Source: Salinarchaeum sp. Harcht-Bsk1
Lineage (GTDB): Archaea > Halobacteriota > Halobacteria > Halobacteriales > Salinarchaeaceae
Assembly: GCF_000403645.1 (NCBI RefSeq)
Contig: NC_021313.1
Location: forward strand, 2,251,014-2,315,013
DNA: 64,000 nucleotides
Reading direction: 5' to 3'
The translations under genes were made by a program, and so were the position numbers. Below, in pieces: positions 1 through 64,000 of this stretch. Positions within the stretch are counted from its first letter, which is position 1. Every line of letters starts with the position of its first letter. Under the pieces are notes generated by a model that saw only the letters and a program-made list of their open reading frames with translations, made no database searches and was not told the DNA's origin.

Positions 1-343
1 CGCCGGTACAGAGGACCATCGTGTCGACGTGGGAGGCGAGCGTGACGGCGTCGAGGCTGATCCCCACGTCCCAGTCGGCCTTCTGCGAGCCGTCGCCGAA
101 CGTCTTGATGTCCTTGATCTTCGGTTCGAACCCGATCTCCTCGACGGCCTCGAAGAAGCTCTCTTCTTCCGGCGCGTCCGCACGGATCACGTACGCGATC
201 GCACGCACGAGTTCGCGGTCGTCGACCGCCCGCTCCAGAAGCGCGGCGTAGTCGACGTTCCGCGTGTGCAGGCTCTGGGCCGTGTGATAGAGGTTCTGCG
301 CGTCCGCCAGGACGGCGACGCGCTGGCCCGGATGCGTCGTCAT
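1..343 (-). CDS. NYN-domain (LabA/DUF88-like) protein, 3' part cut by window edge
   Basis: About 114 codons of an N-terminus are visible, starting at the ATG complementary to 341-343. The translation begins MTTHPGQRVAVLADAQNLYH, with the first conserved Asp of the NYN/PIN-like nuclease fold in VLADAQNL, and continues through a stretch with KADWDVGISLDA and then SHVDTMVLCTG before the edge. The Asp-x-Asn and Asp-Trp-Asp-Val-x-Ile-x-x-Asp pattern is typical of LabA/DUF88 proteins, which are predicted metal-dependent RNases. It is divergent from the small membrane protein gene at 510. The substrate cannot be told. The C-terminus is missing only because the window starts here. Confidence 0.8.
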   Translation of the reverse strand, partial: MTTHPGQRVAVLADAQNLYHTAQSLHTRNVDYAALLERAVDDRELVRAIAYVIRADAPEEESFFEAVEEIGFEPKIKDIKTFGDGSQKADWDVGISLDAVTLASHVDTMVLCTG

Positions 344-509
344 GCTCCTTGCTGGGTGAGTCCAACGGAAATAGTTTCTGCGCCGCTGCTGCCGTTGCAC
401 GGCCGTCGGCGCTGGCGCCCGAGACGGTCTCGTGGGTCGAAGCACTGCTGCCCGAGCAGTCGATCCCGCAAACGCATCACCCATATACTGGCGGGTGCAA
501 CCGGCGAGC

Positions 510-749
510 GTGCCCGAGCCCGTCGAGACCACGGATCCGGACGGCGTCGACTTCGGCCGGGTGATGCAGCTCACCTTCGTCTACACGATCGTGATCGGCG
601 CGCCGCTGGTTGCGCTCGTCTCGATTCCGTTCTCGCTGCCGACCTGGGGCGATCGCGCGACGTTCGCGATCAGGATCGGCGCGATCGTCTGGTTCGTGAC
701 CTCGATCGCGGTCTACCTGCTGGAGCGGCGACGGGTCGCCGAGTCCTGA
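510..749 (+). CDS. small two-TM membrane protein (DUF5822-like)
   Basis: A 79-residue protein from a GTG at 510. This start is preferred to the in-frame ATG at 432 because the upstream part has no family look and the sequence VPEPVETTDPDGVDFGRVMQ resembles the start of the haloarchaeal family I recall as DUF5822. Two hydrophobic segments are seen, about residues 20-42 (LTFVYTIVIGAPLVALVS) and 53-72 (FAIRIGAIVWFVTSIAVYLL), followed by a basic tail. The N-terminus is acidic and probably cytoplasmic. Function is unknown. It stands alone between the divergent NYN gene and the convergent HAD gene. Confidence 0.7.
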   Translation: MPEPVETTDPDGVDFGRVMQLTFVYTIVIGAPLVALVSIPFSLPTWGDRATFAIRIGAIVWFVTSIAVYLLERRRVAES

Positions 750-773
750 GGTCCAACGCCCCGTAGGGGACGA

Positions 774-1322
774 TCAGTAGTGCTGCTGGACGCGATCCTC
801 GACCCACTGGAACGGAATCCCGGCGCGCTCTGCGGCCTGCTCGTCTGTCGCCGAGTCGCCGATGAACACCGTCGAGACCGGCGTCGCGCCGATCTGATCG
901 AGTGCCGTCAGCAACGGCGTCGGATCCGGTTTCTGTTCCCTGAGGGTGTCTCGCCCTACGAGCGAGTTCACGTACCGGTCGAGACCGTGCTTTTCGAGTG
1001 CGATCTCGACGGCGTCCTCACAGTTTAGCGAGCAGACGCCGATCGGGTCCCGCGTCGAGTCGACCTCGTCGGCGAGCGGCAGCGCCTCGGAGGCCTCCGC
1101 GCCGGCCCGTTCGTGCTCGGAGAGCACGGCCTCGACCTCGTCCTGGACGGCGTACCGTCCTGCTTCGTTCACGAGGCTCCAGAGGTCGCGATCCGGATCG
1201 ACGTCGTGTCCGGCGTCCTCGTACACGGCGACGACGTCGCTGGCCGCCTCCTGCCAGTCGACGTCGAGACGAACCAGCGTTCCATCGAGGTCGTACACCC
1301 GGGCCTCGAACTCGTGTGACAC
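774..1322 (-). CDS. HAD-superfamily hydrolase (phosphoglycolate phosphatase-like)
   Basis: A 182-residue haloacid-dehalogenase phosphatase. Motif I is DLDGT at residues 11-15 (nucleophile Asp11, acid/base Asp13), the motif III Lys lies in EQKPDP near residue 130 and motif IV is GDSATD near 154. The segment between motifs I and III is a short helical cap (class C1). Substrates in this family are small phosphorylated metabolites such as phosphoglycolate or sugar phosphates; the sequence does not fix which. A TATA-like element (1347-1354, minus strand) sits about 25-32 bases upstream of the ATG, so the mRNA is probably leaderless. It is monocistronic and converges with the DUF5822-like gene. Confidence 0.85.
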   Translation of the reverse strand: MSHEFEARVYDLDGTLVRLDVDWQEAASDVVAVYEDAGHDVDPDRDLWSLVNEAGRYAVQDEVEAVLSEHERAGAEASEALPLADEVDSTRDPIGVCSLNCEDAVEIALEKHGLDRYVNSLVGRDTLREQKPDPTPLLTALDQIGATPVSTVFIGDSATDEQAAERAGIPFQWVEDRVQQHY

Positions 1323-1346
1323 GCTCGAAATTACTTGCCAGTATGG

Positions 1347-1354
1347 CCTAAGCG
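1347..1354 (-). promoter_or_regulatory. TATA-like element of the HAD gene
   Basis: The minus strand reads CGCTTAGG, 25-32 bases upstream of the ATG at 1322, the spacing expected for a haloarchaeal TATA box of a leaderless transcript. Confidence 0.4.
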
Positions 1355-1529
1355 TTGTCGGTCCACCTCGTTAGACTCCAGGGGCACCTCCCTGGCGATC
1401 CACTCGGGAATCGCCGCTCCTGGCGTCAATTCTGATCGTTCGTAGCTGTCACTTCTGCCTCTTCGTTCCGGTCACTCCTACTCGCGATCCGGAGTCCTCA
1501 CTCGCCCGTGTCACAGCGCCCGCGTCCCC

Positions 1530-2696
1530 TCACTGCTCGCCGAGGACGTGCCGCGCGACGATCTCCTTTTGAATCTGGGTCGTCCCCTCGTAGATCTCTG
1601 TGATCTTCGCGTCGCGGTAGTACCGCTCGACGTCGAACTCCGAGACGTAGCCGTAGCCGCCGTGGATCTGCAAGGCCTCGTTCGTGATCGACATCGCCGA
1701 CTCGCTCGCACTGTACTTCGCCATGCTCGCGGCCACCGCAGCGTCGTCGGCCCCTGCCTCGAGCTTCCGGGCGGCCTCCCGCGTGAGGAGCCTGGCGCTC
1801 TCGAGTTCGGTGCGCATCTCGGCCAGCTTGTGCCGGATCGTCTGGATGTCCGCGATCGGGCCGTCGAACTGCTCACGCTCCTGGGCGTACGCGACGGCGT
1901 CGTCGAAGGCCGCCTCCGCGAGTCCGACGGACTGTGCGCCGATGGCAACCCGGCCGCCCGTCAGGATCTCGAATGCAGCCGCGAGTCCCCGCCCTTCCTC
2001 TGTCAGGCGATTTTCGGCGGGAACCCTGACCGAGTCGAGCGTGATCGGCGCGGTGTCGGAGGCGCGCAGGCCGAGTTTGTCCTCGGGCTCGCCGACGGCG
2101 AACCCGTCGAGATCCGTCGGCACGAGGAACTGCGTGACCGTCTCGCCAGTGTCGTCGGGGCTGGCACCTGCCCCCGCGTCCTCGGGCACCGCCTTCGCGA
2201 ACACGATGGCGACGCCGGCCCGCGTTGCGTTGGTGATCCACTGTTTCTCGCCGTCGAGGACGTACTCGTCGCCCTCGCGCCGAGCCGTCGTCGTCATCTC
2301 CGCGGGGTTCGAACCGGCGCCGGGTTCGGAGAGGGCGAACGCGCCGACGGGCCGGCCGGTCGCCATCTCGGGCAGCCAGCGCTCGCGCTGGGCGTCGCTC
2401 CCGAACGTGTCGATGCAGGCGCAGGCGAGTCCGTGGACCGACATCGCAGTCGCGATCGACAGCGAGCCGTAGGCGACGGCCTCGTTCAACACGGCGTAGG
2501 TCACCATGTCGGCGTCGATGCCACCGAACTCCTCCGGCACCGCGATTCCAGTCAGATCCAGTTCGGTCAGGTCGTCCCAGGCGCCCTCGGGGAACGTCTC
2601 CGTCTCGTCGCCCTCGCGATCGGCTGGCCTGAGTTCCGTCTCGGCGAACTCGCGGACCACGTCCCGCATGGTCCGTTGCTCCTCGGTCAGCTGCAT
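1530..2696 (-). CDS. acyl-CoA dehydrogenase
   Basis: A 388-residue flavoprotein of normal family length. It begins MQLTEEQRTMRDVVREFAE, carries ACAD signature 1 (ALSEPGAGSN) near residue 140, a QWITN FAD-site segment, and C-terminal QIHGGYGY followed by RDAKITEIYEGTTQIQ, which contains the catalytic Glu of short-chain enzymes. It should oxidise an acyl-CoA to the 2-enoyl-CoA with FAD and pass electrons to an electron-transfer flavoprotein. An Asp/Ala/Gly-rich insert near residue 180 is a halophile-type loop. No other beta-oxidation genes are adjacent, so the chain length or branched-chain preference is open. A TATA-like stretch lies at 2719-2727 on the same strand. Confidence 0.93.
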   Translation of the reverse strand: MQLTEEQRTMRDVVREFAETELRPADREGDETETFPEGAWDDLTELDLTGIAVPEEFGGIDADMVTYAVLNEAVAYGSLSIATAMSVHGLACACIDTFGSDAQRERWLPEMATGRPVGAFALSEPGAGSNPAEMTTTARREGDEYVLDGEKQWITNATRAGVAIVFAKAVPEDAGAGASPDDTGETVTQFLVPTDLDGFAVGEPEDKLGLRASDTAPITLDSVRVPAENRLTEEGRGLAAAFEILTGGRVAIGAQSVGLAEAAFDDAVAYAQEREQFDGPIADIQTIRHKLAEMRTELESARLLTREAARKLEAGADDAAVAASMAKYSASESAMSITNEALQIHGGYGYVSEFDVERYYRDAKITEIYEGTTQIQKEIVARHVLGEQ

Positions 2697-2718
2697 GGGC
2701 TCCCTTGCGCGGACTGCG

Positions 2719-2727
2719 GCATAACGG
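2719..2727 (-). promoter_or_regulatory. TATA-like element of the acyl-CoA dehydrogenase gene
   Basis: The minus strand reads CCGTTATGC, 23-31 bases before the ATG at 2696; plausible core promoter of a leaderless mRNA. Confidence 0.4.
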
Positions 2728-2807
2728 TTGAGGCGCCCGGACGGGCAGATCCGGGGATCGATGCGGCGATGCGGCGATCGCTGGACGGCTTCTCGTGGGA
2801 CGTCGGA

Positions 2808-3698
2808 CTACTCCTGCTCGGGCGACCGTTCCCCGGCGACCTCGTCGGGGACGTCAGGTGCGTGGACGTTCTCCGAGGCGAGCGCCTCGGGGTGTTCGTC
2901 CGCGATCCACTGGCCGACCGGAGTGCCTCGCTCCCAGTAGTGCTCGAAGAGGCGTCGGCCCCACTCGATCGCCGCGTCGCCTTCCGCGACGACCTCGGAG
3001 GTGGCATCGAAGCTACCGTCCGGGGTCGGAAGCGAGAACAGCAGGGAACCGTCGGTCACCGTCATCGAGATCGACGCGGGCTGGACGCGGATCTGGAGGT
3101 CGCCGAGTTCGGTGTCCGGGCCTGCGGGCTCGTCTTCGAGCAGCCGGTCGACCATCCCGGGCGTCATGATCAGTCGCCGTCGTTCGGCGTCGGTCTCGAG
3201 CAGGGCCTCGGCGTGGCGATCGCTGTAGATCGGCGCGACGATCGCGACGGTGGTCGCGCTCTCGATCGCCCGCTCGACCCGGCGTGCCGCGCGGTAGGGA
3301 TCGGTGTCCGGCGAGCGAACGACCTCGCAGCACTCGAGGCGGTCGATCGTGCGACGGAACTCGGCTGGGAGCCCGGTTGGGTCGTGGGCCGCCCAGTACT
3401 CCGCGTCGCCGCCGATGACGCAGTCCAGACGCTCGCAGCGCTCGACGGTGTCCGCGACGAGGCGGCCGGCCCCGGTCAGCCGCCACGCGCCCTCGGACGT
3501 CTCCTCGACGTAGCCACGGTCCTCGAGTCGGCCGAGGGCGTCGTACACGGCGGACTCGCTTGCGTCACAGGCGGCGACGATCCCACGCCCGCTGTCGTCG
3601 CAGTCGGCGAGTCGTGCCAACACCTCCCGTCGCGCCTCCGAACCAAGGACGAAGGCGACAGCCCCGGTCATCACCGGCGGTTCTTGCCGACGGAACAT
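2808..3698 (-). CDS. winged-helix regulator with FilR1-type C-terminal domain
   Basis: A 296-residue protein from the ATG at 3698; a GTG at 3719 and an ATG at 3671 are alternatives. Residues about 10-75 form a winged helix (LGSEARREVLARL, then SESAVYDALGRLEDRGYVEE with recognition helix and wing). The rest has the pattern of the archaeal regulators named after methanogen FilR1 (DUF1724), including TTVAIVAPIYSDRHAEALL and a C-terminal IEWGRRLFEHYWERGTPV. Many haloarchaeal paralogues exist and ligands are unknown. An inverted repeat just upstream (3705-3720) could be its own operator. The target genes cannot be deduced; the nearest neighbours are an acyl-CoA dehydrogenase and MBF1. Confidence 0.8.
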   Translation of the reverse strand: MFRRQEPPVMTGAVAFVLGSEARREVLARLADCDDSGRGIVAACDASESAVYDALGRLEDRGYVEETSEGAWRLTGAGRLVADTVERCERLDCVIGGDAEYWAAHDPTGLPAEFRRTIDRLECCEVVRSPDTDPYRAARRVERAIESATTVAIVAPIYSDRHAEALLETDAERRRLIMTPGMVDRLLEDEPAGPDTELGDLQIRVQPASISMTVTDGSLLFSLPTPDGSFDATSEVVAEGDAAIEWGRRLFEHYWERGTPVGQWIADEHPEALASENVHAPDVPDEVAGERSPEQE

Positions 3699-3704
3699 AG
3701 CTAT

Positions 3705-3720
3705 GGTGGAACGCTCCACC
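3705..3720. promoter_or_regulatory. perfect inverted repeat upstream of the FilR1-type regulator
   Basis: GGTGGA-ACGC-TCCACC, six-base arms with a four-base centre, ends 7 bases upstream of the chosen ATG at 3698. It may be an autoregulatory operator; if translation starts at the GTG at 3719 it would instead lie within the coding sequence. Confidence 0.35.
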
Positions 3721-3944
3721 GATCACGGCGAGGCAATCGGGCCGCCGCCTCGCCGCCGAGTATCCCGGCCAGTTAGGAACGCTCCAGCCTGCCCGGAGCG
3801 GTCTATGGTAAGAGGAATGACAAGTACTATGTGCCCGGCTGTCGATTGAGCATATGCTGCGTCGATCGTAACGCTCGGCGAGTCCCCGCTCGTCGGGCGC
3901 CCCTGCCCGCTGACGCAAAACCCCTGCAGCCCGCGTGAACGCGC

Positions 3945-4475
3945 CTACTGTTCGCTCAGTTCGACGTCGAGTCGCTCCTCCAGCGCCTCGACGACCGACC
4001 CGGGAACCCCCGCCTGGGTCGCTCGGCCCTGCTCGATCGCGAGCAGCGTTGACTCGTCGATTCCCATCTCCTCGCCGAGTTCCTCGCGCTGGAGGCCCGC
4101 CTCCTGGCGCGCTTCGGTGAGCGCTTCGCCGTAGCCGGAGACGAGGTACGGGAGCGGGTCGTCGTCGTAGTCCGTGCCCTCCTCTTCCCAGTGGGAGGAG
4201 TCTCCGTCCCAGACGTCGTTGGCCTTGGCGGTGTTCTGGACCGCGCGTCGGGTCCGGTCGATCTCCTGGTCGTCGTCGCTACCCCCCGCGTCCTGGCCGC
4301 CGCCCGTCCGGGATTCCGTCTTCGCCGCGTCGTCGTGGGGCGCGCAGTCCCGACACACCAGCAGCTGCGCCCCGGCCACGTTCGCCTCCCGGAGGGCGTC
4401 GGTCTCCGCTCCACAGAGTTCGCAGGCGTCGCCGTCGCCCGAACCCGAGGAGCCACCCGTCGAGTACTTCGCCAT
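3945..4475 (-). CDS. mbf1: multiprotein bridging factor 1 (archaeal MBF1)
   Basis: A 176-residue protein with the aMBF1 plan: an N-terminal zinc ribbon (CELCGAE near residue 18 and CRDC near 41), a Gly/Asp/Lys/Thr-rich acidic linker with HWEEE, and a C-terminal Cro/C1-type helix-turn-helix (YGEALTEARQEAGLQREELG, then EEMGIDESTLLAIEQGRATQ). Archaeal MBF1 is associated with the transcription and translation machinery; its exact role is still unsettled. A canonical TATA box (4497-4506) lies about 22-31 bases upstream, indicating a leaderless, probably well-expressed mRNA. The linker is long for the family, as usual in halophiles. Confidence 0.93.
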   Translation of the reverse strand: MAKYSTGGSSGSGDGDACELCGAETDALREANVAGAQLLVCRDCAPHDDAAKTESRTGGGQDAGGSDDDQEIDRTRRAVQNTAKANDVWDGDSSHWEEEGTDYDDDPLPYLVSGYGEALTEARQEAGLQREELGEEMGIDESTLLAIEQGRATQAGVPGSVVEALEERLDVELSEQ

Positions 4476-4496
4476 GGTGACCGCTATCGGCTCGCT

Positions 4497-4506
4497 CTAT
4501 TTAAGG
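4497..4506 (-). promoter_or_regulatory. TATA box of mbf1
   Basis: The minus strand reads CCTTAAATAG, close to the archaeal consensus, ending 22 bases upstream of the ATG at 4475. Confidence 0.65.
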
Positions 4507-4620
4507 CTACGCCGTCGCGGTCCCGAGCGCCGGCACTCCGTCCGGTGATCCGGAAACGGTCCCAAACGAAAGTGCTTTTACTACCCGGTCGGCAAGGTTG
4601 GGTTGCGTCGATTCACTTGC

Positions 4621-4705
<85 letters not shown>

Positions 4706-4811
4706 TCCTACCGCGAGCAACACCGCGAGCGGCAGGTATGCGCGGCCGGTTTGAACCCTGGAAGTCGCAGCCCGTGCAGCGAGCGTAGCGAGCGAACCGG
4801 ACCGTCTTCCT

Positions 4812-4835
4812 CCGGTTCAAATCCGGTCCCACGCA
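4812..4835 (+). repeat. direct repeat copy 2: duplicated tRNA-Leu 3' end
   Basis: An exact 24-base copy of the tRNA-Leu 3' end without the rest of the tRNA. The 106 bases between the copies have no ORF that looks real and carry AGCGAGCGTAGCGAGCG. This looks like the scar of a largely deleted integrated element or an unused attachment site; no integrase gene is nearby. Confidence 0.55.
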
Positions 4836-4848
4836 CTTCCACTTTTCC

Positions 4849-4878
4849 GAGGAGCGGGTCGCGTGCGACCCGCTCCTC
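4849..4878. repeat. hairpin with 13-base arms
   Basis: Arms at 4849-4861 and 4866-4878 are perfectly complementary around the loop CGTG. Its place 14 bases after the duplicated tRNA end allows a terminator or recombination-site role; neither is proven. Confidence 0.6.
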
Positions 4879-4927
4879 GCAAAACTTGGGGAAAAGGCCG
4901 CTTCGCCCCTAGCCGCACCGCTCGGAA

Positions 4928-4957
4928 CCGCGCTCGCTCCCGCGGGAGCGAGCGCGG
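4928..4957. repeat. 30-base perfect palindrome
   Basis: Fifteen bases on each side are exactly complementary with no spacer, centred between 4942 and 4943. The GC-only arm includes CGCTCGCTCCCG. Such an uninterrupted palindrome can extrude as a cruciform. Confidence 0.65.
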
Positions 4958-5215
4958 ATGCTTGTTGGCGGTTTGCGCACTGGTCTTGATGTGAACGGCC
5001 AATCAGACTATCTCGGTTCCGTTTGCGTGCACCACATGGATCGAAACGGGAGTACCAGCGCGACGGTTGCGGCGTTCTACTTTCTGATGGCCTGAGGACG
5101 ACGGAGCGCCCCCGAGAGCGATCCGGCGGAGCGTTCCCCGGCTCTGCCGGCGCGTCACGCTGCCTCCTTCGCCGCGGCCGGGAGTTACTTCGGCTGTCAG
5201 TACACAGCACGTCGC

Positions 5216-6067
5216 ATGACTGCAATCCAGGCCGAGGCCCTCCGAAAGTCCTTCGGCGACCTCGCGGCCGTCGACGGGCTCTCGCTGTCCGTCGAGGCCG
5301 GCGAACTCTACGGGCTGCTCGGCCCGAACGGCGCGGGGAAGACGACCGCGATCGAACTCCTGACCGGGCAGCTCGAGGCCGACGGCGGGTCGGCGAGCGT
5401 GCTCGACGTCGATCCCGCGGCAGAGCCGATCGGTGTCCGCGAGCGCGTCGGCGTGTTGCCGGAGAAGGAGGCACCACCGTCCTTCCTCACGCCGCGGGAG
5501 TTCTTCGACTTCGTCGGCCGCGTTCGGGGAATCGACGACGCGACCCTCGAACGGGGCGTCGAGGAGTGGGCCGGCCGCCTCGGCATGGCCGAGCACCTCG
5601 ACACGCTCGCCGCGGACCTCTCCCGGGGCAACCAGCAGAAGGTCATGATCGCCGCGGCCTTCCTCCACGACCCCGACGCGGTGTTCATCGACGAACCGCT
5701 CGCGAACCTCGACCCGATCGTCCAGGAGCGCGTGAAGGAGGCGCTCGTCGAGTACGCACGGGACAACGCGGTGATGCTCTCGACCCACCACGTCGAGGTC
5801 GCCGCGGAGGTCTGCACGACCGTCGGCATCGTGCACGGCGGTGAACTCGTCGCCGAGCGCGACCCGAGCGATCTCGCGCCCGATCGCACGCTGCTCGACG
5901 AGTTCCTCGCTGCCGTGGAGGACGGCCACGCCGCTGCCGATGGGATCGCGGACGACGGCGCTGGTGCCAGCGCGGCTGCCGACGGTGCCGGAGGCGTCTC
6001 GGCCGCGGCGCCGCAGGCCAGAGGATCGCCAGCGGACGACCCGGACGAGGAGGATCGCGGGCGATAG
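5216..6067 (+). CDS. ABC transporter ATP-binding protein
   Basis: A 283-residue ATPase. Walker A is GPNGAGKTT at residues 36-44, the signature is LSRGNQQKVM (the GNQQK form seen in drug, antibiotic and Na+ exporter ATPases), Walker B with catalytic Glu is AVFIDEPLANLD, and the H-loop is LSTHH. The last 50 residues are Ala/Gly/Asp-rich and probably disordered. It is followed one base after its stop by its permease (6069), so the pair should form an exporter, or a fluoroquinolone/ABC-2-like system. The substrate is unknown. Confidence 0.9.
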   Translation: MTAIQAEALRKSFGDLAAVDGLSLSVEAGELYGLLGPNGAGKTTAIELLTGQLEADGGSASVLDVDPAAEPIGVRERVGVLPEKEAPPSFLTPREFFDFVGRVRGIDDATLERGVEEWAGRLGMAEHLDTLAADLSRGNQQKVMIAAAFLHDPDAVFIDEPLANLDPIVQERVKEALVEYARDNAVMLSTHHVEVAAEVCTTVGIVHGGELVAERDPSDLAPDRTLLDEFLAAVEDGHAAADGIADDGAGASAAADGAGGVSAAAPQARGSPADDPDEEDRGR

Positions 6068-6068
6068 C

Positions 6069-7505
6069 ATGTCTGTGAACCGTGCGCTGTTCGCGGCGAT
6101 GCTCCGCGAGGAGTGGCGCCTGCACGTCCGCCTCTTCGGGGGCTGGCGCTTCGCCGCGTTCCCGATCGTCGTCGCTGCGCTCACGGCGTCGGCCGTCGCC
6201 GCCCTCGCCTGGGCCGGCGTCGACGTCGCCGTGGCGATCGCTGGCCTCCACGCGCTCGTCTTCGCGTTCGGCCTCCAGACTGGCTCGATGGGGCTGGTCG
6301 CCCAGGACGCGCTGGAGCGGATGCTCGGCGAGATTTCCCTGCTCGTCTCGACCTGGCACCACCTCCCGCTCTCGCGGAGCCGGGTCGTCGCCGCCTTCCT
6401 GATCCGGGACCTCGTCTACTACTCGGGGCTGATCTTCCTCCCGCTCGCGGTCGCGTTCGTCCCCGCGGGCCTGCTCTACGACGACGCCTTGCTCGCAGCG
6501 GCACCCAGGCTCCTCGTCTCGCTGCCGGCGACGTTCGCACTCGGACTCGCGACGACGACTGCGCTGATCGCGCTCGTCCAGCGGGGCATCCCCGGAACGC
6601 TCCTCGTGCTCGGGTTGCTCGCCGGCGTCGGCGGCGCGATCTGGACCGGACTCCCCATCGCCGACGTCTCGCCGTACGGGCTCTACGACGATCCGTCGCT
6701 GCTCGCGGTCGCGGGGACCGCCGTCGGCATCGCGATCACGGCGAGCGTGGGGTTCACCGGCCTCGGCCGGTCGGATCCTCGCCCAGCACGAACCCGGGAG
6801 CCAGCCCTGGGCGCGCTCGCGGATCGCATCGGCGACGATCGCGGCCTCGTCGCGCGATCGCTGCTCGAACTCTCCCGCTCCGCAGGCGGACTCGGCACGA
6901 TCGCGTTCTCGGCGACGGTTCTCCTGGCGGTCGCCGGCGGCGTCGTCGCGCTCGTCAGCCGGATCGGCGGCGTCGATCCGCAGGCGGGGTTGACCTTTGG
7001 CCCGCTGCTCGGTCTCTCGGCGTTCACGAGCTACAACTGGCTGACCACGGCCGCGGACGCGCCGTCATACCGCCGATTCCCGCTCTCGATCGGTGACGTC
7101 GTCGCCGCGAAGCGACGCGCACTCGCGCTCGTCGGGCTCCCGGTGGGGGTCGTCGCCCTCGCAGTCGCGCTCGTCTGGCTGGGGACGACGCCGGTCGACG
7201 CCGGACTCGGCCTCCTGCTGTTCGCCGGCATCCACGTCTACGTCGGCGGCCTCACCGCGTTCCTCGCCGGCCTCCAGCCCAACGAGTTCCTCTTCGACAC
7301 CGTCCTGTTCGCTGCGTTCGGGCTCGCGGTGCTCGTACCCCTCGCGCCGCTGTTGATCGTCGCCCTCGTCGTGCCCTCGCCGGGTCCGGGGCTGCTCGCC
7401 GGCGTCGCGACGACGGCGCTGGTGCTCGGGGTCGTCGGAACCGTGCTCGGTCGGCGGGCTGGGCCCCGCTGGGAGGCGCAGTACCGGAGCGGCGCGGTCA
7501 GCTGA
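6069..7505 (+). CDS. ABC transporter permease (multi-TM)
   Basis: A 478-residue membrane protein from the ATG at 6069 (MSVNRALFAAMLREEWRLHV), one base after the ATPase stop; the longer open frame back to 5841 lies inside the ATPase and is rejected. About ten to twelve hydrophobic segments are seen, in two halves separated by an Arg/Asp-rich cytoplasmic loop near residues 235-275. Size and N-terminus fit ABC-2-like haloarchaeal exporters. It works with the ATPase at 5216. No substrate-binding protein is present, which argues for export. Confidence 0.8.
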   Translation: MSVNRALFAAMLREEWRLHVRLFGGWRFAAFPIVVAALTASAVAALAWAGVDVAVAIAGLHALVFAFGLQTGSMGLVAQDALERMLGEISLLVSTWHHLPLSRSRVVAAFLIRDLVYYSGLIFLPLAVAFVPAGLLYDDALLAAAPRLLVSLPATFALGLATTTALIALVQRGIPGTLLVLGLLAGVGGAIWTGLPIADVSPYGLYDDPSLLAVAGTAVGIAITASVGFTGLGRSDPRPARTREPALGALADRIGDDRGLVARSLLELSRSAGGLGTIAFSATVLLAVAGGVVALVSRIGGVDPQAGLTFGPLLGLSAFTSYNWLTTAADAPSYRRFPLSIGDVVAAKRRALALVGLPVGVVALAVALVWLGTTPVDAGLGLLLFAGIHVYVGGLTAFLAGLQPNEFLFDTVLFAAFGLAVLVPLAPLLIVALVVPSPGPGLLAGVATTALVLGVVGTVLGRRAGPRWEAQYRSGAVS

Positions 7506-7568
7506 GAACGTTCGGTCGCGTCGACGCGCTCGCACTCCGCAGGCGATTCGATGCGGTTCCCCCGGTGC

Positions 7569-8432
7569 TCAGTCGACCTGCCACTCGAACAGCCGTGCGC
7601 CGGAGTCGGCACACTCCAGTGTAACCACGGTGTGGCTCGTACAGCAGGACTCGACCTGCTCCTCGCTGAGTTCGGCGGGCTGGCCGTCCGGGCACTCCTC
7701 GACGAACACGCGGAGGCCGGCGACGAGCGCGGCGCGCTGTCGGAAGTCGAATGCGTCCCACTGCGCGGAGTGATCGGCGAGCGTGCGGGCGCCCGCGGCG
7801 TCGAGGCGCATGGCCGCCTCCGAGGGCCACTCGACGATCGGCCGATCGTGCTCCGTCACGACGGTTCCCTTCTCGTAGCGCTGGACGTGCACGTGCTCGC
7901 GCCCGAGGTCGATCCCGATCTCCGCGGCGGCGGTCTCCGGATCGAGTTCGTCGGGGAGCGCCTCGAGGTGGGCCGACCAGTCCCGATCGAAGGCGTCCGT
8001 GAGACAGAGGTCGTCGACGTCCTCGCAGGGTTCGACGGCACCTGCGTCGAGGAGCAGCTGTTCGTGGTCGAACGCCTCGACGCCCTCCTCGGCGGCGTCC
8101 CGCTCTGCGGTCTGGTCGTCGTGTGCCCCGGCGGGCGCGACGCCGACATCCGGTGCCTTGCCGAACTTCTCGAGGACGGACTTCGGCAGGTACTGCTTCG
8201 TCAGCGTCGGCGTCTTCGGGACGAGGTACCCCCGGAGCCAGATGCTCCCCGCGGCGAGCACTGCGAACACCGCACCCACGCCGAGGGCCGGCGTTGGGCC
8301 GAGCAGCTGCGCCGCCACCGCGACGAGCAACGCGGTGAAACAGACCGTCAGGAGGACGTTGACGTAGGTGCACGCCATACACCGGTTCTCGCCAGTGTAC
8401 TCCGGCTGGCGCAGGCGATCGAGATGTGGCAT
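7569..8432 (-). CDS. two-TM membrane protein with large cytoplasmic domain, unknown function
   Basis: A 287-residue protein. A short N-terminus with CMAC is followed by two hydrophobic segments (about residues 22-46 and 50-68), a basic stop-transfer region (GYLVPKTPTLTKQYLPKS), then about 200 acidic residues that contain HEQLLLDAGAVEPCEDVDD and paired Cys in VESCCTSH. I do not recognise the family beyond a haloarchaeal conserved membrane protein. It converges with the ABC permease and is divergent from the acetyltransferase, so it is a single-gene unit. Four Cys around the first TM and C-terminus might bind metal. Confidence 0.65.
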   Translation of the reverse strand: MPHLDRLRQPEYTGENRCMACTYVNVLLTVCFTALLVAVAAQLLGPTPALGVGAVFAVLAAGSIWLRGYLVPKTPTLTKQYLPKSVLEKFGKAPDVGVAPAGAHDDQTAERDAAEEGVEAFDHEQLLLDAGAVEPCEDVDDLCLTDAFDRDWSAHLEALPDELDPETAAAEIGIDLGREHVHVQRYEKGTVVTEHDRPIVEWPSEAAMRLDAAGARTLADHSAQWDAFDFRQRAALVAGLRVFVEECPDGQPAELSEEQVESCCTSHTVVTLECADSGARLFEWQVD

Positions 8433-8630
8433 ACAATCACACGAACGGAGCGGACGGACAAAGTGGGTTTCGTTCGCGCTCCACGCGGTGAACTCGACGT
8501 GTCGCTCGCCGATCGTTCGGCGTAGCCGCTCCCTTCCACCGCTTCCCGTTCGTCTGCCGCCGGTTTACGTTCGTGCAACAATTCGCACGGACACCTGCCT
8601 TTTTGCCGGTACTCGGCGTACCCTTAGGGC

Positions 8631-9359
8631 ATGCACGTACGCCAGGCATCACCCGCGGATGGCGACCCCGTCCGGGAACTCGTGGAGCGATCGATGCTCT
8701 CCTCGTACTCGCTCGGGCCGGGAACGATCACGGCCGCCGTCGGGGAGTGGTTCGGGACGGACGCGCTCGCGGAGAAGCGCGACGACGGCGACCGGGCCGT
8801 GTTCGTGGCCGAACGCGACGACGCGATCGTGGGCGTCGTCGACGCGGCCTACGTCCCGGAGACCGGCACGGGCGACGTGCTCTGGCTCCACGTCCATCCC
8901 GACTACCGCGGCGAGGGCATCGGCCGTCGACTCTTCGAGGCCGCCACCGACTGGCTCGCCGACGCCGGCGCCGACCACGTCCGCGGGCTCGTCCTCTCGA
9001 ACAACGCCGACGGCAACGCATTCTATCGCGAACTCGGCTTCGAGCGCGTCGGCGAACGCGAGGTCGAGATCGACGGCACGCCCTACACCGAGCACGTCTA
9101 CCACGGCGAGGGCCGCGAGCGCGTGACCGTCCTCGAGGACGACGGTCGCGAGGTCTACGTCGATCTCGAGGACGCCAGCCGCGGCTCCCTCGGTCCCTTC
9201 TTCACCGTCTTCGCCGACGCCGACAAGACCGAGCGCTACGGGTTCCAGTGTGGCCACTGCGATACCCTCGCGACCGCGATGGACTCGATGGGACGCGTCG
9301 AGTGCAGCGCGTGTGGCAACACCCGCAAGCCCACCCGCTGGGACGCCGCGTACCTCTGA
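8631..9359 (+). CDS. GNAT acetyltransferase fused to a C-terminal zinc ribbon
   Basis: A 242-residue protein. Residues 1-150 are a GNAT domain, with the acetyl-CoA motif A in LWLHVHPDYRGEGIGRRLFE and motif B in NNADGNAFYRELGFERVGER. Residues 165-242 form a second domain (YVDLEDASRGSLGPFFTVF) ending in a four-Cys ribbon, CGHC near residue 207 and CSAC near 226 (the family I recall as DUF5816). The ribbon suggests binding to nucleic acid or a protein target. A TATA-like CCTTTTTGCC-type stretch lies about 25-30 bases upstream. The acceptor is unknown. Confidence 0.8.
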   Translation: MHVRQASPADGDPVRELVERSMLSSYSLGPGTITAAVGEWFGTDALAEKRDDGDRAVFVAERDDAIVGVVDAAYVPETGTGDVLWLHVHPDYRGEGIGRRLFEAATDWLADAGADHVRGLVLSNNADGNAFYRELGFERVGEREVEIDGTPYTEHVYHGEGRERVTVLEDDGREVYVDLEDASRGSLGPFFTVFADADKTERYGFQCGHCDTLATAMDSMGRVECSACGNTRKPTRWDAAYL

Positions 9360-9483
9360 GCGGCATGGACGAGCGGCGCGGACGAGCAGCGCGGGAAGCG
9401 GGCGGCCTCCACGGGCCGCTGTGAGCTCGCGTCGACGACCGGGATCGGCAGCCACATGGCGATCGCGTCGCAACGCTCGGGTA

Positions 9484-10047
9484 ATGTTGCGAGCGTATCT
9501 CCGCGACCGGGTTCGTGCGGCGACGGCCGTCCTCGGCACCGTCTCGCTCGCGCTCGTCTTCGCCGCCGCGGGCCAGCGCATTCCGACGGCGCTGCTCCCC
9601 GACGCGCCCGACGCCGTCCTCGACACGATTCCACACGTCAACGCCGCGATCAGCCTGCTCGCCATCGCGACGATCTCGCTGGGCTGGCGCGCAATCCGGA
9701 ACGGGCGGGTGGATCGCCACCGGAAGCTGATGGTGTCCAGCGCCGGCCTGTTCGCGGCGTTCCTGGTCCTCTACCTCTATCGCGTCTCCCTGCTCGGGCC
9801 ACACGGCTTCCCCGGCCCTGACGCCGTCTACCTGTACGTCTACCTCCCGCTGCTGGCGATCCACATCCTGCTGGCGATGGTCTGCGTCCCGTTGCTGTGG
9901 TTCGTCGGGCTGCTCGGGGCGACGCGAACGGTGCCGGAGATTCGGCAGAGTCCCCACGCCAAGTACGGCCGGATCGCCGCGTCGCTGTGGCTGATCTCCT
10001 TCTCGCTCGGCGTCGTGGTCTACCTGCTGCTGTACGTCGTGTACTGA
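9484..10047 (+). CDS. DUF420 family membrane protein
   Basis: A 187-residue integral membrane protein from the ATG at 9484; the longer frame is rejected because it overlaps the acetyltransferase end. About five hydrophobic helices are present. Family hallmarks are the HVNAAISLLAIATISLGW segment after the first helix, DRHRKLMVSSAGLFAAF in the middle and IHILLAMVCVPLLW in the fourth helix; the His residues at helix ends may be heme or metal ligands. DUF420 genes often sit beside cytochrome oxidase genes, and one bacterial member (CtaM) is needed for oxidase assembly. Here no oxidase gene is adjacent. Confidence 0.85.
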   Translation: MLRAYLRDRVRAATAVLGTVSLALVFAAAGQRIPTALLPDAPDAVLDTIPHVNAAISLLAIATISLGWRAIRNGRVDRHRKLMVSSAGLFAAFLVLYLYRVSLLGPHGFPGPDAVYLYVYLPLLAIHILLAMVCVPLLWFVGLLGATRTVPEIRQSPHAKYGRIAASLWLISFSLGVVVYLLLYVVY

Positions 10048-10152
10048 TTCCCCAGGCGAGGAAGTGCGTGTTTGGCGTCCGGATTTGCGTGTACGGCACT
10101 CTCCGCACCGTTCGTGTGACCACCAGCCCGCTTCCCTGGCCAGACGACAAGT

Positions 10153-10158
10153 CTTATC
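10153..10158 (+). promoter_or_regulatory. TATA-like element of mrp
   Basis: CTTATC, 26-31 bases upstream of the ATG at 10184; suggests a leaderless mRNA separate from the DUF420 gene. Confidence 0.45.
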
Positions 10159-10183
10159 GCCGCCTCGTCACCTACGAGCGAGC

Positions 10184-11323
10184 ATGAACGAGGAAGCGGT
10201 GCGGGAGCGGCTCGCGACCGTCGAGGACCCGGATCTCGGTGACGACATCGTCTCGCTCGGACTGGTCAACGACGTCGAAGTCGGGGGCGACACGGCGCAC
10301 ATCTCGCTGGCGCTGGGCGCACCGTACTCACCGACGGAGACGGCGATGGCGGCGAAGGTTCGCGAGGCGCTCGCGGACACGGACCTGACCGTCGAACTCG
10401 ACGCCGACATCGACCTCGACGACGGGGGCTCCCAAGAGGGGATCCTGCCGGGCGTCGAGAACGTCATCGCGGTCGCGTCGGGCAAGGGCGGCGTCGGGAA
10501 GTCCACCGTCGCGGTCAACCTTGCCGCGGGGCTCGCGGAAATGGGCGCGCAGGTCGGCCTCTTCGACGCGGACGTCTACGGGCCGAACGTGCCGCGGATG
10601 GTCGAGGCCGACGAGCCGCCGCGGGCGACCCACGACGAGACGCTGATCCCACCCGAGCAGTACGGGGTGAAGCTGATGAGCATGGCCTACCTCGTCGGGG
10701 AGGACGACCCCGTCATCTGGCGGGGTCCGATGGTCCACAAGGTTCTGACACAGCTCTGGGAGGACGTCGAGTGGGGCTACCTCGACTACATGGTCGTCGA
10801 CCTGCCGCCGGGCACCGGCGACACGCAGCTCACCCTCCTCCAGTCCGTCCCCGTCACGGGGTCGGTGATCGTGACGACGCCCCAGGACGTCGCGCTCGAC
10901 GACGCCCGGAAGGGGCTGGAGATGTTCGGCAAGCACGAGACGCCGGTCCTCGGCATCGCGGAGAACATGTCCACGTTCGTCTGCCCGGACTGCGGCGGCG
11001 AGCACGACATCTTCGACGCCGGTGGCGGTCAGCAGTTCGCGGACGTCCACGAGATGCCGTTCCTCGGCTCCGTGCCGCTCGATCCCGCGGTCCGGGAGGG
11101 CGGCGACGACGGGCGGCCGATCGTCCTCGACGAGGAAGGCGAGGCCGCCGAGGCGTTCCAGGAGATCACGCGGAAGGTCGCGAACAACGTCGGGATCGTC
11201 CGCCGACGGGACGTCTCGAATCGCGCGAAGGCGGAGGCGGCAGCCGAAGCCGACGCGGCGGAGGCCGAGGCAGACGGGCACGCACCGGAGTCCCCGGAGA
11301 TCGGCGGCGATTCCGCCGAGTGA
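10184..11323 (+). CDS. mrp: Mrp/NBP35-type iron-sulfur carrier ATPase
   Basis: A 379-residue protein from the ATG at 10184. Residues 1-85 are a MIP18/DUF59 domain (VEDPDLGDDIVSLGLVNDV), then a deviant Walker A (ASGKGGVGKST near residue 105), a Walker B region (YMVVDLPPGTGD) and a C-terminal CPDC that can hold a bridging Fe-S cluster between two subunits. ApbC/Mrp proteins bind Fe-S clusters and deliver them to apoproteins with ATP. The last 35 residues are an Ala/Glu-rich tail. It is followed by convergent genes, so it is transcribed alone. Confidence 0.93.
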   Translation: MNEEAVRERLATVEDPDLGDDIVSLGLVNDVEVGGDTAHISLALGAPYSPTETAMAAKVREALADTDLTVELDADIDLDDGGSQEGILPGVENVIAVASGKGGVGKSTVAVNLAAGLAEMGAQVGLFDADVYGPNVPRMVEADEPPRATHDETLIPPEQYGVKLMSMAYLVGEDDPVIWRGPMVHKVLTQLWEDVEWGYLDYMVVDLPPGTGDTQLTLLQSVPVTGSVIVTTPQDVALDDARKGLEMFGKHETPVLGIAENMSTFVCPDCGGEHDIFDAGGGQQFADVHEMPFLGSVPLDPAVREGGDDGRPIVLDEEGEAAEAFQEITRKVANNVGIVRRRDVSNRAKAEAAAEADAAEAEADGHAPESPEIGGDSAE

Positions 11324-11341
11324 GCGGGGACCGGCGGCCGA

Positions 11342-11632
11342 TTACTGCAACGTCGCCCACGCCAGGAAGGCGAGCGCGACGAACTGCATTCCCCGGAGCA
11401 CCGCCACCGCGGATTGCACCGTGGCGTCCGCGGCGTAGAGCATCTTCATGCTGAAGAAGAAGTAGATCGCCACGCCGTTCTCGGCGAGCAGGACGAGCCC
11501 GAAGACGACGAGCGCGAGCACCAGCGGCGTGCGGAACTCCCGGTAGTTCCTGATCCAGACCGCGGTGAGCGCGATCAGGATCGCGATGTTCAGCGCCGAG
11601 ACGGCCGTGGCGACGTGGAGTGCATCGACCAT
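11342..11632 (-). CDS. small three-TM membrane protein paired with a winged-helix regulator (DUF7521-like)
   Basis: A 96-residue hydrophobic protein. Three membrane segments are seen at about residues 9-26, 35-58 and 72-93, with RNYREFRTPLVLAL between the first two. It begins two bases after the stop of the winged-helix gene at 11635, so the two are cotranscribed. Size, topology and context match the membrane protein at 28938, which also follows a winged-helix gene. Function is unknown; a membrane signal tied to the regulator is one inference. Confidence 0.7.
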   Translation of the reverse strand: MVDALHVATAVSALNIAILIALTAVWIRNYREFRTPLVLALVVFGLVLLAENGVAIYFFFSMKMLYAADATVQSAVAVLRGMQFVALAFLAWATLQ

Positions 11633-11634
11633 GG

Positions 11635-11916
11635 TTACTCACCCACCTCGTCTCGGACGATCTCGTGGAACTCCTCGCGGTGGGCATCGAAGCGATCGGT
11701 CAGGAAGTAGAGCGCGCCGTAGCCCTCCTGCCCCTGCTCGACGACGTCGTGCTCCTCGAGCTTCTCGAGGTGGTGCCTGACGGTGTTGTAGTCCATCTCG
11801 ATCGCCTCCGCGAGCCGATTGGCGTTGCGTGGCCGTTCGTCGATCGCGCGGACGATCGCCACGCGCGTCGAGCCCCCGCGGGTGCCGACGAACAGGTACC
11901 ACAGCGCCTGCTCCAT
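11635..11916 (-). CDS. winged-helix transcriptional regulator
   Basis: A 93-residue protein from the ATG at 11916 (MEQALWYLFVGTRGGSTRVA); the open frame continues upstream to 12027 without family support. It is one winged-helix domain: IVRAIDERPRNANRLAEAI, recognition helix EMDYNTVRHHLEKLEEHDVV, and a wing GYGALYFLTDRF. ArsR-like haloarchaeal regulators of this length usually act as dimers. It is the first gene of a two-gene operon with the membrane protein at 11342. No ligand-binding Cys are present, so it is not a metal sensor of the ArsR/SmtB kind. Confidence 0.8.
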   Translation of the reverse strand: MEQALWYLFVGTRGGSTRVAIVRAIDERPRNANRLAEAIEMDYNTVRHHLEKLEEHDVVEQGQEGYGALYFLTDRFDAHREEFHEIVRDEVGE

Positions 11917-12051
11917 ACACGTCTCGCCTCGGGCGTTCACGGTCGGGGGTGATAGGTACAGGGGGTCTGGGTGACGCCGCCGCGGACCACCGCCGGTCCG
12001 CGTCGGTCGCCTTTCGGGAGCCGCCACGGCGGGGCGCTACCCCCGCGTTTC

Positions 12052-13542
12052 TCACGGTATCACCGTCTTCGACACCCAGCCGCTCGGTCCGGCGGGGAAG
12101 GCGTCGCTACGCTCCTGGGGTTGGAGATCCCCCTCGCCGTCGATCACGCGCGCGACGACCTCGTGCTCCTCCTCTTTCCGGTAACGATAGCGCCACTGGC
12201 GCGTGACGTCCTCGCCGGGGAGCGGCTCCGCGAGTTCTGCTTCGTTCCAGGTCTCGCCGCCGTCGACGGACACCTCGACGGTCTCGACGCCGCGATCGCC
12301 AGCGTACGCGTGGCCACCGACCTCCTGGCGGCCGTCCTCGAGTTCGTTCGTCGGCTGGGTCCAGATCTTTGCGACGGCGGGGACGCGAGCGTGGCCGTTC
12401 CAGCCGCGCTCCTCGTAGAACCCCTCGACGGGGTCGTTCGTGGCGTGGAGTTCCTCGATCCACTTGACGTTGAGTTCGCCCCACGTGCCGGGGAGGTGGA
12501 TCCGGGCCGGGAAGCCGTGTTCGCGCGGCAGGAGATCGCCGTTCATGCCGTACGCGAGGAAGCCGTTCTCCAGCGTCTCGCGGGGGACGCTCGCGACGTA
12601 GCCGTCGGCGGCGTGCATCTCGACGTGGCTCGCCTGGAGGCCGGCCTCCTCGAAGAGGGCCGCGAGCGGGATGCCCGTCCAGAGCGCTGTGTCGAGCAGA
12701 TCGCCGTTGAGCGAGTCGCCGATGCAGCGTAGCGCGATGAACCGGTCTTCGGACTCGTGTTCGCGGAGTTCGCGGTAGTTCAGTTCGATCTCCTCGTCGA
12801 CCTCGCCGGTGACCCGGAGCCGCCAGTTCGACTCCTGGACGATCTCCGGCGCGGCGTTCTTCGAGACGTTGTAGAAGTCACCGATCTCGCTGATCGGCGG
12901 CTGGACGCCCTCGATGCCGAGGCTCGTCGTCTGCGCCGTCTCGACCCGCTCGCGCAACGACTCGGCGTCCGCGAGTGGCTCGGCGTCGATCTGGAACGCC
13001 TCGCTCGTCAGGAAGTCGCCGAGGACCTTCGAGATCACGCCGATGCCCAGCAGCGCGCCCAGGACGCCGACGACCTCCCGGCGCTCGGGATCCACCGGCC
13101 GCGGTTTGCCTAGCGCGGTGCCGCCGTACTCGCCGACGGCGACGGGGAGTCCGACGCCGACGGCGACGAGAACGGTCTGGAGGAGGTCGCCGGTCAGGAC
13201 GAACGCGAGCGCGCCGGCGAGCAGGGTCGAGAGGGCGGCGCCGGTGAGGAACGCGTCGGCGTGCCAGTAGCCGACGACGAGGCCGACCGCGGCGATGGCG
13301 GCGAGGACGGCGAACGCGAGCCCGATGGCGGAGAGCACCTGGAGCGTCTCGGCCGTCGAGCCGAGCTCCTGGATCGCCCAGTTCATCATCGCCGCCGGGG
13401 TCTGCTCCGTGACCCAGTCAGAGATCACGACCGCGTAGTAGTCCCGCGTCCAGCCGCCGCTGGCGTAGCCGACCGCGAGCCCGGCGAGTCCCGCGACCGT
13501 GGCGAACAGCGCCGTGCGCTTTGGCTGCAGTGTCTCGCGCAT
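12052..13542 (-). CDS. membrane-anchored sulfite-oxidase-like molybdopterin oxidoreductase
   Basis: A 496-residue protein. Five hydrophobic helices occupy about residues 11-27, 68-91, 97-117, 119-137 and 157-175. Residues 235-400 are a sulfite oxidase/YedY molybdopterin domain, with the molybdenum-ligand Cys273 in ALRCIGDSLNGD and the LPREHGFPARI plus GTWGELNVKWI segments. A C-terminal dimerisation-like beta domain (VSVDGGETWNEAEL) completes the sulfite oxidase layout. With five helices and a cytoplasmic N-terminus the catalytic domain would be outside. The substrate may be sulfite or another sulfur or protein substrate. It directly abuts the Met/Asp repeat gene, so they are one operon. Confidence 0.87.
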   Translation of the reverse strand: MRETLQPKRTALFATVAGLAGLAVGYASGGWTRDYYAVVISDWVTEQTPAAMMNWAIQELGSTAETLQVLSAIGLAFAVLAAIAAVGLVVGYWHADAFLTGAALSTLLAGALAFVLTGDLLQTVLVAVGVGLPVAVGEYGGTALGKPRPVDPERREVVGVLGALLGIGVISKVLGDFLTSEAFQIDAEPLADAESLRERVETAQTTSLGIEGVQPPISEIGDFYNVSKNAAPEIVQESNWRLRVTGEVDEEIELNYRELREHESEDRFIALRCIGDSLNGDLLDTALWTGIPLAALFEEAGLQASHVEMHAADGYVASVPRETLENGFLAYGMNGDLLPREHGFPARIHLPGTWGELNVKWIEELHATNDPVEGFYEERGWNGHARVPAVAKIWTQPTNELEDGRQEVGGHAYAGDRGVETVEVSVDGGETWNEAELAEPLPGEDVTRQWRYRYRKEEEHEVVARVIDGEGDLQPQERSDAFPAGPSGWVSKTVIP

Positions 13543-13959
13543 CTACCCTCTCGTGACGTAGATCCCGACGCCGCCCAGGACGGCGAGCCCGCCCACGGCG
13601 AGCGCCCCGAGCTGGAGGGTCGACAGTCCGTCGTCCGATCCCCCGGAGTCGTCCATGCTGTCTTCGTCCATTCCGTCCTCCTCGTTCATGCCACTGTCGC
13701 CGTCCATCGAGTCGTCACTGTCCATCGAATCGCTGTCCATCGAGTCGGCGCCGTCCATTGCGTCGTTCGTCCCGCCGTCGTCCATCGAATCGTTCTGCAT
13801 GGAGTCGTTTTCCATCGAGTCGTTGCCCATGCTATCGTCCTGGACGCTCGCGATCGACGGGCCGCCGGCGTCGGTTCCGGCTGCCAGCGCCCCGCCAGTG
13901 AGCGGGATCGCGATCGTACACAGTACCACCAGTCCGACCAGCACGCTGTGTCGCGTCAT
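13543..13959 (-). CDS. secreted or anchored Met/Asp-repeat protein, partner of the molybdoenzyme
   Basis: A 138-residue protein. Residues 1-27 form a signal peptide or anchor (LVGLVVLCTIAIPLTGGALA); residues 41-105 are low complexity with eleven Met and eight Asp-Ser-Met triplets; residues 113-136 are a hydrophobic helix ending in Arg-Gly, typical of a C-terminal membrane anchor. The stop codon touches the start codon of the molybdoenzyme, so the two are translated together. Met-rich acidic repeats elsewhere bind copper or act as oxidation targets; here that is inference. No database family is recognised. Confidence 0.75.
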   Translation of the reverse strand: MTRHSVLVGLVVLCTIAIPLTGGALAAGTDAGGPSIASVQDDSMGNDSMENDSMQNDSMDDGGTNDAMDGADSMDSDSMDSDDSMDGDSGMNEEDGMDEDSMDDSGGSDDGLSTLQLGALAVGGLAVLGGVGIYVTRG

Positions 13960-13985
13960 TGCGATCGGGGCTGCAACGGATTCGG

Positions 13986-13992
13986 GGATAAG
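13986..13992 (-). promoter_or_regulatory. TATA-like element of the Met/Asp-repeat and molybdoenzyme operon
   Basis: The minus strand reads CTTATCC, 27-33 bases upstream of the ATG at 13959. Confidence 0.45.
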
Positions 13993-14175
13993 CGATTTTC
14001 AAGGTCCGACCGAACTCCGTTCGAAATCGTTCTAGAATTCGTCTCGAATCGCCCGGTGCTGGAGCCCCGCTGCCGGTGCTCGTGGGCCCCAAACCCTCGC
14101 GCGCATCGACGCCTCCTGGCCCGCCTCACTACCGCTGCACCAACGGTTAGGTGCCCCCGGTGGCTACGAACGGCC

Positions 14176-15225
14176 ATGAACGGCTACGAGGCGCTTGCCG
14201 ACCTCCCGCTCGCGATCACGAACTGCGAACTCCGACGGCTCGAGGGCGAGACAACCTCCGACTTCACCCGCGTCTCGACGGAGATCCACCTCTCTGGCAA
14301 GGGCCACACCGGCGTCGGCGAGGACGTCACCTACGAGACCAGCCACCACGAATCACTGCAGGAGACCGGTCCGCCGCCGATGGAGGGCGAGTACGACCTC
14401 GACACGTTCTCCGAGATCGTCGGCGACCTCGACCTCTTCCCCGACGACGAGCCCGAGCGGGAGTCCTTCAGACACTACCGCCGCTGGGGATTCGAGAGCG
14501 CGGCGCTCGACCTCGCACTCAAGCAGGCCGGCGAGACGCTCGCCTCGGCGCTCGACGCCAGCTACGATCCCGTCCGGTTCGTGATCAGCACGCGACTCGG
14601 GGAGCCGCCGACCGCCGATCGCGTCGAGTCGCTGCTCGCCGACGATCCGAGCCGGGAGTTCAAGCTCGATCCGACGGTCGAGTGGGACGACGACCTCGTC
14701 CGCACGCTCGCGGACACCGACGCCGTCCGGATCACCGACCTCAAGGGACACTACGAGGGCACCGACGTCGACAGCCCTGCCGACCCCGACCTCTACCGCC
14801 GCATTCTCGACGGCTTCCCCGAGGCGATCGTCGAGGACCCGGCAGTGACGCCCGAGACCGAGCCGATCCTCGACGGCGAGTGGGACCGTCTCTCCTGGGA
14901 CGCGCCGTTCCACGACGTGACCGACCTCGAGGACCTCCCCGAGACCGGCTGCCTCAATCTCAAACCCTCACGATTCGGCTCCATCGAGTCCCTGCTCGAA
15001 GCGATCGAGCACGCCGACCGTGAGGACAAGGCCGTCTACTTCGGCGGCCAGTTCGAACTCGGCGCCGGCCGGGAGCACCTCCACGCGCTCGCCTCCCTGG
15101 TCTGCCCCGACGCCCCGAACGACGTCGCACCGCGCGGCTACAACGATCCGAACTACGACGGCCCGCTGCCCGCGAGCCCCCTCGAACCGCCGACCTCGCC
15201 CACCGGGATGGAGTGGCCCCGCTGA
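14176..15225 (+). CDS. enolase-superfamily-like protein of unknown reaction
   Basis: A 349-residue protein from the ATG at 14176; the frame is open to 13261 but that part overlaps the opposite-strand genes. It has the layout of the enolase/muconate-lactonising superfamily: an N-terminal capping region with FRRYRRW-like HYRRWGFESAALDLALKQAG, then barrel strands with VRFVISTRL, VRITDLKGHYEG (Asp and Lys), LSWDAPFHDV, LNLKPSRFGSIESLLEAIEH (Lys) and VYFGGQFELGAGREHLHALA near the end. These match acid-sugar dehydratase or epimerase barrels only loosely, so the substrate is unknown. It is haloarchaea-type and stands alone. Confidence 0.65.
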   Translation: MNGYEALADLPLAITNCELRRLEGETTSDFTRVSTEIHLSGKGHTGVGEDVTYETSHHESLQETGPPPMEGEYDLDTFSEIVGDLDLFPDDEPERESFRHYRRWGFESAALDLALKQAGETLASALDASYDPVRFVISTRLGEPPTADRVESLLADDPSREFKLDPTVEWDDDLVRTLADTDAVRITDLKGHYEGTDVDSPADPDLYRRILDGFPEAIVEDPAVTPETEPILDGEWDRLSWDAPFHDVTDLEDLPETGCLNLKPSRFGSIESLLEAIEHADREDKAVYFGGQFELGAGREHLHALASLVCPDAPNDVAPRGYNDPNYDGPLPASPLEPPTSPTGMEWPR

Positions 15226-15320
15226 GCCGCCGGGTACCGCGAGCGTTCGCGTTCCACCGGGGTTTCGTGGGATTGCACACGCCACCGCGACGTAGCTCGA
15301 TGTGACGATCCACCGTCGGG
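15226..15320. other. spacer between enolase-like gene and repeat R1
   Basis: Ninety-five bases with no gene seen. Confidence 0.4.
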
Positions 15321-15500
15321 TGGGTCTGGAAGGGGCCGACCGCTCGCGGATTGTAACGACGCAAGCACCGCAGGGAGGGAGCGAAGCGACCGAGTGAGGA
15401 GCGTCGTTCGAAAGAGCGGAGCTCTTTCGTGATCACGAGAGATCTTCGATCTCTCGGACGACAGCGAGTTAGAATCCGCGAGCGGGAGAGGGCTTCCAAG
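15321..15500 (+). repeat. dispersed structured repeat, copy R1
   Basis: Starts with TGGGTCTGGAAGGGGCCGAC and ends with GAGGGCTTCC. The interior has GCAAGCACCGCAGG and two perfect hairpins, 15409-15429 and 15436-15456, separated by TGATCA and closed by an outer GTCGT/ACGAC pairing. It is the same family as R2 (16559-16800), R3 (29609-29940) and R4 (30038-30156). Compared with R3, both hairpins keep perfect pairing while their stem bases differ. Confidence 0.75.
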
Positions 15501-15579
15501 CGGTTCGCTGTCGTCGCGTTTCCGCGGTCTCGTTGGCGGACTCCGCTGTCACGTCCATTCGAATTCAATCCCGGTCCTT

Positions 15580-16239
15580 TTGCTGTCCCGAATCAACAAT
15601 TCGAACGTGGACGCGAATCAGGAGGATCTCTCCAACCCCTTCGGCATGGACGAGGACTGCGAGAACTGCCCCGGCCTCGTCGAGCCGCGCTCGCAGGTCG
15701 TCCACGGCTACGGCGACGTCGGCGGCGACTTCCTGTTCGTCGGCGAGCGCCCCGACGCCGGCGCCGACGAGTCCGGCGTCCCCTTCACCAACGGCCCCGC
15801 GGGCGAGCGCCTGCTGGGGATCCTCCGCCGCTGCGGCCTCTGCGGGTCACCCGTCGATTCCACCGAGCCGGAACTCGCGAACGTCTACCTGACGAATCTC
15901 ACGCGCTGCCGGCACCCCGAACGCCCGCCGACCGACGAGGAGATCACGAACTGCGAGCCGTTCCTCAACGCCGAGATCCGGATGATCAACCCCGAGATCC
16001 TCGTGCCCGTCGGCGAGCGCGCGCTGGAATGGCTCGTCGAGGACTACACGACGACGGATCCCGACGACGTCTCGCTTCCCGACGCCCACGGCGAGCGCCT
16101 CCGGGGGCGGGGCTTCGAACTCGTGCCGATGGTCGATCCCGCGACGATGACCGACGAGCAGGCCGACGACTTCGTGCACGACTTCTCGGCGCTGATGGCG
16201 ACGGACTATCGGCAGACGAAGGGCCGGCGGAGTCGGTAG
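15580..16239 (+). CDS. uracil-DNA glycosylase superfamily protein (family 4-like, Fe-S), divergent active site
   Basis: A 219-residue protein; a GTG at 15607 is an alternative start. Four Cys match the Fe-S cluster of family 4 glycosylases: DCENC near residue 25 and LTRC plus ITNC near residues 107 and 122 (TRCRHPERPPTDEEITNC). Motif 1 is GERPDAGADESGVPF, replacing the usual GEAPG form, and no HPS-type motif 2 His is seen (VPMVDPATMTDE stands there). It may therefore have weak or different glycosylase activity or only bind DNA. It lies between repeat copies R1 and R2 and has no operon partner. Confidence 0.75.
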   Translation: MLSRINNSNVDANQEDLSNPFGMDEDCENCPGLVEPRSQVVHGYGDVGGDFLFVGERPDAGADESGVPFTNGPAGERLLGILRRCGLCGSPVDSTEPELANVYLTNLTRCRHPERPPTDEEITNCEPFLNAEIRMINPEILVPVGERALEWLVEDYTTTDPDDVSLPDAHGERLRGRGFELVPMVDPATMTDEQADDFVHDFSALMATDYRQTKGRRSR

Positions 16240-16285
16240 GGTGGTTCGGTCGGCTCGGATTCGTTCGCGGTTGGGTTTTTGCTCG

Positions 16286-16498
16286 TTACCAGTAGGGCGT
16301 TCTGCGGCCGCCCGAGGACGCTCGGCCCGCGAGGAGCGCGATTCCTGCGAACGCGACCGCGATCAGTAGCGGCGCGAGGACCATCGTCTCGCTCGCCTGG
16401 CTCGCGGCCTGCTGGACGCCGACGGCGGCGAGGAGCGTGGCGAGGCCGACCGCGACGCTGCCGAGTGCGCGTGACTGGAGTATGGATTTCGCATTCAT
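16286..16498 (-). CDS. small two-TM membrane protein, unknown
   Basis: A 70-residue protein with two hydrophobic helices (about residues 11-30, GSVAVGLATLLAAVGVQQAA, and 39-58, MVLAPLLIAVAFAGIALLAG) and a short basic C-terminus. No family is recognised. It converges with the UDG-like gene and lies beside repeat R2. A real gene is likely from the clean two-helix pattern and ATG start, but codon evidence alone is modest. Confidence 0.5.
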   Translation of the reverse strand: MNAKSILQSRALGSVAVGLATLLAAVGVQQAASQASETMVLAPLLIAVAFAGIALLAGRASSGGRRTPYW

Positions 16499-16558
16499 GC
16501 TCGTACGTGGACACTGGATCGGGGTAAGCGTTTGTGGGTGTTCGTTTCTGCATCGTGT

Positions 16559-16800
16559 TCTCCGAAAGCCCCCGAGCGCTCGGTGACCCGGGGCTCGCTG
16601 CGCTCCTCGGCCTTCGGCCTCCGGTGCTTGTTCGTTCGCCTCGCTCCGCTCGGCTCACCTTCGCCCGGGGACCGCCGACCGCACGGCCCCTTTCGAAGTC
16701 CCGCCCCGCAACAGCACCTCAATCCTCCCCAACCTCCTGCGCTGCTCACGTCGCTTCGCTCGTTGCGCTGCTCGTCCCTCGCGCGGCGGCGCGGCTTCGC
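16559..16800 (-). repeat. dispersed structured repeat, copy R2 (with long arm)
   Basis: Read on the minus strand it has the family order: long arm (from about 16800 to 16695), GACTTCGAAAGGGGCCG at 16684-16700, GAACAAGCACCGGAGGCCGA, then GAGCGCTCGGGGGCTTTCGG near 16563-16582. It lacks the tandem hairpin insert of R1 and R3 but shares with R3 the long arm containing GCGAGGGACGAGCAGC-like and GAGGATTGAGG-like motifs. It ends about 50 bases from the stop of the frameshifted gene at 16850. Confidence 0.65.
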
Positions 16801-16849
16801 CGCGCAGCTTCGCGCGCCACCGCACCTCCGCCGAATTTCCGCCGACAGA

Positions 16850-17196
16850 TCACTCCCCGATTTCTTCGAGCACGGATTCACCTTCGCCGTCCTTCGATCC
16901 CACTCCCACTCGTCGTCGATCCGCACGCGACCGTCCTCCAGCACCGAAATCTCGCCGACGGAGTGGCCCGTCGCCGTCTCGCCGTTTTCGTGTAACTGGA
17001 CGTAGCGGACGTCCCACTCGCCGTCGTCGATCGTCCCGAGCAGGTGTCCCTCGACGATCGACCCGCCGGCGTAGCGCGCGCTGATTCGGTCGCCGGTCTG
17101 CTCGACGGTGAATGTAGTCTCATCGCTGACCTCGCCGGCGTCGTCGTTCGCGACGCCGACGAGCGTGCGGCCATCGAGCGAGATGCCCTCGGTCAT
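16850..17196 (-). pseudogene. n-acetylglutamate synthase-like small protein gene with a 3' frameshift
   Basis: From the ATG at 17196 the product MTEGISLDGRTLVGVANDDA matches a widespread family of about 110 residues (annotated n-acetylglutamate synthase, without solid proof), including FTVEQTGDRISARYAGGSIV and ending VRIDDEWEW. The frame then runs out of the family. In the next frame the natural C-terminus DGEGESVLEEIGE followed by a stop at 16850 is intact. One extra G in the run complementary to 16899-16901 would give a 115-residue protein. So this is a one-base frameshift, either real or a sequencing error; read-through would append sequence encoded by repeat R2. Confidence 0.75.
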
Positions 17197-17335
17197 ATAC
17201 CCTCCCTCGCCAGCGGAGTCCAAAACGGTTCGCCCGGGCACGCCACGGCGCCGGTTCGCGTCGTCCCTGCCCAGCTTCACTTTCACCGTGCTTATCAGGG
17301 ACCGCATTACCCCCGTGGCGCCCCACTGTTCGACC

Positions 17336-17980
17336 ATGGACCGACAGCTCCCATCGCTCGATGCCGGGGTGACGCTCCTCGAAACGGACGACGCCCCGAC
17401 GGCGCTCTACCGGATCGTCGGCCGCCACCTCGCCGACGAGCCCGGCGCGCCGGCGTACTGGCTCGACGCGCGCAACGCCGCCTCGCCCGCGACGATCCGC
17501 GAGCACGCACCGGGCAGCGCCGCCCGATCGATCCGGGTCGCTCGCGCGTTCACGGGCTACCAGCACTACGAACTCGTCCGCGGACTGCTCGGACGGATCG
17601 ACCCCGACGCCTCGCTCGTCGTCGCGCCGAACCTCGGCGCGCTCTACGCGGAGGACGACGTGCCCGAGTACGAGGCGGACGCGATGATCGAGGTCGTCTG
17701 CTCGCTGCTCGAGCGGGTCGCGGCCGCCCTCGACGTGCCGGTGCTCGTCACCGCTCCCGGGTCGACCTACGCCGACCGCGCCCGCGCCGCCGCGGACCGC
17801 GTCCTCACCGCCACCCGGACCAGCGCCGGGCTCCGCGTCGAGGGCCCAGACTTCCAGACGGACGTCTACTGGTCCGCGGGCGGCTTCCAGACCACGATCG
17901 CCTACTGGGTGGATCTGCTCGGCACGGCGACATCCGCGCGCTCGGCGCCCGCCGCGGACACCACGCTGGTGGGGATCTGA
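17336..17980 (+). CDS. RecA/Rad51-like protein lacking a P-loop, PolB2 operon
   Basis: A 214-residue protein from the ATG at 17336. Its middle resembles RadA/RadB proteins (SIRVARAFTGYQHYELVRGL, then DASLVVAPNLGALY and VPVLVTAPGSTYADRARAAA), but no GxxxxGKT Walker A is present at the N-terminus, so it should not hydrolyse ATP in the usual way. It is the first of three tightly packed genes ending with PolB2 (17982 begins one base after this stop). A non-ATPase DNA-binding or scaffold partner of the polymerase is the likely role. Confidence 0.75.
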   Translation: MDRQLPSLDAGVTLLETDDAPTALYRIVGRHLADEPGAPAYWLDARNAASPATIREHAPGSAARSIRVARAFTGYQHYELVRGLLGRIDPDASLVVAPNLGALYAEDDVPEYEADAMIEVVCSLLERVAAALDVPVLVTAPGSTYADRARAAADRVLTATRTSAGLRVEGPDFQTDVYWSAGGFQTTIAYWVDLLGTATSARSAPAADTTLVGI

Positions 17981-17981
17981 G

Positions 17982-18353
17982 ATGGGCCGGACGAGAGCGA
18001 CGACCCGCGATCGACTCGACGCGCTCGAACGCGAGTGGATGCCGTTTCGCCGGTCGCTCCGCCGGCGCCACCAGCCCGCGTTCGATCGCCTGTTCGAGCA
18101 CGCCCGCGGCCATGCCGAGGCCGCGACCCAGCAGAACCCTGCCGACCCCTGGCGCGGATTCGTCTTCGCCGTCCTGCTCGCCCAGGAACAGGCGACCGCG
18201 GCCCGGGAGGAGGAGATTGCCGCCCTGGAAGAGAAACTCGCCGACCGCGAGGCGGAGGTCGAGCGGCTTGCGGCCGACGTCGACGCCCTGCACGAGCGGG
18301 TGGCCGAGCTGGCGGGCGAATCGGTCGCTGCCGACCCCGAGCCCTCCGCCTGA
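17982..18353 (+). CDS. coiled-coil protein in the PolB2 operon, unknown
   Basis: A 123-residue charged protein. The N-terminal half is Arg-rich (MPFRRSLRRRHQPAFDRLF), residues about 50-75 are helical with PWRGFVFAVLLAQEQ, and residues 68-112 form a coiled coil of Glu/Ala/Leu heptads (EEEIAALEEKLADREAEVER). It starts one base after the RecA-like gene and ends three bases before the GTG of polB2. The constant company suggests a structural link between the two partners; no catalytic motif is seen. Confidence 0.75.
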   Translation: MGRTRATTRDRLDALEREWMPFRRSLRRRHQPAFDRLFEHARGHAEAATQQNPADPWRGFVFAVLLAQEQATAAREEEIAALEEKLADREAEVERLAADVDALHERVAELAGESVAADPEPSA

Positions 18354-18356
18354 GCC

Positions 18357-20696
18357 GTGGCGTTCACGATCGACGTCCGCGACGACGGCACGCCGGTCCG
18401 CTGGGAGCTCGACCCCGACGGCGGCGCGACGCCCACCGCCGATCCGGACTACCAGCCGGCGATCTACGTCGCGGCGCGGGACGACCGGACCGGCGCGCTC
18501 GAGTGGCTCGCCGACGCGCTCGCCGACGATCCGAAGGTCGCGGCCGTGGAGCGCGTCGAGCGCTACCGGTCGCTCCGGGCCGACGAGCGATCGCCGATGT
18601 GCGAGCTCCGCCTCGACCGCCTCGACGAGGTGCGTCAGGTCGCCCGCGAGCTCCGCCGTCGCGAGCACGAGCAGTTCCTGCCCGGTACCTTCCAGCTGTA
18701 CGACGTGGATCTCGATCCGGGGTTCCGGTACGTGCTCGATCGCGGGCTGGACCCGACGCCGGATCGAGACCTGGTGACGCTCGACCTCGCGCTGCCCGAG
18801 CCAGCGGTCGCCAACGGGGACGTCCGGCCGCTGGAAATCGACGGAGAACCCGCAACGCCGGACGGCACCGGGGCGGGATCGGCGGCCGCCGAAGCCGCCG
18901 TCGCCGACGCCGTCGAATCCGTCCTCGACGCCCGGGACCCGGACGTCCTCCTGCTCTCTTCCGGCGAGATCGTCCCGCTCCTCGCCGACGCCGACGTGGA
19001 CCTCGGCCGCCGCCCCGGTTTCAGTCGGATCGCCGGCGAGAGCACGTTCGTCAGCTACGGCCAGGTCGGTTACTCGCCGGCGCGCTACGACGTCCCCGGG
19101 CGGGCGCTGGTGAACCGCTCGAACAGTTTCCTGCTGGGTCACTCCGCGCTCGCCGGACTGCTGTACTTCGTCGAACGGGCGGGCAAGCCGCTCCAGGAGA
19201 TCGCGAAGGACTCCATCGGCGGCGTGCTCACGGCGATCGAGATCCGGGCCGCGCGGCAGTGGGACGGCGAGCGCGTCGTGGATCGGGTTCCCGGCCGCCG
19301 CGATGGGGTGCCCGCTCCGTGGCAGAAGCGCCAGACCGAGGGCTGGAAACCCCTCGACACGCTCCACGCCGCCGACCGCGGTGGGTTCACCTTTCAGCCC
19401 GACCCCGGCCTTCACGAGCACGTCCACGAACTCGACTTCGCGTCGCTGTACCCGAACGTCATCTGCGAGTACCGGGTCTCGCCGGACACCGTCTGCTGTG
19501 ACTGCCACGACGCCAGCGACGTGTCCGCCGTCGACGCATCCGCCGAGCCGCTCGATCCCGACCTCCGGGTGCCGGAACTGGACTACAGCGTCTGCCCCGA
19601 CGGCGACGCCTTCCTCGCGGAGGTGCTCGAACCGCTCATCGAGGAGCGCCAGGAGCGCAAGGCGGTGGTTCGCGACGCGGGACCGACCGAGGACACCGCC
19701 GCCGACGAGGCCGTCGTCGAGGCGATCAAGTGGGTGCTCGTCTCCTGTTTCGGCTATCAGGGCTACCGCCACGCGAAGTTCGGCCGCATCGAGGTCCACG
19801 AGGCGATCAACGCCCACGCCCGCGAGATCATGCTCACCGCGAAGGCGATGCTGGAGGACGCCGGCTGGCGCATCGTCCACGGCATCGTCGACAGCGTCTG
19901 GGTCACCGCAGCGCCCGATCGCGAGCAGCGCCCGATCCGCGAGGTCGCCACAGAGATCACCGAGGCGGTCCGGATCGAACTCGAGTACGAGGGCGAGTTC
20001 GACTGGGTCGCCTTCTGCCCGCGCAAGCGCGCCAGCGGCGCGGCGCTGATGCGCTACTTCGGCCGCTGGGCCGACGCGGAACTCGACGCAGCTGGAGACG
20101 ACGAGTCGCCCAGCGACGACCCGTTCAAACTCCGCGGGATCGAGGCCCGCCAGCGCTCGACCTGTCAGTTCGTCGCCGACGCTCAGCGGGACCTCCTCGA
20201 GACGTTCGACCGCGAGCGTGCGCCCGAACCAGTGTGCGACCGCCTCGAACGACACCTGCGGCGGCTTCGCTCGGGTACGGTCGATTCGGCCGACCTCGCG
20301 ATCACCCAGCGCGTCTCGAAGGCGGCGGGCGACTACGAGCAGGCCACGCGGGCGAAGGCGGCACTCCAGCGCGCCGCAGCCGTCGGCGTCCCGCGATCGC
20401 CCGGGCAGGACGTCGAGTACGTCGTGGTCGACGACGCGCTGTCGGGACCCGAGCGGGTGCGGCTGGCGTTCGAACTCGACGAGCACGCCGGAGCGGGGTC
20501 CGCAACCACCGGTGCCCCCGCAACCACCGGAGGCGCAGCGACCGACGATCCAGCGAGCTACGACGCCGAGTTCTACGCCGACCGACTGCTCCGGGCCTGC
20601 GAGAGCCTGGTCGCGCCGCTGGGCTGGAACGAGGGTCGGATCCGCTCGCACCTCCAGCACGATCGCGACGCGACGCTGTCGGCGTTCGGCGAGTGA
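18357..20696 (+). CDS. polB2: family B DNA polymerase, PolB2 type (divergent)
   Basis: A 779-residue protein from a GTG. Polymerase motif A is HELDFASLYPNVI (Asp360), motif B is IKWVLVSCFGYQGY (Lys458), and motif C is HGIVDSVWV (Asp512), where the first Asp of the usual DTD is replaced. The N-terminal half lacks the DxE-type exonuclease motifs. PolB2 enzymes are a derived archaeal group whose replicative role was lost or reduced, possibly used in translesion synthesis or repair. Long Asp/Ala-rich inserts and a C-terminal Thr/Gly-rich repeat near residue 715 are present. It forms an operon with the RecA-like and coiled-coil genes. Confidence 0.9.
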   Translation: MAFTIDVRDDGTPVRWELDPDGGATPTADPDYQPAIYVAARDDRTGALEWLADALADDPKVAAVERVERYRSLRADERSPMCELRLDRLDEVRQVARELRRREHEQFLPGTFQLYDVDLDPGFRYVLDRGLDPTPDRDLVTLDLALPEPAVANGDVRPLEIDGEPATPDGTGAGSAAAEAAVADAVESVLDARDPDVLLLSSGEIVPLLADADVDLGRRPGFSRIAGESTFVSYGQVGYSPARYDVPGRALVNRSNSFLLGHSALAGLLYFVERAGKPLQEIAKDSIGGVLTAIEIRAARQWDGERVVDRVPGRRDGVPAPWQKRQTEGWKPLDTLHAADRGGFTFQPDPGLHEHVHELDFASLYPNVICEYRVSPDTVCCDCHDASDVSAVDASAEPLDPDLRVPELDYSVCPDGDAFLAEVLEPLIEERQERKAVVRDAGPTEDTAADEAVVEAIKWVLVSCFGYQGYRHAKFGRIEVHEAINAHAREIMLTAKAMLEDAGWRIVHGIVDSVWVTAAPDREQRPIREVATEITEAVRIELEYEGEFDWVAFCPRKRASGAALMRYFGRWADAELDAAGDDESPSDDPFKLRGIEARQRSTCQFVADAQRDLLETFDRERAPEPVCDRLERHLRRLRSGTVDSADLAITQRVSKAAGDYEQATRAKAALQRAAAVGVPRSPGQDVEYVVVDDALSGPERVRLAFELDEHAGAGSATTGAPATTGGAATDDPASYDAEFYADRLLRACESLVAPLGWNEGRIRSHLQHDRDATLSAFGE

Positions 20697-20730
20697 GTGC
20701 GCGCCGGCCGTTCGACGCCGAGGACCGCGG

Positions 20731-21195
20731 TCAGGGTCCGGTCGCGTTCGTGGCCATCCCCGATTCGGGCCCCGGTTTCGCGAGGTCGTCGAAGCGGTCG
20801 CTCGCGTTCCGGCGTCGCGCCGCTGTCGCCGTCCGGTCGACCGTCGCGAGCGCGAGCGAATCGCCGCGGGGCACCCGCAACACGACTCCCTCCTCCCGTG
20901 CGGCGGCGGGGAGGACGGCCGTCGAGACGGTCTCCTGTCCGCGGCCGTCCTCGAACAGCACCACGGCTGTGTCGTCTTCGATGCGATCGACGACCGCGGT
21001 TCCCGGTGCGTCGTCGCGCCGGGAGTCTCCAGAGTCGTCAGAGCGCGATCGGCCGTCGCCCTCGCCGTCCGAATCGTCCTCGAGCGCGAGGTTCTGGATC
21101 CCCTCGAACGCCGAACGAGCGGCCGACGCGGGGAGCAGTGCTAACAGCGTCGCGAGCAGGTCTCGTCGGAGCACGCCGCCGGGTCGCCGCGGCAT
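20731..21195 (-). CDS. DUF3006-like protein with N-terminal hydrophobic segment
   Basis: A 154-residue protein. The N-terminus has basic residues and LLATLLALLPASAARSAF, which may be a signal or an anchor, an Asp/Ser/Arg-rich linker follows, and residues 66-115 match the small beta domain of DUF3006 (TAVVDRIEDDTAVVLFEDG, then VLRVPRGDSLA). These domains are tiny folds of unknown function often exported in bacteria. It converges with polB2 and starts divergently from the zinc-ribbon gene at 21430. Confidence 0.65.
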   Translation of the reverse strand: MPRRPGGVLRRDLLATLLALLPASAARSAFEGIQNLALEDDSDGEGDGRSRSDDSGDSRRDDAPGTAVVDRIEDDTAVVLFEDGRGQETVSTAVLPAAAREEGVVLRVPRGDSLALATVDRTATAARRRNASDRFDDLAKPGPESGMATNATGP

Positions 21196-21397
21196 CGGCC
21201 ATAAACCCGTGGCGCGAACCGACGCGAGTGTGGGGTCGATCTCGGCCGAACCGCATCAGGGGCTGCCGAATCGCCTCGGCACCCCGACGCGATCCAGTAG
21301 GTTGCCGAGTCGCGCCGGGATGCCTGCCGGATCACTCCACGACCCGTTCCAGATCGGGGCCACGCCGCCGTGCGATCCCCACTCGTCCAAGCAGTAT

Positions 21398-21404
21398 CCT
21401 TAAG
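21398..21404 (+). promoter_or_regulatory. TATA box of the acidic zinc-ribbon gene
   Basis: CCTTAAG, 26-32 bases upstream of the ATG at 21430; a clear leaderless promoter. Confidence 0.55.
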
Positions 21405-21429
21405 CCCGAGCCTCGGGTACCCGCCGGCT

Positions 21430-22317
21430 ATGGGCGTCAGGTGCACGTTGCTCGGGCACGCGTACGGCGAGGCGGAGATCGAGCGCGAGCGCGAGGAACG
21501 CGGCGACGAAGCGGTCGTGACGATTCGAGAGGTCAAGACCTGCAGTCGGTGTGGGGACCGCTCGGTCGTCAGCGAGAACAAAGAGGTGACGGCGGTCGAG
21601 AGCGCCGGCAGCGAGGTCGCGACGCCGAGCGACGCGGACGCGGCGCCGACGAGCGAGCCGCGCCCCACCGAGCCGGGGGTCGACGATACGGTGGCCGAGG
21701 AATCCGTGGAGGAAGCGGCTGTCGACGCCGGCCCGGAGGGCGGCGAAGCAGGCGCAGCCGACGCGTCGGAAGCGGGACCGGAGCAGGACCCCGAGACCGA
21801 CGACGGCGTCATCCTCGATGACGAACCCGACGAGGAGCCGGCAGAGCGCGAGTACGGCGAGTGGCCCGACGCCGAGGAGGACCACGCCAGCGCGGAGGCC
21901 GATCCCGCCGCTGCCGACGAGGACGCCAACGGCGGCCCCGCTCCCTGGCCCGACAGCGACGATGAGGCGGACGAGGGGTTCGACGCCGCGACGCCGGACG
22001 ACGAGCCTGCAGCGGACGTCGAGTATCCCGGTTCCGCCGACGCCGAGCCGCCGGGCGACGGGTCCGGCGACGCGGAGGCCTCGGCGGACGCTGCAGAGAT
22101 CCTGGACGACGAACCAGCGACCGAGCGCCCGCCGGCCGACGAGGGCGTGGACTTCGAGCGCGCTCGCGAGACCAGTTCGCCGAGCGCCCCCTCGACCGGG
22201 GGCACCGAACTCTACTGCCCGGCGTGTGGCTACCGCGACCCGAGCCGCGACGGCTCCCTCCGCGAGGGCGACATCTGCCCGGAGTGCAAGAAAGGCTACC
22301 TCGCGGCCGGCGAGTAA
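21430..22317 (+). CDS. acidic protein with split zinc ribbons (DUF7093-like)
   Basis: A 295-residue protein from the ATG at 21430. The N-terminus (MGVRCTLLGHAYGEAEIERE) has CSRCG near residue 38, and the C-terminus has a four-Cys ribbon, CPACG near 261 and CPECKKGY near 283. Between them about 190 residues are almost entirely Asp, Glu, Ala, Pro and Gly and must be disordered. The N-terminal part resembles haloarchaeal DUF7093. Function unknown; a nucleic-acid or protein adaptor is possible. It is followed by a 217-base gap. Confidence 0.75.
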   Translation: MGVRCTLLGHAYGEAEIEREREERGDEAVVTIREVKTCSRCGDRSVVSENKEVTAVESAGSEVATPSDADAAPTSEPRPTEPGVDDTVAEESVEEAAVDAGPEGGEAGAADASEAGPEQDPETDDGVILDDEPDEEPAEREYGEWPDAEEDHASAEADPAAADEDANGGPAPWPDSDDEADEGFDAATPDDEPAADVEYPGSADAEPPGDGSGDAEASADAAEILDDEPATERPPADEGVDFERARETSSPSAPSTGGTELYCPACGYRDPSRDGSLREGDICPECKKGYLAAGE

Positions 22318-22500
22318 CCGTCAAGCCCGACGCAGTTCCGCGTTCTGCGCTCGTTTCTCGTCCGATTCGTATCCCGTTACCCCGTCGCTTTTCTGCTCCC
22401 AGTTGTGGACGGCGTTCTGCTCGATCGTGGGGGAATTCTGCTTGGTTCGTCGTCGGTGAGCGTGCTCCGTCGCGACCGCGCAAACCGCCCCGACCCCAGC

Positions 22501-22507
22501 CTTTATC
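22501..22507 (+). promoter_or_regulatory. TATA-like element of the small zinc-finger gene
   Basis: CTTTATC, 28-34 bases upstream of the ATG at 22535. Confidence 0.5.
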
Positions 22508-22534
22508 TCTGCGCCACGCCATAGCATACCACGT

Positions 22535-22714
22535 ATGGCGTCTGCACCCGGCAGTTCGGGCGACGACATGTTCGACGAATTCCTCGCGTCCCGCGGTCAC
22601 GAACAGACGACGTGGGAGACCGAGTACAACAAGAAGCGGTGTCCGGAGTGCAGTGGAATCCACGACGTAGACGCGACGAACTGTACGGTGTGTGGCTGGC
22701 AGCCAGGCGAGTAG
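22535..22714 (+). CDS. small zinc-finger protein (HVO_0416 family)
   Basis: A 59-residue protein, MASAPGSSGDDMFDEFLASR at the start, then ETEYNKKRCPECSG and CTVCGWQPGE at the end. The CPEC and CTVC pairs make a compact zinc ribbon. The FDEFLASRGHE and EYNKKRC segments match the haloarchaeal family I know as HVO_0416. Such micro-proteins are abundant in haloarchaea and some affect biofilm or stress responses; this one has no assigned role. It has its own TATA box at 22501. Confidence 0.8.
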   Translation: MASAPGSSGDDMFDEFLASRGHEQTTWETEYNKKRCPECSGIHDVDATNCTVCGWQPGE

Positions 22715-22831
22715 ATCGCTACTGGCGATTACCGCGACGGCGGCGATATCGGTGCCCATTTCTGTCAACGAAATCATCTGTTCCGGAAGGACTATGGTAC
22801 GATATTTCCTTGCAAAGGATGGGAGATACGA

Positions 22832-22990
22832 ATGCCGGAATGTCAGAACTGCGGTTCGTTCGTCACCGAGGCCTACGCGCGAGTGTTCACGCCCCGCGGC
22901 GTCGACGAACCCCGCGTCTGTCCGGAGTGCGAGGACAAGATCCGGGACGGCAGCGACGTCCGGGAGGCCCGTTCACCGCGAAACAACTGA
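22832..22990 (+). CDS. small zinc-finger protein (DUF7563-like)
   Basis: A 52-residue protein: MPECQNCGSFVTEAYARVFT, then RVCPECEDKIRDGSD and a short basic tail. Cys pairs CQNC and CPEC form a treble-clef or ribbon site, and VTEAYARVFTPRG is typical of the haloarchaeal DUF7563 group. It sits 117 bases after another zinc-finger micro-protein and upstream of methylmalonyl-CoA mutase, separated by its own short gap. Function unknown. Confidence 0.8.
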   Translation: MPECQNCGSFVTEAYARVFTPRGVDEPRVCPECEDKIRDGSDVREARSPRNN

Positions 22991-23103
22991 CGAACCGACG
23001 GCGTGCGACTCCGGCGTTCGTGCGATCGCATAGCAGTACCCGGCCTGATACGTTTCTGTTCGTCCTACCGCAGGTACGTCCTCGAGCTGCCGGCACACCC
23101 GAA

Positions 23104-23110
23104 CCCTTAG
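23104..23110 (+). promoter_or_regulatory. TATA-like element of the methylmalonyl-CoA mutase gene
   Basis: CCCTTAG, 26-32 bases upstream of the ATG at 23136. Confidence 0.45.
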
Positions 23111-23135
23111 GACGACGCCGACGAACGTTTCGACC

Positions 23136-24839
23136 ATGTTCGATGATGAGGAACTGCGGTCTCTTCGGGAGTCCCGCGAGGCGTGGGAATCGAACACGCT
23201 CCAACCGGTCCTCGACCGGCACGGCGAGCGCAAGGACCGCTTCGCCACGGTGTCGAACCTCGAGGTCGATCGGCTGTACGACCCGACGGACCTCGAGGAT
23301 CTGGACTACGAGGACGACCTCGGCTTCCCCGGCGAACCGCCCTACACCCGCGGGCCGTACCCGACGATGCACCGTGGGCGCACGTGGACGATGCGCCAGT
23401 TCGCTGGCTTCGGGACGGCCGAGGAGACCAACGAGCGCTTCCACTACCTGATCGACGAGGGGCAGACGGGTCTCTCCACGGCGTTCGACATGCCGTCGCT
23501 GATGGGGATCGACTCCGACGACCCGATGGCGCTCGGCGAGGTCGGCAAGGAAGGCGTCGCCGTCGACTCGCTCCGGGACATGGAGGTGCTGTTCGACGGC
23601 ATCGACCTCGGAGAGGTATCGACGTCCTTTACCATCAACCCCTCCGCGCCGGTGATCTACGCGATGTACGTCGCGCTCGCCGACGTGCAGGGCGTGCCGC
23701 GCGAGCAGGTCCGCGGCACCCTCCAGAACGACATGTTCAAAGAGTTCATCGCGCAGAAGGAGTGGGTCGTGCCCCCGGAGCCGTCCCTGAAACTGGTCAC
23801 GGACGTGATCGAGTTCGCGACCGAGGAGACGCCGAAGTTCCACCCCGTCTCGATCTCGGGCTACCACATCCGCGAGGCAGGGTCGACGGCGGTCGAGGAG
23901 CTGGCCTTCACCCTCGCCGACGGCTTCGCCTACGTCGAGGACGCGATGGAGCGCGGGCTCGACGTCGACGAGTTCGCGCCGCGCCTGTCCTTCTTCTTCA
24001 ACTGCCACAACTCCCTCCTCGAGGAGGTCGCGAAGTTCCGCGCCGCGCGGCGAATCTGGGCGGAGAAGATGGACGAGTGGTACGACGCCGACGCCGCGGA
24101 CTCCCGGCGGCTCAAGTTCCACACGCAAACCGCAGGGCAGTCACTGACGGCCCAGCAGCCGCTGAACAACGTCGTCCGGGTGACGATCCAGGCACTGGCC
24201 TCGGTGATGGGCGGCACGCAGAGCCTCCACACCAACAGCTTCGACGAGGCGCTCGCGCTGCCCAGCGAGAAGGCCGTCCGCGTCGCACTGCGGACCCAGC
24301 AGATCATCGCGGAGGAGTCCGGCGTCGCGGACACGATCGATCCCCTCGGCGGGAGCTTCGCGGTCGAGGCGCTCACCGATCAGGTCGAATCCGAGGCGAT
24401 GGCGTACATGGAGACGATCCGCGAGCGGGGCAACGGTTCGATGCGCGAGGGCGTCCTGGACGGCATCGAGGACGGCTACTTCCAGCGCGAGATCCAGGAC
24501 TCGGCCTACGAGTACCAGGAGCGCGTCGAGGACGGCGAGGAGGTCGTCGTCGGGGTCAACAAGTACACCATCGCAGAGGAGACCGCCGCGGACACGCTCC
24601 ACGTCGACGAGGAGCAGGCGAGGGAGACGCAGTTGGATCGCATCGAGTCCGTCAAAGACGAGCGCGACGAGCAGGCCGTCGAGGATGCGCTCGCCGCTGT
24701 CCGCGACGCCGCGGAGAACGACGAGAACACGATCCCGGCGATCGTCGACGCCGTGAAGGAGTACGCGACGATGGGCGAGATCATGCAGGTCTTCGAGGAC
24801 GTGTACGGGGAGTACGCGGGGGAAGTCGGACCGGCCTGA
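23136..24839 (+). CDS. mmcA1: methylmalonyl-CoA mutase, catalytic (large) subunit
   Basis: A 567-residue protein comprising the acyl-CoA-binding TIM barrel of B12-dependent mutases. Seen motifs are EPPYTRGPYPTMHRGRTWTM, RQFAGFGTAEETNERF, GLSTAFDMPSLMGIDSDDP and TAGQSLTAQQPLNNVVRVT. It interconverts (R)-methylmalonyl-CoA and succinyl-CoA in propionyl-CoA breakdown. The cobalamin-binding domain (DxHxxG) is absent, so it needs a separately encoded small subunit, as in other archaea; that gene, the epimerase and the MeaB-type chaperone are not in this window. The C-terminal helix region (residues 490-567) is typical for the archaeal large subunit. Confidence 0.94.
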   Translation: MFDDEELRSLRESREAWESNTLQPVLDRHGERKDRFATVSNLEVDRLYDPTDLEDLDYEDDLGFPGEPPYTRGPYPTMHRGRTWTMRQFAGFGTAEETNERFHYLIDEGQTGLSTAFDMPSLMGIDSDDPMALGEVGKEGVAVDSLRDMEVLFDGIDLGEVSTSFTINPSAPVIYAMYVALADVQGVPREQVRGTLQNDMFKEFIAQKEWVVPPEPSLKLVTDVIEFATEETPKFHPVSISGYHIREAGSTAVEELAFTLADGFAYVEDAMERGLDVDEFAPRLSFFFNCHNSLLEEVAKFRAARRIWAEKMDEWYDADAADSRRLKFHTQTAGQSLTAQQPLNNVVRVTIQALASVMGGTQSLHTNSFDEALALPSEKAVRVALRTQQIIAEESGVADTIDPLGGSFAVEALTDQVESEAMAYMETIRERGNGSMREGVLDGIEDGYFQREIQDSAYEYQERVEDGEEVVVGVNKYTIAEETAADTLHVDEEQARETQLDRIESVKDERDEQAVEDALAAVRDAAENDENTIPAIVDAVKEYATMGEIMQVFEDVYGEYAGEVGPA

Positions 24840-24907
24840 ATACCCCTGGCTGCTTCGATCCGTCCCGTTCGTTCCGATTCGTCCCGCTCGGCGAAACGAC
24901 TTTCAGA

Positions 24908-24928
24908 ATGTATGCCCTCTGCATACAT
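24908..24928. promoter_or_regulatory. perfect inverted repeat, probable VapBC operator
   Basis: Eight-base arms ATGTATGC and GCATACAT around CCTCT, ending one base before the ATG of the antitoxin. Position and symmetry fit autoregulation by a VapB dimer binding across the promoter and start. Confidence 0.6.
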
Positions 24929-25126
24929 ATGAGCACGAGCATCCGAGTGTCCGAGGAAACCAAGGCGAAACTCGACCTGCTCAAGCGTGACGACGAGACG
25001 TTCGACGAGTTGCTCCGCCGACTGGCGGGTGAAACGGAGCCAATTGAGATCGGTGCATGGGACGACGAAACAGCGGACAGGGCGCGGGAGGCGGTCGACC
25101 GGTCACGTGAGAGTTTCGGGCGATGA
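24929..25126 (+). CDS. vapB: VapB-type antitoxin
   Basis: A 65-residue protein: MSTSIRVSEETKAKLDLLKR, then FDELLRRLAGE and an acidic, helical tail with ADRAREAVDRSRESFGR. The N-terminus is a ribbon-helix-helix DNA-binding module (SIRVSEETKAKLDLL), the tail should wrap around the toxin. The stop overlaps the toxin start by four bases (ATGA at 25123-25126), the usual coupling in toxin-antitoxin pairs. The preceding perfect inverted repeat is a likely operator. Confidence 0.85.
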   Translation: MSTSIRVSEETKAKLDLLKRDDETFDELLRRLAGETEPIEIGAWDDETADRAREAVDRSRESFGR

Positions 25127-25515
25127 CGTTTCTCGACTCCTCCGCGATCATCGACATGCTCGACGGCGTCGAGCGGACCGTCGAATGCGTCGAGGCACAC
25201 GGAACGCCGTATCTCACGTCCTCGATCTGTGTGTTCGAAGTCCTCGAAGGCGTACTCGGCAGCGGAACCACCGACGTGATGGCGGCACGACAGCAGTTCG
25301 GCGGCGTTCGCGCGCTGGAGTTCAACGAAGACATCGCGATCGAGGCGGCTCGGTTGCAGGATGCGCTGCTGGCCGACGGCGAGCCGATGGCTCCCCGCGA
25401 CCTGCTGATCGCTGCGACGGCTCGATCGACTGGCGACCACCTCGTCGTCAACGATGCGGATTTTCAGACGGACGTACTCGAGGAGACGATCTCCGTGACG
25501 AACCTCGCCGAGTAG
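25123..25515 (+). CDS. vapC: VapC-type PIN-domain ribonuclease toxin
   Basis: A 130-residue PIN-domain protein. Acidic residues of the metal site are Asp5 in TFLDSSAIIDML, Glu in SSICVFEVLEGVLG, Asp in APRDLLIAATARSTGDHLVV and Asp in NDADFQTD, the standard four-residue PIN set. VapC toxins cleave tRNA or rRNA and are neutralised by VapB. It directly overlaps its antitoxin gene, so the pair is complete. Size is normal for the family. The RNA target cannot be read from the sequence. Confidence 0.9.
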   Translation: MTFLDSSAIIDMLDGVERTVECVEAHGTPYLTSSICVFEVLEGVLGSGTTDVMAARQQFGGVRALEFNEDIAIEAARLQDALLADGEPMAPRDLLIAATARSTGDHLVVNDADFQTDVLEETISVTNLAE

Positions 25516-25666
25516 ATCGGACGCGGCGATCGAGGAGGATCGAACGACTTCACTTCAGTAGCAACGTGCTACGGGGTCGTTTCCGCCGACCAGCGGGCTC
25601 TTCAAAGATTCACTCGCCCCCGAATTCACATGATGGCGCGGGGGCGACCGTCTCCGGCATGAGAAC

Positions 25667-25674
25667 ACTTAACC
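25667..25674 (+). promoter_or_regulatory. TATA-like element of acs
   Basis: ACTTAACC, 27-34 bases upstream of the ATG at 25701, supporting that start over the in-frame ATG at 25660. Confidence 0.45.
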
Positions 25675-25700
25675 CGGTGTTGTACGATTATTTTCGGTGT

Positions 25701-27686
25701 ATGTCAGACGCTGACACCGAGGCCGAGCTCGAGGCCCGGCTCGAGGAGCAGGAGTCCTTCGAACCACCCGAGTGGTTCGTCGAGCAGGCCAACGTCTCGG
25801 ACCCGGACATCTACGACGAGTTCGAGGAGAACTGGCCGGAGTGCTGGGAGCGCGCCGCGGACCTGATCTCCTGGGAAGAGGAGTACGACCAGGTGCTCGA
25901 CGACTCGGACGAGCCCTTCTACGAGTGGTTCACCGGCGGCGAACTCAACGCCTCCTACAACTGCATCGATCGGCACGTCGAGAATGGCCAGAAGAATCGT
26001 GCGGCGATCCAGTGGGAGGGCGAACTGGGCGAGGAGCGGACGATCACCTATCAGGAGCTCCAGCGCGAGGTCGAGGCCTTCGCTGCCGCCCTCCGGGAGC
26101 AGGGCGTCGAGGAGGACGACGTCGTCACGCTTTACCTCCCGATGCTGCCGCAGCTCCCGATCGCGATGCTGGCGTGCGCCCGCATCGGCGCGCCACACTC
26201 CGTCGTCTTCGCGGGCTTCTCCGCCGAAGCCCTGGCCGAGCGGATGAACGCCGCCGAGTCCGAGTACCTCGTCACCTGCGACGGGTACTACCGCCGTGGC
26301 GAGGCCCTGAACCACAAGGAGAAGGCCGACGAGGGCCTCCAGCAGGTCGATCACGACGTCGAGTCCGTGATCGTCGTCGACCGTCTCGGCGACGAACTGA
26401 CGCACTTCCTCGGCGACAACGCCCACGACTACCAGGAACTCGTCGACGAGCACGAGGGCGCTTCCGTCACGCCGGTCTCCCGCGACGCCGAGGACATGCT
26501 GTTCCTCATGTACACCTCGGGTACCACGGGAACGCCGAAGGGCGTCAAGCACACGACCGGAGGGTATCTCTCCTACGCCGCATGGACGACCCAGTCCGTG
26601 CTCGACGTCAAGCAGGAGGACACCTACTGGTGCGCCGCGGACATCGGCTGGATCACCGGCCACTCCTACATCGTCTATGGCCCGCTCGCGCTCGGCACGA
26701 CGACGGTGATGTACGAGGGGACGCCGGACTACCCCGAGAAGGATCGGCTCTGGGAACTGGTCGAGAAGTACGGCGTGGACATGTTCTACACCGCACCCAC
26801 GGCCATCCGGGCGTTCATGAAGTGGGGCCAGCAGTACCCCGATTCGCACGACCTCTCGACGCTCCGCCTGCTGGGCACCGTCGGCGAGCCGATCAATCCG
26901 CGCGCCTGGAAGTGGTACTACAAGCACATCGGGCACGAGGACGTCGCCGTCGTCGACACCTGGTGGCAGACCGAGACGGGCGGGATGATGGTGACGACGC
27001 TGCCCGGGATCGGCGAGATGAAACCCGGCTCGGCGGGGCCGCCGCTGCCGGGCATCGACGCCCGCATCGTCGACAATCAGGGCGACGAAGTCGAGCCCGG
27101 TGACGCCGGCTATCTCACGGTCAACAATCCGTGGCCGGGGATGCTCCGGACGCTCTACAAGAACGACGAGCGGTTCCTCGAGGAGTACTGGCGCGAGTAC
27201 TCCGACGAGGAGACCGACGAGTGGGTCTACTTCCCCGAGGACGGCGCGTCCATCGACGAGGACGGCTACATCACCGTACTCGGGCGGGTCGACGACGTGA
27301 TCAACGTCTCCGGTCACCGCCTCGGGACGATGGAGATCGAGTCGGCCGTCGTCGACGTCGAGGGCGTCGCCGAGGCCGCGGTCGTCGGTGGCACCCACGA
27401 GGTCAAGGGCGAGGCCGTCTACGCCTTCGTCATCACCGAGGACGGGCAAAGCGAGGACGATGCGCTGCGCGAGCGTGTCGTCGAACGCGTCGAGGACGCG
27501 ATCGGTCCGATCGCGCGGCCCGAGCGAATCGTCTTCACGCCCGACCTCCCGAAGACGCGGTCGGGCAAGATCATGCGTCGGCTGCTCGAGGAGATCGCCG
27601 ACGGCGAGGAGCTTGGCGACACCTCGACGCTGCGGAACCCCGACATCGTCCAGGACATCAAGGACGAGGTCGACGCCAGCGACTGA
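25701..27686 (+). CDS. acs: acetate-CoA ligase (acetyl-CoA synthetase)
   Basis: A 661-residue AMP-forming ligase from the ATG at 25701. The phosphate-binding loop is YTSGTTGTPKGVKHTTGG, followed by WWQTETGGMM, the hinge Asp region ITVLGRVDDVINVSGHRLG and the C-terminal catalytic Lys in RSGKIMRRLLEEI, the usual acetylation-controlled residue. It converts acetate, ATP and CoA to acetyl-CoA. Length is normal. It may also use propionate. The upstream in-frame ATG at 25660 lies on the promoter side of the TATA-like element and is rejected. Confidence 0.95.
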   Translation: MSDADTEAELEARLEEQESFEPPEWFVEQANVSDPDIYDEFEENWPECWERAADLISWEEEYDQVLDDSDEPFYEWFTGGELNASYNCIDRHVENGQKNRAAIQWEGELGEERTITYQELQREVEAFAAALREQGVEEDDVVTLYLPMLPQLPIAMLACARIGAPHSVVFAGFSAEALAERMNAAESEYLVTCDGYYRRGEALNHKEKADEGLQQVDHDVESVIVVDRLGDELTHFLGDNAHDYQELVDEHEGASVTPVSRDAEDMLFLMYTSGTTGTPKGVKHTTGGYLSYAAWTTQSVLDVKQEDTYWCAADIGWITGHSYIVYGPLALGTTTVMYEGTPDYPEKDRLWELVEKYGVDMFYTAPTAIRAFMKWGQQYPDSHDLSTLRLLGTVGEPINPRAWKWYYKHIGHEDVAVVDTWWQTETGGMMVTTLPGIGEMKPGSAGPPLPGIDARIVDNQGDEVEPGDAGYLTVNNPWPGMLRTLYKNDERFLEEYWREYSDEETDEWVYFPEDGASIDEDGYITVLGRVDDVINVSGHRLGTMEIESAVVDVEGVAEAAVVGGTHEVKGEAVYAFVITEDGQSEDDALRERVVERVEDAIGPIARPERIVFTPDLPKTRSGKIMRRLLEEIADGEELGDTSTLRNPDIVQDIKDEVDASD

Positions 27687-27997
27687 GTAGCGCTGGCAGC
27701 CACACGACCTCGTCGAGCAGGTGGAGTCGCTTTTTCCGTGTCAGTCAGGTGCCCAGGACTCGGCACCGTGTCGTGACTCGGGAGTGAATCGAACGGAGCG
27801 GTCTCTCTCTCTGTCTCACGAGGGCAGTGGACGGATCGCTGCGACTCGTGAGTGGACGAAGCGGAACACCGTCCCCAAACGGTGCCAAAGCGGCGTGTGA
27901 ACTGGCAACCGTCACCGACGTGCCACCCCTCTCCCAGGAGAAGGCGGACTCGCGTGAGGCGACGGACGGCGGTAGCTCCCGACTACTGCAGCAGCCG
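27687..27997. other. gene-free region between acs and the zinc-ribbon gene
   Basis: About 310 bases with no convincing gene, RNA or repeat. A T-run CTTTTTCC at 27730-27737 about 45 bases after acs could terminate its transcript. Confidence 0.4.
27730..27737 (+). terminator. possible oligo-T terminator after acs
   Basis: CTTTTTCC on the coding strand, 44 bases past the acs stop; archaeal termination needs only a T-run. Confidence 0.3.
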
Positions 27998-28198
27998 TTA
28001 CGCGTTGTTCATCCGCTGGCTCGTCCGCTCGCCACAGCGCTGGCACTCCCGAACCCGGTAGGGCTCGCGGGAGTAGTGGGCGTTATCGGAGTCTTCGGCC
28101 TCCGTCATGATCTGCACGGAAACTTCGTGCAGCGTGTCAGTCCCGCAAGCGTCACAGGGCTCGGTCATCCCGTTTAACGAGTTGTCAGTCGTCGCCAT
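27998..28198 (-). CDS. small zinc beta-ribbon protein (DUF7835-like)
   Basis: A 66-residue protein from the ATG at 28198; upstream in-frame sequence carries the TATA element, so the longer frame is rejected. The translation has MTEPCDACGTDTLHEVSVQI, then YSREPYRVRECQRCGERTSQ and ends RMNNA. Cys pairs CDAC and CQRC make a zinc ribbon. The SREPYRVxEC and TSQRMNNA segments match a haloarchaeal micro-protein family I recall as DUF7835, often present in many copies per genome. Function unknown. Confidence 0.8.
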   Translation of the reverse strand: MATTDNSLNGMTEPCDACGTDTLHEVSVQIMTEAEDSDNAHYSREPYRVRECQRCGERTSQRMNNA

Positions 28199-28220
28199 AC
28201 TTGATCGTAGTAGGCTACCA

Positions 28221-28226
28221 CTATAA
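28221..28226 (-). promoter_or_regulatory. TATA-like element of the DUF7835-like gene
   Basis: The minus strand reads TTATAG, 23-28 bases upstream of the ATG at 28198. Confidence 0.45.
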
Positions 28227-28450
28227 CAGGACACGAGCGTTTTCAAATCGGGAAAAAACCCCGTACCTGAGCGGGGTGGCACCGTATCGTACACCGGTGC
28301 GTTCGAAACATCAAAGGTGAGTGTTCGAAACGCGAGTGGATGTCACGATGGATCCCACGATTCGGGTCGGGGATCGAAAGTCGCCGAACGATCGAACGCC
28401 CGCTACGGAGCCCGTCGTAACGCGGGCCGGCCTCGCTTTCAGGGGGAAAC

Positions 28451-28458
28451 CGTTATGC
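28451..28458 (+). promoter_or_regulatory. TATA-like element of the winged-helix gene
   Basis: CGTTATGC, 26-33 bases upstream of the GTG at 28484, supporting the GTG start. Confidence 0.4.
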
Positions 28459-28483
28459 TCCACGCGAAACCAAGCGTTGAGAC

Positions 28484-28831
28484 GTGGGAGACGAACGGCC
28501 GATCGAGGACATCCTCGATACGATCGGGGACGATCACGCGCGGGACGTGCTGGCCGCGATCAGCGAGGAACCACGCCCCGCCAGCGAGGTCGCGGACGCC
28601 TGCGACCTCTCCTTGCCCACGGTCTATCGACGGATCGAGATGCTGAAAGAGCACAAACTCGTCTCATCGGAGACGGCCGTCGCCGACGACGGGAACCACT
28701 ACGACGTGTTCAAGTCGAACTTCGACGGCACCGTCATTCGCCTGCGCGACGACGAGTACGACGTACGCATCTACCGCAAGGAGAACATACCCGATCGGTT
28801 CTCGAGCCTCTGGGACGAACTCTCTCGGTGA
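28484..28831 (+). CDS. winged-helix transcriptional regulator (ArsR-like)
   Basis: A 115-residue protein from a GTG at 28484. It is a single winged helix: EDILDTIGDDHARDVLAAI, then ASEVADACDLSLPTVYRRIE as the helix-turn-helix, followed by LVSSETAVADDGNHYDVF as the wing and a C-terminal strand-helix extension. It is followed 106 bases later by a small three-helix membrane protein that has its own TATA element, a pair also seen at 11342-11916. Ligand unknown. Confidence 0.85.
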   Translation: MGDERPIEDILDTIGDDHARDVLAAISEEPRPASEVADACDLSLPTVYRRIEMLKEHKLVSSETAVADDGNHYDVFKSNFDGTVIRLRDDEYDVRIYRKENIPDRFSSLWDELSR

Positions 28832-28906
28832 CGGGTCCGAGCTGGGCACCGATCGACCGTCGACTAGCGACTGCGTTCCTGCGATTCTCGCCGTCGACAG
28901 GGGAGC

Positions 28907-28914
28907 GTTTTAGA
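28907..28914 (+). promoter_or_regulatory. TATA-like element of the DUF7521-like gene
   Basis: GTTTTAGA, 24-31 bases upstream of the ATG at 28938. Confidence 0.5.
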
Positions 28915-28937
28915 CCCTCCCCTCCCACGGGACGGGC

Positions 28938-29219
28938 ATGGCGGCGTACACCGAGGTCCTGGAGGCAGTCCTGATGATGCTACGGCTCGCACTGTTCGCC
29001 CTCGCGCTGGGGCTGACGATCATCAGCTTCCAGGCCTACCGCGAGAACGGCGGGAAGCGACTCGAGTCTGCATTCATCGGCTTCGCCTTCATCAGCATGG
29101 GCGTCGCGATGACGTCGATGGGCGACCAGGTGGAGTCGCTGGAGCTGTTCTTCTCGATCGCGGAGACGGTGCCCTTCATCATCGGTTTCGGGATGCTCTG
29201 GATTTCGCTGTACCGGTAG
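28938..29219 (+). CDS. small three-TM membrane protein paired with a winged-helix regulator (DUF7521-like)
   Basis: A 93-residue protein with three hydrophobic segments (about residues 10-33, 43-61 and 70-91). A basic-polar loop, SFQAYRENGGKRLESAFIGF, separates the first two, matching the RNYREFRTPLV loop of the analogous protein at 11342. It follows a winged-helix gene on the same strand but has its own TATA-like element. I recall this layout as the haloarchaeal DUF7521 family, often beside ArsR-like regulators. Function unknown. Confidence 0.75.
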   Translation: MAAYTEVLEAVLMMLRLALFALALGLTIISFQAYRENGGKRLESAFIGFAFISMGVAMTSMGDQVESLELFFSIAETVPFIIGFGMLWISLYR

Positions 29220-29229
29220 TCCGGCGGCT

Positions 29230-29236
29230 GTTTTTC
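29230..29236 (+). terminator. possible oligo-T terminator after the DUF7521-like gene
   Basis: GTTTTTC about ten bases after the stop at 29219. Confidence 0.3.
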
Positions 29237-29300
29237 GCGCGCGAACTGCAGCGGCGTTCACCGGGTCTGCGAGCCTCGACCCCCAGACCGCGAATCGAAC

Positions 29301-29310
29301 CCTTTTAGAC
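29301..29310 (+). promoter_or_regulatory. TATA box of rps17e
   Basis: CCTTTTAGAC, 23-32 bases upstream of the ATG at 29333; strong match to the haloarchaeal consensus, as expected for a ribosomal gene. Confidence 0.6.
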
Positions 29311-29332
29311 GCAGACGACGGTATCCGGCGGT

Positions 29333-29521
29333 ATGGCCATCAAACCCGCCTACGTCAAGAAGACGGGCGAGATCCTCATGGAGCGCTACCCCGAGGCGCT
29401 CTCGACGGATTTCGAGCACAACAAGGAGGCAGTCACCGAGCTGACGAACATCGAGTCCAAGGGCGTTCGCAACCGGATCGCGGGCTACATCGCGCGCAAG
29501 CAGGCCGCCCAGCCTGCCTGA
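29333..29521 (+). CDS. rps17e: 30S ribosomal protein S17e
   Basis: A 62-residue protein of full family length: MAIKPAYVKKTGEILMERYP, then FEHNKEAVTELTNIESKGVR and the conserved RNRIAGYIARKQ. It is an archaeal/eukaryotic-specific small-subunit protein. It is transcribed from its own TATA box and is followed by repeat copies R3 and R4, then asd, which is a common haloarchaeal neighbour of this gene. Confidence 0.95.
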   Translation: MAIKPAYVKKTGEILMERYPEALSTDFEHNKEAVTELTNIESKGVRNRIAGYIARKQAAQPA

Positions 29522-29608
29522 ATCGGGATTCTGGATTTTCGACGGTCGTTCGTTCCCGGTAGTCCGTGGGCTGCTTCTCCATTTCGGGGGGTTGCAATCG
29601 ATGCAGTG

Positions 29609-29940
29609 GGCTCCGAAAGCCCCCGAGCGCTCGAACGTCCTCGCTCGCTGTCGTCCGAGAGGGCGAAGCCCTCTCGTGATCACGAAAGACGCTTTGCGTC
29701 TTTCGAACGACGCTCCTCGCCCTTCGGCCTGCGGTGCTTGCGTCGCGACGACGCCTCGACCGTACGGCCCCTTTCGAAGCCCACCCAAACTGCCTCATTC
29801 CTCCCCAGCCTTCTGCACCGGAAGACGGTCCTGCTCGCTACGCTGCGCGGGCTGCGTCTTCCGAGCCATCGTTCGCTTCGCTCACGATGACGCTCCTCAC
29901 GTCGCACTGCTCGCTGTGCTGCTCGGCCCTCGCGCGGATT
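29609..29940 (-). repeat. dispersed structured repeat, copy R3 (with long arm)
   Basis: Core 29609-29786, read on the minus strand: GCTTCGAAAGGGGCCG, GCAAGCACCGCAGG, then GAGGAGCGTCGTTCG, hairpins 29683-29705 and 29656-29676 separated by TGATCA, GGACGACAGCGAG, and finally GGGGGCTTTCGGAG. The long arm 29787-29940 shares GGGGAGGAATGAGG-like and GAGGGCCGAGCAGC-like motifs with R2. It is the fullest copy in the window. Confidence 0.75.
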
Positions 29941-30037
29941 GCTCGCTCCGGCCGTTCGCCCGTACGAGGGCTCACGGCCTCCACGAGCGCGCGCCGATGT
30001 GGACTACCGGGGATTTAGTGATTCTGTAGGGAATCAA

Positions 30038-30156
30038 TCGGGTGGGATTGGAAGGGGCCGACCGGTCGTCGCCGTAGGCGACGCAAGGACCGCAGGGAGC
30101 GACAGCGACCGAGGACCGCAGCGAGCGTACGGCGACGAGCGGGAGGGGGCTTCCAG
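30038..30156 (+). repeat. dispersed structured repeat, copy R4 (short)
   Basis: Begins TCGGGTGGGATTGGAAGGGG and ends GGGAGGGGGCTTCCAGG, with GCAAGGACCGCAGG and GCGACCGAGGACCGCAGCGA between. It shares the ends and core with R1 but lacks the tandem hairpins, carrying instead the small hairpin GTCGCCGTAGGCGAC. Confidence 0.7.
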
Positions 30157-30271
30157 GTGGTCTGCGTTAGCGCGGTCTGCCGATATCGAGGCAATCCGAT
30201 CTGGTCCGTCACTGACGACCATGCAAATCACTTCCAAACCGTTTTGGCTGCCCACCCCCCAGACCGGGCCA

Positions 30272-31309
30272 ATGTCAGTACGCGTTGGCGTCATCGGCGC
30301 AACGGGCGCTGTCGGACAGCGCCTCATCCAGCAGCTCGCACCGCACGACGACTTCGAAATCGCGGCGCTCACGGCCAGCGAGTCGAGCGCGGGCAAGCCC
30401 TACTCCGAGGCGGCGAAATGGCGGGCGTCGGGTCCGATCCCCGACGGCGTCGGCGACGTCACGGTCGTCGAGACCGACCCGTCGGCGGTCGGCGACGACG
30501 TCGACCTGCTCTTCTCCTCGCTGCCGTCCAGCGTCGGCGAACGGGTCGAACCCGCGTTCGCCGAGGCGGGCTACGTGGTCTCCTCGAACTCCTCGAACGG
30601 CCGGCTCGACGACGACGTGCCCCTCGTCATCCCCGAGGTCAACGCCGACCACGTCGACCTGATCGAGGTCCAGCGCGACGAGCGCGGCTGGGACGGCGCC
30701 CTCCTGAAGAACCCGAACTGCTCGACGATCACGATGGTGCCGCCGCTGGCCGCCCTCGACGACGCGTTCGGCCTCGAGTCCGTGACGGTCTCGACGCTCC
30801 AGGCGGTCTCCGGCGCTGGGTACGACGGCGTCACCTCGATGGAGATCATCGACAACGTCCTCCCCCACATCGGCGGCGAGGAGACGAAGATGGAGACGGA
30901 GACCTGCAAGCTCCTGGGCGGCTTCGACGGCGCAGAGCTCTCCTGGCACGACGTCGAGGTCTCCGCGTCGTGTAACCGCGTACCGACGCTCGACGGCCAC
31001 CTCGAGAACGTCTGGGCGGAGACCGCCGAGGACGCCGGCCCTGCCGAGGCCGAGCAGGCCTTCCGCGACATGCCGTCCGTCGACCTCCCGAGCGCGCCCG
31101 AGCAGTTGATCCACGTCCACGAGGACCCGAACCGCCCGCAGCCCCGACTCGACCGCGACGCGGAGGGCGGGCAGGCGATCTCCGTCGGCCCGGTCCAGGA
31201 GACGCCCGACGGCATCCTGTTCGACTCCCTCGCACACAACACGATCCGCGGCGCGGCCGGCGCGAGCGTCCTCAACGGGGAACTCCTCCTCGAACGCGGC
31301 TACCTCTGA
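30272..31309 (+). CDS. asd: aspartate-semialdehyde dehydrogenase
   Basis: A 345-residue enzyme from the ATG at 30272; a longer open frame runs back through repeat R4 and is rejected. The NADP-binding start is VRVGVIGATGAVGQRLIQQL, the nucleophile Cys lies in LLKNPNCSTITMVPPLAAL, and the substrate-site region includes SCNRVPTLDGHLENVW. It makes aspartate semialdehyde from aspartyl phosphate for threonine, methionine and lysine synthesis. The motif set is that of the archaeal/fungal form. Length is normal. Confidence 0.95.
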   Translation: MSVRVGVIGATGAVGQRLIQQLAPHDDFEIAALTASESSAGKPYSEAAKWRASGPIPDGVGDVTVVETDPSAVGDDVDLLFSSLPSSVGERVEPAFAEAGYVVSSNSSNGRLDDDVPLVIPEVNADHVDLIEVQRDERGWDGALLKNPNCSTITMVPPLAALDDAFGLESVTVSTLQAVSGAGYDGVTSMEIIDNVLPHIGGEETKMETETCKLLGGFDGAELSWHDVEVSASCNRVPTLDGHLENVWAETAEDAGPAEAEQAFRDMPSVDLPSAPEQLIHVHEDPNRPQPRLDRDAEGGQAISVGPVQETPDGILFDSLAHNTIRGAAGASVLNGELLLERGYL

Positions 31310-31450
31310 GCGGGCGGCCCCCTCGCGACCGTTTCGATCCCGATTCGACCTGGCCAGCCACGACGCGACACTTGATAGCAGCGGGGCTGTGTACGAGCGA
31401 AGCACCACCGGACCACGGCTATCACCGATCGCCTGCCAGATGCACCCGTC

Positions 31451-31927
31451 ATGGGAGCCACGGAGGCCGACGATCGGCACGTATCGGAGGAAATCGGGTT
31501 CGACGACCAGCTGCTCGTCGGGGGTGCGCTCGGCGGAGTGCTCGCCGGCGTCCTGATGGGCCTGCTGATGCACTACCGGATGGGGATCATGGAGGTCGTT
31601 GGCGGCCTCTACAGCGTCGAATCCGTCACGGCGGGCTGGATCTTCCACCTGGTGCACGCCGTCCTCTTCGGCGTCTTCTTCGCGATCGGGCTGCAGTGGC
31701 GTCCGTTCGCGAAGTACGACTTCGGCCCGCTCGCCATCGCGCTCCTGGGCCTGGCCTGGGGCGTCGCGCTCTGGATGGTCGCTGCCGGGGTGATCATGCC
31801 GCTCTGGCTCGACGCGATGGCGCTACCCGCGCCGGACCTGCCGAACTGGGCAACGAAGAGCGGGACCGGCCACCTGGTCTACGGCGCGACCCTCGGCGTC
31901 GTCGTGGCGATCGCCGACCGGCTCTGA
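31451..31927 (+). CDS. four-TM membrane protein, unknown
   Basis: A 158-residue protein. An acidic N-terminus of about 20 residues is followed by four hydrophobic segments: about residues 22-42 (GGALGGVLAGVLMGLLMHYR), 62-82 (FHLVHAVLFGVFFAIGL), 91-115 (LAIALLGLAWGVALWMVAAG) and 138-156 (GHLVYGATLGVVVAIADRL). His residues at the starts of helices 2 and 4 could bind metal or heme. Similar haloarchaeal proteins are mislabelled as histidine kinases, but no kinase motif is present. Function unknown. Confidence 0.65.
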   Translation: MGATEADDRHVSEEIGFDDQLLVGGALGGVLAGVLMGLLMHYRMGIMEVVGGLYSVESVTAGWIFHLVHAVLFGVFFAIGLQWRPFAKYDFGPLAIALLGLAWGVALWMVAAGVIMPLWLDAMALPAPDLPNWATKSGTGHLVYGATLGVVVAIADRL

Positions 31928-31975
31928 GCACCGGCTGTCTCGGCGACGACGTATCTCCGCTGACGTGACGAACCG

Positions 31976-31984
31976 CTTTTTACC
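31976..31984 (+). promoter_or_regulatory. TATA-like element of the 79-residue membrane protein gene
   Basis: CTTTTTACC, 22-30 bases upstream of the ATG at 32006. Confidence 0.5.
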
Positions 31985-32005
31985 GGAGCGCTCGACGCCG
32001 CGTCT

Positions 32006-32245
32006 ATGGCAATCGCCGTAACGGATCTGCTCTGGAGCGCCCTCTTCGTCCTCCTCTACCTCCTGATCGCCGCCGTCGCCATCGTGGGTGCGGTCGGAAT
32101 CCCTGCCTTCGTCGGCAAAATGGTCTACGACCGAGCGCAGTCGGAGGACCTCTCGAACCCCGCGGGGATCGGACTCGGTGCCGCCTTCTTCACCGTGCTC
32201 GTCGGGCTGTTCGCGATCGGCGTGCTGTTGTTCTACGTCGGTTGA
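32006..32245 (+). CDS. small two-TM membrane protein, unknown
   Basis: A 79-residue protein with two hydrophobic helices (about residues 8-36 and 55-77) joined by GKMVYDRAQSEDLSNPAGIG. A TATA-like CTTTTTACC lies 22-30 bases upstream. No family is recognised with certainty. It converges with the dehydrogenase gene at 32289. Confidence 0.65.
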   Translation: MAIAVTDLLWSALFVLLYLLIAAVAIVGAVGIPAFVGKMVYDRAQSEDLSNPAGIGLGAAFFTVLVGLFAIGVLLFYVG

Positions 32246-32288
32246 GGTGCGCTCCTGTCGATGGGCGACGGCGTCCGATCGTACTGCC

Positions 32289-33248
32289 TCAGGGGACGAC
32301 GTTCTCCAGTTCCTCGCCGGCTTCCGACCGCCGGACGTTGCCCGCGAGGATGTCCGCGAGCCGATCGTAGTACTTCGGGGTGTAGCCGGCGTTGTGCGGC
32401 GTGATCCGGACGGTCTCGAGGTCCCAGAGCGGGTGGTCGTTCGGCAGTGGCTCCGGATCGGTGACGTCGAGGTGTGCGCCGCGCAGCCGGTTCGACCGCA
32501 GCGCCCAGAGCAACGCGTCGGTGTCGAGGACGGGACCGCGGGCGACGTTGACCACGTACGCGGAGGGCGGGAGCGTCCCGAGTTCGTCGCGACCGATCAG
32601 GCCCTCCGTCGTCTCCGTCAGCGGGCAAGCGAGCACCAGTTGATCGGTGCGTGCGAGCGCTTCCTCGAAGGCTGCCTCGTCGTCGAAGCCCAGCACCTCG
32701 TCCGTCGGCCCGCCCTTCTCCGGCGAGTAGCGGATGCCGATAGTGTCGACCCCGAACCCGTCCAGCCGATCGGCGATCGCGGTGCCGATCGCGCCGAGGC
32801 CGACGATGGTGACGGTGTCGCCCATCAGTTCGTGGGTCTGGTAGTGCCGCCACTCGTTGCGGGATTGGCGGCGCTGGCCCGCCTCGAACCGGCGGACCGC
32901 GGCGAGGATCGCGCCGATGACCTGCTCGGCCATGTTCGGGCCGTGGACGCCAGAGGCGTTGGTGACCGTGACGCCGGCCGCCCGGAGCGCGTCCATCGGC
33001 AGGTGGTCGGTCCCCGCGTATCCGCATGCGAACAGCTCCATCGCGTCGGCCAGTTCGAGCAGTTCCTCGTCGATGGCCCGACCGGTGACGTAGGGGACGC
33101 CCTCGATCAGCTCTCGTTCCTCAGACGGCGTGGTCGCGACGGCGACGTCGTGGTCGGGAAGCCGTTCGCGGAGCTTCGCGCCGTAGGCCTCGACGGGCTC
33201 GCCGTGGGTTCCCTTGCTGAGTACGAGCACGTCGGCTGGCGGTGACAT
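32289..33248 (-). CDS. D-2-hydroxyacid dehydrogenase
   Basis: A 319-residue enzyme from the ATG at 33248; the 8 extra upstream codons of the open frame are rejected. The NAD-binding loop is VTIVGLGAIGTAIADRL, and catalytic residues are Arg in NVARGPVLDT, Glu in TDPEPLPNDHPLW and His in ITPHNAGYTPKYY. It should reduce a 2-keto acid to a D-2-hydroxy acid with NAD(P)H, like phosphoglycerate, lactate or glyoxylate reductases. The substrate cannot be fixed. It is divergent from the PAC2 gene. Confidence 0.92.
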   Translation of the reverse strand: MSPPADVLVLSKGTHGEPVEAYGAKLRERLPDHDVAVATTPSEERELIEGVPYVTGRAIDEELLELADAMELFACGYAGTDHLPMDALRAAGVTVTNASGVHGPNMAEQVIGAILAAVRRFEAGQRRQSRNEWRHYQTHELMGDTVTIVGLGAIGTAIADRLDGFGVDTIGIRYSPEKGGPTDEVLGFDDEAAFEEALARTDQLVLACPLTETTEGLIGRDELGTLPPSAYVVNVARGPVLDTDALLWALRSNRLRGAHLDVTDPEPLPNDHPLWDLETVRITPHNAGYTPKYYDRLADILAGNVRRSEAGEELENVVP

Positions 33249-33425
33249 ACCTGGGCTTCTCGCGCTCCTCACGTCATCGTTTCGGCGCGATCTCGATTCG
33301 TCGAGGTCTTCCTTCGCAGTGCAGTCGGATTCGGTCCGCCGGTCCGGCGATGGTCCCTCGATACGACGGGCGTCCCGGTGGTCGCCGTCCCGAACTTGAA
33401 GGCCAGGGCAGTCGTACTCGCTAGC

Positions 33426-34169
33426 ATGGACAGCGAGCAGCGCCGGCGTCCGCGGGTGTCAGTCCACGAGGAGCAGGCGGTGACGGAACCGGTCGTGGCT
33501 GGGTTCTCGGAGTTCGGCCTCGCGGGGCTCACCGCGGTGGATTACCTGACGACCCAGTTCGAGATGGAGCCGGTCGGCCACGTCCGGGCGGACGGCCTGC
33601 CCTCGATCACGCCGTTCACGGCCGGCGAGCCTCGCCACCCGGTCCGTCTCCACGCGTCGAACGACGTGCCGGTGACGGCGCTGGTCGGCGAGCAGTTCGT
33701 CCCCGTGTGGGCGGCCGACGAGTTCGGCGAGTCGCTGCTGGAGTGGATCGACGCCTCCGAGGTCGACGAACTCTGTCTCGTCTCCGGCATTCCCGTTCCC
33801 CACGGCCCCGAGGACCACCGGGCGTTCTGGATCGCGACGGAGGACTTCCGGGAGCGGCGCCTCGAGGAGACCGACCTCGACCCGATGGGCAACGGCTTCC
33901 TCGACGGCGTCGGCGCGGCACTGCTCGACCGGGGCATCGACACCGACCTCGCGGTGAGCGTGCTGGTGACGCCGGTGCACCCGCAGGTCCCCGACGCCGA
34001 CGCGGCGCTTCGACTCCTCGAGGGGCTCGTCGACGTGTACGGCATCGACGTCGAGACCGGCCCGCTGGAGACGTTCGCGGAGGAGGTCCGGGAGTACTAC
34101 GGCGAACTCTCCGCGCGCCTGCAGACCGTCGCCGAGGACGACCAGCCCGAAGACCGGATGTACATGTAG
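33426..34169 (+). CDS. PAC2-family protein (proteasome assembly chaperone-like)
   Basis: A 247-residue protein from the ATG at 33426. Typical PAC2 features are VVAGFSEFGLAGLTAVDYL, VTALVGEQFVPVWAADEFGE, and ELCLVSGIPVPHGPEDHRA, followed by GNGFLDGVGAALLDRGIDTD and VLVTPVHPQVPDADAALRLL. PAC2 proteins are related to eukaryotic proteasome assembly chaperones, but their archaeal role is undefined. It lacks an ATP-grasp partner domain. It is divergent from the dehydrogenase and followed by TrmB. Confidence 0.88.
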   Translation: MDSEQRRRPRVSVHEEQAVTEPVVAGFSEFGLAGLTAVDYLTTQFEMEPVGHVRADGLPSITPFTAGEPRHPVRLHASNDVPVTALVGEQFVPVWAADEFGESLLEWIDASEVDELCLVSGIPVPHGPEDHRAFWIATEDFRERRLEETDLDPMGNGFLDGVGAALLDRGIDTDLAVSVLVTPVHPQVPDADAALRLLEGLVDVYGIDVETGPLETFAEEVREYYGELSARLQTVAEDDQPEDRMYM

Positions 34170-34322
34170 TTCAGTTGTAACGACGACCGATCCGTCCTGC
34201 CGTCAGGTCCGTCCCAGAGCAGTCGGGCGGTTTCTCGTCGAGCGGGTACTACGGGCTTACGAAACACGGTTGTACTCGATCCGCAATAAATACGTACCGG
34301 TAGTGTGAATCCAGCACAACCG

Positions 34323-35378
34323 ATGGCCTCAGACGACTTGCGCACGACGCTCGAACGGGTCGGGGAGCGATTCAACCTCGGGGAGTACGGCACCGACGCC
34401 TACCTCGCCGTCCTCGAACACGGCGAGTTGACCGCCAGCGAAATCTCAGAGCGAACGGACATCCCACAGCCCCGCGTCTACGACACCGTCCGCAGCCTCA
34501 GCGACCGCGGGCTCGTCGAACTCCGCGAGTCCCGTCCGATGAAGGTCGTCGCGATCGACCCCGCGGAGGCCTTCGAGGAGCTCGAGAGCTCGCTCGACCG
34601 GATGATCGCCGAACTCGAGGCCCGGTACACCGCGCCGGCTCGCGAGACCGAGGCCGTCTCGCTGGTTCGCTCCCGTGCGACGATCCTCCGGTACGTCGAG
34701 GAGGTCATCGAATCCGCCGAGTACGAACTCGCGCTCTCGCTGACGCCCTCCCTGCTCGAGCGCTTCGAGACCCAGCTCGGCCGCGCCGTCGATCACGGCG
34801 TCAGCGTCGACCTGATCGTCACGCCCGGTGCCGAGGCACCGGACCCCGACGAGTACGACTACACGACGGTCTGTACGAACGCCCGAACCCGCCGCGGGAT
34901 CACGACCCCCGTCATCGCCGTCGCCGACGGCGAGTACTCCGTCTACGCCACCCAGGACGCGATCCGCGACGATCGCGAGCGCTACGGCGTCATCTTCAAC
35001 CGCTCCGCGCTGGGCTTCCTCCTCTCTGGCTTCTACGGCACCGTGCTCTGGACCACGAGCGAGGAACTGATCAGCGACGGGACTGACCGCTCCTTCCCCC
35101 GAATCTACGCCTCGATCCGTCGCTGCGTCAAGGACCTCCAGACCGTCGAGGGCCCGCTGTACGCCACCGTCCGCGGCCGCGACGTCCTGACCGGCGAGCC
35201 CCGGGTCGTCCGCGGGCGCGTCATCGAGATCACGTTCGAGCACACCGAGGAGGTCGCTGGCCTCACGGTCGAGACCGAGGACGGCACCGTCACGATCGGC
35301 GGCCAGGTCGCGACCCTCGAGGACATCGAATCCCACGAACTCTGGATCGGCAAAGAGGAACCGCCGGAGATCGAGTAG
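34323..35378 (+). CDS. TrmB-family sugar-sensing transcriptional regulator
   Basis: A 351-residue protein from the ATG at 34323 (a GTG at 34305 is possible). Residues 20-90 form a winged helix ([20 protein letters not shown], then [15 protein letters not shown]). Residues 120-260 are the PLD-like middle domain ([20 protein letters not shown]) and the C-terminus, from about 290, is the ligand-binding beta domain ([20 protein letters not shown]). In Halobacterium a TrmB protein controls glycolysis against gluconeogenesis. An AATAAATA stretch near 34284-34291 is a possible TATA box. Targets here are unknown. Confidence 0.9.
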
Positions 35379-35432
35379 CTCCCGCGTCGAGGCCTGCTAC
35401 CGCGTCGCTGTCGCTCGAACGGCACCGGCCGC

Positions 35433-36350
35433 TCACGACCGATCGAGCGCGACCAGGACGCCCCGGACGTTCATCGCCGTCTCGGCCATCGCCTTCTCCT
35501 CGCCCCAGAGTTCGTCGGTGTCGACCGACGCGAGCAGTCGGTCGACCACCGCCTCGTCGCTGGCGTCCTCGCCGCCAAGCTCCTCGCGTGCAGCAGCGAC
35601 CGCGTCGACCCAGTCGGCGAGCACTGTCTCGTAGGCCGCGAGGTGGTCGGCGGTCCGTGCGGGCCCGAAGTGGGCGTAACAGAGCACCGACGGATCGAGG
35701 TCCCTGATCGTCTCGACGTCCGCCAGCGCCTGTTCCGGATCGAAGTTCGGCGGCGGCGACGTCGGCTCGACGGCGTCGCGTTCGGGCACGTAGATCCCCG
35801 CCGCGTCGGCAGTGAACACCGCATCGTCGGACGGTGAGTGGTAGACGACCTGGTGGGGAGCGTGGCCTGGCGCGTGGTGGGCCACGAGCTCCCGGTCGCC
35901 GAGGTCGATTCGATCGCCGTCCGTGAGCGTCTCGATGCGGTCCTCCGGGATCGGCACCGGATCGGCGTAGTACTGCCACTGGTCGCCGACGGCGCGCTTG
36001 GTGCCCTCGACGAGCCGTTCCGGATCGACGAGGTGGGTGGCCCCGATCTCGTGGACGTAGACCGTCGCGTTCGGGTAGTCCCGTGCGAGCCGACCCGCGC
36101 CCCCAGCGTGATCGAGGTGGACGTGCGTGACGGCGATCGCGGCGAGGTCCTCCTCGCCGATCCCCGCGGCCTCGATCGCCGCCTGGACGTGCTCGTAGTC
36201 CGCGCCGATGCCGGTGTCGACGACCGCCGGTTCGGGCGCGTCGATCACGTACACCGAACCGTAGCCAGCGACGTCGTACATCCCCGTGTCGACGTAGCTG
36301 ATCCCCGCGCAGTCCCCGAGTTCGACCGCCGCGACGTCTCCGGGCTCCAT
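35433..36350 (-). CDS. MBL-fold metallo-hydrolase
   Basis: A 305-residue protein from the ATG at 36350; the open frame continues to 36521 without family support. The metal motif is VTHVHLDHAGGAG (HxHxDH), with further His in HHAPGHAPHQVVYHSP, Asp in VFTADAAGIY and a C-terminal His in LCYAHFGPARTADH. The fold suggests a hydrolase of a thioester, lactone or phosphodiester, glyoxalase II-like in layout. The C-terminal 100 residues form a helical cap. It is divergent from the pilus-like locus that starts at 36520. Confidence 0.88.
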   Translation of the reverse strand: MEPGDVAAVELGDCAGISYVDTGMYDVAGYGSVYVIDAPEPAVVDTGIGADYEHVQAAIEAAGIGEEDLAAIAVTHVHLDHAGGAGRLARDYPNATVYVHEIGATHLVDPERLVEGTKRAVGDQWQYYADPVPIPEDRIETLTDGDRIDLGDRELVAHHAPGHAPHQVVYHSPSDDAVFTADAAGIYVPERDAVEPTSPPPNFDPEQALADVETIRDLDPSVLCYAHFGPARTADHLAAYETVLADWVDAVAAAREELGGEDASDEAVVDRLLASVDTDELWGEEKAMAETAMNVRGVLVALDRS

Positions 36351-36486
36351 ACCCGTGCTGGGGCCGCCGATCGCCAAAAGTCCGGGGGTGGGATCCCGGT
36401 CGCGCCTGCCGCCTCGGCGTCGGGACTGTGCTCGCCACTCGTTCTGGGTCCCACCGATCCGGCTGGGTCCGCTGCCTCGCGCCACA

Positions 36487-36495
36487 CCTTTAAGC
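36487..36495 (+). promoter_or_regulatory. TATA box upstream of the filament-like locus
   Basis: CCTTTAAGC, 25-33 bases upstream of the ATG at 36520. It is the only clear promoter before the first four genes of the locus. Confidence 0.55.
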
Positions 36496-36519
36496 CAGAT
36501 ACCGCGGCGACGCCTGACC

Positions 36520-37539
36520 ATGTCCCAGGACGACCTCGCTGAGCGACTCGACGCTGTCGAACGCAGACTCGACGCGGCGTATCCGGATGCGGCGGCAGAC
36601 GGTACGACGGAGCAGGCGACCGACCGGATCGAGACGTTCGCCGAACGCCTGGCCGACCTCGAGGCGGCGGTCGAGGCCGTCGAGGGCTACGTCGGGGAGA
36701 TCGAACGCGTCGACGCGGAACTCGAACAGCGGGCGGACGCCGCGCTCGCGACGGCCGACGGGCTCGAATCCCGGGTGGAGCACCTCGAGGCCCGCGTCGG
36801 GGGCGACGGCAGCGACCTCGAAGAGCGCCTCGCCGAACAGGACGCAGCGCTGGCGGCCCTCCGGAACGAGGTGGAGGGACTCGAGGATCGGATCGGTGAG
36901 CGGCAGGCTGACGGAGACAAGTCGGCCGCTGGCGACCCACTTGACGAGTTCGCAGCGGTCGGCGCCGGGGACGCGCCGGTCGATCCTACTGACGATGGCA
37001 CCGGACAGGTGTACGCTGGGACCAGACGAGACGCCAGTTCCGAGCGAGAGCCCGACAGGGTGGCGGACTCCCCGGGCCAGTGTACGTGTTCGGACGCCCC
37101 GGCGGGTCCGCCGTCGGCAGCCGATTCGCCTCCCACCGCGGCCGCCCGGCACTCCGCACCCGATGGCGGCGTGGCGATCTCCAGCAGGTCGGAGGATCCA
37201 CTGGATCGACGGAACGCGTCGACGGAGTCGATCGAGGGAGCAGCCGACCAGCCGCCCGGGACGCCGGGACTGGGGACGACGAACTCGCCGGCCAGTCCCG
37301 AGGCCACCGGCTCCTCCAGCCCCGGTGATTCGACTTCCCGTGAACCCGGACGTCGGTCCCATCGGGCATCGTCGTCGCAATCGAGCGTCTCCGGCTGGGG
37401 CGAACTAGGGTCTGGAGTGGACGAACCCGACGCCGATCGCTCCCGGAGCGGCGACGGTCGTGGCACTGCCGAGGAGGATCCCGGCTTGGCCGACGCGAAC
37501 ACCGAGACGCTGCTCGATCGGCTCCGCTCGCTGCTGTGA
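36520..37539 (+). CDS. coiled-coil protein, first gene of the filament-like locus (DUF7310-like)
   Basis: A 339-residue protein from the ATG at 36520. Residues 1-130 are a long coiled coil (MSQDDLAERLDAVERRLDAA, then LADLEAAVEAVEGYVGEIER and EEDRIGER-type heptads). Residues 150-320 are Ser/Pro/Gly/Asp-rich and probably disordered, with CTCS. The last 15 residues (NTETLLDRLRSLL) form a short amphipathic helix. The stop overlaps the next start by three bases. I recall the family as DUF7310. It may act as a scaffold or regulator for the secretion ATPase. Confidence 0.75.
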   Translation: MSQDDLAERLDAVERRLDAAYPDAAADGTTEQATDRIETFAERLADLEAAVEAVEGYVGEIERVDAELEQRADAALATADGLESRVEHLEARVGGDGSDLEERLAEQDAALAALRNEVEGLEDRIGERQADGDKSAAGDPLDEFAAVGAGDAPVDPTDDGTGQVYAGTRRDASSEREPDRVADSPGQCTCSDAPAGPPSAADSPPTAAARHSAPDGGVAISSRSEDPLDRRNASTESIEGAADQPPGTPGLGTTNSPASPEATGSSSPGDSTSREPGRRSHRASSSQSSVSGWGELGSGVDEPDADRSRSGDGRGTAEEDPGLADANTETLLDRLRSLL

Positions 37540-38042
37540 TCCGCGTCGTCGTCACCGTGCTCCTCGCGATCGCCCTGCTCGCGGCGGCGCTGCCGGCGGT
37601 CGAGGACGCCGCTGCCGATCGCATCGAGCGCCAGCTCCGGGCAGACATCGAGGCCATCGATACGGCCGCGACCGAGCTGTTGCGCTCCGAGGAAGCGGTC
37701 CCCGGAACCGCTGGCGCCCGCCGAACCGTGTCCGTGACGCTCGCTGCCGACGGCATCGCGGCAGCGCCGGTCGAGGAGGTCCGGATATCGAGCACTGACC
37801 GACGCTACAGCTTTCGCGTCGAGGGCCGGGGCGAGCGCAAACTACGCGGGACCGTCCCCGTACACACGCTCGGCGACGAGCCGCTGGTCCTCCGCGAACC
37901 CGGCACCCACGAATTGGTGCTCGCGCTCGTCCGGGTCGAGGGCGAGCGCCGCGTCGTGATCGCTCGCATCGAGGCCGTCCGCGACGGTGCACTCGGCGGT
38001 ACGCGCGCTTCGGCGACCGGCCCTCCGGGGGTTCAAGACTGA
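37536..38042 (+). CDS. membrane-anchored secreted protein of the filament-like locus (DUF7311-like)
   Basis: A 168-residue protein from a GTG that overlaps the previous stop (GTGA). The N-terminus MIRVVVTVLLAIALLAAALP is a signal or membrane anchor, followed by VEDAAADRIERQLRADIEAI, a helix typical of pseudopilin-like stalks, and a beta-rich C-terminus (VRISSTDRRYSFRVEGRGER). The stop overlaps the ATPase start by one base. Its position between the coiled-coil and ATPase genes marks it as part of the machine. Confidence 0.75.
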   Translation: MIRVVVTVLLAIALLAAALPAVEDAAADRIERQLRADIEAIDTAATELLRSEEAVPGTAGARRTVSVTLAADGIAAAPVEEVRISSTDRRYSFRVEGRGERKLRGTVPVHTLGDEPLVLREPGTHELVLALVRVEGERRVVIARIEAVRDGALGGTRASATGPPGVQD

Positions 38043-40108
38043 TGCCGGGGCGAACGCCGGCAATGCAAGACCTGCTCGACCGCCTCTTCGGCGCCGGGCT
38101 CGATTCCGGATGTGCCTGCTCCGTGAGCACCGACGGCGCGACGCTCGCCGTCGACGCGACTGACTGCGACGGCCGACTCGCGTCGGCTCCCGCGTGCCGA
38201 GCGGCGATCGCCGACGAACTGTGTACCCACGACGTCGAGCGGATTCGCGTCCGCTCCTCGGGCGTGGACCGCTACTACGACGAGGACGCCGTCGGACTGT
38301 TGAACGCCGCCGGTCGCTTCGCCGCCCTCGCTCGGGAGGCCGACCCCGACCTCGCCGAGCGAGCCAGAACCGAGCCGCTCGCTGCCGCCGCCGACGCCGG
38401 CGCTCGGGCACCGCCGATCTCAGCGATTGCGGCCGAGGTCGGCCTGCTCGACGCGGTGAGGGACGACGATGCCGATCCGTTCCAGCCCGCGATCGCCCCG
38501 TCGGTCGCCGACGCCCGGGTGCGGACCGCGCTGCCCCCGGACGCCCAGCTTCGTACCGCCCGCGAACTGCCGACCGGCGCGACGGTCAGAATTTACGACG
38601 CGCCTGGCGAGGGTGCCGCCACTTACCACCTGGATCCGGCCGAGAGCGACCTCGACGAGTCGGCGCTCGCCACCCTGGCGGACGCCTACGAACTCCTGGC
38701 CGAGCGGAGCGACGAGCCCGCACCAGTGGCGGCCGTTCGGTCCGCACTGGAGCACGGGACGGCTGCCAGCCGCAGCAGCCCTACCGGTGACGGCCACGAC
38801 CGTGGCTACGCGTTGGTCGACGGTAGACCGGCAGACGACGGCTCGGCCGACCCCGCCCGAACAGACGCCGCTCCGGCCGACCCCGCCCGAACAGACGACG
38901 CCGACGTGCGCACACTCGCCGCGGTGTTGCGCAAACACACCCGCGGATTCGGCGTCCTCGAAGACTGCTTCGCGGATCCGGCCGTCTCCGACGTCTACGC
39001 CAGCGGTCCAGCGGCGGGTACTCCACTCTGGGTCGTCGCCGACGGGGAGCAACTCCGGACAAATATCCTGCTGGGCGAGGACGGCGTCGGCGCCATCGCC
39101 TCGACGCTCCGACGTCGGAGCGGCCGATCGTTCTCCAGAGCGAGTCCGACGCTCGATGCAACCGCCGAGATCGCCGAGCAGACGGTCCGGGTCGCGGGCG
39201 TCCTCGATCCGGCCACCGAAGGCCACGCGTTCGCCTTCCGCTCTGGCGGCGAGGAGGCGTTCACGCTCCCGGCGCTCGTCGCGAACGGGACGCTCCCGCC
39301 GGCTGCGGCCGGACTCCTCTCCGTCGCGGTCCGACGGAGCGCTGCCGGGCTGCTCGCGGGCACGAGAGGTGCGGGCAAGACGACGGCGCTGGGTGCGCTG
39401 CTCTGGGAGTTGCCCGCGACGACGCGATCGATCGTGATCGAGGACACGCCGGAACTGCCAGTCGCGACCTACCAGGATCGCGGCCGCGACGTCCAGCCAC
39501 TTCACACGACTCTCGAGGAGGGTCCCGGCGTGACGCCGACCGAAGCCCTCCGGACGGCCCTCCGGCTCGGGGAGAGTGCGATCGTCCTCGGCGAGGTACG
39601 CGGCGAAGAGGCTGCCGTGCTCTACGAGGCGATGCGGGTTGGCGCGAGCGGCGAGACCGTCCTCGGCACGATCCACGGCGACGGCGGGGAGGACGTTCGC
39701 GAGCGCGTCGTCGGAGACGTCGGCGTCCCCGAGTCGTCCTTCGGCGCGACCGACCTCGTCGTCACCTGCGAGTCCTACCGCCGGCCGGACGGCGAGCGCG
39801 CCCGCAGGGTGGCCGCGATCGAGGAGGTCATTCGCGGGGAGGACGGGGTCCGGTTCGCGTCGCTGTTCGAACTCGAGACAGCCGCGTCTGCCACAGACGG
39901 TCGAGCACGGCTCGTTCCGACCGGTCGAATCGACCGCGGCAACAGCCGACTCCTGCAGGCACTCACGAGACCTGGCGAATCCTACGCCGTGCTCCGGGAG
40001 CAGATCGACGCGCGCGCCGAGTTTGTTGGCTCGCTCGCCGACCGTGGCACGACGGCGCCGGCGGCGGTCACGACGGCCTACGCTCGTCGCGGTGATGGGC
40101 CGTGCTGA
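38042..40108 (+). CDS. secretion/pilus assembly ATPase (GspE/VirB11/TadA type)
   Basis: A 688-residue ATPase. The C-terminal motor has Walker A GTRGAGKTT (Lys446), the Asp-box region SIVIEDTPELP, Walker B/Glu GEVRGEEAAVLYEAMRVG near residue 520 and the His-box TIHGDGGEDVRERV. The N-terminal 300 residues are specific to the haloarchaeal group and include a Ser/Asp/Ala-rich linker with a 30-base tandem repeat (38844-38897). It overlaps the next gene by seven bases. It should power filament assembly or secretion through the platform protein at 40102. Confidence 0.9.
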   Translation: MPGRTPAMQDLLDRLFGAGLDSGCACSVSTDGATLAVDATDCDGRLASAPACRAAIADELCTHDVERIRVRSSGVDRYYDEDAVGLLNAAGRFAALAREADPDLAERARTEPLAAAADAGARAPPISAIAAEVGLLDAVRDDDADPFQPAIAPSVADARVRTALPPDAQLRTARELPTGATVRIYDAPGEGAATYHLDPAESDLDESALATLADAYELLAERSDEPAPVAAVRSALEHGTAASRSSPTGDGHDRGYALVDGRPADDGSADPARTDAAPADPARTDDADVRTLAAVLRKHTRGFGVLEDCFADPAVSDVYASGPAAGTPLWVVADGEQLRTNILLGEDGVGAIASTLRRRSGRSFSRASPTLDATAEIAEQTVRVAGVLDPATEGHAFAFRSGGEEAFTLPALVANGTLPPAAAGLLSVAVRRSAAGLLAGTRGAGKTTALGALLWELPATTRSIVIEDTPELPVATYQDRGRDVQPLHTTLEEGPGVTPTEALRTALRLGESAIVLGEVRGEEAAVLYEAMRVGASGETVLGTIHGDGGEDVRERVVGDVGVPESSFGATDLVVTCESYRRPDGERARRVAAIEEVIRGEDGVRFASLFELETAASATDGRARLVPTGRIDRGNSRLLQALTRPGESYAVLREQIDARAEFVGSLADRGTTAPAAVTTAYARRGDGPC
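38844..38897 (+). repeat. two 24-base copies with 30-base period inside the ATPase linker
   Basis: Copies at 38844-38867 and 38874-38897 are identical and keep the frame, giving a repeated ADPARTDAAP-like linker sequence. This is a recent tandem duplication or slippage in a disordered linker. Confidence 0.7.
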
Positions 40109-41808
40109 CCCGAACCGTCCGTGGACTCGCACGGCTGTATCCGGCGGACGTCGAGGCGAGCGACGACCTCGCCCGGGCACTCTCCTTTCTCGAAGCGGGT
40201 GTCACACCGGCCAACGTCGTCCGGGCCGGATACGGCGCTGGAGCGGTGGTCGCGTGCTGCGTGCTCCCCTTCGCGTTTCTCCCTCCGACCGCGTATCGCC
40301 CGATCGCGCTCGTCCTCGGGACCGGCCTCGCACTCGGGGTCGTCCACGCGGTCCACCGCGGTCCGATCGCCCTCGCAGCACTCGGTCGGTCCCGCGCACT
40401 CGGTGCCGCTCCTGACCTGATCGGCCGTGCGATCCTCCGGATGCGGGTCGATCCGGCGACGGAGTCCGCCGTCGCGTTCGCCGCCGACTCCGGCGACGGC
40501 CCGCTCGCGGCGAGTCTCCGGCGACACGTCCGCGCGACGGCCGGTGCTGCGGGCTCCGGCCTCGACGGCTTCGCCGCGGAGTGGCGCGAGTGGTTCCCAG
40601 CGCTCGCGCGAGCGTGTCATCTCCTCGCTGCTGCGGGCTCGGCGGGGGCGGCCCGCCGCGAGCGCGCTCTGGAGCGATCGCTCGAAGCCGTCCTCGAGGG
40701 CACGCACGAGCGCCTCCAGTCGTTCGTCACCTCGATGGGCGGTCCGATCACCGCGCTCTACGCGTTCGGCGTCCTCCTGCCACTCGCGCTCGTGGCGGTC
40801 GTCCCCGGAGCGCGAGCCGCTGGATTGCCCGTGACCCTGCCGGTCGTGGTGGTGATCTACGACCTCGTCTTGCCGGCCATCCTCGTCGGGGCTGCCGGCT
40901 GGTTGCTCGTGCGACGGCCCGTGGCGTTTCCGGCCCCTCCCATCGACCGGTCACATCCGGACGTGCCGGATCGGCCGTGGGCTGGGCCGCTGGCGGGCGT
41001 CGCTGTCGGCGGGATCGGCGCCGTCCTCGCGACGATCCTGATCGGACAGTGGGCCGGTGCGATCGCCCTCTGCGGGATCGGTGGCGGCGTCGCGCTCGTC
41101 GTCTACGCCCGTCCGATCGTCGCGGTTCGCGAGGAGATCCGCGCCATCGAGAACGGGCTCCCCGACGCACTCTACCTGATCGGCCGCCGGGTCGACGACG
41201 GCTACTCGGTCGAACGAGCGCTGGAGTTGGCGGCCGAGCAGCTACCGGACGCGACGGGCGATCTCCTGGCCGACGCTGCTCGGCGCTGTCGCGTGCTCGG
41301 CGTTGGTCCCGACGTCGCGCTCCGCGGCGAGCACGGCGCCCTCGCGACCGTGCCGAGTCGCCGGGTCCACTCGACTGCACAACTCCTCACGCTCGCGACG
41401 CAGGAGGGAACGCCGGCGGGGCAGGCCATTATCGCGATGGCCGGGCACCTCGAGGATCTCCAGTCGGTCGAACGCGAGGCCCGCCACTCCCTCGCCAGGC
41501 TGACCGGGACCCTGCGGAACACCGCGGCGATCTTCGGACCACTCGTCGCCGGGGCGACCGTCGCGCTGGCGGACGGCATGGGTGCCTTCGGCGCGGATAC
41601 TGAGGCCGTCGGGACCATGCCGACGGCCGGGCTGGGCATCGCGGTCGGCGCGTACGTACTCTTGCTCGCTGTGGTCCTGACGACGCTCGCGACCGGGATC
41701 GAGCACGGGCTGGATCGGCCGCTCGCGAGCTACCGAGTCGGACTCGCGACGACTAGCGCGACCGTCGTGTTCCTCGTCGGCTTCCTCGGTGCGGGATTGC
41801 TGTTCTGA
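40102..41808 (+). CDS. TadC/GspF-like membrane platform protein (type II secretion F domain)
   Basis: A 568-residue protein from a GTG inside the ATPase end. It holds two T2SSF-type halves: the first with FLEAGVTPANVVRAGYGAGA and MGGPITALYAFGVLLPL, the second with IENGLPDALYLIGRRVDDGY, SVERALELAAEQLPDATGD and LQSVEREARHSLARLTGTLR. About eight hydrophobic helices group as pairs around cytoplasmic helical domains. This is the usual double-length archaeal platform, as in FlaJ/ArlJ and TadC. It pairs with the ATPase at 38042. Confidence 0.87.
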   Translation: MLTRTVRGLARLYPADVEASDDLARALSFLEAGVTPANVVRAGYGAGAVVACCVLPFAFLPPTAYRPIALVLGTGLALGVVHAVHRGPIALAALGRSRALGAAPDLIGRAILRMRVDPATESAVAFAADSGDGPLAASLRRHVRATAGAAGSGLDGFAAEWREWFPALARACHLLAAAGSAGAARRERALERSLEAVLEGTHERLQSFVTSMGGPITALYAFGVLLPLALVAVVPGARAAGLPVTLPVVVVIYDLVLPAILVGAAGWLLVRRPVAFPAPPIDRSHPDVPDRPWAGPLAGVAVGGIGAVLATILIGQWAGAIALCGIGGGVALVVYARPIVAVREEIRAIENGLPDALYLIGRRVDDGYSVERALELAAEQLPDATGDLLADAARRCRVLGVGPDVALRGEHGALATVPSRRVHSTAQLLTLATQEGTPAGQAIIAMAGHLEDLQSVEREARHSLARLTGTLRNTAAIFGPLVAGATVALADGMGAFGADTEAVGTMPTAGLGIAVGAYVLLLAVVLTTLATGIEHGLDRPLASYRVGLATTSATVVFLVGFLGAGLLF

Positions 41809-41864
41809 GTTGCGCTCCTGTCCGCGTCCTCCGGTCCGTTTCGTCCCCCTTCCGGCCGTCCACG

Positions 41865-41872
41865 CCTTTAGG
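41865..41872 (+). promoter_or_regulatory. TATA-like element before the pilin-like gene block
   Basis: CCTTTAGG, 26-33 bases upstream of the ATG at 41898; a second promoter within the filament-like locus after a 89-base gap. Confidence 0.5.
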
Positions 41873-41897
41873 TGGGAAGGCGCGGCGAACCCGGGCC

Positions 41898-42365
41898 ATG
41901 CTTGGTCCACCGATCGACGCGTGGTACGTCTGGATCGGCGTCTCGCTGGTCTCGCTCGCCGTGCTGGGCGTGGCCGTCGTCGCGACGCCCGAACCGCTAT
42001 CGAACGCCGAGGCCGCGGCGGAGACGATCGAACAGGTCGATTCGAGCCGGCCACCCGCCACCGCGACGCACGACATCGACGCCGAGCGCGTTCGGATCGG
42101 CGAGTACCGGCTCGTCCTGGAGGGCGAGGACACCGAGCGTGCGACGATCGATCACGGCCGAATGGCGGCGGCGCCCCGCGGGACCGACCTCCGGCGGGTC
42201 GCCCTCGGCGCGTCGCCGGAGTCAGTCTTCGCTTCGGAGTGGGCGTTCGGCGAGGCCGTCGAAGCCGCACGGTCGGAGCAACGGATCGTCGAACCGGCCG
42301 GTGATCGGCTGGTCGTCCGGAAAGTCAGCTACGGAGGCTCGAATGTCCTGCTCGTCACGGCGTGA
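41898..42365 (+). CDS. membrane-anchored protein of the filament-like locus (DUF7283-like)
   Basis: A 155-residue protein with one N-terminal anchor (AWYVWIGVSLVSLAVLGVAV, residues 8-29), a helix EPLSNAEAAAETIEQVD and a beta-rich soluble domain (RVRIGEYRLVLEGEDTERAT). A TATA-like CCTTTAGG (41865-41872) suggests a separate promoter for the pilin-like block. The stop lies inside the next gene. The layout resembles minor pseudopilins with a processed anchor, but no clear prepilin peptidase site is seen. Confidence 0.7.
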   Translation: MLGPPIDAWYVWIGVSLVSLAVLGVAVVATPEPLSNAEAAAETIEQVDSSRPPATATHDIDAERVRIGEYRLVLEGEDTERATIDHGRMAAAPRGTDLRRVALGASPESVFASEWAFGEAVEAARSEQRIVEPAGDRLVVRKVSYGGSNVLLVTA

Positions 42366-42813
42366 GGACAGCGTCCACGCCGGGGAGTCCGGGATCGTGC
42401 GTTCCTGGGTGGCGGGATCCGTGATTGCCGACCAGCGTGGCCAGACCGAGCCGATCGCGGCCCTGGTCGCGCTGCTCGCGATCGCGATCGGGCTCGGTCT
42501 CTACGCCGGGGTCGCTGCGGACCAGTCGCCGAGTCGCGACGGGACGAACGCCGAAGCGACGATGCAGCGGGTGGAAGCTGCGATTCTCGAGGATGGGGTG
42601 TTCAGCGATCACGGCGATCGATCGGTCCTCCCCGAGCGATTCGGTCGACCCGGAGAGACTGTGCGTATCGAGATCACGGATGCCGACGGTTTCGTCTGGA
42701 CGCTCGGTCCACGTGCTCCACCCGGCGCGGCGAGTGCCTCCAGACCGATTACACTCGATTGGGGACGGAACCGTATCCCGGCGCAACTCACTGTCTGGGT
42801 GTGGGAATCGTGA
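42343..42813 (+). CDS. pilin-like protein with RGQTEP motif (DUF7285-like)
   Basis: A 156-residue protein from the ATG at 42343, overlapping the previous gene by 23 bases; a GTG at 42397 is an alternative. The key segment is DQRGQTEPIAALVALLAIAI, a charged Arg-Gly followed by a Gln-Thr-Glu and a hydrophobic helix, the layout of class III signal sequences of type IV pilin-like proteins. The soluble part is beta-rich and ends ITLDWGRNRIPAQLTVWVW. The stop overlaps the next start (GTGA at 42810-42813). Confidence 0.7.
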   Translation: MSCSSRREDSVHAGESGIVRSWVAGSVIADQRGQTEPIAALVALLAIAIGLGLYAGVAADQSPSRDGTNAEATMQRVEAAILEDGVFSDHGDRSVLPERFGRPGETVRIEITDADGFVWTLGPRAPPGAASASRPITLDWGRNRIPAQLTVWVWES

Positions 42814-43799
42814 TCCGATGCATTGCGCCGAGCGCCGCCCAGAATCGAGCGATCAGCACGGTCCTCGACGCTGCGATCTTCCTCTTGCTCGTCAGTGCCG
42901 CGATCGGACTGCTGTATACCGTGCCACAAACTGGCGACGATGCGAGGGCCGATCCCGACGTCGCGGCGGAGACTACGACGACGCTCGCAACTTCGATCGC
43001 GACGATCGACTACGTGCCGACAGCGGACGGTGACGCCGACTCGTCGACCACCAACCGCTCGGACCGCGGGACGATCACCGAACTGCTCGCGGAGACGACC
43101 GTCGCGAACGCCGAGCTTCGAGGGGAGGCGTTCACACGCGCTCCGAATCACGAGGCAGCCGTCCGGAACGCGACACGGCGGACGATCCGGCGGATCGACG
43201 GTGACGTCGAGGTGCAGGTCCGGACCCGCTGGCGGCCACTCTCCGGTTCCGGGCTCCGCGGCGGCATCGTCGTCGGCCCATCGCCGCCGGCCGACGCGGA
43301 CGTGCACGCCGCGACGATGCGAGTCCCGGTCGGTACTGGCACCTCCGTCGGGGCGGCGCGACCCGACTGGTTCGCGCCGACGGCACCACCCTGGACCGAA
43401 CTCGAGACTGTCGAGAGCGCCGACGACCGCCGGTTCGGCCGTCGAACGTCGCTCGAGACCGTCACAGCCCGGGGCGACTGCCGCGGGCTCGCTGGCGTGC
43501 TGGCGGCTCGCGCCGTCGGCACCGCGTTCCCGCCTGAGCAGACGGCGATCGCGATGCGCGAAGAGAGCAACGCCGCCGAGGCGATCGAAACGCGGTACGT
43601 TACGGCTGGACGCGCGCTCGGTTTGCGCCAGGATGGCCTGCCACTGAACGACGACGTTCGCCACCTGAGCGGCTTTCTCGCAGGCGAACTCGCCGCGCCG
43701 TTCCAGGCGGCTTGCGAGGGGTACGAGACGCCCGAGATCGCCGCGAGTCGAGCGGCGCCCGAAATCGTCACCGTGTCCGTCAGGACGTGGTCGCCGTGA
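42810..43799 (+). CDS. pilin-like secreted protein (DUF7284-like)
   Basis: A 329-residue protein from the GTG at 42810, overlapping the previous stop by four bases. The N-terminus contains AAQNRAISTVLDAAIFLLLV, a short charged lead followed by a hydrophobic helix like the preceding protein, then about 290 Thr/Ala/Asp-rich residues with NATRRTIRRIDGDVEVQVRT. The stop overlaps the next GTG (GTGA at 43796-43799). It is probably an exported or filament-associated protein. Confidence 0.7.
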   Translation: MIRCIAPSAAQNRAISTVLDAAIFLLLVSAAIGLLYTVPQTGDDARADPDVAAETTTTLATSIATIDYVPTADGDADSSTTNRSDRGTITELLAETTVANAELRGEAFTRAPNHEAAVRNATRRTIRRIDGDVEVQVRTRWRPLSGSGLRGGIVVGPSPPADADVHAATMRVPVGTGTSVGAARPDWFAPTAPPWTELETVESADDRRFGRRTSLETVTARGDCRGLAGVLAARAVGTAFPPEQTAIAMREESNAAEAIETRYVTAGRALGLRQDGLPLNDDVRHLSGFLAGELAAPFQAACEGYETPEIAASRAAPEIVTVSVRTWSP

Positions 43800-46700
43800 G
43801 ACTCGCCGAGGACGAGCGCGGCCGGGTCCCGTTCGCCCTGATCGGCGTCCTGCTCCTCCTGGGATCGGTCGCCGTCGCGACCGTCCAGCTCGACGACAGT
43901 CGCATCGACCAGAACGTGGCTCTCGCAGGGGATCGGGCGGAGGCGGCCGCAGAGACGACGCTTCGCGACGCCGTCCGCGACGCTGGCGCACGAGCGGCTG
44001 CGAACCCCGTGATCACGCCGGCCGAGACGACCTACGGCGAGGTCCTGGATCAGGACAGGCCCTATCGCTCCTACCTCGAGTTGCTGATCGCGATCGAGCT
44101 CCGCGAACGCCTCGACGGGACGACACAGCGCGTCGGGAACGCGACGGCGACGGTCGCGCTCCAGCCGATCGAGGATCCCGCTAGCGCCCGGGCAGCGATC
44201 GAGGCGACGACCGTCTCGGCGACGGACCGCGGACTCGTCGCCGTTACGGTCGAGGACGTTCCGATCGCGATCCAGCGTGACGAATCGACCGTCGCTCGCC
44301 GCCACCGCACGCTCTCCGTGAACGTCACGACCCCGGTGCTCACGCTCCACGAGCGGACCACGACGTTCGACGATCGGCTCAGCGGCGAGACGCTCGAGGT
44401 CGGCAGTCTGAGTCGGGGGCTGACCGGTGGCCTCTACGGGCTCGGCTGGACGCGTGGCTACGGCCAGTACCTCGGCCTCCCGATCGAGGACGTGATCGCG
44501 AACGGGCACGTCGAACTCGTGACGAACCTCGCGATGCTCGATGTCCAGCGGTCGGTGTTCGGGAACTCCGATCGCGAGGGCGAACGCCGGCTCGCCGAAG
44601 CAGCGGTCGCCGCTGCCGAAGAACAGGCCGTCGGTGCGATCGCTGGCGGGTTCCGGGACGCAGCCCTGCCCTACAACGAATCGACGCAGTTCGCCGAGCC
44701 GTCCGTCGACCCGCCCGAGGATCGCTCGACGACCGTCGGCGTGAACGACACGGCCGACAGAGCGCTCGCGGACCTTCTCGACGGCGAGTCCAACGGCGAT
44801 GCGACGCCCGTCGGCGACGACGCGGGCTCCGAGCCCTGGGAGTACGCCCTCCGCGAGTACGCCGAGACGGCGGCCTCCATCGACGCACGGCTGCGCACCG
44901 AACGCGTCCGTCACGAGCGCACGCTCGTCGATCGGGAGCGCCCGACGGGCAGCGGCTGGACTCGCGTCGGCGTCGTGGACACGGAACCAGTCATCGAGGC
45001 CGTCAGAGAGGGTGACGCGCGACTTCCCGAATCCGAGGCGGGCTGGTACCGTGAACGCGAGCACACCCGGGTGGTCGAACTGACCGAGATCGAGACGGTC
45101 CGCTACCGACACGAGAACGGAACGATCCGGAACGGCGCGGATCGGTACTCCCGCGAGGTCGACGTGGGGCTGGCGATCGGGAGCCGACCACTCCCGCGGT
45201 CCTGGATCCCGGAGCGGTCGATCGGTACGACCGACGGAGACCGCTACCAGGCCCTGGTCGATCGGGCGGAAACGCGGTTGCTCGCGGAGCGAGGTGGCGT
45301 CGACGAGATTGCCAGGACGGTCGCAGCGACCGGCGAACTCACCGGCGACGCCACCGTCAGTCCCGACGACGAGGCAACCGAGACGATCTCGCGGGCGGCG
45401 TACGCCGCGCTGATTCCCGATCGTGAAGCGATCCGGGACGTGCAGACCCGGGCACCCGTCACCCACGCTCTCACGGGCGCGTCGCCGATCGCCGATCTGC
45501 GGGAACGGATCCGTGCCGACGCCGAGCGGTACCGCTCGATTCCCGCCGAGTACGGCAGTCTCGAGGAGCGAGCGGTGGTCTCCGCAGAAGGACTCTATCT
45601 CGACCACGTCCTCCGGCGTCTCGGCGAGCGATCCTCGGGTGCCAGCGGCGTCCGCGAGTCCGTCACCGAGAAGATCGGTGCCTCCCACGACGCCGGGCTC
45701 GACGCGCTGCTCGACGTCGGGATGAACTACGCGCGGCCCGAACCGGCGACGATCGACGCCCAGCGTCCCGCACCGGATCTGGATCTCACCGTCGACGCCG
45801 GTCCGGGCTATCTCTCACGCGAGGCGGAAACGGAAACGACCGTTCCACCGCCACGAGATCCCTACCACCCGATCGGCGTGCGGACGTCGACGATCGCATC
45901 ACTGCCCACGGATCACGTCACCCAGAAGATCGCGAACTTCGTCACCGGCCTGTTCGGCGAGGAACGGGAAGAGCGAGCGCCGCTCCCGATGGCTGCCCGG
46001 ACGCTCCGCAGCGTCGACGCCATCGACGAGGAACGCGCAGCAGACGGCGGGCTCGCCCAGCCCCGGAGCGAGCTACGGGACGCGGTCGGGAGCGGGCTCG
46101 AGGACGTCAACGACGCGGCGGTCGACGCGCTCGAAGCCGAGACGTCGCTTGACGAGGAGGCGGCTACGTCGGTGGTGACCGAGGCGCTCGATCGGTGGAG
46201 CGACGACGCGACCCGCGTGATCGCCTACGACGACGGGCGCGCGACGGCGGCGGTCGCCGAGGTTGCCGGGAGCCGGGACGGCGTCTCCAGGACGGATGCC
46301 GATCGCGCACAGACGATGATGCGCGACGCCGTCGCGGAGAACTTCTCGGACGACAGCACCCACGTCGCGCTGGACACGGTGGAGTCAACGTCCGAGCCAG
46401 CCCGACGGATCGTCGAGAGCGCAGTCCAGGAGGGCGTCGAGCAGGCCAACGAGCAGATCGTCAACGCGACGCAGGATCGCATCAGGCGAGCGACCGGGCT
46501 CTCCGTCCTCCCGACGCGGGGCGTCCCCGTCACGCCGGTCCCTGGCTGGTGGTACGCGACGGCGAACGTCTGGCACGTCGAGGTCCACGGAACGTACGCG
46601 AGCTTCGCGGTTCGAGCCGAGCAGGGCGGTCCGAGCGGGGGGAGCCAGCTAAGCTACGTCCGGGACGGCGGCGGGGTCCACGTCGATGTCGACGGTGACG

Positions 46701-46933
46701 GCCGTCCGGAGCGCCTCGGCGCTTCGAGCCGGATCCAGTTCTACGCGTCCACCACCGTCGCGGTCGTCGTCCCGACCGGTGGCGGTGGCGTCGGGAACGA
46801 GGGGACCGGATTCGTCGACGTGAGTCCGGGCTGGAACGCGACTCGACGCGGGCCCGACTGCCCCCAAACTCCCGGTGGCGTCGGCCAGTCCAGTCCGAAC
46901 TCGTGTTCGAATCCCTGGCACGAGGCAGGGTGA
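43796..46933 (+). CDS. very large secreted protein with N-terminal anchor (DUF7286-like)
   Basis: A 1045-residue protein from the GTG at 43796, overlapping the previous stop by four bases; further upstream starts would overlap the neighbour more. The N-terminus is EDERGRVPFALIGVLLLLGS, then a long helical and beta extracellular region with Asp/Glu/Thr, many NATA- or NETA-like N-glycosylation sequons, and TLHERTTTFDDRLSGETLEV. Near the C-terminus PTRGVPVTPVPGWWYATANV and WHVEVHGTYASFAVRAEQGG are followed by a Cys pair, CPQTPGGV and SCSNPW. It is probably the major surface component of the locus. No enzyme motif is recognised. Confidence 0.75.
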   Translation: MRLAEDERGRVPFALIGVLLLLGSVAVATVQLDDSRIDQNVALAGDRAEAAAETTLRDAVRDAGARAAANPVITPAETTYGEVLDQDRPYRSYLELLIAIELRERLDGTTQRVGNATATVALQPIEDPASARAAIEATTVSATDRGLVAVTVEDVPIAIQRDESTVARRHRTLSVNVTTPVLTLHERTTTFDDRLSGETLEVGSLSRGLTGGLYGLGWTRGYGQYLGLPIEDVIANGHVELVTNLAMLDVQRSVFGNSDREGERRLAEAAVAAAEEQAVGAIAGGFRDAALPYNESTQFAEPSVDPPEDRSTTVGVNDTADRALADLLDGESNGDATPVGDDAGSEPWEYALREYAETAASIDARLRTERVRHERTLVDRERPTGSGWTRVGVVDTEPVIEAVREGDARLPESEAGWYREREHTRVVELTEIETVRYRHENGTIRNGADRYSREVDVGLAIGSRPLPRSWIPERSIGTTDGDRYQALVDRAETRLLAERGGVDEIARTVAATGELTGDATVSPDDEATETISRAAYAALIPDREAIRDVQTRAPVTHALTGASPIADLRERIRADAERYRSIPAEYGSLEERAVVSAEGLYLDHVLRRLGERSSGASGVRESVTEKIGASHDAGLDALLDVGMNYARPEPATIDAQRPAPDLDLTVDAGPGYLSREAETETTVPPPRDPYHPIGVRTSTIASLPTDHVTQKIANFVTGLFGEEREERAPLPMAARTLRSVDAIDEERAADGGLAQPRSELRDAVGSGLEDVNDAAVDALEAETSLDEEAATSVVTEALDRWSDDATRVIAYDDGRATAAVAEVAGSRDGVSRTDADRAQTMMRDAVAENFSDDSTHVALDTVESTSEPARRIVESAVQEGVEQANEQIVNATQDRIRRATGLSVLPTRGVPVTPVPGWWYATANVWHVEVHGTYASFAVRAEQGGPSGGSQLSYVRDGGGVHVDVDGDGRPERLGASSRIQFYASTTVAVVVPTGGGGVGNEGTGFVDVSPGWNATRRGPDCPQTPGGVGQSSPNSCSNPWHEAG

Positions 46934-46970
46934 GAAAGGCACTTGCCCGCGCTCGCCGAACACCCGGCCG

Positions 46971-47405
46971 ATGCTACACGAGGAGCGGACGTCGGTCGAC
47001 GCCGAGACGCCCGCCGGACTCGCCGAAGAGTACTGCACGGAACTGGGTGCGATCGTCGAGGCCCACGGCGTGGACGACGTCGCTGCCGACACCGGGATCG
47101 ACGAGGCGACGCTTCGCGCGCTCGTCGACGGCGACGCCGAGCGTGCGGCAGCCGCACTCGACCTCGAGGACGCGGCCGCGATCCAGGCGCTCGACTCCGC
47201 CCTCGACGCGGACGCGATCTACGCGGAAGCGTGCGACCACCTCCTGCTCGGGATGTCGATGGCCGTCCTCGACGTGGACACGATCGCCGCTGAGTACGAG
47301 GGCGAACGCTCCGGGAAGGGGATCCAGCAGCGCATCGAACGCCGCGCACCGATGACGCTCGCGGAGTACGCACGCATCGAGCACTTCGTGGCGAACCGAC
47401 GCTGA
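46971..47405 (+). CDS. small helical protein (DUF5791-like)
   Basis: A 144-residue acidic, Ala/Asp-rich helical protein from the ATG at 46971. It contains GVDDVAADTGIDEATLRALV, an HTH-like helix pair, then EACDHLLLGMSMAVLDVDTI and APMTLAEYARIEHFVANRR at the end. I recall it as haloarchaeal DUF5791. The final codons and stop are part of the tandem repeat that continues downstream. It follows the filament-like locus on the same strand after 37 bases but has its own start context. Confidence 0.75.
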   Translation: MLHEERTSVDAETPAGLAEEYCTELGAIVEAHGVDDVAADTGIDEATLRALVDGDAERAAAALDLEDAAAIQALDSALDADAIYAEACDHLLLGMSMAVLDVDTIAAEYEGERSGKGIQQRIERRAPMTLAEYARIEHFVANRR

Positions 47406-47530
47406 CCGCGGCGGCGGGAAGCGCGAACCGACGCTGACTGCGGCGGCGGGAAGCGCGAACCGACGCTGACCACGGCGGCTGGAAGCGCGAACCGACGCTG
47501 ACCGCGGAAGCGGGGAGCACGAGACGACGT
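47394..47530 (+). repeat. tandem repeat of 31-32 bases starting at the DUF5791 gene end
   Basis: GAACCGACGCTGACCGCGGC begins units at 47394, 47426, 47458 (here one C shorter) and 47489, followed by a decaying unit. The first unit contains the gene's last codons and TGA, so later units copy the stop codon. The array then degrades into GC-rich sequence. Confidence 0.7.
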
Positions 47531-47676
47531 AGACCGCGGAGCCGACGAGCGAAAGCCGACGATGATCCCGAACGTGGGCTGCACGAGTCGACGCTACCGG
47601 CCAAGCGAGGGCTTGGATCCTGGACTCGAATGCATCGACCGCCGTCGTTTTGCCTCGCCGCGCCATTCGATCGCGC
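47531..47676. other. spacer between the tandem repeat and the epimerase gene
   Basis: About 145 bases with no gene seen. A CGTTTTGC stretch at 47646-47653 is a possible TATA box for the gene at 47677. Confidence 0.35.
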
Positions 47677-48606
47677 ATGCAGGTCGCCATCCTCGGCTGC
47701 GGCTACGTCGGGCTCGAACTCGGCCGCCAACTCGTCGAGCGAGGACACGACGTCGTCGGCGTTCGACGGTCGGCGCAGGGCGTCGCGACGATCGAGGACG
47801 CCGGTTTCGACGCGGTGCAGGTCGACGTCACGGACTCCGACGCGCTCGCGGCGGTGCCCGACGTCGACGCCGTGGTCTTCATCGCGAGTTCTGGTGGCCG
47901 CGGCGCCGAGGCCGCCAGGGAGATCTACGTCGACGGGCTCCGGACGACGATCGACCACTTCGGCGGGCGCGAGTCGACGCCCGAACAGCTTCTCTACACC
48001 TCCAGCACGGGCGTCTACGGCGACCACGACGGCGACTGGGTGGACGAGACGACGCCGATCGAGCCGACGACGGAGAAGACCGCCGTGCTCGCGGAGGCCG
48101 AGCGGATCGCGACGGAGGTGGCCGCCGAACACGGGATGGACGGGAGCGTCGTCCGCTTCGCCGGACTCTACGGCCCGGATCGCTACCGGCTGGAGCGCTA
48201 CGTCGAGGGGCCGGTCACCGAAGGCTACCTGAACATGATTCACCGTGACGACGCGGCGGGGATCGTTCGGTTCGTGCTGGAGGAGACCGCGGATCGACGC
48301 GACGGTGATAGCGACTCGTGGCCGGACCCGCTGCTCCCGAACGACGTCCTCCTCGCGGTCGACGACGAGCCGGTTTCGAAGTGGGCGTTCGCGGACTGGC
48401 TCGCCGAGGAGTGTGGCGAGCCCGCTCCAGAGAAGCGGACCATCGAGGAGCGGCTCGCTACAGGCGATCTCTCCGAGCCAGCAGAGCGCCGACTGCGGAC
48501 GAGCAAGCGCTGCTCGAACGACCTCCTCCACGAGGTCGGCTACGAACTGGCCTATCCGACGTTCCGGGAGGGGTATCGGCAGGCGATCGAGGCCTATGGT
48601 GCGTGA
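47677..48606 (+). CDS. NAD(P)-dependent epimerase/dehydratase-like SDR
   Basis: A 309-residue protein from the ATG at 47677. The NAD-binding start is VAILGCGYVGLELGRQL, then VVGVRRSAQGVATIED and VDVTDSDALAAVPDVDAVV, a TSSTGVYGDHDGDWVDET segment and the YRLERY region in place of a typical YxxxK. Such extended SDRs act as epimerases, dehydratases or reductases; the missing classic YxxxK makes the reaction uncertain. It precedes the DHH genes but is probably transcribed alone. Confidence 0.8.
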   Translation: MQVAILGCGYVGLELGRQLVERGHDVVGVRRSAQGVATIEDAGFDAVQVDVTDSDALAAVPDVDAVVFIASSGGRGAEAAREIYVDGLRTTIDHFGGRESTPEQLLYTSSTGVYGDHDGDWVDETTPIEPTTEKTAVLAEAERIATEVAAEHGMDGSVVRFAGLYGPDRYRLERYVEGPVTEGYLNMIHRDDAAGIVRFVLEETADRRDGDSDSWPDPLLPNDVLLAVDDEPVSKWAFADWLAEECGEPAPEKRTIEERLATGDLSEPAERRLRTSKRCSNDLLHEVGYELAYPTFREGYRQAIEAYGA

Positions 48607-48661
48607 TCCGGTCGTGTCCGTCGGTAACGGCCTCCTGCGATGTCTCGGAATCGGGGCAACG

Positions 48662-48670
48662 ATTTAGTTG
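48662..48670 (+). promoter_or_regulatory. TATA-like element of the membrane DHH gene
   Basis: ATTTAGTTG, 23-31 bases upstream of the ATG at 48693. Confidence 0.45.
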
Positions 48671-48692
48671 ATTCGCTGATTCGAAGGCGTAT

Positions 48693-49862
48693 ATGCAGTT
48701 CGAGCAGGCCGCGGGCGTCGTCGGGCAGGTCGACGCCGTCTCCGGCATCGATCCGCTGCTCATCGCCGCGGCCGTAGTCGTCGTGCTGGTCGTGGTCGCC
48801 GTAACGTCCTGGACGTTCCTCAGGTTCCGCCGGTCGCCTGGCGAACGCTTCCAGAAGGCCCTCGCAGGCAGCGAGGAAGTGGCGATCCTCACGCACCCGA
48901 ACCCGGATCCCGACGCGATGGCGTGTGCGATGGGCGCCGCGCGGATCGCCGAGTTCGCGGGCGTCGACGCGACCATCCAGTACGCGGGCCAGATCCGTCA
49001 CCAGGAGAACCGCGCCTTTCGAACGGTCCTCGAGTTCGAGGCCGAACAGATCGAGGCGAAATCCGACGTCGCCTGCGACGACGTCGTCCTGGTCGATCAC
49101 AACGTGCCCAGGGGATTCCCGGGCGCGGAAGGCGTCGAGCCGATCGCCGTCGTCGACCACCACCCCGGCAACGGCGTCGGCACGCGCTTCACCGACGTGC
49201 GGCCCGAGCGCGGCTCCTGTGCGAGCATCATCGCGGACTACTTCCAGGACCTCGGTGCCGATCGGTACGGCCCGGAGGACACGCCGCCGGAGGACGGCGG
49301 ACTGTACGTCGACGCCCCACTCGCGACGGGGCTGGTGTTCGGGCTTCAGTCCGACACGAACCGGCTGACGGAGGGAGCGACGCAGGCCGATTTCGACGCC
49401 TGCTCCTATCTCTACCCGTCGATCGACAGCGACCTGCTCGAACGCATCGCGGACCCGGAGGTCACCGCCGAGACGCTCGACGTCAAGGCGCGGGCGATCC
49501 AGAACCGCCAGATCGACGGCTCGTTCGCGGTCAGCCACGTCGGCGAGATCACCGACGCCGACACGATTCCCCAGTCCGCCGACGAACTGGTGCGTCTCGA
49601 GGGCGTCGGCGCCGTCGTCGTGATGGGCGAGCGCGACGGGGTGCTACACCTCTCGGGGCGCTCCCGGGACGACCGCGTCCACATGGGCGAGGCGCTGGAG
49701 GCGGCCGTCGAGAGCGTTCCGATGGCGAGCGCCGGCGGTCACGCCCGGATGGGCGGCGGTCAGCTCTCGATCGATCACATGGAGGGGATCGGGCCCTCTG
49801 CCGGCATGGACGTCCCCCAACTGACCGAGCGGCTGTTCGACTGTCTGCGCGGCGACGTCTGA
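48693..49862 (+). CDS. membrane-anchored DHH/DHHA1 phosphoesterase (GdpP-like layout)
   Basis: A 389-residue protein. One N-terminal helix (LLIAAAVVVVLVVVAVTSWT) is followed by a full DHH domain: NPDPDAMACAMG, VDHNVPRG, VVDHHPGNGVG and QSDTNRL, then a DHHA1 domain with GGHARMGGGQLS. This is the cyclic dinucleotide or nanoRNA phosphodiesterase family; GdpP has the same anchored layout but also PAS and GGDEF-like domains, which are missing. It is followed by a second DHH gene (49938) and a CBS gene. Confidence 0.9.
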   Translation: MQFEQAAGVVGQVDAVSGIDPLLIAAAVVVVLVVVAVTSWTFLRFRRSPGERFQKALAGSEEVAILTHPNPDPDAMACAMGAARIAEFAGVDATIQYAGQIRHQENRAFRTVLEFEAEQIEAKSDVACDDVVLVDHNVPRGFPGAEGVEPIAVVDHHPGNGVGTRFTDVRPERGSCASIIADYFQDLGADRYGPEDTPPEDGGLYVDAPLATGLVFGLQSDTNRLTEGATQADFDACSYLYPSIDSDLLERIADPEVTAETLDVKARAIQNRQIDGSFAVSHVGEITDADTIPQSADELVRLEGVGAVVVMGERDGVLHLSGRSRDDRVHMGEALEAAVESVPMASAGGHARMGGGQLSIDHMEGIGPSAGMDVPQLTERLFDCLRGDV

Positions 49863-49937
49863 GCCGGCGGCTCCGAGTGCTACCCCTGCCAGGCCGGAGA
49901 GCGTACCTTTTTCCCGCAGAAGGCGAGTACCACAGGT

Positions 49938-51434
49938 ATGCCGACCCGGGTGGTACTCGGCTGTGGGCCCGAGTACCGGGTGCTGCTGGCACGCCTCGCC
50001 GCCGCCGGAGACCTCCTCGTCGTGGTGGACGACGGGGCAGAGGCCAAGTGGCTGACCGAGCGGGACGTGCCGGTCGTCGAGGCCGATCCGACCGACCCAG
50101 ACGTCCTCCGCGGCCTCGACCTCGCTCCAGAGAGCGTCGTCGTCGCGACGGGGACGCCCGACGAGACCTCACGAATCGCCGCCGCGGCTCGGGAGGTCTT
50201 CCCGAATGCACGATTACTCTCCCAGCCCAGCGTCCAGCGCGAGGACGGCGAGACTGCGGCCGCGGCGGGAACGACCGATCCGGCCGGCGTCGTCGCGGAC
50301 CGCGTGCTCGAGTACGTCGCGTCCGAGGCCGGGCACCGGGCGCTCGAACTCCGCCAGACGCTCCGCGAGACGGAGCAGCCGATCGCGGTCCTCACTCACG
50401 ACAATCCCGATCCGGACGCGATCGCCAGCGCCGTCGCACTCGTCGAGATCGCGGCGGCCGTCGGGGTCGAGGCGGAGGTCTGTTACTTCGGAACCATCGC
50501 CCACCAGGAGAACCGAGCACTGGTGAATCTGCTCGACCTCGACCTTCGCGAGCTCGAGGAACTCGACGAGCTCGAGGAGTACGGCGGCCTCGCCCTCGTC
50601 GATCACGCCCGCCCCGGCGTCAACGATCAGCTCCCAGACGGCACGCACGTCGACGTCGTCATCGACCACCATCCGACGCACGGCCCGGACGAGGCGGGGT
50701 TCGTCGATCTGCGAAGCGGCGTCGGATCGACGAGCACGCTGCTCACGGAGTACTTCGATCGCCTCGGCGTGGAGTTGACCGAGCCGGTGGCGACGGCCCT
50801 GCTCTACGGGCTTCGGGTGGACACGGACGACTTCACCCGCGAGGTGTCCGGCGCGGACTTCGAGGCGGCGGCGACGCTCGTCCCGAACGTCGATACGAGC
50901 GTCCTCGAGCGGGTCGAGTCGCCGAGCGTCAGCGAGGAGACGATGGAAGTCCTCGCGTGGGCGATCGAGCGCCGGCAACGACACGGTGCCGCGCTGACCG
51001 CCTGCGTCGGGGAGCTCTCCGATCGCGACGCGCTCGCCCAGGCCGCGGACCGCCTCCTCGACCTCGAGGGCATCTCGACGACGCTCGTCTTCGGGATCAT
51101 CGACGACACCGTCTTCGTCTCGGGCCGTGCCAGGGGCGCGGGTATCGATCTCGGTGCGACGCTCCGATCGGCCTTCGGCCAGCTAGGCAGTGCGGGCGGC
51201 CACGCCGACATGGCTGGCGCGCAGCTCCCGGTCGGGATGCTCGTGGAGGCCGACGACAGCGACCCCGTGGCGATCGTCGAAGAGGTCCTGACGAACGCCT
51301 TCCTCGAGGCCCTCGAGACCAGCCGCTCGACGGCCGCCGGCGGGTACGCCCTCGCCGGGGACGGCCTCTCTTTTCTCCCTGACGTCCGCATGGACGCTCC
51401 CCGGTTGCCGGAGCTAGACGACACAGGAGACTGA
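49938..51434 (+). CDS. TrkA-N domain fused to DHH/DHHA1 phosphoesterase
   Basis: A 498-residue protein. Residues 1-110 resemble a TrkA-N/RCK nucleotide-binding domain (VVLGCGPEYRVLLARLAAAG, then VVVDDGAEAKWL and VVVATGTPDETSR), and residues 145-498 are a DHH domain with NPDPDAIASAV, VDHARPGV, IDHHPTHGPDE and RVDTDDFTREV, then DHHA1 GGHADMAGAQLPVG. The fusion couples a K+-channel/transport regulatory domain with a phosphodiesterase. It lies 75 bases after the anchored DHH gene and before a CBS gene. Cyclic di-AMP is the natural candidate substrate. Confidence 0.88.
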   Translation: MPTRVVLGCGPEYRVLLARLAAAGDLLVVVDDGAEAKWLTERDVPVVEADPTDPDVLRGLDLAPESVVVATGTPDETSRIAAAAREVFPNARLLSQPSVQREDGETAAAAGTTDPAGVVADRVLEYVASEAGHRALELRQTLRETEQPIAVLTHDNPDPDAIASAVALVEIAAAVGVEAEVCYFGTIAHQENRALVNLLDLDLRELEELDELEEYGGLALVDHARPGVNDQLPDGTHVDVVIDHHPTHGPDEAGFVDLRSGVGSTSTLLTEYFDRLGVELTEPVATALLYGLRVDTDDFTREVSGADFEAAATLVPNVDTSVLERVESPSVSEETMEVLAWAIERRQRHGAALTACVGELSDRDALAQAADRLLDLEGISTTLVFGIIDDTVFVSGRARGAGIDLGATLRSAFGQLGSAGGHADMAGAQLPVGMLVEADDSDPVAIVEEVLTNAFLEALETSRSTAAGGYALAGDGLSFLPDVRMDAPRLPELDDTGD

Positions 51435-51533
51435 CAGCGATCGCTTCATCGTGACACGATTCTCTACCACCAGTGGAACACGCCCCGCTGTCGCCAGGGA
51501 ACGCTTTTCCCCTGTCCGCCCGTCGCCACGTCC

Positions 51534-52334
51534 ATGACCGTCGCGGAGGGTGCGAATCACGCTCGCGTTGCGGCGTACATGACGGAAGACGTCGCGACGG
51601 TGGATCCCGAGGAGACCGTCGCGGCCGTCGCCGAGCGGATCGTCGAGTCCGAAGACCACAGCGGCTTCCCCGTCGCGGAACGCCGCCAGGTCGAGGGGTT
51701 CGTCTCGGCGTCGGACCTCCTGCTGGCCGAGGACGACGCGCCGATCTTCACGGTGATGACGACCGACATCCTCGTCGCCCATCCCGAGATGAAGGTTACC
51801 GACGCGGCGCGCGTCATCCTCCGCTCGGGGATCCAGAAGCTCCCCGTCGTCGACGACGCGGGGACGCTCGTCGGGATCATCTCCCACGCGGACGTGATCC
51901 GCAGTCAGATCGAGCGCGCGACCCCGGAGAAGGTCGGGAAGCTCCGCCGGACGCTGGAGGGCATCCACGACGTCGAACTCCGCGAGGAACGCCGCGAGGT
52001 TGCGCTCGACGAACTCATCCCCACGCAGGGGAAGGTGTACGCCGACGAACTCGAGGGGCGGCGCTACGAGCTGGAACGCGGTCTCGCGGAGCCGCTCGTC
52101 GTGATCGACGACGCCGGGACGCTCCTGCTCGCCGACGGCCACCACCGCGTGCTCGCCGCCGACCAACTCGGCGTCGAGGAGATGGAGGCCTACGTGATCG
52201 TGATTGACGAGTTCGTCGAACTCGGGATGCTCCGCACCGCGCGCCAGGAGGGGCTCGAACGCATCGCCGACATCGAGGTCGTCGATTACGCCCGTCACCC
52301 GCTCATCGAGACGACGAAGCGACTGCAGGAGTAG
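51534..52334 (+). CDS. CBS-pair protein with ParB/SerK-like domain
   Basis: A 266-residue protein. Residues 10-125 hold two CBS repeats (YMTEDVATVDPEETVAAVAE and MTTDILVAHPEMKVTDAARV, with SGIQKLPVVDDAGTLVGIIS). Residues 140-266 form a ParB-like fold with LADGHHRVLAADQLGVEEME, whose GHHR signature is shared by ParB/sulfiredoxin folds and the archaeal serine kinase SerK. CBS pairs bind adenylates. It follows two DHH phosphoesterase genes on the same strand. Phosphotransfer or DNA binding is possible; the role is unknown. Confidence 0.8.
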   Translation: MTVAEGANHARVAAYMTEDVATVDPEETVAAVAERIVESEDHSGFPVAERRQVEGFVSASDLLLAEDDAPIFTVMTTDILVAHPEMKVTDAARVILRSGIQKLPVVDDAGTLVGIISHADVIRSQIERATPEKVGKLRRTLEGIHDVELREERREVALDELIPTQGKVYADELEGRRYELERGLAEPLVVIDDAGTLLLADGHHRVLAADQLGVEEMEAYVIVIDEFVELGMLRTARQEGLERIADIEVVDYARHPLIETTKRLQE

Positions 52335-52396
52335 CCGGATCGCGTCGCGTGCGTCGTGAGGCGTTCCCGGCACGTTCCCTCTGCGACGTCTGCCAC

Positions 52397-54124
52397 TCAG
52401 CCTTCGCCGTCGAGGATCGCCTGCACCTCCTCGCGCGTCGCGGCATCGAGCACTCGCTCGGCAAGTGCCTCGGCGTCCTCGAGCGTCGTCTGCTGGACCT
52501 TCGCCTTGACCTGTGGAATCGTCACGGCACTCGCGGAAAACTCGTCGAGGCCCAGCCCGAGCAGGAGTTCCGTCACCGACGGATCGCCGGCCATCTCGCC
52601 ACACATCCCGACCCAGGCGTCGTTCTCGTGGCCGCCCTCGATCGTCGCCCGGATCGCCCGCACCACGGGCGGGTGCAGCGGGTCGTGGAGCGAGGCCACC
52701 TGCTCGTTGTCGCGGTCGGCCGCCATCACGTACTGCGTGAGGTCGTTCGTGCCGATGCTGAGAAAGTCGAGGTGCTCGGCGAGTTCCGGTGCCATCCGCA
52801 CCGCCGCCGGCGTCTCGATCATCACGCCGAGTTCGGGCCGGGCGACCGGTTCGCCGGCGTCGCCGAGGTCGTCCTCGACCGCCGCGATCCGCTCGAGGAC
52901 GGCCTCCAGTTCCCTGAGTTCGGTCACCATCGGAAACATCACCGCGAGGGCTCCAGTCGACTCGTCGCTCGCGGCGTCGTTCGGCGACCCATCGCCTGCC
53001 GCAGCGTCCCCCGCGGCGCGGAGCAGCGCGCGGAGCTGCGTCTCGAACAGGTCGCCGTCGGGCCCGAGCGAGCGCCTGACGCCCCGGACGCCGAGGAACG
53101 GGTTGGGCTCCTCCGGCAGGTCGAGGTAGGGGATCGGTTTGTCGCCGCCGACGTCGGCGGTCCGGATCACGATCCGGCGGTCTGGAAACGCATCGAGCGC
53201 GTTCCGGTAGGCCTCGAACTGCTCGTCCTCGTCCGGTGGTGTCGACCGGTCGACGTAGAGGAACTCCGTTCGGTAGAGACCGACGCCGTCGGCGCCGTTC
53301 GCGACGGCTCCTTCGAGTTCGACGGGGCGGCCGACGTTCGCCGCGACCTCGATCGGGTGGCCGTCGGCGGTCTCGACCGGCTCGGCGATCACATCGACCT
53401 CGCGACCTCGCTTCGCTGCCGTCAGGGTCGCCTCGTCGGCATCGACGACGACGGTGCCGACGTCTCCGTCGACGACCAGCTGTTCGCCGTCCTCGACCTC
53501 GCGGAGGTCGTCCCCCACGCCGACGACCGCCGGAATCCCGAGCGCTCGTGCGACGATCGCGGCGTGTGCAGTGCGCCCGCCGACGACTGTCGCCAGTCCG
53601 GCGACCCGGTCCGGATCGAGCCGGGCGGCGTCGCTCGGTGCGAGGCGTTCGGCCAGCAGGACGGTGCCCTCCGGTAGCGCGGAGAGGTCGACGGCGTCGA
53701 CGTCGGCGAGCGTCCGGAGGAGCCGGTCACGCACGTCTCGGAGGTCGTCGGCGCGCTCGGCCAGTCGACCGCCGCTCTCCTCGTACTGCTCGATCGGATC
53801 GTCGAAGGCGGTCTCGACGGCGGCCTCGGCAGTGTGGCCCGCCTCGATCGCTGTCTCGACCGACGATTCGATCTGTGGGTCGTCGAGGAACTGGCGGTGG
53901 GCGTCGAGGATCCCTGCCTCCTCCTCGCCGAGGTGCTCGGCGGCTCGCTCGCGCTCGGTCTGGATCGCCGCCCTCGCGGCGTCTCTGGCGTCCTCGAATC
54001 GCTCCCGCTCTCGCTCGGGGTCGTCGCTCTCGTGCTCGAACTCCGGGAGCGGTGGGTCCGACCAGCGTGCGGTGCCGACGCCCGACAGCGGCGTCGCGCC
54101 GACGCCCTCGAACGTTCGCGTCAT
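52397..54124 (-). CDS. ptsI: PTS enzyme I (phosphoenolpyruvate-protein phosphotransferase)
   Basis: A 575-residue protein from the ATG at 54124, full EI length. The active His187 is in VVGGRTAHAAIVARALGIP, and the PEP-binding barrel has GLYRTEFLY, RTADVGGDKPIPYL, NPFLGVRGVR, MIETPAAV and the C-terminal GTNDLTQYVMAADRDN. It takes phosphate from PEP and gives it to HPr. The start overlaps the HPr stop (ATGA at 54121-54124), so the two are translationally coupled. With no sugar EII in the window, its expected target is DhaM in the dhaKLM operon next door. Confidence 0.95.
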   Translation of the reverse strand: MTRTFEGVGATPLSGVGTARWSDPPLPEFEHESDDPERERERFEDARDAARAAIQTERERAAEHLGEEEAGILDAHRQFLDDPQIESSVETAIEAGHTAEAAVETAFDDPIEQYEESGGRLAERADDLRDVRDRLLRTLADVDAVDLSALPEGTVLLAERLAPSDAARLDPDRVAGLATVVGGRTAHAAIVARALGIPAVVGVGDDLREVEDGEQLVVDGDVGTVVVDADEATLTAAKRGREVDVIAEPVETADGHPIEVAANVGRPVELEGAVANGADGVGLYRTEFLYVDRSTPPDEDEQFEAYRNALDAFPDRRIVIRTADVGGDKPIPYLDLPEEPNPFLGVRGVRRSLGPDGDLFETQLRALLRAAGDAAAGDGSPNDAASDESTGALAVMFPMVTELRELEAVLERIAAVEDDLGDAGEPVARPELGVMIETPAAVRMAPELAEHLDFLSIGTNDLTQYVMAADRDNEQVASLHDPLHPPVVRAIRATIEGGHENDAWVGMCGEMAGDPSVTELLLGLGLDEFSASAVTIPQVKAKVQQTTLEDAEALAERVLDAATREEVQAILDGEG

Positions 54125-54402
54125 GGTTCTTTCTGGGTGAGGAGGCCCGCGAGTTCGTCGAGGGCAGCCTCGGCGTCCGGGCCCTCGGCCGTGATGCGCA
54201 CGCGGTCGCCCTGTTCGACGCCCAGCCCGGTGACGGCGAGCATGCTCCCGGCGTCGACGGCTGAGGATGCTGCTTCTCCGTCTTCGCCCTCGGCCGGACC
54301 GACGGTGATCTCGCTGTCGTACTCGTTGGCGGTCTCCACGAACACGGCCGCAGGCCTGGCGTGGAGGCCGGCCTCCTGTCGGACGGTTACGACGCGATGC
54401 AT
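54121..54402 (-). CDS. ptsH: PTS phosphocarrier HPr
   Basis: A 93-residue HPr from the ATG at 54402. The active His14 is in QEAGLHARPAAVFVETAN, and the Ser46-region is DAGSMLAVTGLGVEQGDRV. An insert of about eight acidic residues (AEGEDGEAASS) follows strand 2, a halophile feature. It accepts phosphate from EI and passes it to DhaM or other EIIA domains. It overlaps ptsI by four bases and is divergent from dhaK across a 280-base AT-rich region. Confidence 0.95.
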   Translation of the reverse strand: MHRVVTVRQEAGLHARPAAVFVETANEYDSEITVGPAEGEDGEAASSAVDAGSMLAVTGLGVEQGDRVRITAEGPDAEAALDELAGLLTQKEP

Positions 54403-54601
54403 GACGTGCTTCCCTGCTGCGACGGCGGCTCTTGATGCTGTTCCATGTAGCCACTTGGCCGTTCTCGTCAATGAGTCTCGTGCTGGGTGAGGTCCAATTG
54501 GCTGCCACCGTGCGTGCAGCCGGACAAGAGTGGTAGCTACCCGGCAATCGAATAGTATAGAAATAATGTTATATCGAAAGTAGGAATTAAAACTCTCTTC
54601 G

Positions 54602-54615
54602 TCCGCATATGCGGA
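54602..54615. promoter_or_regulatory. 14-base perfect palindrome, candidate operator
   Basis: TCCGCATATGCGGA, 68 bases upstream of the dhaK start. It shares its last base with the next inverted repeat. Confidence 0.45.
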
Positions 54616-54628
54616 ATATCTGGATATT
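54615..54628. promoter_or_regulatory. inverted repeat AATATC-TG-GATATT, candidate operator
   Basis: Six-base perfect arms around TG, 23 bases upstream of the dhaK TATA box; well placed for an activator. Confidence 0.45.
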
Positions 54629-54651
54629 AGTATACGATAACTGATGCGACG

Positions 54652-54659
54652 TTTTAATA
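54652..54659 (+). promoter_or_regulatory. TATA box of dhaK
   Basis: TTTTAATA, 24-31 bases upstream of the ATG at 54683; good consensus match. Confidence 0.6.
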
Positions 54660-54682
54660 GCTGAGGCATGGTATCGAGGTGC

Positions 54683-55684
54683 ATGAAGAAGCTGATCAAC
54701 GACCCCGCGGACGTCGTCGACGAGATGCTCGACGGCATGGTAGCAGCGTACCCGGACAGCCTCCGCCGACTCGAGGGCAACGAGGTCCTCGTTCGCGCCG
54801 ACGCGCCGGTCGATGGCAAGGTCGGCGTGGTCTCCGGTGGCGGGAGCGGTCACGAGCCGACCCACGCCGGCTACCTCGGCGAGGGGATGCTCGACGGTGC
54901 GGCCGCGGGGGAAATCTTCACCTCGCCGACGGCCGACCAGCTCGAGGCCATGATCGAGGAATGCGACGCCGGCGAGGGCGTGCTCAGCGTCGTCAAGAAC
55001 TACGAGGGCGACGTGATGAACTTCGACACCGCCGCCGAGATGGTCGAGATGGAGGACGTCGACGTTCGCCAGGTCGTCGTGGACGACGACGTCGCCGTCG
55101 AGGACTCGCTGTACACCAGCGGTCGACGGGGCGTCTGCGGGACGATCCTGGTCCACAAGGTCGCCGGCGCCGCCGCGGCTCGCGGCGACGACCTCGACAC
55201 CGTCGTCGAACACGCGGAGGGCGTCATCGACAACGTCGGCACGATGGGCACTGCCCTGACCTCCTGCGTGACGCCGGAGAAGGGCGAACCGACCTTCGAC
55301 CTCGGCGAGGACGAGATCGAACTCGGGATCGGGATCCACGGCGAGCCGGGCACCGAGCGCGTCGACATGATGCCCGCCGACGACGTCGCGGACCACCTCA
55401 CCGAGGCCGTGCTCGAGGACCTCGACCTCGACGCCGGCACCGAGGTCCTCACGATCGTCAACGGGATGGGCGGCACCCCGCTCTCGGAGCTGTTCGTCGT
55501 GGAGCGACGCGTGGACGAACTCATGGACGAGCACGACCTCGAGGTGTGGGACGCCTGGGTCGGCGACTACATGACGTCGCTGGACATGGAGGGCTGCTCG
55601 ATCACGGTCTGTGCCCTCGACGAGGAGCGCAAGGAACTGCTCGCCGCGCCGGCTGACACGCCCGCGCTCACGGTCCGTGACTGA
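54683..55684 (+). CDS. dhaK: dihydroxyacetone kinase subunit DhaK
   Basis: A 333-residue protein from the ATG at 54683. The substrate pocket has SGGGSGHEPTHAGYLGEGM, FTSPTADQ and NYEGDVMNFDTAAEM; His219 in GIGIHGEPGTER is at the position of the E. coli His that covalently binds dihydroxyacetone. It works with DhaL, which carries ADP, and DhaM. The first gene of dhaKLM; a 105-base gap to dhaL and then tight overlap to dhaM. Length is normal. Confidence 0.95.
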   Translation: MKKLINDPADVVDEMLDGMVAAYPDSLRRLEGNEVLVRADAPVDGKVGVVSGGGSGHEPTHAGYLGEGMLDGAAAGEIFTSPTADQLEAMIEECDAGEGVLSVVKNYEGDVMNFDTAAEMVEMEDVDVRQVVVDDDVAVEDSLYTSGRRGVCGTILVHKVAGAAAARGDDLDTVVEHAEGVIDNVGTMGTALTSCVTPEKGEPTFDLGEDEIELGIGIHGEPGTERVDMMPADDVADHLTEAVLEDLDLDAGTEVLTIVNGMGGTPLSELFVVERRVDELMDEHDLEVWDAWVGDYMTSLDMEGCSITVCALDEERKELLAAPADTPALTVRD

Positions 55685-55789
55685 TCGCGTCTCCGCCGTC
55701 AGCCGTTGCCAGGAGCGACGGACGGGGTACGACCGGGGCGTGCGGACGACGGCGCCGGAGCTGGAACGCCCGCGGAAGGACACGCAGCC

Positions 55790-56590
55790 ATGACAGACGA
55801 GATCGACCAGGGAGCGGCAGTCGAGGCGGCCGTCCAGGCGGTCGCCGATCGCCTCGCCGACGAGAAGCGCTACCTCACGGATCTCGACTCCGCGATCGGC
55901 GACGCCGACCACGGCGCGAACATGAATCGCGGGATGCAGGCGGCTGTCGAGGCCGTCGCCGACGCCGACGAGGACGATCCGGCGACGCTCGTACAGCTCG
56001 TCGGCCGGACCATCGTCTCGGAGGTCGGCGGCGCGGCGGGCCCGCTCTACGGCGGGTCGGCGATGATCGCGAGCAAGGAACTCGCCGACGGCATCACCGC
56101 CGAGTCGACGGTCGCCTTCGGCGAGGCGTTCCTCGAGAAGGTGCAGGACCGCGGCGGCGCGAACGTCGGTGACAAGACGATGGTCGACGCGCTGACGCCA
56201 GCGGTCCACACGTACAAGAAGTCGATCGAGCAGGACGACCTCCCGCCGCTGGCCGCGCTCGCGAAAGCCGTCGACGCCGCCCACCGGGGCGTGGACTACA
56301 CCGTCCCGATCCGGGCGTCGAAGGGCCGAGCCTCCTACCTCGGCTGGCGGTCGGTCGGCCACCAGGACCCCGGAGCGACCTCGACGCTCTACATTCTCGA
56401 AGCGCTGCTCGGCGTTGCCGAGGAGCACCTCGAGGGGCCGGTCGAGGAAGACGCGACCTCGCCGAGAGTCCCGGACGAGGAGCCCGCGGGGGACGGCCCG
56501 GCCGCAGGCGGGGAGAACGGGCCACCGGAGGGCGGGGAGAACGGGGGACCGTCGAGCGAGGCGGACGACTCGGAGGCCGACGAGGGATGA
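55790..56590 (+). CDS. dhaL: dihydroxyacetone kinase subunit DhaL with acidic C-terminal tail
   Basis: A 266-residue protein. The Mg-ADP site is DSAIGDADHGANMNRGMQ (Asp residues for two Mg ions), with GGAAGPLYGGSAMIASKEL, GDKTMVDALTPAV and the RASKGRASYLGWRSVGHQDP segment. After residue 217 comes a tail of about 50 residues rich in Glu, Gly, Pro and Asp, with GENGPPEGGENGG, not present in E. coli DhaL. ADP bound to DhaL is rephosphorylated by DhaM. The stop overlaps dhaM by four bases. Confidence 0.95.
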   Translation: MTDEIDQGAAVEAAVQAVADRLADEKRYLTDLDSAIGDADHGANMNRGMQAAVEAVADADEDDPATLVQLVGRTIVSEVGGAAGPLYGGSAMIASKELADGITAESTVAFGEAFLEKVQDRGGANVGDKTMVDALTPAVHTYKKSIEQDDLPPLAALAKAVDAAHRGVDYTVPIRASKGRASYLGWRSVGHQDPGATSTLYILEALLGVAEEHLEGPVEEDATSPRVPDEEPAGDGPAAGGENGPPEGGENGGPSSEADDSEADEG

Positions 56591-57000
56591 TCGCGCTCGT
56601 CGTGGTCTCCCACAGCGAGCAAGCAGCGCTCGGCATCGCGGAGGTCGCCGCCGAGATGGGCGGCGACGCCCGGATCGTACCGGTCGGCGGCGATCCCGAC
56701 GGCGGAATCGGGACCACCTCGCCGTCGATCCAGGACGCGATCGAACGGGCCGCCAGCGGCGACGATCCTTCCGACGAATCGGCCGACGGCGTCGTGGTCC
56801 TGGTCGACCTCGGGAGCGCCGTGATGAACGCAGAACTGGCGATCGATACGCTCGACGCCGACTACCCGGTGCAACTCGCCGACGCGCCGATCCTCGAAGG
56901 TGCGCTCAACGCCGCGGTCGCGGCGGCGTCTCCGAAAGCGACGCTCGAGGGAGTCCTCGCGCGAGCGGAAGAGGCGCGCGACTACCGGAAACTGGACTGA
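56587..57000 (+). CDS. dhaM: DhaM phosphotransferase subunit (PTS EIIA-Man domain)
   Basis: A 137-residue protein holding only the EIIA-mannose-type domain. His9 in VVVSHSEQAALGIAE is the phosphorylation site, and VVVLVDLGSAVMNAELAI plus APILEGALNAAVAAAS are typical. Multi-domain DhaM of E. coli carries its own HPr and EI-like domains; here these are separate genes (ptsH, ptsI), so the DhaM must be served by them. The start overlaps dhaL (ATGA). This completes dhaKLM. Confidence 0.94.
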   Translation: MIALVVVSHSEQAALGIAEVAAEMGGDARIVPVGGDPDGGIGTTSPSIQDAIERAASGDDPSDESADGVVVLVDLGSAVMNAELAIDTLDADYPVQLADAPILEGALNAAVAAASPKATLEGVLARAEEARDYRKLD

Positions 57001-57090
57001 TCTACCGGAATATTGGACTGATCGCGCTCGCCGGACCGGGCCGAGTGGATTTGCCGCCACCCAGTCGAGCGTCACTAGCGGGACGCGGTA

Positions 57091-57525
57091 TTACGTCCCG
57101 TCTGCGAGTTCGTCGAACAGCGCGTCCACGCGCGCCTCGATCTCGTCGCGAATGCCGGCGACGACTTCGGGTGGCTTCCCGTCGGGATCCTCGAGGTCCC
57201 AGTCCCGGTTCTCCCCGCCCCAGCCGGCCGGACAGACGTCGTCGGCCGAACAGCCCATGGTCACGACGTAGTCGCTCTCGGAAATCTCCTCGAAGGTCAC
57301 TTCCCGGGGCGTACGATCGCCGACGTCGACGCCGACGTCCTCCATCGCTCGGACGACCTCGTCGTGGACGTGGTCGGCTGGTCGGGTCCCGCCAGTCAGG
57401 AGGTCGATTTCGTCCTCGAGGGCCCGTTCACGCACCGCGCGCTGGGCGAAGGCGTAGGCCATCTGGGAGCGACCCGCGTTCTGGACGCAGACGAAGGCAA
57501 CCGTCGGCCGGTCGGACGGGGGCAT
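57091..57525 (-). CDS. ArsC-like low-molecular-weight protein phosphatase
   Basis: A 144-residue protein from the ATG at 57525. The CX5R catalytic loop is VCVQNAGRSQMAYAF near residue 12, and resolving-type Cys are in VVTMGCSADDVCPAGWGG, followed by DWDLEDPDGKPPE, matching thioredoxin-linked arsenate reductases. It should reduce arsenate or act as a tyrosine phosphatase. It lies between the Dha and Glp operons, convergent with dhaM, with no ars genes nearby. An in-frame upstream start at 57582 is less likely. Confidence 0.9.
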   Translation of the reverse strand: MPPSDRPTVAFVCVQNAGRSQMAYAFAQRAVRERALEDEIDLLTGGTRPADHVHDEVVRAMEDVGVDVGDRTPREVTFEEISESDYVVTMGCSADDVCPAGWGGENRDWDLEDPDGKPPEVVAGIRDEIEARVDALFDELADGT

Positions 57526-57667
57526 CGTTCGAGCAACGGAGCCCGTGGTAGAATTAGCTGTCGCGTTCGAGCGACGCCACAAAACCGGGACGATCGTAGC
57601 AGTGCATCGGCCTTCAGCGTGCGACGCGTCGAGGAGCGTGGCGAACGGCCGCCGGCGTTCGGGACGG

Positions 57668-58744
57668 TCAGATCCCGAGGTAGCCGGGGCTATCCAGCAC
57701 GTCGGCCAGGTAGAGCAGGCCGATCGCGAGCGTGTAGATCGTGATCGACATCGCGGGCGGGTCCACGTGGGTTCCGGAGTGAGCGTAGAAGATCCGCTGG
57801 GTGAACTCTGCGAGCAGCGACCCGATCAGCCCTCCCAGGATCGCGAGGAGCATCACGCCCAGTTCCGAGTTCAGTTCGGCCGCGGCGACGACGGCGAACG
57901 TCGAGCCGCCCAGCGTGATGTGGTGGGTCACCGGGAACTTCTCGACCCCGAGGTTGAGGAAGAGCAGGCTCGCGGCGGAGATGCCGTAGGCCATGAAGAT
58001 GCTCCCGGTCATGATCCACGTCCAGCCACCGAGCGCACCGCCGACGAGCCCGATCGCCGCGACCCCCGACCACTTGTACTGCTGTGGGAGCCAGGGCTCG
58101 ACGGCGAGGCGGCCGCTGCCGTCGCCGCGTTCTTCCTCGCGTTCGAACGGCCCCATGTCGAGCCACCCACCCCGAACTGGGTCGCCCACGACCGGGTAGC
58201 CGAACGGAATCCGAACGAGGACGGCCGTGGCGAACACGGCGAACGCGATGCCGTCGTAGGGAGCGTCCAGCGCGCCACTGAAGCGAGCGATCAACATTCC
58301 GAGGACGCCGACCACCGCACCGACCGCGAGGATGTCGGGTTTCGTGCCGAAGGCGTAGAGAATGTTCTTCCCGAAGTGGTAGTCCCAGTCTGCAGGCTCC
58401 ATCTCCGGGTATCGATACCCAGCGTACGCGGTCGCCGCGACGCCGCCGGCGAAGGCGACGTGCGGGCCGGTGACTGGGCCGAAGCCGATCGTGCCGGTGA
58501 CGCCGGAGGCGAGGTCGGCGCCCCCGAGTTCGGTGAACTCTGATCCTTCGCCTCCGAGCGCGGCCAGTCCCTCTCCCAGCAGGACGACGAACCCGGTAAA
58601 AACGAAGGAGGGGAGCGCACCGACGGCGGCACCGAAGGCGCCCCCCGCGGCTGCCGCGAGCACGAGCACCGCGAAGTGCTCCCAGCTCATGTCGAGGATC
58701 GGGACCTGGAGGAGGACGTCCGCGACGGGGAACAGCACGGTCAC
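57668..58744 (-). CDS. multi-TM membrane protein linked to glpK, probable glycerol transporter
   Basis: A 358-residue protein with about nine hydrophobic helices. It starts in glpK (ATGA overlap at 58741-58744). Visible blocks are GAFGAAVGALPSFVFTGFVV, GFGPVTGPHVAFAGGVAATA, YHFGKNILYAFGTKPDILAV and VEKFPVTHHITLGGSTFAVV. It is not MIP/aquaporin (no NPA motifs). Haloarchaeal glpK genes are often followed by this family, so glycerol uptake is the likely role, by association only. The mid-loop EREEERGDGSGR is cytoplasmic. Confidence 0.75.
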   Translation of the reverse strand: MTVLFPVADVLLQVPILDMSWEHFAVLVLAAAAGGAFGAAVGALPSFVFTGFVVLLGEGLAALGGEGSEFTELGGADLASGVTGTIGFGPVTGPHVAFAGGVAATAYAGYRYPEMEPADWDYHFGKNILYAFGTKPDILAVGAVVGVLGMLIARFSGALDAPYDGIAFAVFATAVLVRIPFGYPVVGDPVRGGWLDMGPFEREEERGDGSGRLAVEPWLPQQYKWSGVAAIGLVGGALGGWTWIMTGSIFMAYGISAASLLFLNLGVEKFPVTHHITLGGSTFAVVAAAELNSELGVMLLAILGGLIGSLLAEFTQRIFYAHSGTHVDPPAMSITIYTLAIGLLYLADVLDSPGYLGI

Positions 58745-60282
58745 TCACCTCCGTCCCTGGCCCAGTCGAGCGAGCGCTCGACGGCGTCCTCCCAGCGGTC
58801 GTAGAGCCGATCCGCTTCCGTGGCGTCCATATCCGGTTCGAACTCGCGGTCTACCACCCAGTTGTCCCGCAGCCCCTCGACGTCGTCCCAGTAGCCGACG
58901 GCGAGGCCGGCGGCGTAGGCCGAGCCCAGGGCGGTCGTCTCGTCGACCTCCGGCCGGGCGATGTCGGTGTCGATGATGTCCGCCTGGAGCTGACAGAGGA
59001 AGTTGTTCTTGACCGCGCCGCCGTCGACGCGGAGCGTCGCCATCTCGACGCCGCTGTCGTCCTCCATCGCCTCCGCGACGTCACGCGTCTGGTAGGCGAT
59101 CGACTCGAGCGTCGCACGGACGATGTGCTCCTTGCGCGTCCCGCGAGTGATCCCCACGATCGTGCCACGCGCCCGGCCGTCCCAGTGTGGCGCGCCGAGG
59201 CCGGTGAAGGCCGGCACGACGTAGACGTCGTCGGTGGAGTCGACCTCGCGTGCGAGCGACTCCGTCTCGCCGGCGTCCTCGATCAGGTCGACGTCCTCGA
59301 GCCACTCGATCGCGGCGCCCGTGATGAAGATCGCGCCCTCGAGGGCGTACTGGACGGGTTCGCCGGATCGCTGGTAGCCGACCGTCGTCAGGAGGCCGTG
59401 TTCGGACTCGACGGCCTCGTCGCCGGTGTTCATCAGGAAGAAGCTCCCGGTGCCGTAGGTGTTCTTCGCCTCCCCTGCGTCGAAGCAGGTCTGGCCGAAG
59501 AGCGCCGCCTGCTGGTCGCCGAGCGCACCGGCGACGGGGATCTCCGCGCCGAGGAACCCGTCGGGATCGGTCGTGCCGTAGGTGTCCTCGTCGCTGGAGG
59601 GGCGGACTTCGGGGAGCATCGCCTCGGGGACGCCGAACTCGTCGAGGAGCTCGTCGTCCCAGTCCATCTCGTGGATGTTGAACAGCATCGTCCGCGAGGC
59701 GTTCGTGACGTCCGTGATGTGGTTGCCCGTGAGGTTGTAGATCAACCACGAGTCGATGGTCCCGAACATCACCTGCCCCTCGGCGGCCCGTTCCTCGACG
59801 TCCGCCGGCCGGGCGCGGCCGGTCTTCACCGGATCGGCGTTCTCGAGGAGCCACTCCGCCTTCGTCGCCGAGAAGTAGGCGTCTGCCTCGAGGCCGGTCT
59901 TCGCGCGGATGTCGCCGACCTTGTCCTCGGACTCCAGCTCTTCGATGCGGTCGGTCGTTCGGCGATCTTGCCAGACGATCGCCCGGTGGACCGGCGACCC
60001 GGAGTCGGCGTCCCACAGCACGGTCGTCTCTCGCTGGTTCGTCACCCCGATCGCCTCGAGCTGCTCGGCGTCGATGTCGGCGCTCTCGAGCGCCTCCGTG
60101 ACGACCTCCTTCGTCGTCTCCCAGATCTCCATCGCGTCGTGCTCGACCCAGCCGGGCTCGGGGTAGTACTGTTCGTGCGTCTCGTATGCGTTCGCGACGA
60201 CCTGGCCACCGTGGTCGAAGACCATGAACCGCGTGCCGGTGGTCCCCTGGTCGATCGCGCCGACGTAGGTGTTTGCTGACAT
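58741..60282 (-). CDS. glpK: glycerol kinase
   Basis: A 513-residue FGGY kinase from the ATG at 60282 (MSANTYVGAIDQGTTGTRFM). Family motifs include ATP-binding DQGTTGTR, ESADIDAEQLEAIGVTNQRE, GTIDSWLIYNLTG, GALGDQQAALFGQTCF and the C-terminal TLRVDGGAVKNNFLCQLQAD. It makes glycerol 3-phosphate from glycerol and ATP, the entry step for halophilic heterotrophs fed by Dunaliella glycerol. It is transcribed divergently from glpABC and overlaps the transporter gene by four bases. Upstream in-frame ATG at 60297 is weaker. Confidence 0.96.
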   Translation of the reverse strand: MSANTYVGAIDQGTTGTRFMVFDHGGQVVANAYETHEQYYPEPGWVEHDAMEIWETTKEVVTEALESADIDAEQLEAIGVTNQRETTVLWDADSGSPVHRAIVWQDRRTTDRIEELESEDKVGDIRAKTGLEADAYFSATKAEWLLENADPVKTGRARPADVEERAAEGQVMFGTIDSWLIYNLTGNHITDVTNASRTMLFNIHEMDWDDELLDEFGVPEAMLPEVRPSSDEDTYGTTDPDGFLGAEIPVAGALGDQQAALFGQTCFDAGEAKNTYGTGSFFLMNTGDEAVESEHGLLTTVGYQRSGEPVQYALEGAIFITGAAIEWLEDVDLIEDAGETESLAREVDSTDDVYVVPAFTGLGAPHWDGRARGTIVGITRGTRKEHIVRATLESIAYQTRDVAEAMEDDSGVEMATLRVDGGAVKNNFLCQLQADIIDTDIARPEVDETTALGSAYAAGLAVGYWDDVEGLRDNWVVDREFEPDMDATEADRLYDRWEDAVERSLDWARDGGE

Positions 60283-60569
60283 GGACCCAACCCGCACCGT
60301 ATCTCTACTGGCGCAGGCCTAGCAGCGATAACAACACCTTCTATCATAAATGTTTGCGACTTAGTACCACGGTAGGTTAACGATACCTGCGTTGGCGCCG
60401 GGCTACCGGGTCAGTAAGACCCACGTGACGGCGACTGATGGGCCGTGGCTGGCCGGTCGGCATCGGGGTTCCTGGGTAGTGACCGCCGTCCCGTCCATCG
60501 ATGCAGCCGCCGTCTAGCCGGCTCCGCCGGAGTCGGTCGGAACGGTCTCGCTGCGGGTGATAACGTCGT

Positions 60570-60585
60570 CACTCGCCGGCGAGTG
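60570..60585. promoter_or_regulatory. 16-base perfect palindrome between glpK and glpA
   Basis: CACTCGCCGGCGAGTG; no spacer. Candidate operator. Confidence 0.4.
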
Positions 60586-60687
60586 GTTTGCCTCCCGCAG
60601 CCGCGGCGTCCGGGACGCGGCTGGATGGCTCGGCGCAATTCTGCCTTACCGATCCATATCTATACTGCCCTTCGGCCACCGTCGGTA

Positions 60688-60695
60688 CTCTAAAG
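60688..60695 (+). promoter_or_regulatory. TATA-like element of glpA
   Basis: CTCTAAAG, 27-34 bases upstream of the ATG at 60722. Confidence 0.45.
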
Positions 60696-60721
60696 TGTGG
60701 TCGAGCCTAGCACGGAGGTAG

Positions 60722-62521
60722 ATGATAGAATCGACGACGGGGGTACTGGTGATCGGCGGCGGCTCGACGGGGACCGGCGTCGCGCGGGACCTGGCGATGC
60801 GCGGCCTCGACGTCACGCTCGTCGAGAAGGGCAACCTGACCCACGGGACGACGGGCCGCATGCACGGCCTCCTCCACAGCGGCGGTCGCTACGCGGTCTC
60901 CGACCAGCCCAGCGCGGTGGAGTGCATCGAGGAGAATCGGGTGCTGCGGGACATCGCGAGCCACTGCGTCGAGGAGACCGGCGGCCTGTTCGTGAAACGT
61001 CCCGAGGACGGCGAGGACTACTTCCAGCAGAAACTCGAGGGGTGTCGCGAGTGTGACATCCCGGCGGAGGTCCTCTCCGGCGAGGAGGCGCGCGAGGTCG
61101 AACCCTACCTCGCCAAGGACATCGACAAGGCGATCTGGGTGCCCGACGGCGCGATCGACCCGTTCCGCCTCTGCGTCGCGAACGCCGAGAGCGCGACCGA
61201 CCACGGCGCACGAATCCAGACCCACGCCGAGGTCACAGACGTCCTGATCGACGAGCCAGAGGGCACCGACGAGCGCCGGGTCGTCGGCGTGGAGGTCCGC
61301 CAGACCGGCGGCACCGGGACACGGACCCACGGCGTCGCCGAAGAGACGGAGCGGATCTACGCCGACCACGTCGTCAACGCGACCGGCGCCTGGGCCGGCC
61401 AACTCGGCGAGATGGCGGGCGTCGAGGTCGCCGTCCAGCCCTCGAAGGGCGCGATGACGGTGATGAACGTCCGGCAGGTCGACACCGTCGTCAACCACTG
61501 CCGTCCCAAGGGCGACGCCGACATCGTCGTGCCCCACGAGACGACGGCGATCCTGGGCACGACCGACGAGGCGGTCGACGACCCGGAGCACTACCCCGAG
61601 GAGCAGTGGGAGGTCGACCTGCTCATCGACAACCTCGCCGAACTCGTGCCGATCCTCTCGGAGGCCCGGACGATCCGGACGTTCTGGGGCGTCCGCCCGC
61701 TCTACGAGCCGCCGGGCACCGGCACCCAGGACACCACCGACATCACGCGCGATTTCTTCCTGCTCGACCACGGCGAGCGCGACGACCTGCCCGGCATGAC
61801 GAGCATCGTCGGCGGCAAGTTCACCACCTACCGCATGATGGCCGAGCAGATCAGCGATCACGTCTGCGACCTGCTCGGCGTCTCCGCGGAGTGCCGGACC
61901 GCCGACGTTCCCCTTCCCGGGAGCGAGAAGCCTGGCCGTCTCGACGACGCCATGGAGCAGTACGGCCTCCGCTCGCCGATCGCACGCCGGAGCGCCGAGC
62001 GCCTGGGCTCTCGAACGGAGGCCGTGCTGGGAACCGACGCCCCGAACCCCGTCGTCTGCGAGTGTGAAGGGGTCACCCGCGCGGAGCTCCAGCACGCGAT
62101 CGAGGGCGCCGGCTCGGACCTCAACGACGTCCGCATCCGCACGCGGGCCTCGATGGGGAACTGCCAGGGCGGCATCTGCGCCCACCGGATGGCCGCCGAA
62201 CTCCACCCCCGGTACGAGGCGAACGCGATCCGCGAGTCTCACGACGAACTGCTCCAGGAGCGCTGGAAGGGGGAACGCCACGCGCTCTGGGGCGACCAGC
62301 TCGCCCAGGCCGCGCTGAACTACGCCCTGCACGCGACGACGATGAACCTCGATCGCGATCCGGCGCGGACCGGCGAGACGCCCGACTTCGAGGCCTTCGA
62401 CGGGGGCCCGACCCAGACGGTCGCCCAGCCGGCCGCCGACGGCGGTCGACGAACAGGTCGAGGGGGGGACCCGCCGACCGATGGCGATCGCGACGACCGG
62501 AGGCGGGACGATGGCGATTGA
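60722..62521 (+). CDS. glpA: glycerol-3-phosphate dehydrogenase subunit A
   Basis: A 599-residue flavoprotein. FAD binding is [20 protein letters not shown] at the N-terminus, followed by [20 protein letters not shown]; the C-terminal part has a BFD-like [2Fe-2S] region with [12 protein letters not shown] and [16 protein letters not shown]. It oxidises glycerol 3-phosphate to dihydroxyacetone phosphate and passes electrons via GlpB and GlpC to quinone. A Gly/Arg/Asp-rich tail of about 35 residues is present. The stop is inside glpB. Length and layout match haloarchaeal GlpA. Confidence 0.95.
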
Positions 62522-63926
62522 CTCCGACGTCGTCGTGATCGGCGGCGGACTCGCCGGCATCTCGGCCGCGCTCGCCGCCGCGGACGCCGGCGCGAAGACG
62601 CGCCTCGTCACCGCCAACCAGAGCACGCTCCGGCAGGCCAGCGGTCTGATCGACGTCATGGGCTATCCGCCGGACGCGGCGGGCACGGACGCGTCCCAGC
62701 GCGGCGCGCCGGCCCGTACCGACGGCGGACCGGTCGCCGACCCGTTCGAGCACATCCCCGACCTCCCCGAGGGCCACCCATACGAACGGGTCGGCGTCGA
62801 CGCCGTCCGCGACGCCCTCGCCGCCTTCGACGAGGTCGTCGAGGGGTACACTGGGGAGCACACCGACGCGAACGCGCTCGTCCCGACCAACGGCGGCGCG
62901 ATCAAACCGACCGCGCGCTATCCGGTCCACACCGCGGACGGGCTGGCCAGCGACGACCGGGACGCCCTCCTCGTCGGCTTCGAGTCGCTGACGGACTTCG
63001 ACGCGCCGCTGGCCGCCGAACACCTCCTGGCTGCGGGCGTCCCGTTCGCGGTCGAGGGCGTCACCGTCTCCTTCCCCGGCGAGTTGCGCGCCGACGCCAA
63101 GACCACTCGCTTCGCCGACCTGCTCGAGAACGACGAGATTCCGGCGGCGAAAGGCGGTACGAGCAGCGGTGGGACTGGTGGCGGGGCCGGAGGCGGTCGC
63201 GCTGGCGCCGTCCACCGCACGCGCACCGGTTCCTGCCGCGCCAAACTCGTCGAGCGGATCGACGACGCCATCGACGACGCGACGGTCGATCCCGAGCGCG
63301 TCGGCTTCCCCGCCGTCCTCGGCGAGGACCGTCCGAGCGCAGTTCGCATCGACCTGTCGGATCGACTTGGGATGCCGGTGTTCGAAGTACCGACGGGTCC
63401 GCCGAGTCTGCCTGGTATTCGGCTGGAGAACCAGCTCCACGAAGCGCTGGAAGCCCGCCAGGTCTGGGTCGCGGACGGCCAGGCGGTCGTCGACTTCACG
63501 GCCACCGACGGACGAGACGAGGACCGCCGGATCGAGCAACTCCAGGTCGAGACGCCAGGCGGTGGCACGACGCCAGTGTCGGCCGAGCAGTACGTCCTCG
63601 CGACCGGCGGGCTCGTCGGTCGGGGCATCGACTCCGAACGCGACCTGGTTCGCGAACCGATCTTCGACTGTCACGTGCCCCACCCCGAGGATCGGTACGA
63701 CTGGTTCGCCGACGACGCGTTCGGCGACCACCCGTTCGCGGCCTTCGGCGTCCACGTGGATCGGTCGCTCCGGCCGCTGGACGCCGACGACGGGATCGAG
63801 TTCGAGAATCTCCGCGCTGCGGGCTCGGTGCTCGGCGGCTACGACTTCGCCGCCGAGAAGTCCGGCGCCGGCGTCTCGATCGCGACCGGGCACGCGGCGG
63901 GGACTGCGGCAGCGGAGGAGATCTGA
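62511..63926 (+). CDS. glpB: glycerol-3-phosphate dehydrogenase subunit B
   Basis: A 471-residue flavoprotein from the ATG at 62511, which overlaps the glpA stop by 11 bases; the in-frame ATG at 62481 is also possible but lies deeper in glpA. The FAD site is [20 protein letters not shown], with [16 protein letters not shown] and the C-terminal [20 protein letters not shown] plus [11 protein letters not shown]. It contains a 25-residue Gly/Ser/Thr-rich insert (about residues 215-240) that other GlpB proteins lack or have shorter. It is followed two bases later by glpC. Confidence 0.94.
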
Positions 63927-63928
63927 TC

Positions 63929-64000
63929 ATGCACGGACAGCCACCAGCGGGCGACGATTCGGCGGACGGGGACGACGACCGATGCGACCACGGCTGCGCC
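63929..64000 (+). CDS. glpC: glycerol-3-phosphate dehydrogenase subunit C, N-terminus only (cut by window edge)
   Basis: The first 24 codons from the ATG at 63929 read MHGQPPAGDDSADGDDDRCD then HGCA. The assignment rests on the position two bases after glpB; GlpC is the Fe-S, membrane-docking subunit that completes glpABC. The sequence itself is too short to show the Cys-rich ferredoxin motifs. Confidence 0.6.
   Translation, partial: MHGQPPAGDDSADGDDDRCDHGCA

Follow-up and report, generated by a model that had tools for sequence, protein, structure and literature searches.

The pair of tandem hairpins that recurs in the window (the whole 64,000-nucleotide stretch of Salinarchaeum sp. Harcht-Bsk1 DNA analyzed here) is almost certainly mobile DNA, and the two repeat copies in which it stands, R1 and R3, are composites, with the inner double hairpin nested in a longer outer repeat. 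We propose that the two hairpins together probably form a very small, non-autonomous haloarchaeal mobile element, moved as folded single-stranded DNA and likeliest by an HUH (Y1) enzyme acting in trans. What is new here is a class-wide element of 54-68 bp with defined halves, the known kinds being the small mobile repeats (SMRs) of Haloquadratum and the bacterial REPINs. Because the ends and the target are exact, the half types are two in number and nearly every genus carries the unit (some of these genera being genetically tractable), the question of its movement is testable.

A first-pass annotation of the window had described R1 (15321-15500) and R3 (29609-29786, opposite strand) as copies of one dispersed repeat with shared ends, a core and two hairpins. 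Direct reading of both stretches confirmed its coordinates and hairpin stems, as well as its observation that the stem bases differ between R1 and R3 with pairing retained; the sequence it quoted for R3 needs correction, as R3 carries GAAAGGGG and not GGAAGGGG. A search of the organism's own genome (3,255,260 bp, one contig) with R1 returned 71 matching stretches, and at more than 20 places positions 1-83 of the query were followed directly by positions 142-180, with the middle missing. The ends and core therefore do not form a single repeat with the double hairpin, which is an insert. In R1 and R3 this inner unit measures 60-62 nt and occupies an internal loop of the outer repeat, and by itself it was found at about 7-8 places in the genome. 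Its copies in the window are as follows:

15403-15462, + strand: R1 copy of the mobile inner double hairpin, type C/C (80.6 bits); insertion point between carrier G15403 and C15462, empty site GAGGAGCG^CAGCGAG
15403-15408 and 15457-15462, + strand: outer arms of R1, GTCGTT and GACGAC, respectively
15409-15429, + strand: R1 hairpin 1, 9-bp stem, GGA loop
15430-15435, + strand: central TGATCA of R1
15436-15456, + strand: R1 hairpin 2, 9-bp stem, TTC loop
29650-29711, - strand: R3 copy of the mobile inner double hairpin, type C/C (82.2 bits)
29683-29705, - strand: R3 hairpin 1, 10-bp stem
29656-29676, - strand: R3 hairpin 2, 9-bp stem

The case for mobility comes from empty sites. The flanks of each copy were joined, with one G and one C kept, and compared with all fetched DNA. 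Gap-free empty counterparts were recovered for 122 of 187 distinct insertion contexts (17 of them at 90% identity or more), and in 111 of the 122 the junction reads GC exactly at the position of the unit. Insertion therefore takes place between a G and a C, with neither duplication nor deletion, which in turn argues that the inner unit is a mobile DNA element. In one carrier family (GGTCGGAACGGAGCGG...), two copies have the unit at separate GC points, and the point occupied in one is empty in the other. The unit stands at many unrelated places, often within other repeats, including the outer repeat of the window and IS605-type ends; in Haloquadratum it occupies the ends of IS605 elements and palindromes resembling PATEs, empty sites being seen alongside, and outside Haloquadratum it also lies inside tnpA genes. 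Besides being precise, insertion of the inner unit is target-selective. Among 56 dereplicated targets, those of C/C elements read GNNG^CNNC, position +3 being C in 39 of 50 (background 31%), and in those of C/G elements positions +3 and +4 on the side of the C-type half are C and G; the target preference of the unit depends on half type. Preferred insertion at hairpin tips was also considered and is not convincing (8 of 77 against 49 of 686 control GC sites, for stems of at least 5), and there was no clear excess in hairpin loops or feet. One copy in Halovenus salina (L076:2501-2558) overlaps the 3' end of tnpB in an IS200/IS605 element and may alter the C-terminus of TnpB or its guide RNA.

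A covariance model of the inner unit, built from 24 copies, matched 217 of 244 Halobacteria genomes and 69 of 75 genera. Several of these genomes have at least 22 matches, a count in which the palindrome may score on both strands. A pattern scan of a collection of 84,980 species found the unit almost exclusively in Halobacteria among the matches listed; the few non-haloarchaeal ones listed, in Burkholderia and a Zixiibacteriota MAG, are isolated and look like chance. Seven matches fall on viral contigs, and the phage collection returned no match. In an orthologous comparison with a congener (G002), no shared synteny was seen at R1, and no mention of the core motif was found in the literature.

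Across 161 unique elements the unit is 54-68 bp long, mostly 56-64 bp (about 56 bp in Haloquadratum), and consists of two near-inverted halves with inverted arms GTSGTT/AACSAC and a conserved centre TSATSA. Each half follows the layout GT-S-GTTCGA, hairpin, TCGT-S'-A, in which S and S' are complementary: among 230 halves, (S,S') is C,G in 156 and G,C in 73. These combine into 41 C/C and 73 C/G elements and no G/G element, of which about 12 would be expected under random pairing; when elements were located with the model instead of by pattern, a set that overlaps the first in part gave 39, 44 and 0, respectively. As the outer arms of C/G elements are mismatched at S, the conserved complementarity lies within each half and not between the arms. 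The outer GTCGT/ACGAC pairing that the first-pass annotation saw as closing the unit is thus not general: the commoner C/G type is mismatched at its third base, and the outer stem is not predicted. The S/S' complementarity could reflect base pairing or just two inherited block types. The halves are identical in none of the 161 elements and share the same stem-base triplet in 21 (75 expected), so that two hairpins appear to be favored over one long one. At two loci (L068:1435-1550 and L074:1435-1550) a 53-nt insert, itself a double hairpin of another kind that reads CTGAG-hairpin-CGAGGT-hairpin-TCCGA, interrupts the central TGATCA, i.e., double-hairpin families are nested. Another double-hairpin insert, GTGACGA-hairpin-TCGGTCGCACA...GAGGACG, occurs at four loci (L335, L343, L357, L358) and stands near the same IS605-end target in one Haloquadratum genome (G245).

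The hairpin sequences change freely while their pairing stays almost perfect. The DNA-fold z-scores of the double hairpin (-4.6 to -6.5) are far from chance, and its covariation is 0.247, compared with 0.113 ± 0.013 in shuffled controls (24 elements). The covariation first seen between two copies also withstood a larger alignment, pairing with changing stems being kept across the 161 unique elements. Such strong covariation, together with the location of the unit within an internal loop of an RNA-like repeat, would suit RNA-level selection for structure, in an RNA of its own or in part of an outer RNA. That selection would favor G.U over A.C and one loop strand, and neither is seen. The stem positions of the 161 elements comprise 2860 Watson-Crick, 12 G.T, 16 A.C and 13 other combinations (2901 in total), G.T being as rare as A.C also when the strand is fixed by the C/G asymmetry (6 and 8, respectively), and the loops show no strand bias (GAA 57, TTC 44). 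With the unit also present in many unrelated contexts with empty sites, the RNA reading of the double hairpin is very unlikely. Since nearly every stem pair is Watson-Crick and G.T is not in excess, the compensatory changes reflect hairpin DNA rather than selected RNA. The first-pass annotation had allowed for an RNA element, for a MITE-like unit or copying as hairpin DNA, and for a recombination or protein-binding site. For the double hairpin, the MITE-like, hairpin-DNA reading is supported by the exact empty sites, the absence of a G.U excess and the unbiased loops; the RNA reading is not supported there, but is plausible for the outer repeat with the shared ends and core.

Double-hairpin elements of mitochondrial DNA are likewise ultra-short and spread like the unit; they are organellar and unrelated to it in sequence. 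The first-pass annotation knew of no name for the element; related SMRs have, however, been named in one species, Haloquadratum walsbyi, where their mobilization was called enigmatic (Dyall-Smith et al., 2011, PMC3119063). Among these, SMR-A (HqIRS42, HqIRS43, HqIRS55) are geneless repeats of about 110 bp with inverted ends, no target duplication and up to tens of copies, which insert in the near-terminal palindromes of IS605-type transposons and PATEs (PMC3119063). The unit is likewise short, has no gene, has inverted ends, makes no target duplication and reaches up to tens of copies, and its Haloquadratum copies sit in IS605 ends or PATE-like palindromes, although elsewhere it enters other repeats too; in Haloquadratum, other double-hairpin inserts occur at points near it. 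It differs in its length (54-68 bp versus about 110 bp), its class-wide rather than single-species range, its defined halves and its G^C target. We have not filed it as SMR-A because it has half the SMR-A length, a separation that rests on the published description rather than on sequence.

In REPINs and REP doublets (PMC3116915, PMC2817692), as in the unit, an inverted pair of tag plus hairpin is the replicative unit and the stems show compensatory changes. The REPIN head is GT(A/G)G, compared with GT(C/G)G in the unit, GTCG being dominant; the unit further differs in its archaeal host, a spacer that is merely TSATSA and its G^C target, and no RAYT gene flanked by the units was found in the fetched loci. 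The CGTC-tagged palindromic repeats (PMC3733652) are also mostly head-to-head dimers, often heterodimers, with no dedicated transposase, but they are bacterial, have 8-9 bp stems starting with AT pairs and a CCA tail, and are of other sequence. PATEs, the deletion derivatives of IS605-type elements (PMC3119063), share with the unit their palindromes, their haloarchaeal hosts and the lack of target duplication, but their ends are not inverted and their target oligonucleotide lies on one side, where the unit has inverted ends and a two-sided target preference. Membership in the PATEs was rejected on the inverted arms, and a MITE of a known insertion sequence with target duplication was rejected as well, no duplication accompanying the GC junctions. 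The unit works like an SMR, and its architecture resembles that of bacterial REPINs and CGTC repeats.

In the mechanism that we propose, the unit is made of two non-identical inverted half-units, in each of which a perfect hairpin stands between a GTSG tag and a complementary TS'A triplet, and would travel as folded single-stranded DNA, with cutting and joining performed by an enzyme supplied in trans. A folded single-stranded intermediate is the assumption towards which we lean. The likeliest enzyme would be an IS200/IS605-like or RAYT-like HUH (Y1) transposase; the tag would pair with the TS'A triplet, and we put forward a Y1 enzyme as the mover only tentatively. IS200/IS605 and RAYT systems work on this layout, with a tag on the 5' side of the hairpin and a complementary triplet on its 3' side, and make no target duplication. 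Since the copied strand would be a hairpin, the stems would be kept by templated repair or copying. In R1 and R3 the unit would have entered an older structured repeat of 112 nt, at one of its internal loops. Among high-copy genomes, 17 of 20 have Y1_Tnp, compared with 7 of 20 zero-copy ones, although Y1 content may track general mobile-element load only. In the fetched loci there was neither an autonomous copy (a gene between the halves at gene-sized spacing) nor a unit-flanked transposase, the only split centre seen there being that with the 53-nt insert, in two copies. A further idea, which we regard as rather unlikely, is that the unit is the archaeal equivalent of REPINs, carried by nearly all haloarchaea: a guide in each half (GTS) would pair with the cleavage triplet (S'A) of that half and set its side of the target. 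Insertion specificity would then be defined by a code of two letters, C or G in each half and never G/G.

Y1 enzymes classically have their target on one side, and the palindromic, two-sided preference of the unit is not classic for them. The symmetric target GNNG^CNNC, together with blunt insertion without duplication, the three high-copy genomes with no Y1_Tnp match and the lack of a transposase gene between the halves, would suit a mover other than Y1, either a recombinase acting on folded DNA or template switching at palindromes in the replication fork. Template switching would not yield ends and a G^C junction as constant as those seen, no candidate recombinase was identified, and the tag-hairpin-triplet layout resembles the ends of IS200/IS605 and REP elements, so that we consider a non-Y1 agent a real possibility that is nevertheless more doubtful than probable.

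Two readings would do without self-directed movement. The double hairpin might be copied only with its carriers, its stems being kept symmetric by quasi-palindrome correction during replication, which agrees with the many copies in repeated carriers, with some composites that are alike throughout and with the near-absence of stem mismatches; given that one carrier can hold the unit at different G^C points and that unrelated carriers and genes hold it too, many of these sites having an empty homologue, this seems the least probable of the explanations considered. Selection for host function as a protein-binding or regulatory site would explain the conserved centre TSATSA and arms, but is highly improbable for a unit that is missing from some genomes within genera otherwise carrying it and that inserts in transposase genes and mobile-element ends, with no consistent neighbor gene noticed. 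The reading of the double hairpin as mobile DNA is strongly supported.

The outer repeat, the carrier of the unit in R1 and R3, is about 112 nt long and carries the shared ends and core; most of its copies have no insert. The window contains four:

15328-15496, + strand: carrier copy of the outer structured repeat, with the inner unit inserted (73.3 bits)
16565-16694, - strand: weaker copy of the outer repeat (36.3 bits, E 1.1e-5)
29616-29775, - strand: carrier copy of the outer structured repeat, with the inner unit inserted (53.2 bits)
30050-30153, + strand: empty copy of the outer structured repeat, lacking the insert and paired in inverted orientation with 29616-29775 (92.9 bits)

Its structure has 30 pairs, with 96.1% of cells paired and 23 pairs changed on both sides, and its covariation is 0.560 compared with 0.164 ± 0.012. 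The stems contain 29 G.U and 7 A.C, an excess that the nested inner unit lacks, and the two therefore illustrate that covarying stems alone do not prove RNA. The model of the outer repeat (R2) matched 88 of 117 genomes and 37 of 46 haloarchaeal genera, and an Rfam search that included it found no family at gathering score. On the basis of its pairing pattern, the outer repeat may be an unrecorded structured RNA, and we regard it as a candidate; its G.T excess could instead stem from strand-biased deamination of single-stranded DNA.

Outer repeats often form divergent inverted pairs about 180-270 nt apart (29616-30153 in the window, and L009, L010, L011, L012, L013 and L014), the centre of which is partly shared (CCACCGGGGTTTCGTGA, GAAGGCTGGGGAGGA), and the mobile or functional outer unit may be an inverted pair of about 420 bp. 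Other hairpin inserts, unrelated in sequence to the inner unit, are found in or at the edge of the outer repeat (L042:1480-1560; L028). Elsewhere in the window, positions 47391-47565 hold a tandem array of a 32-bp unit in about 4.7 copies with 88% match.
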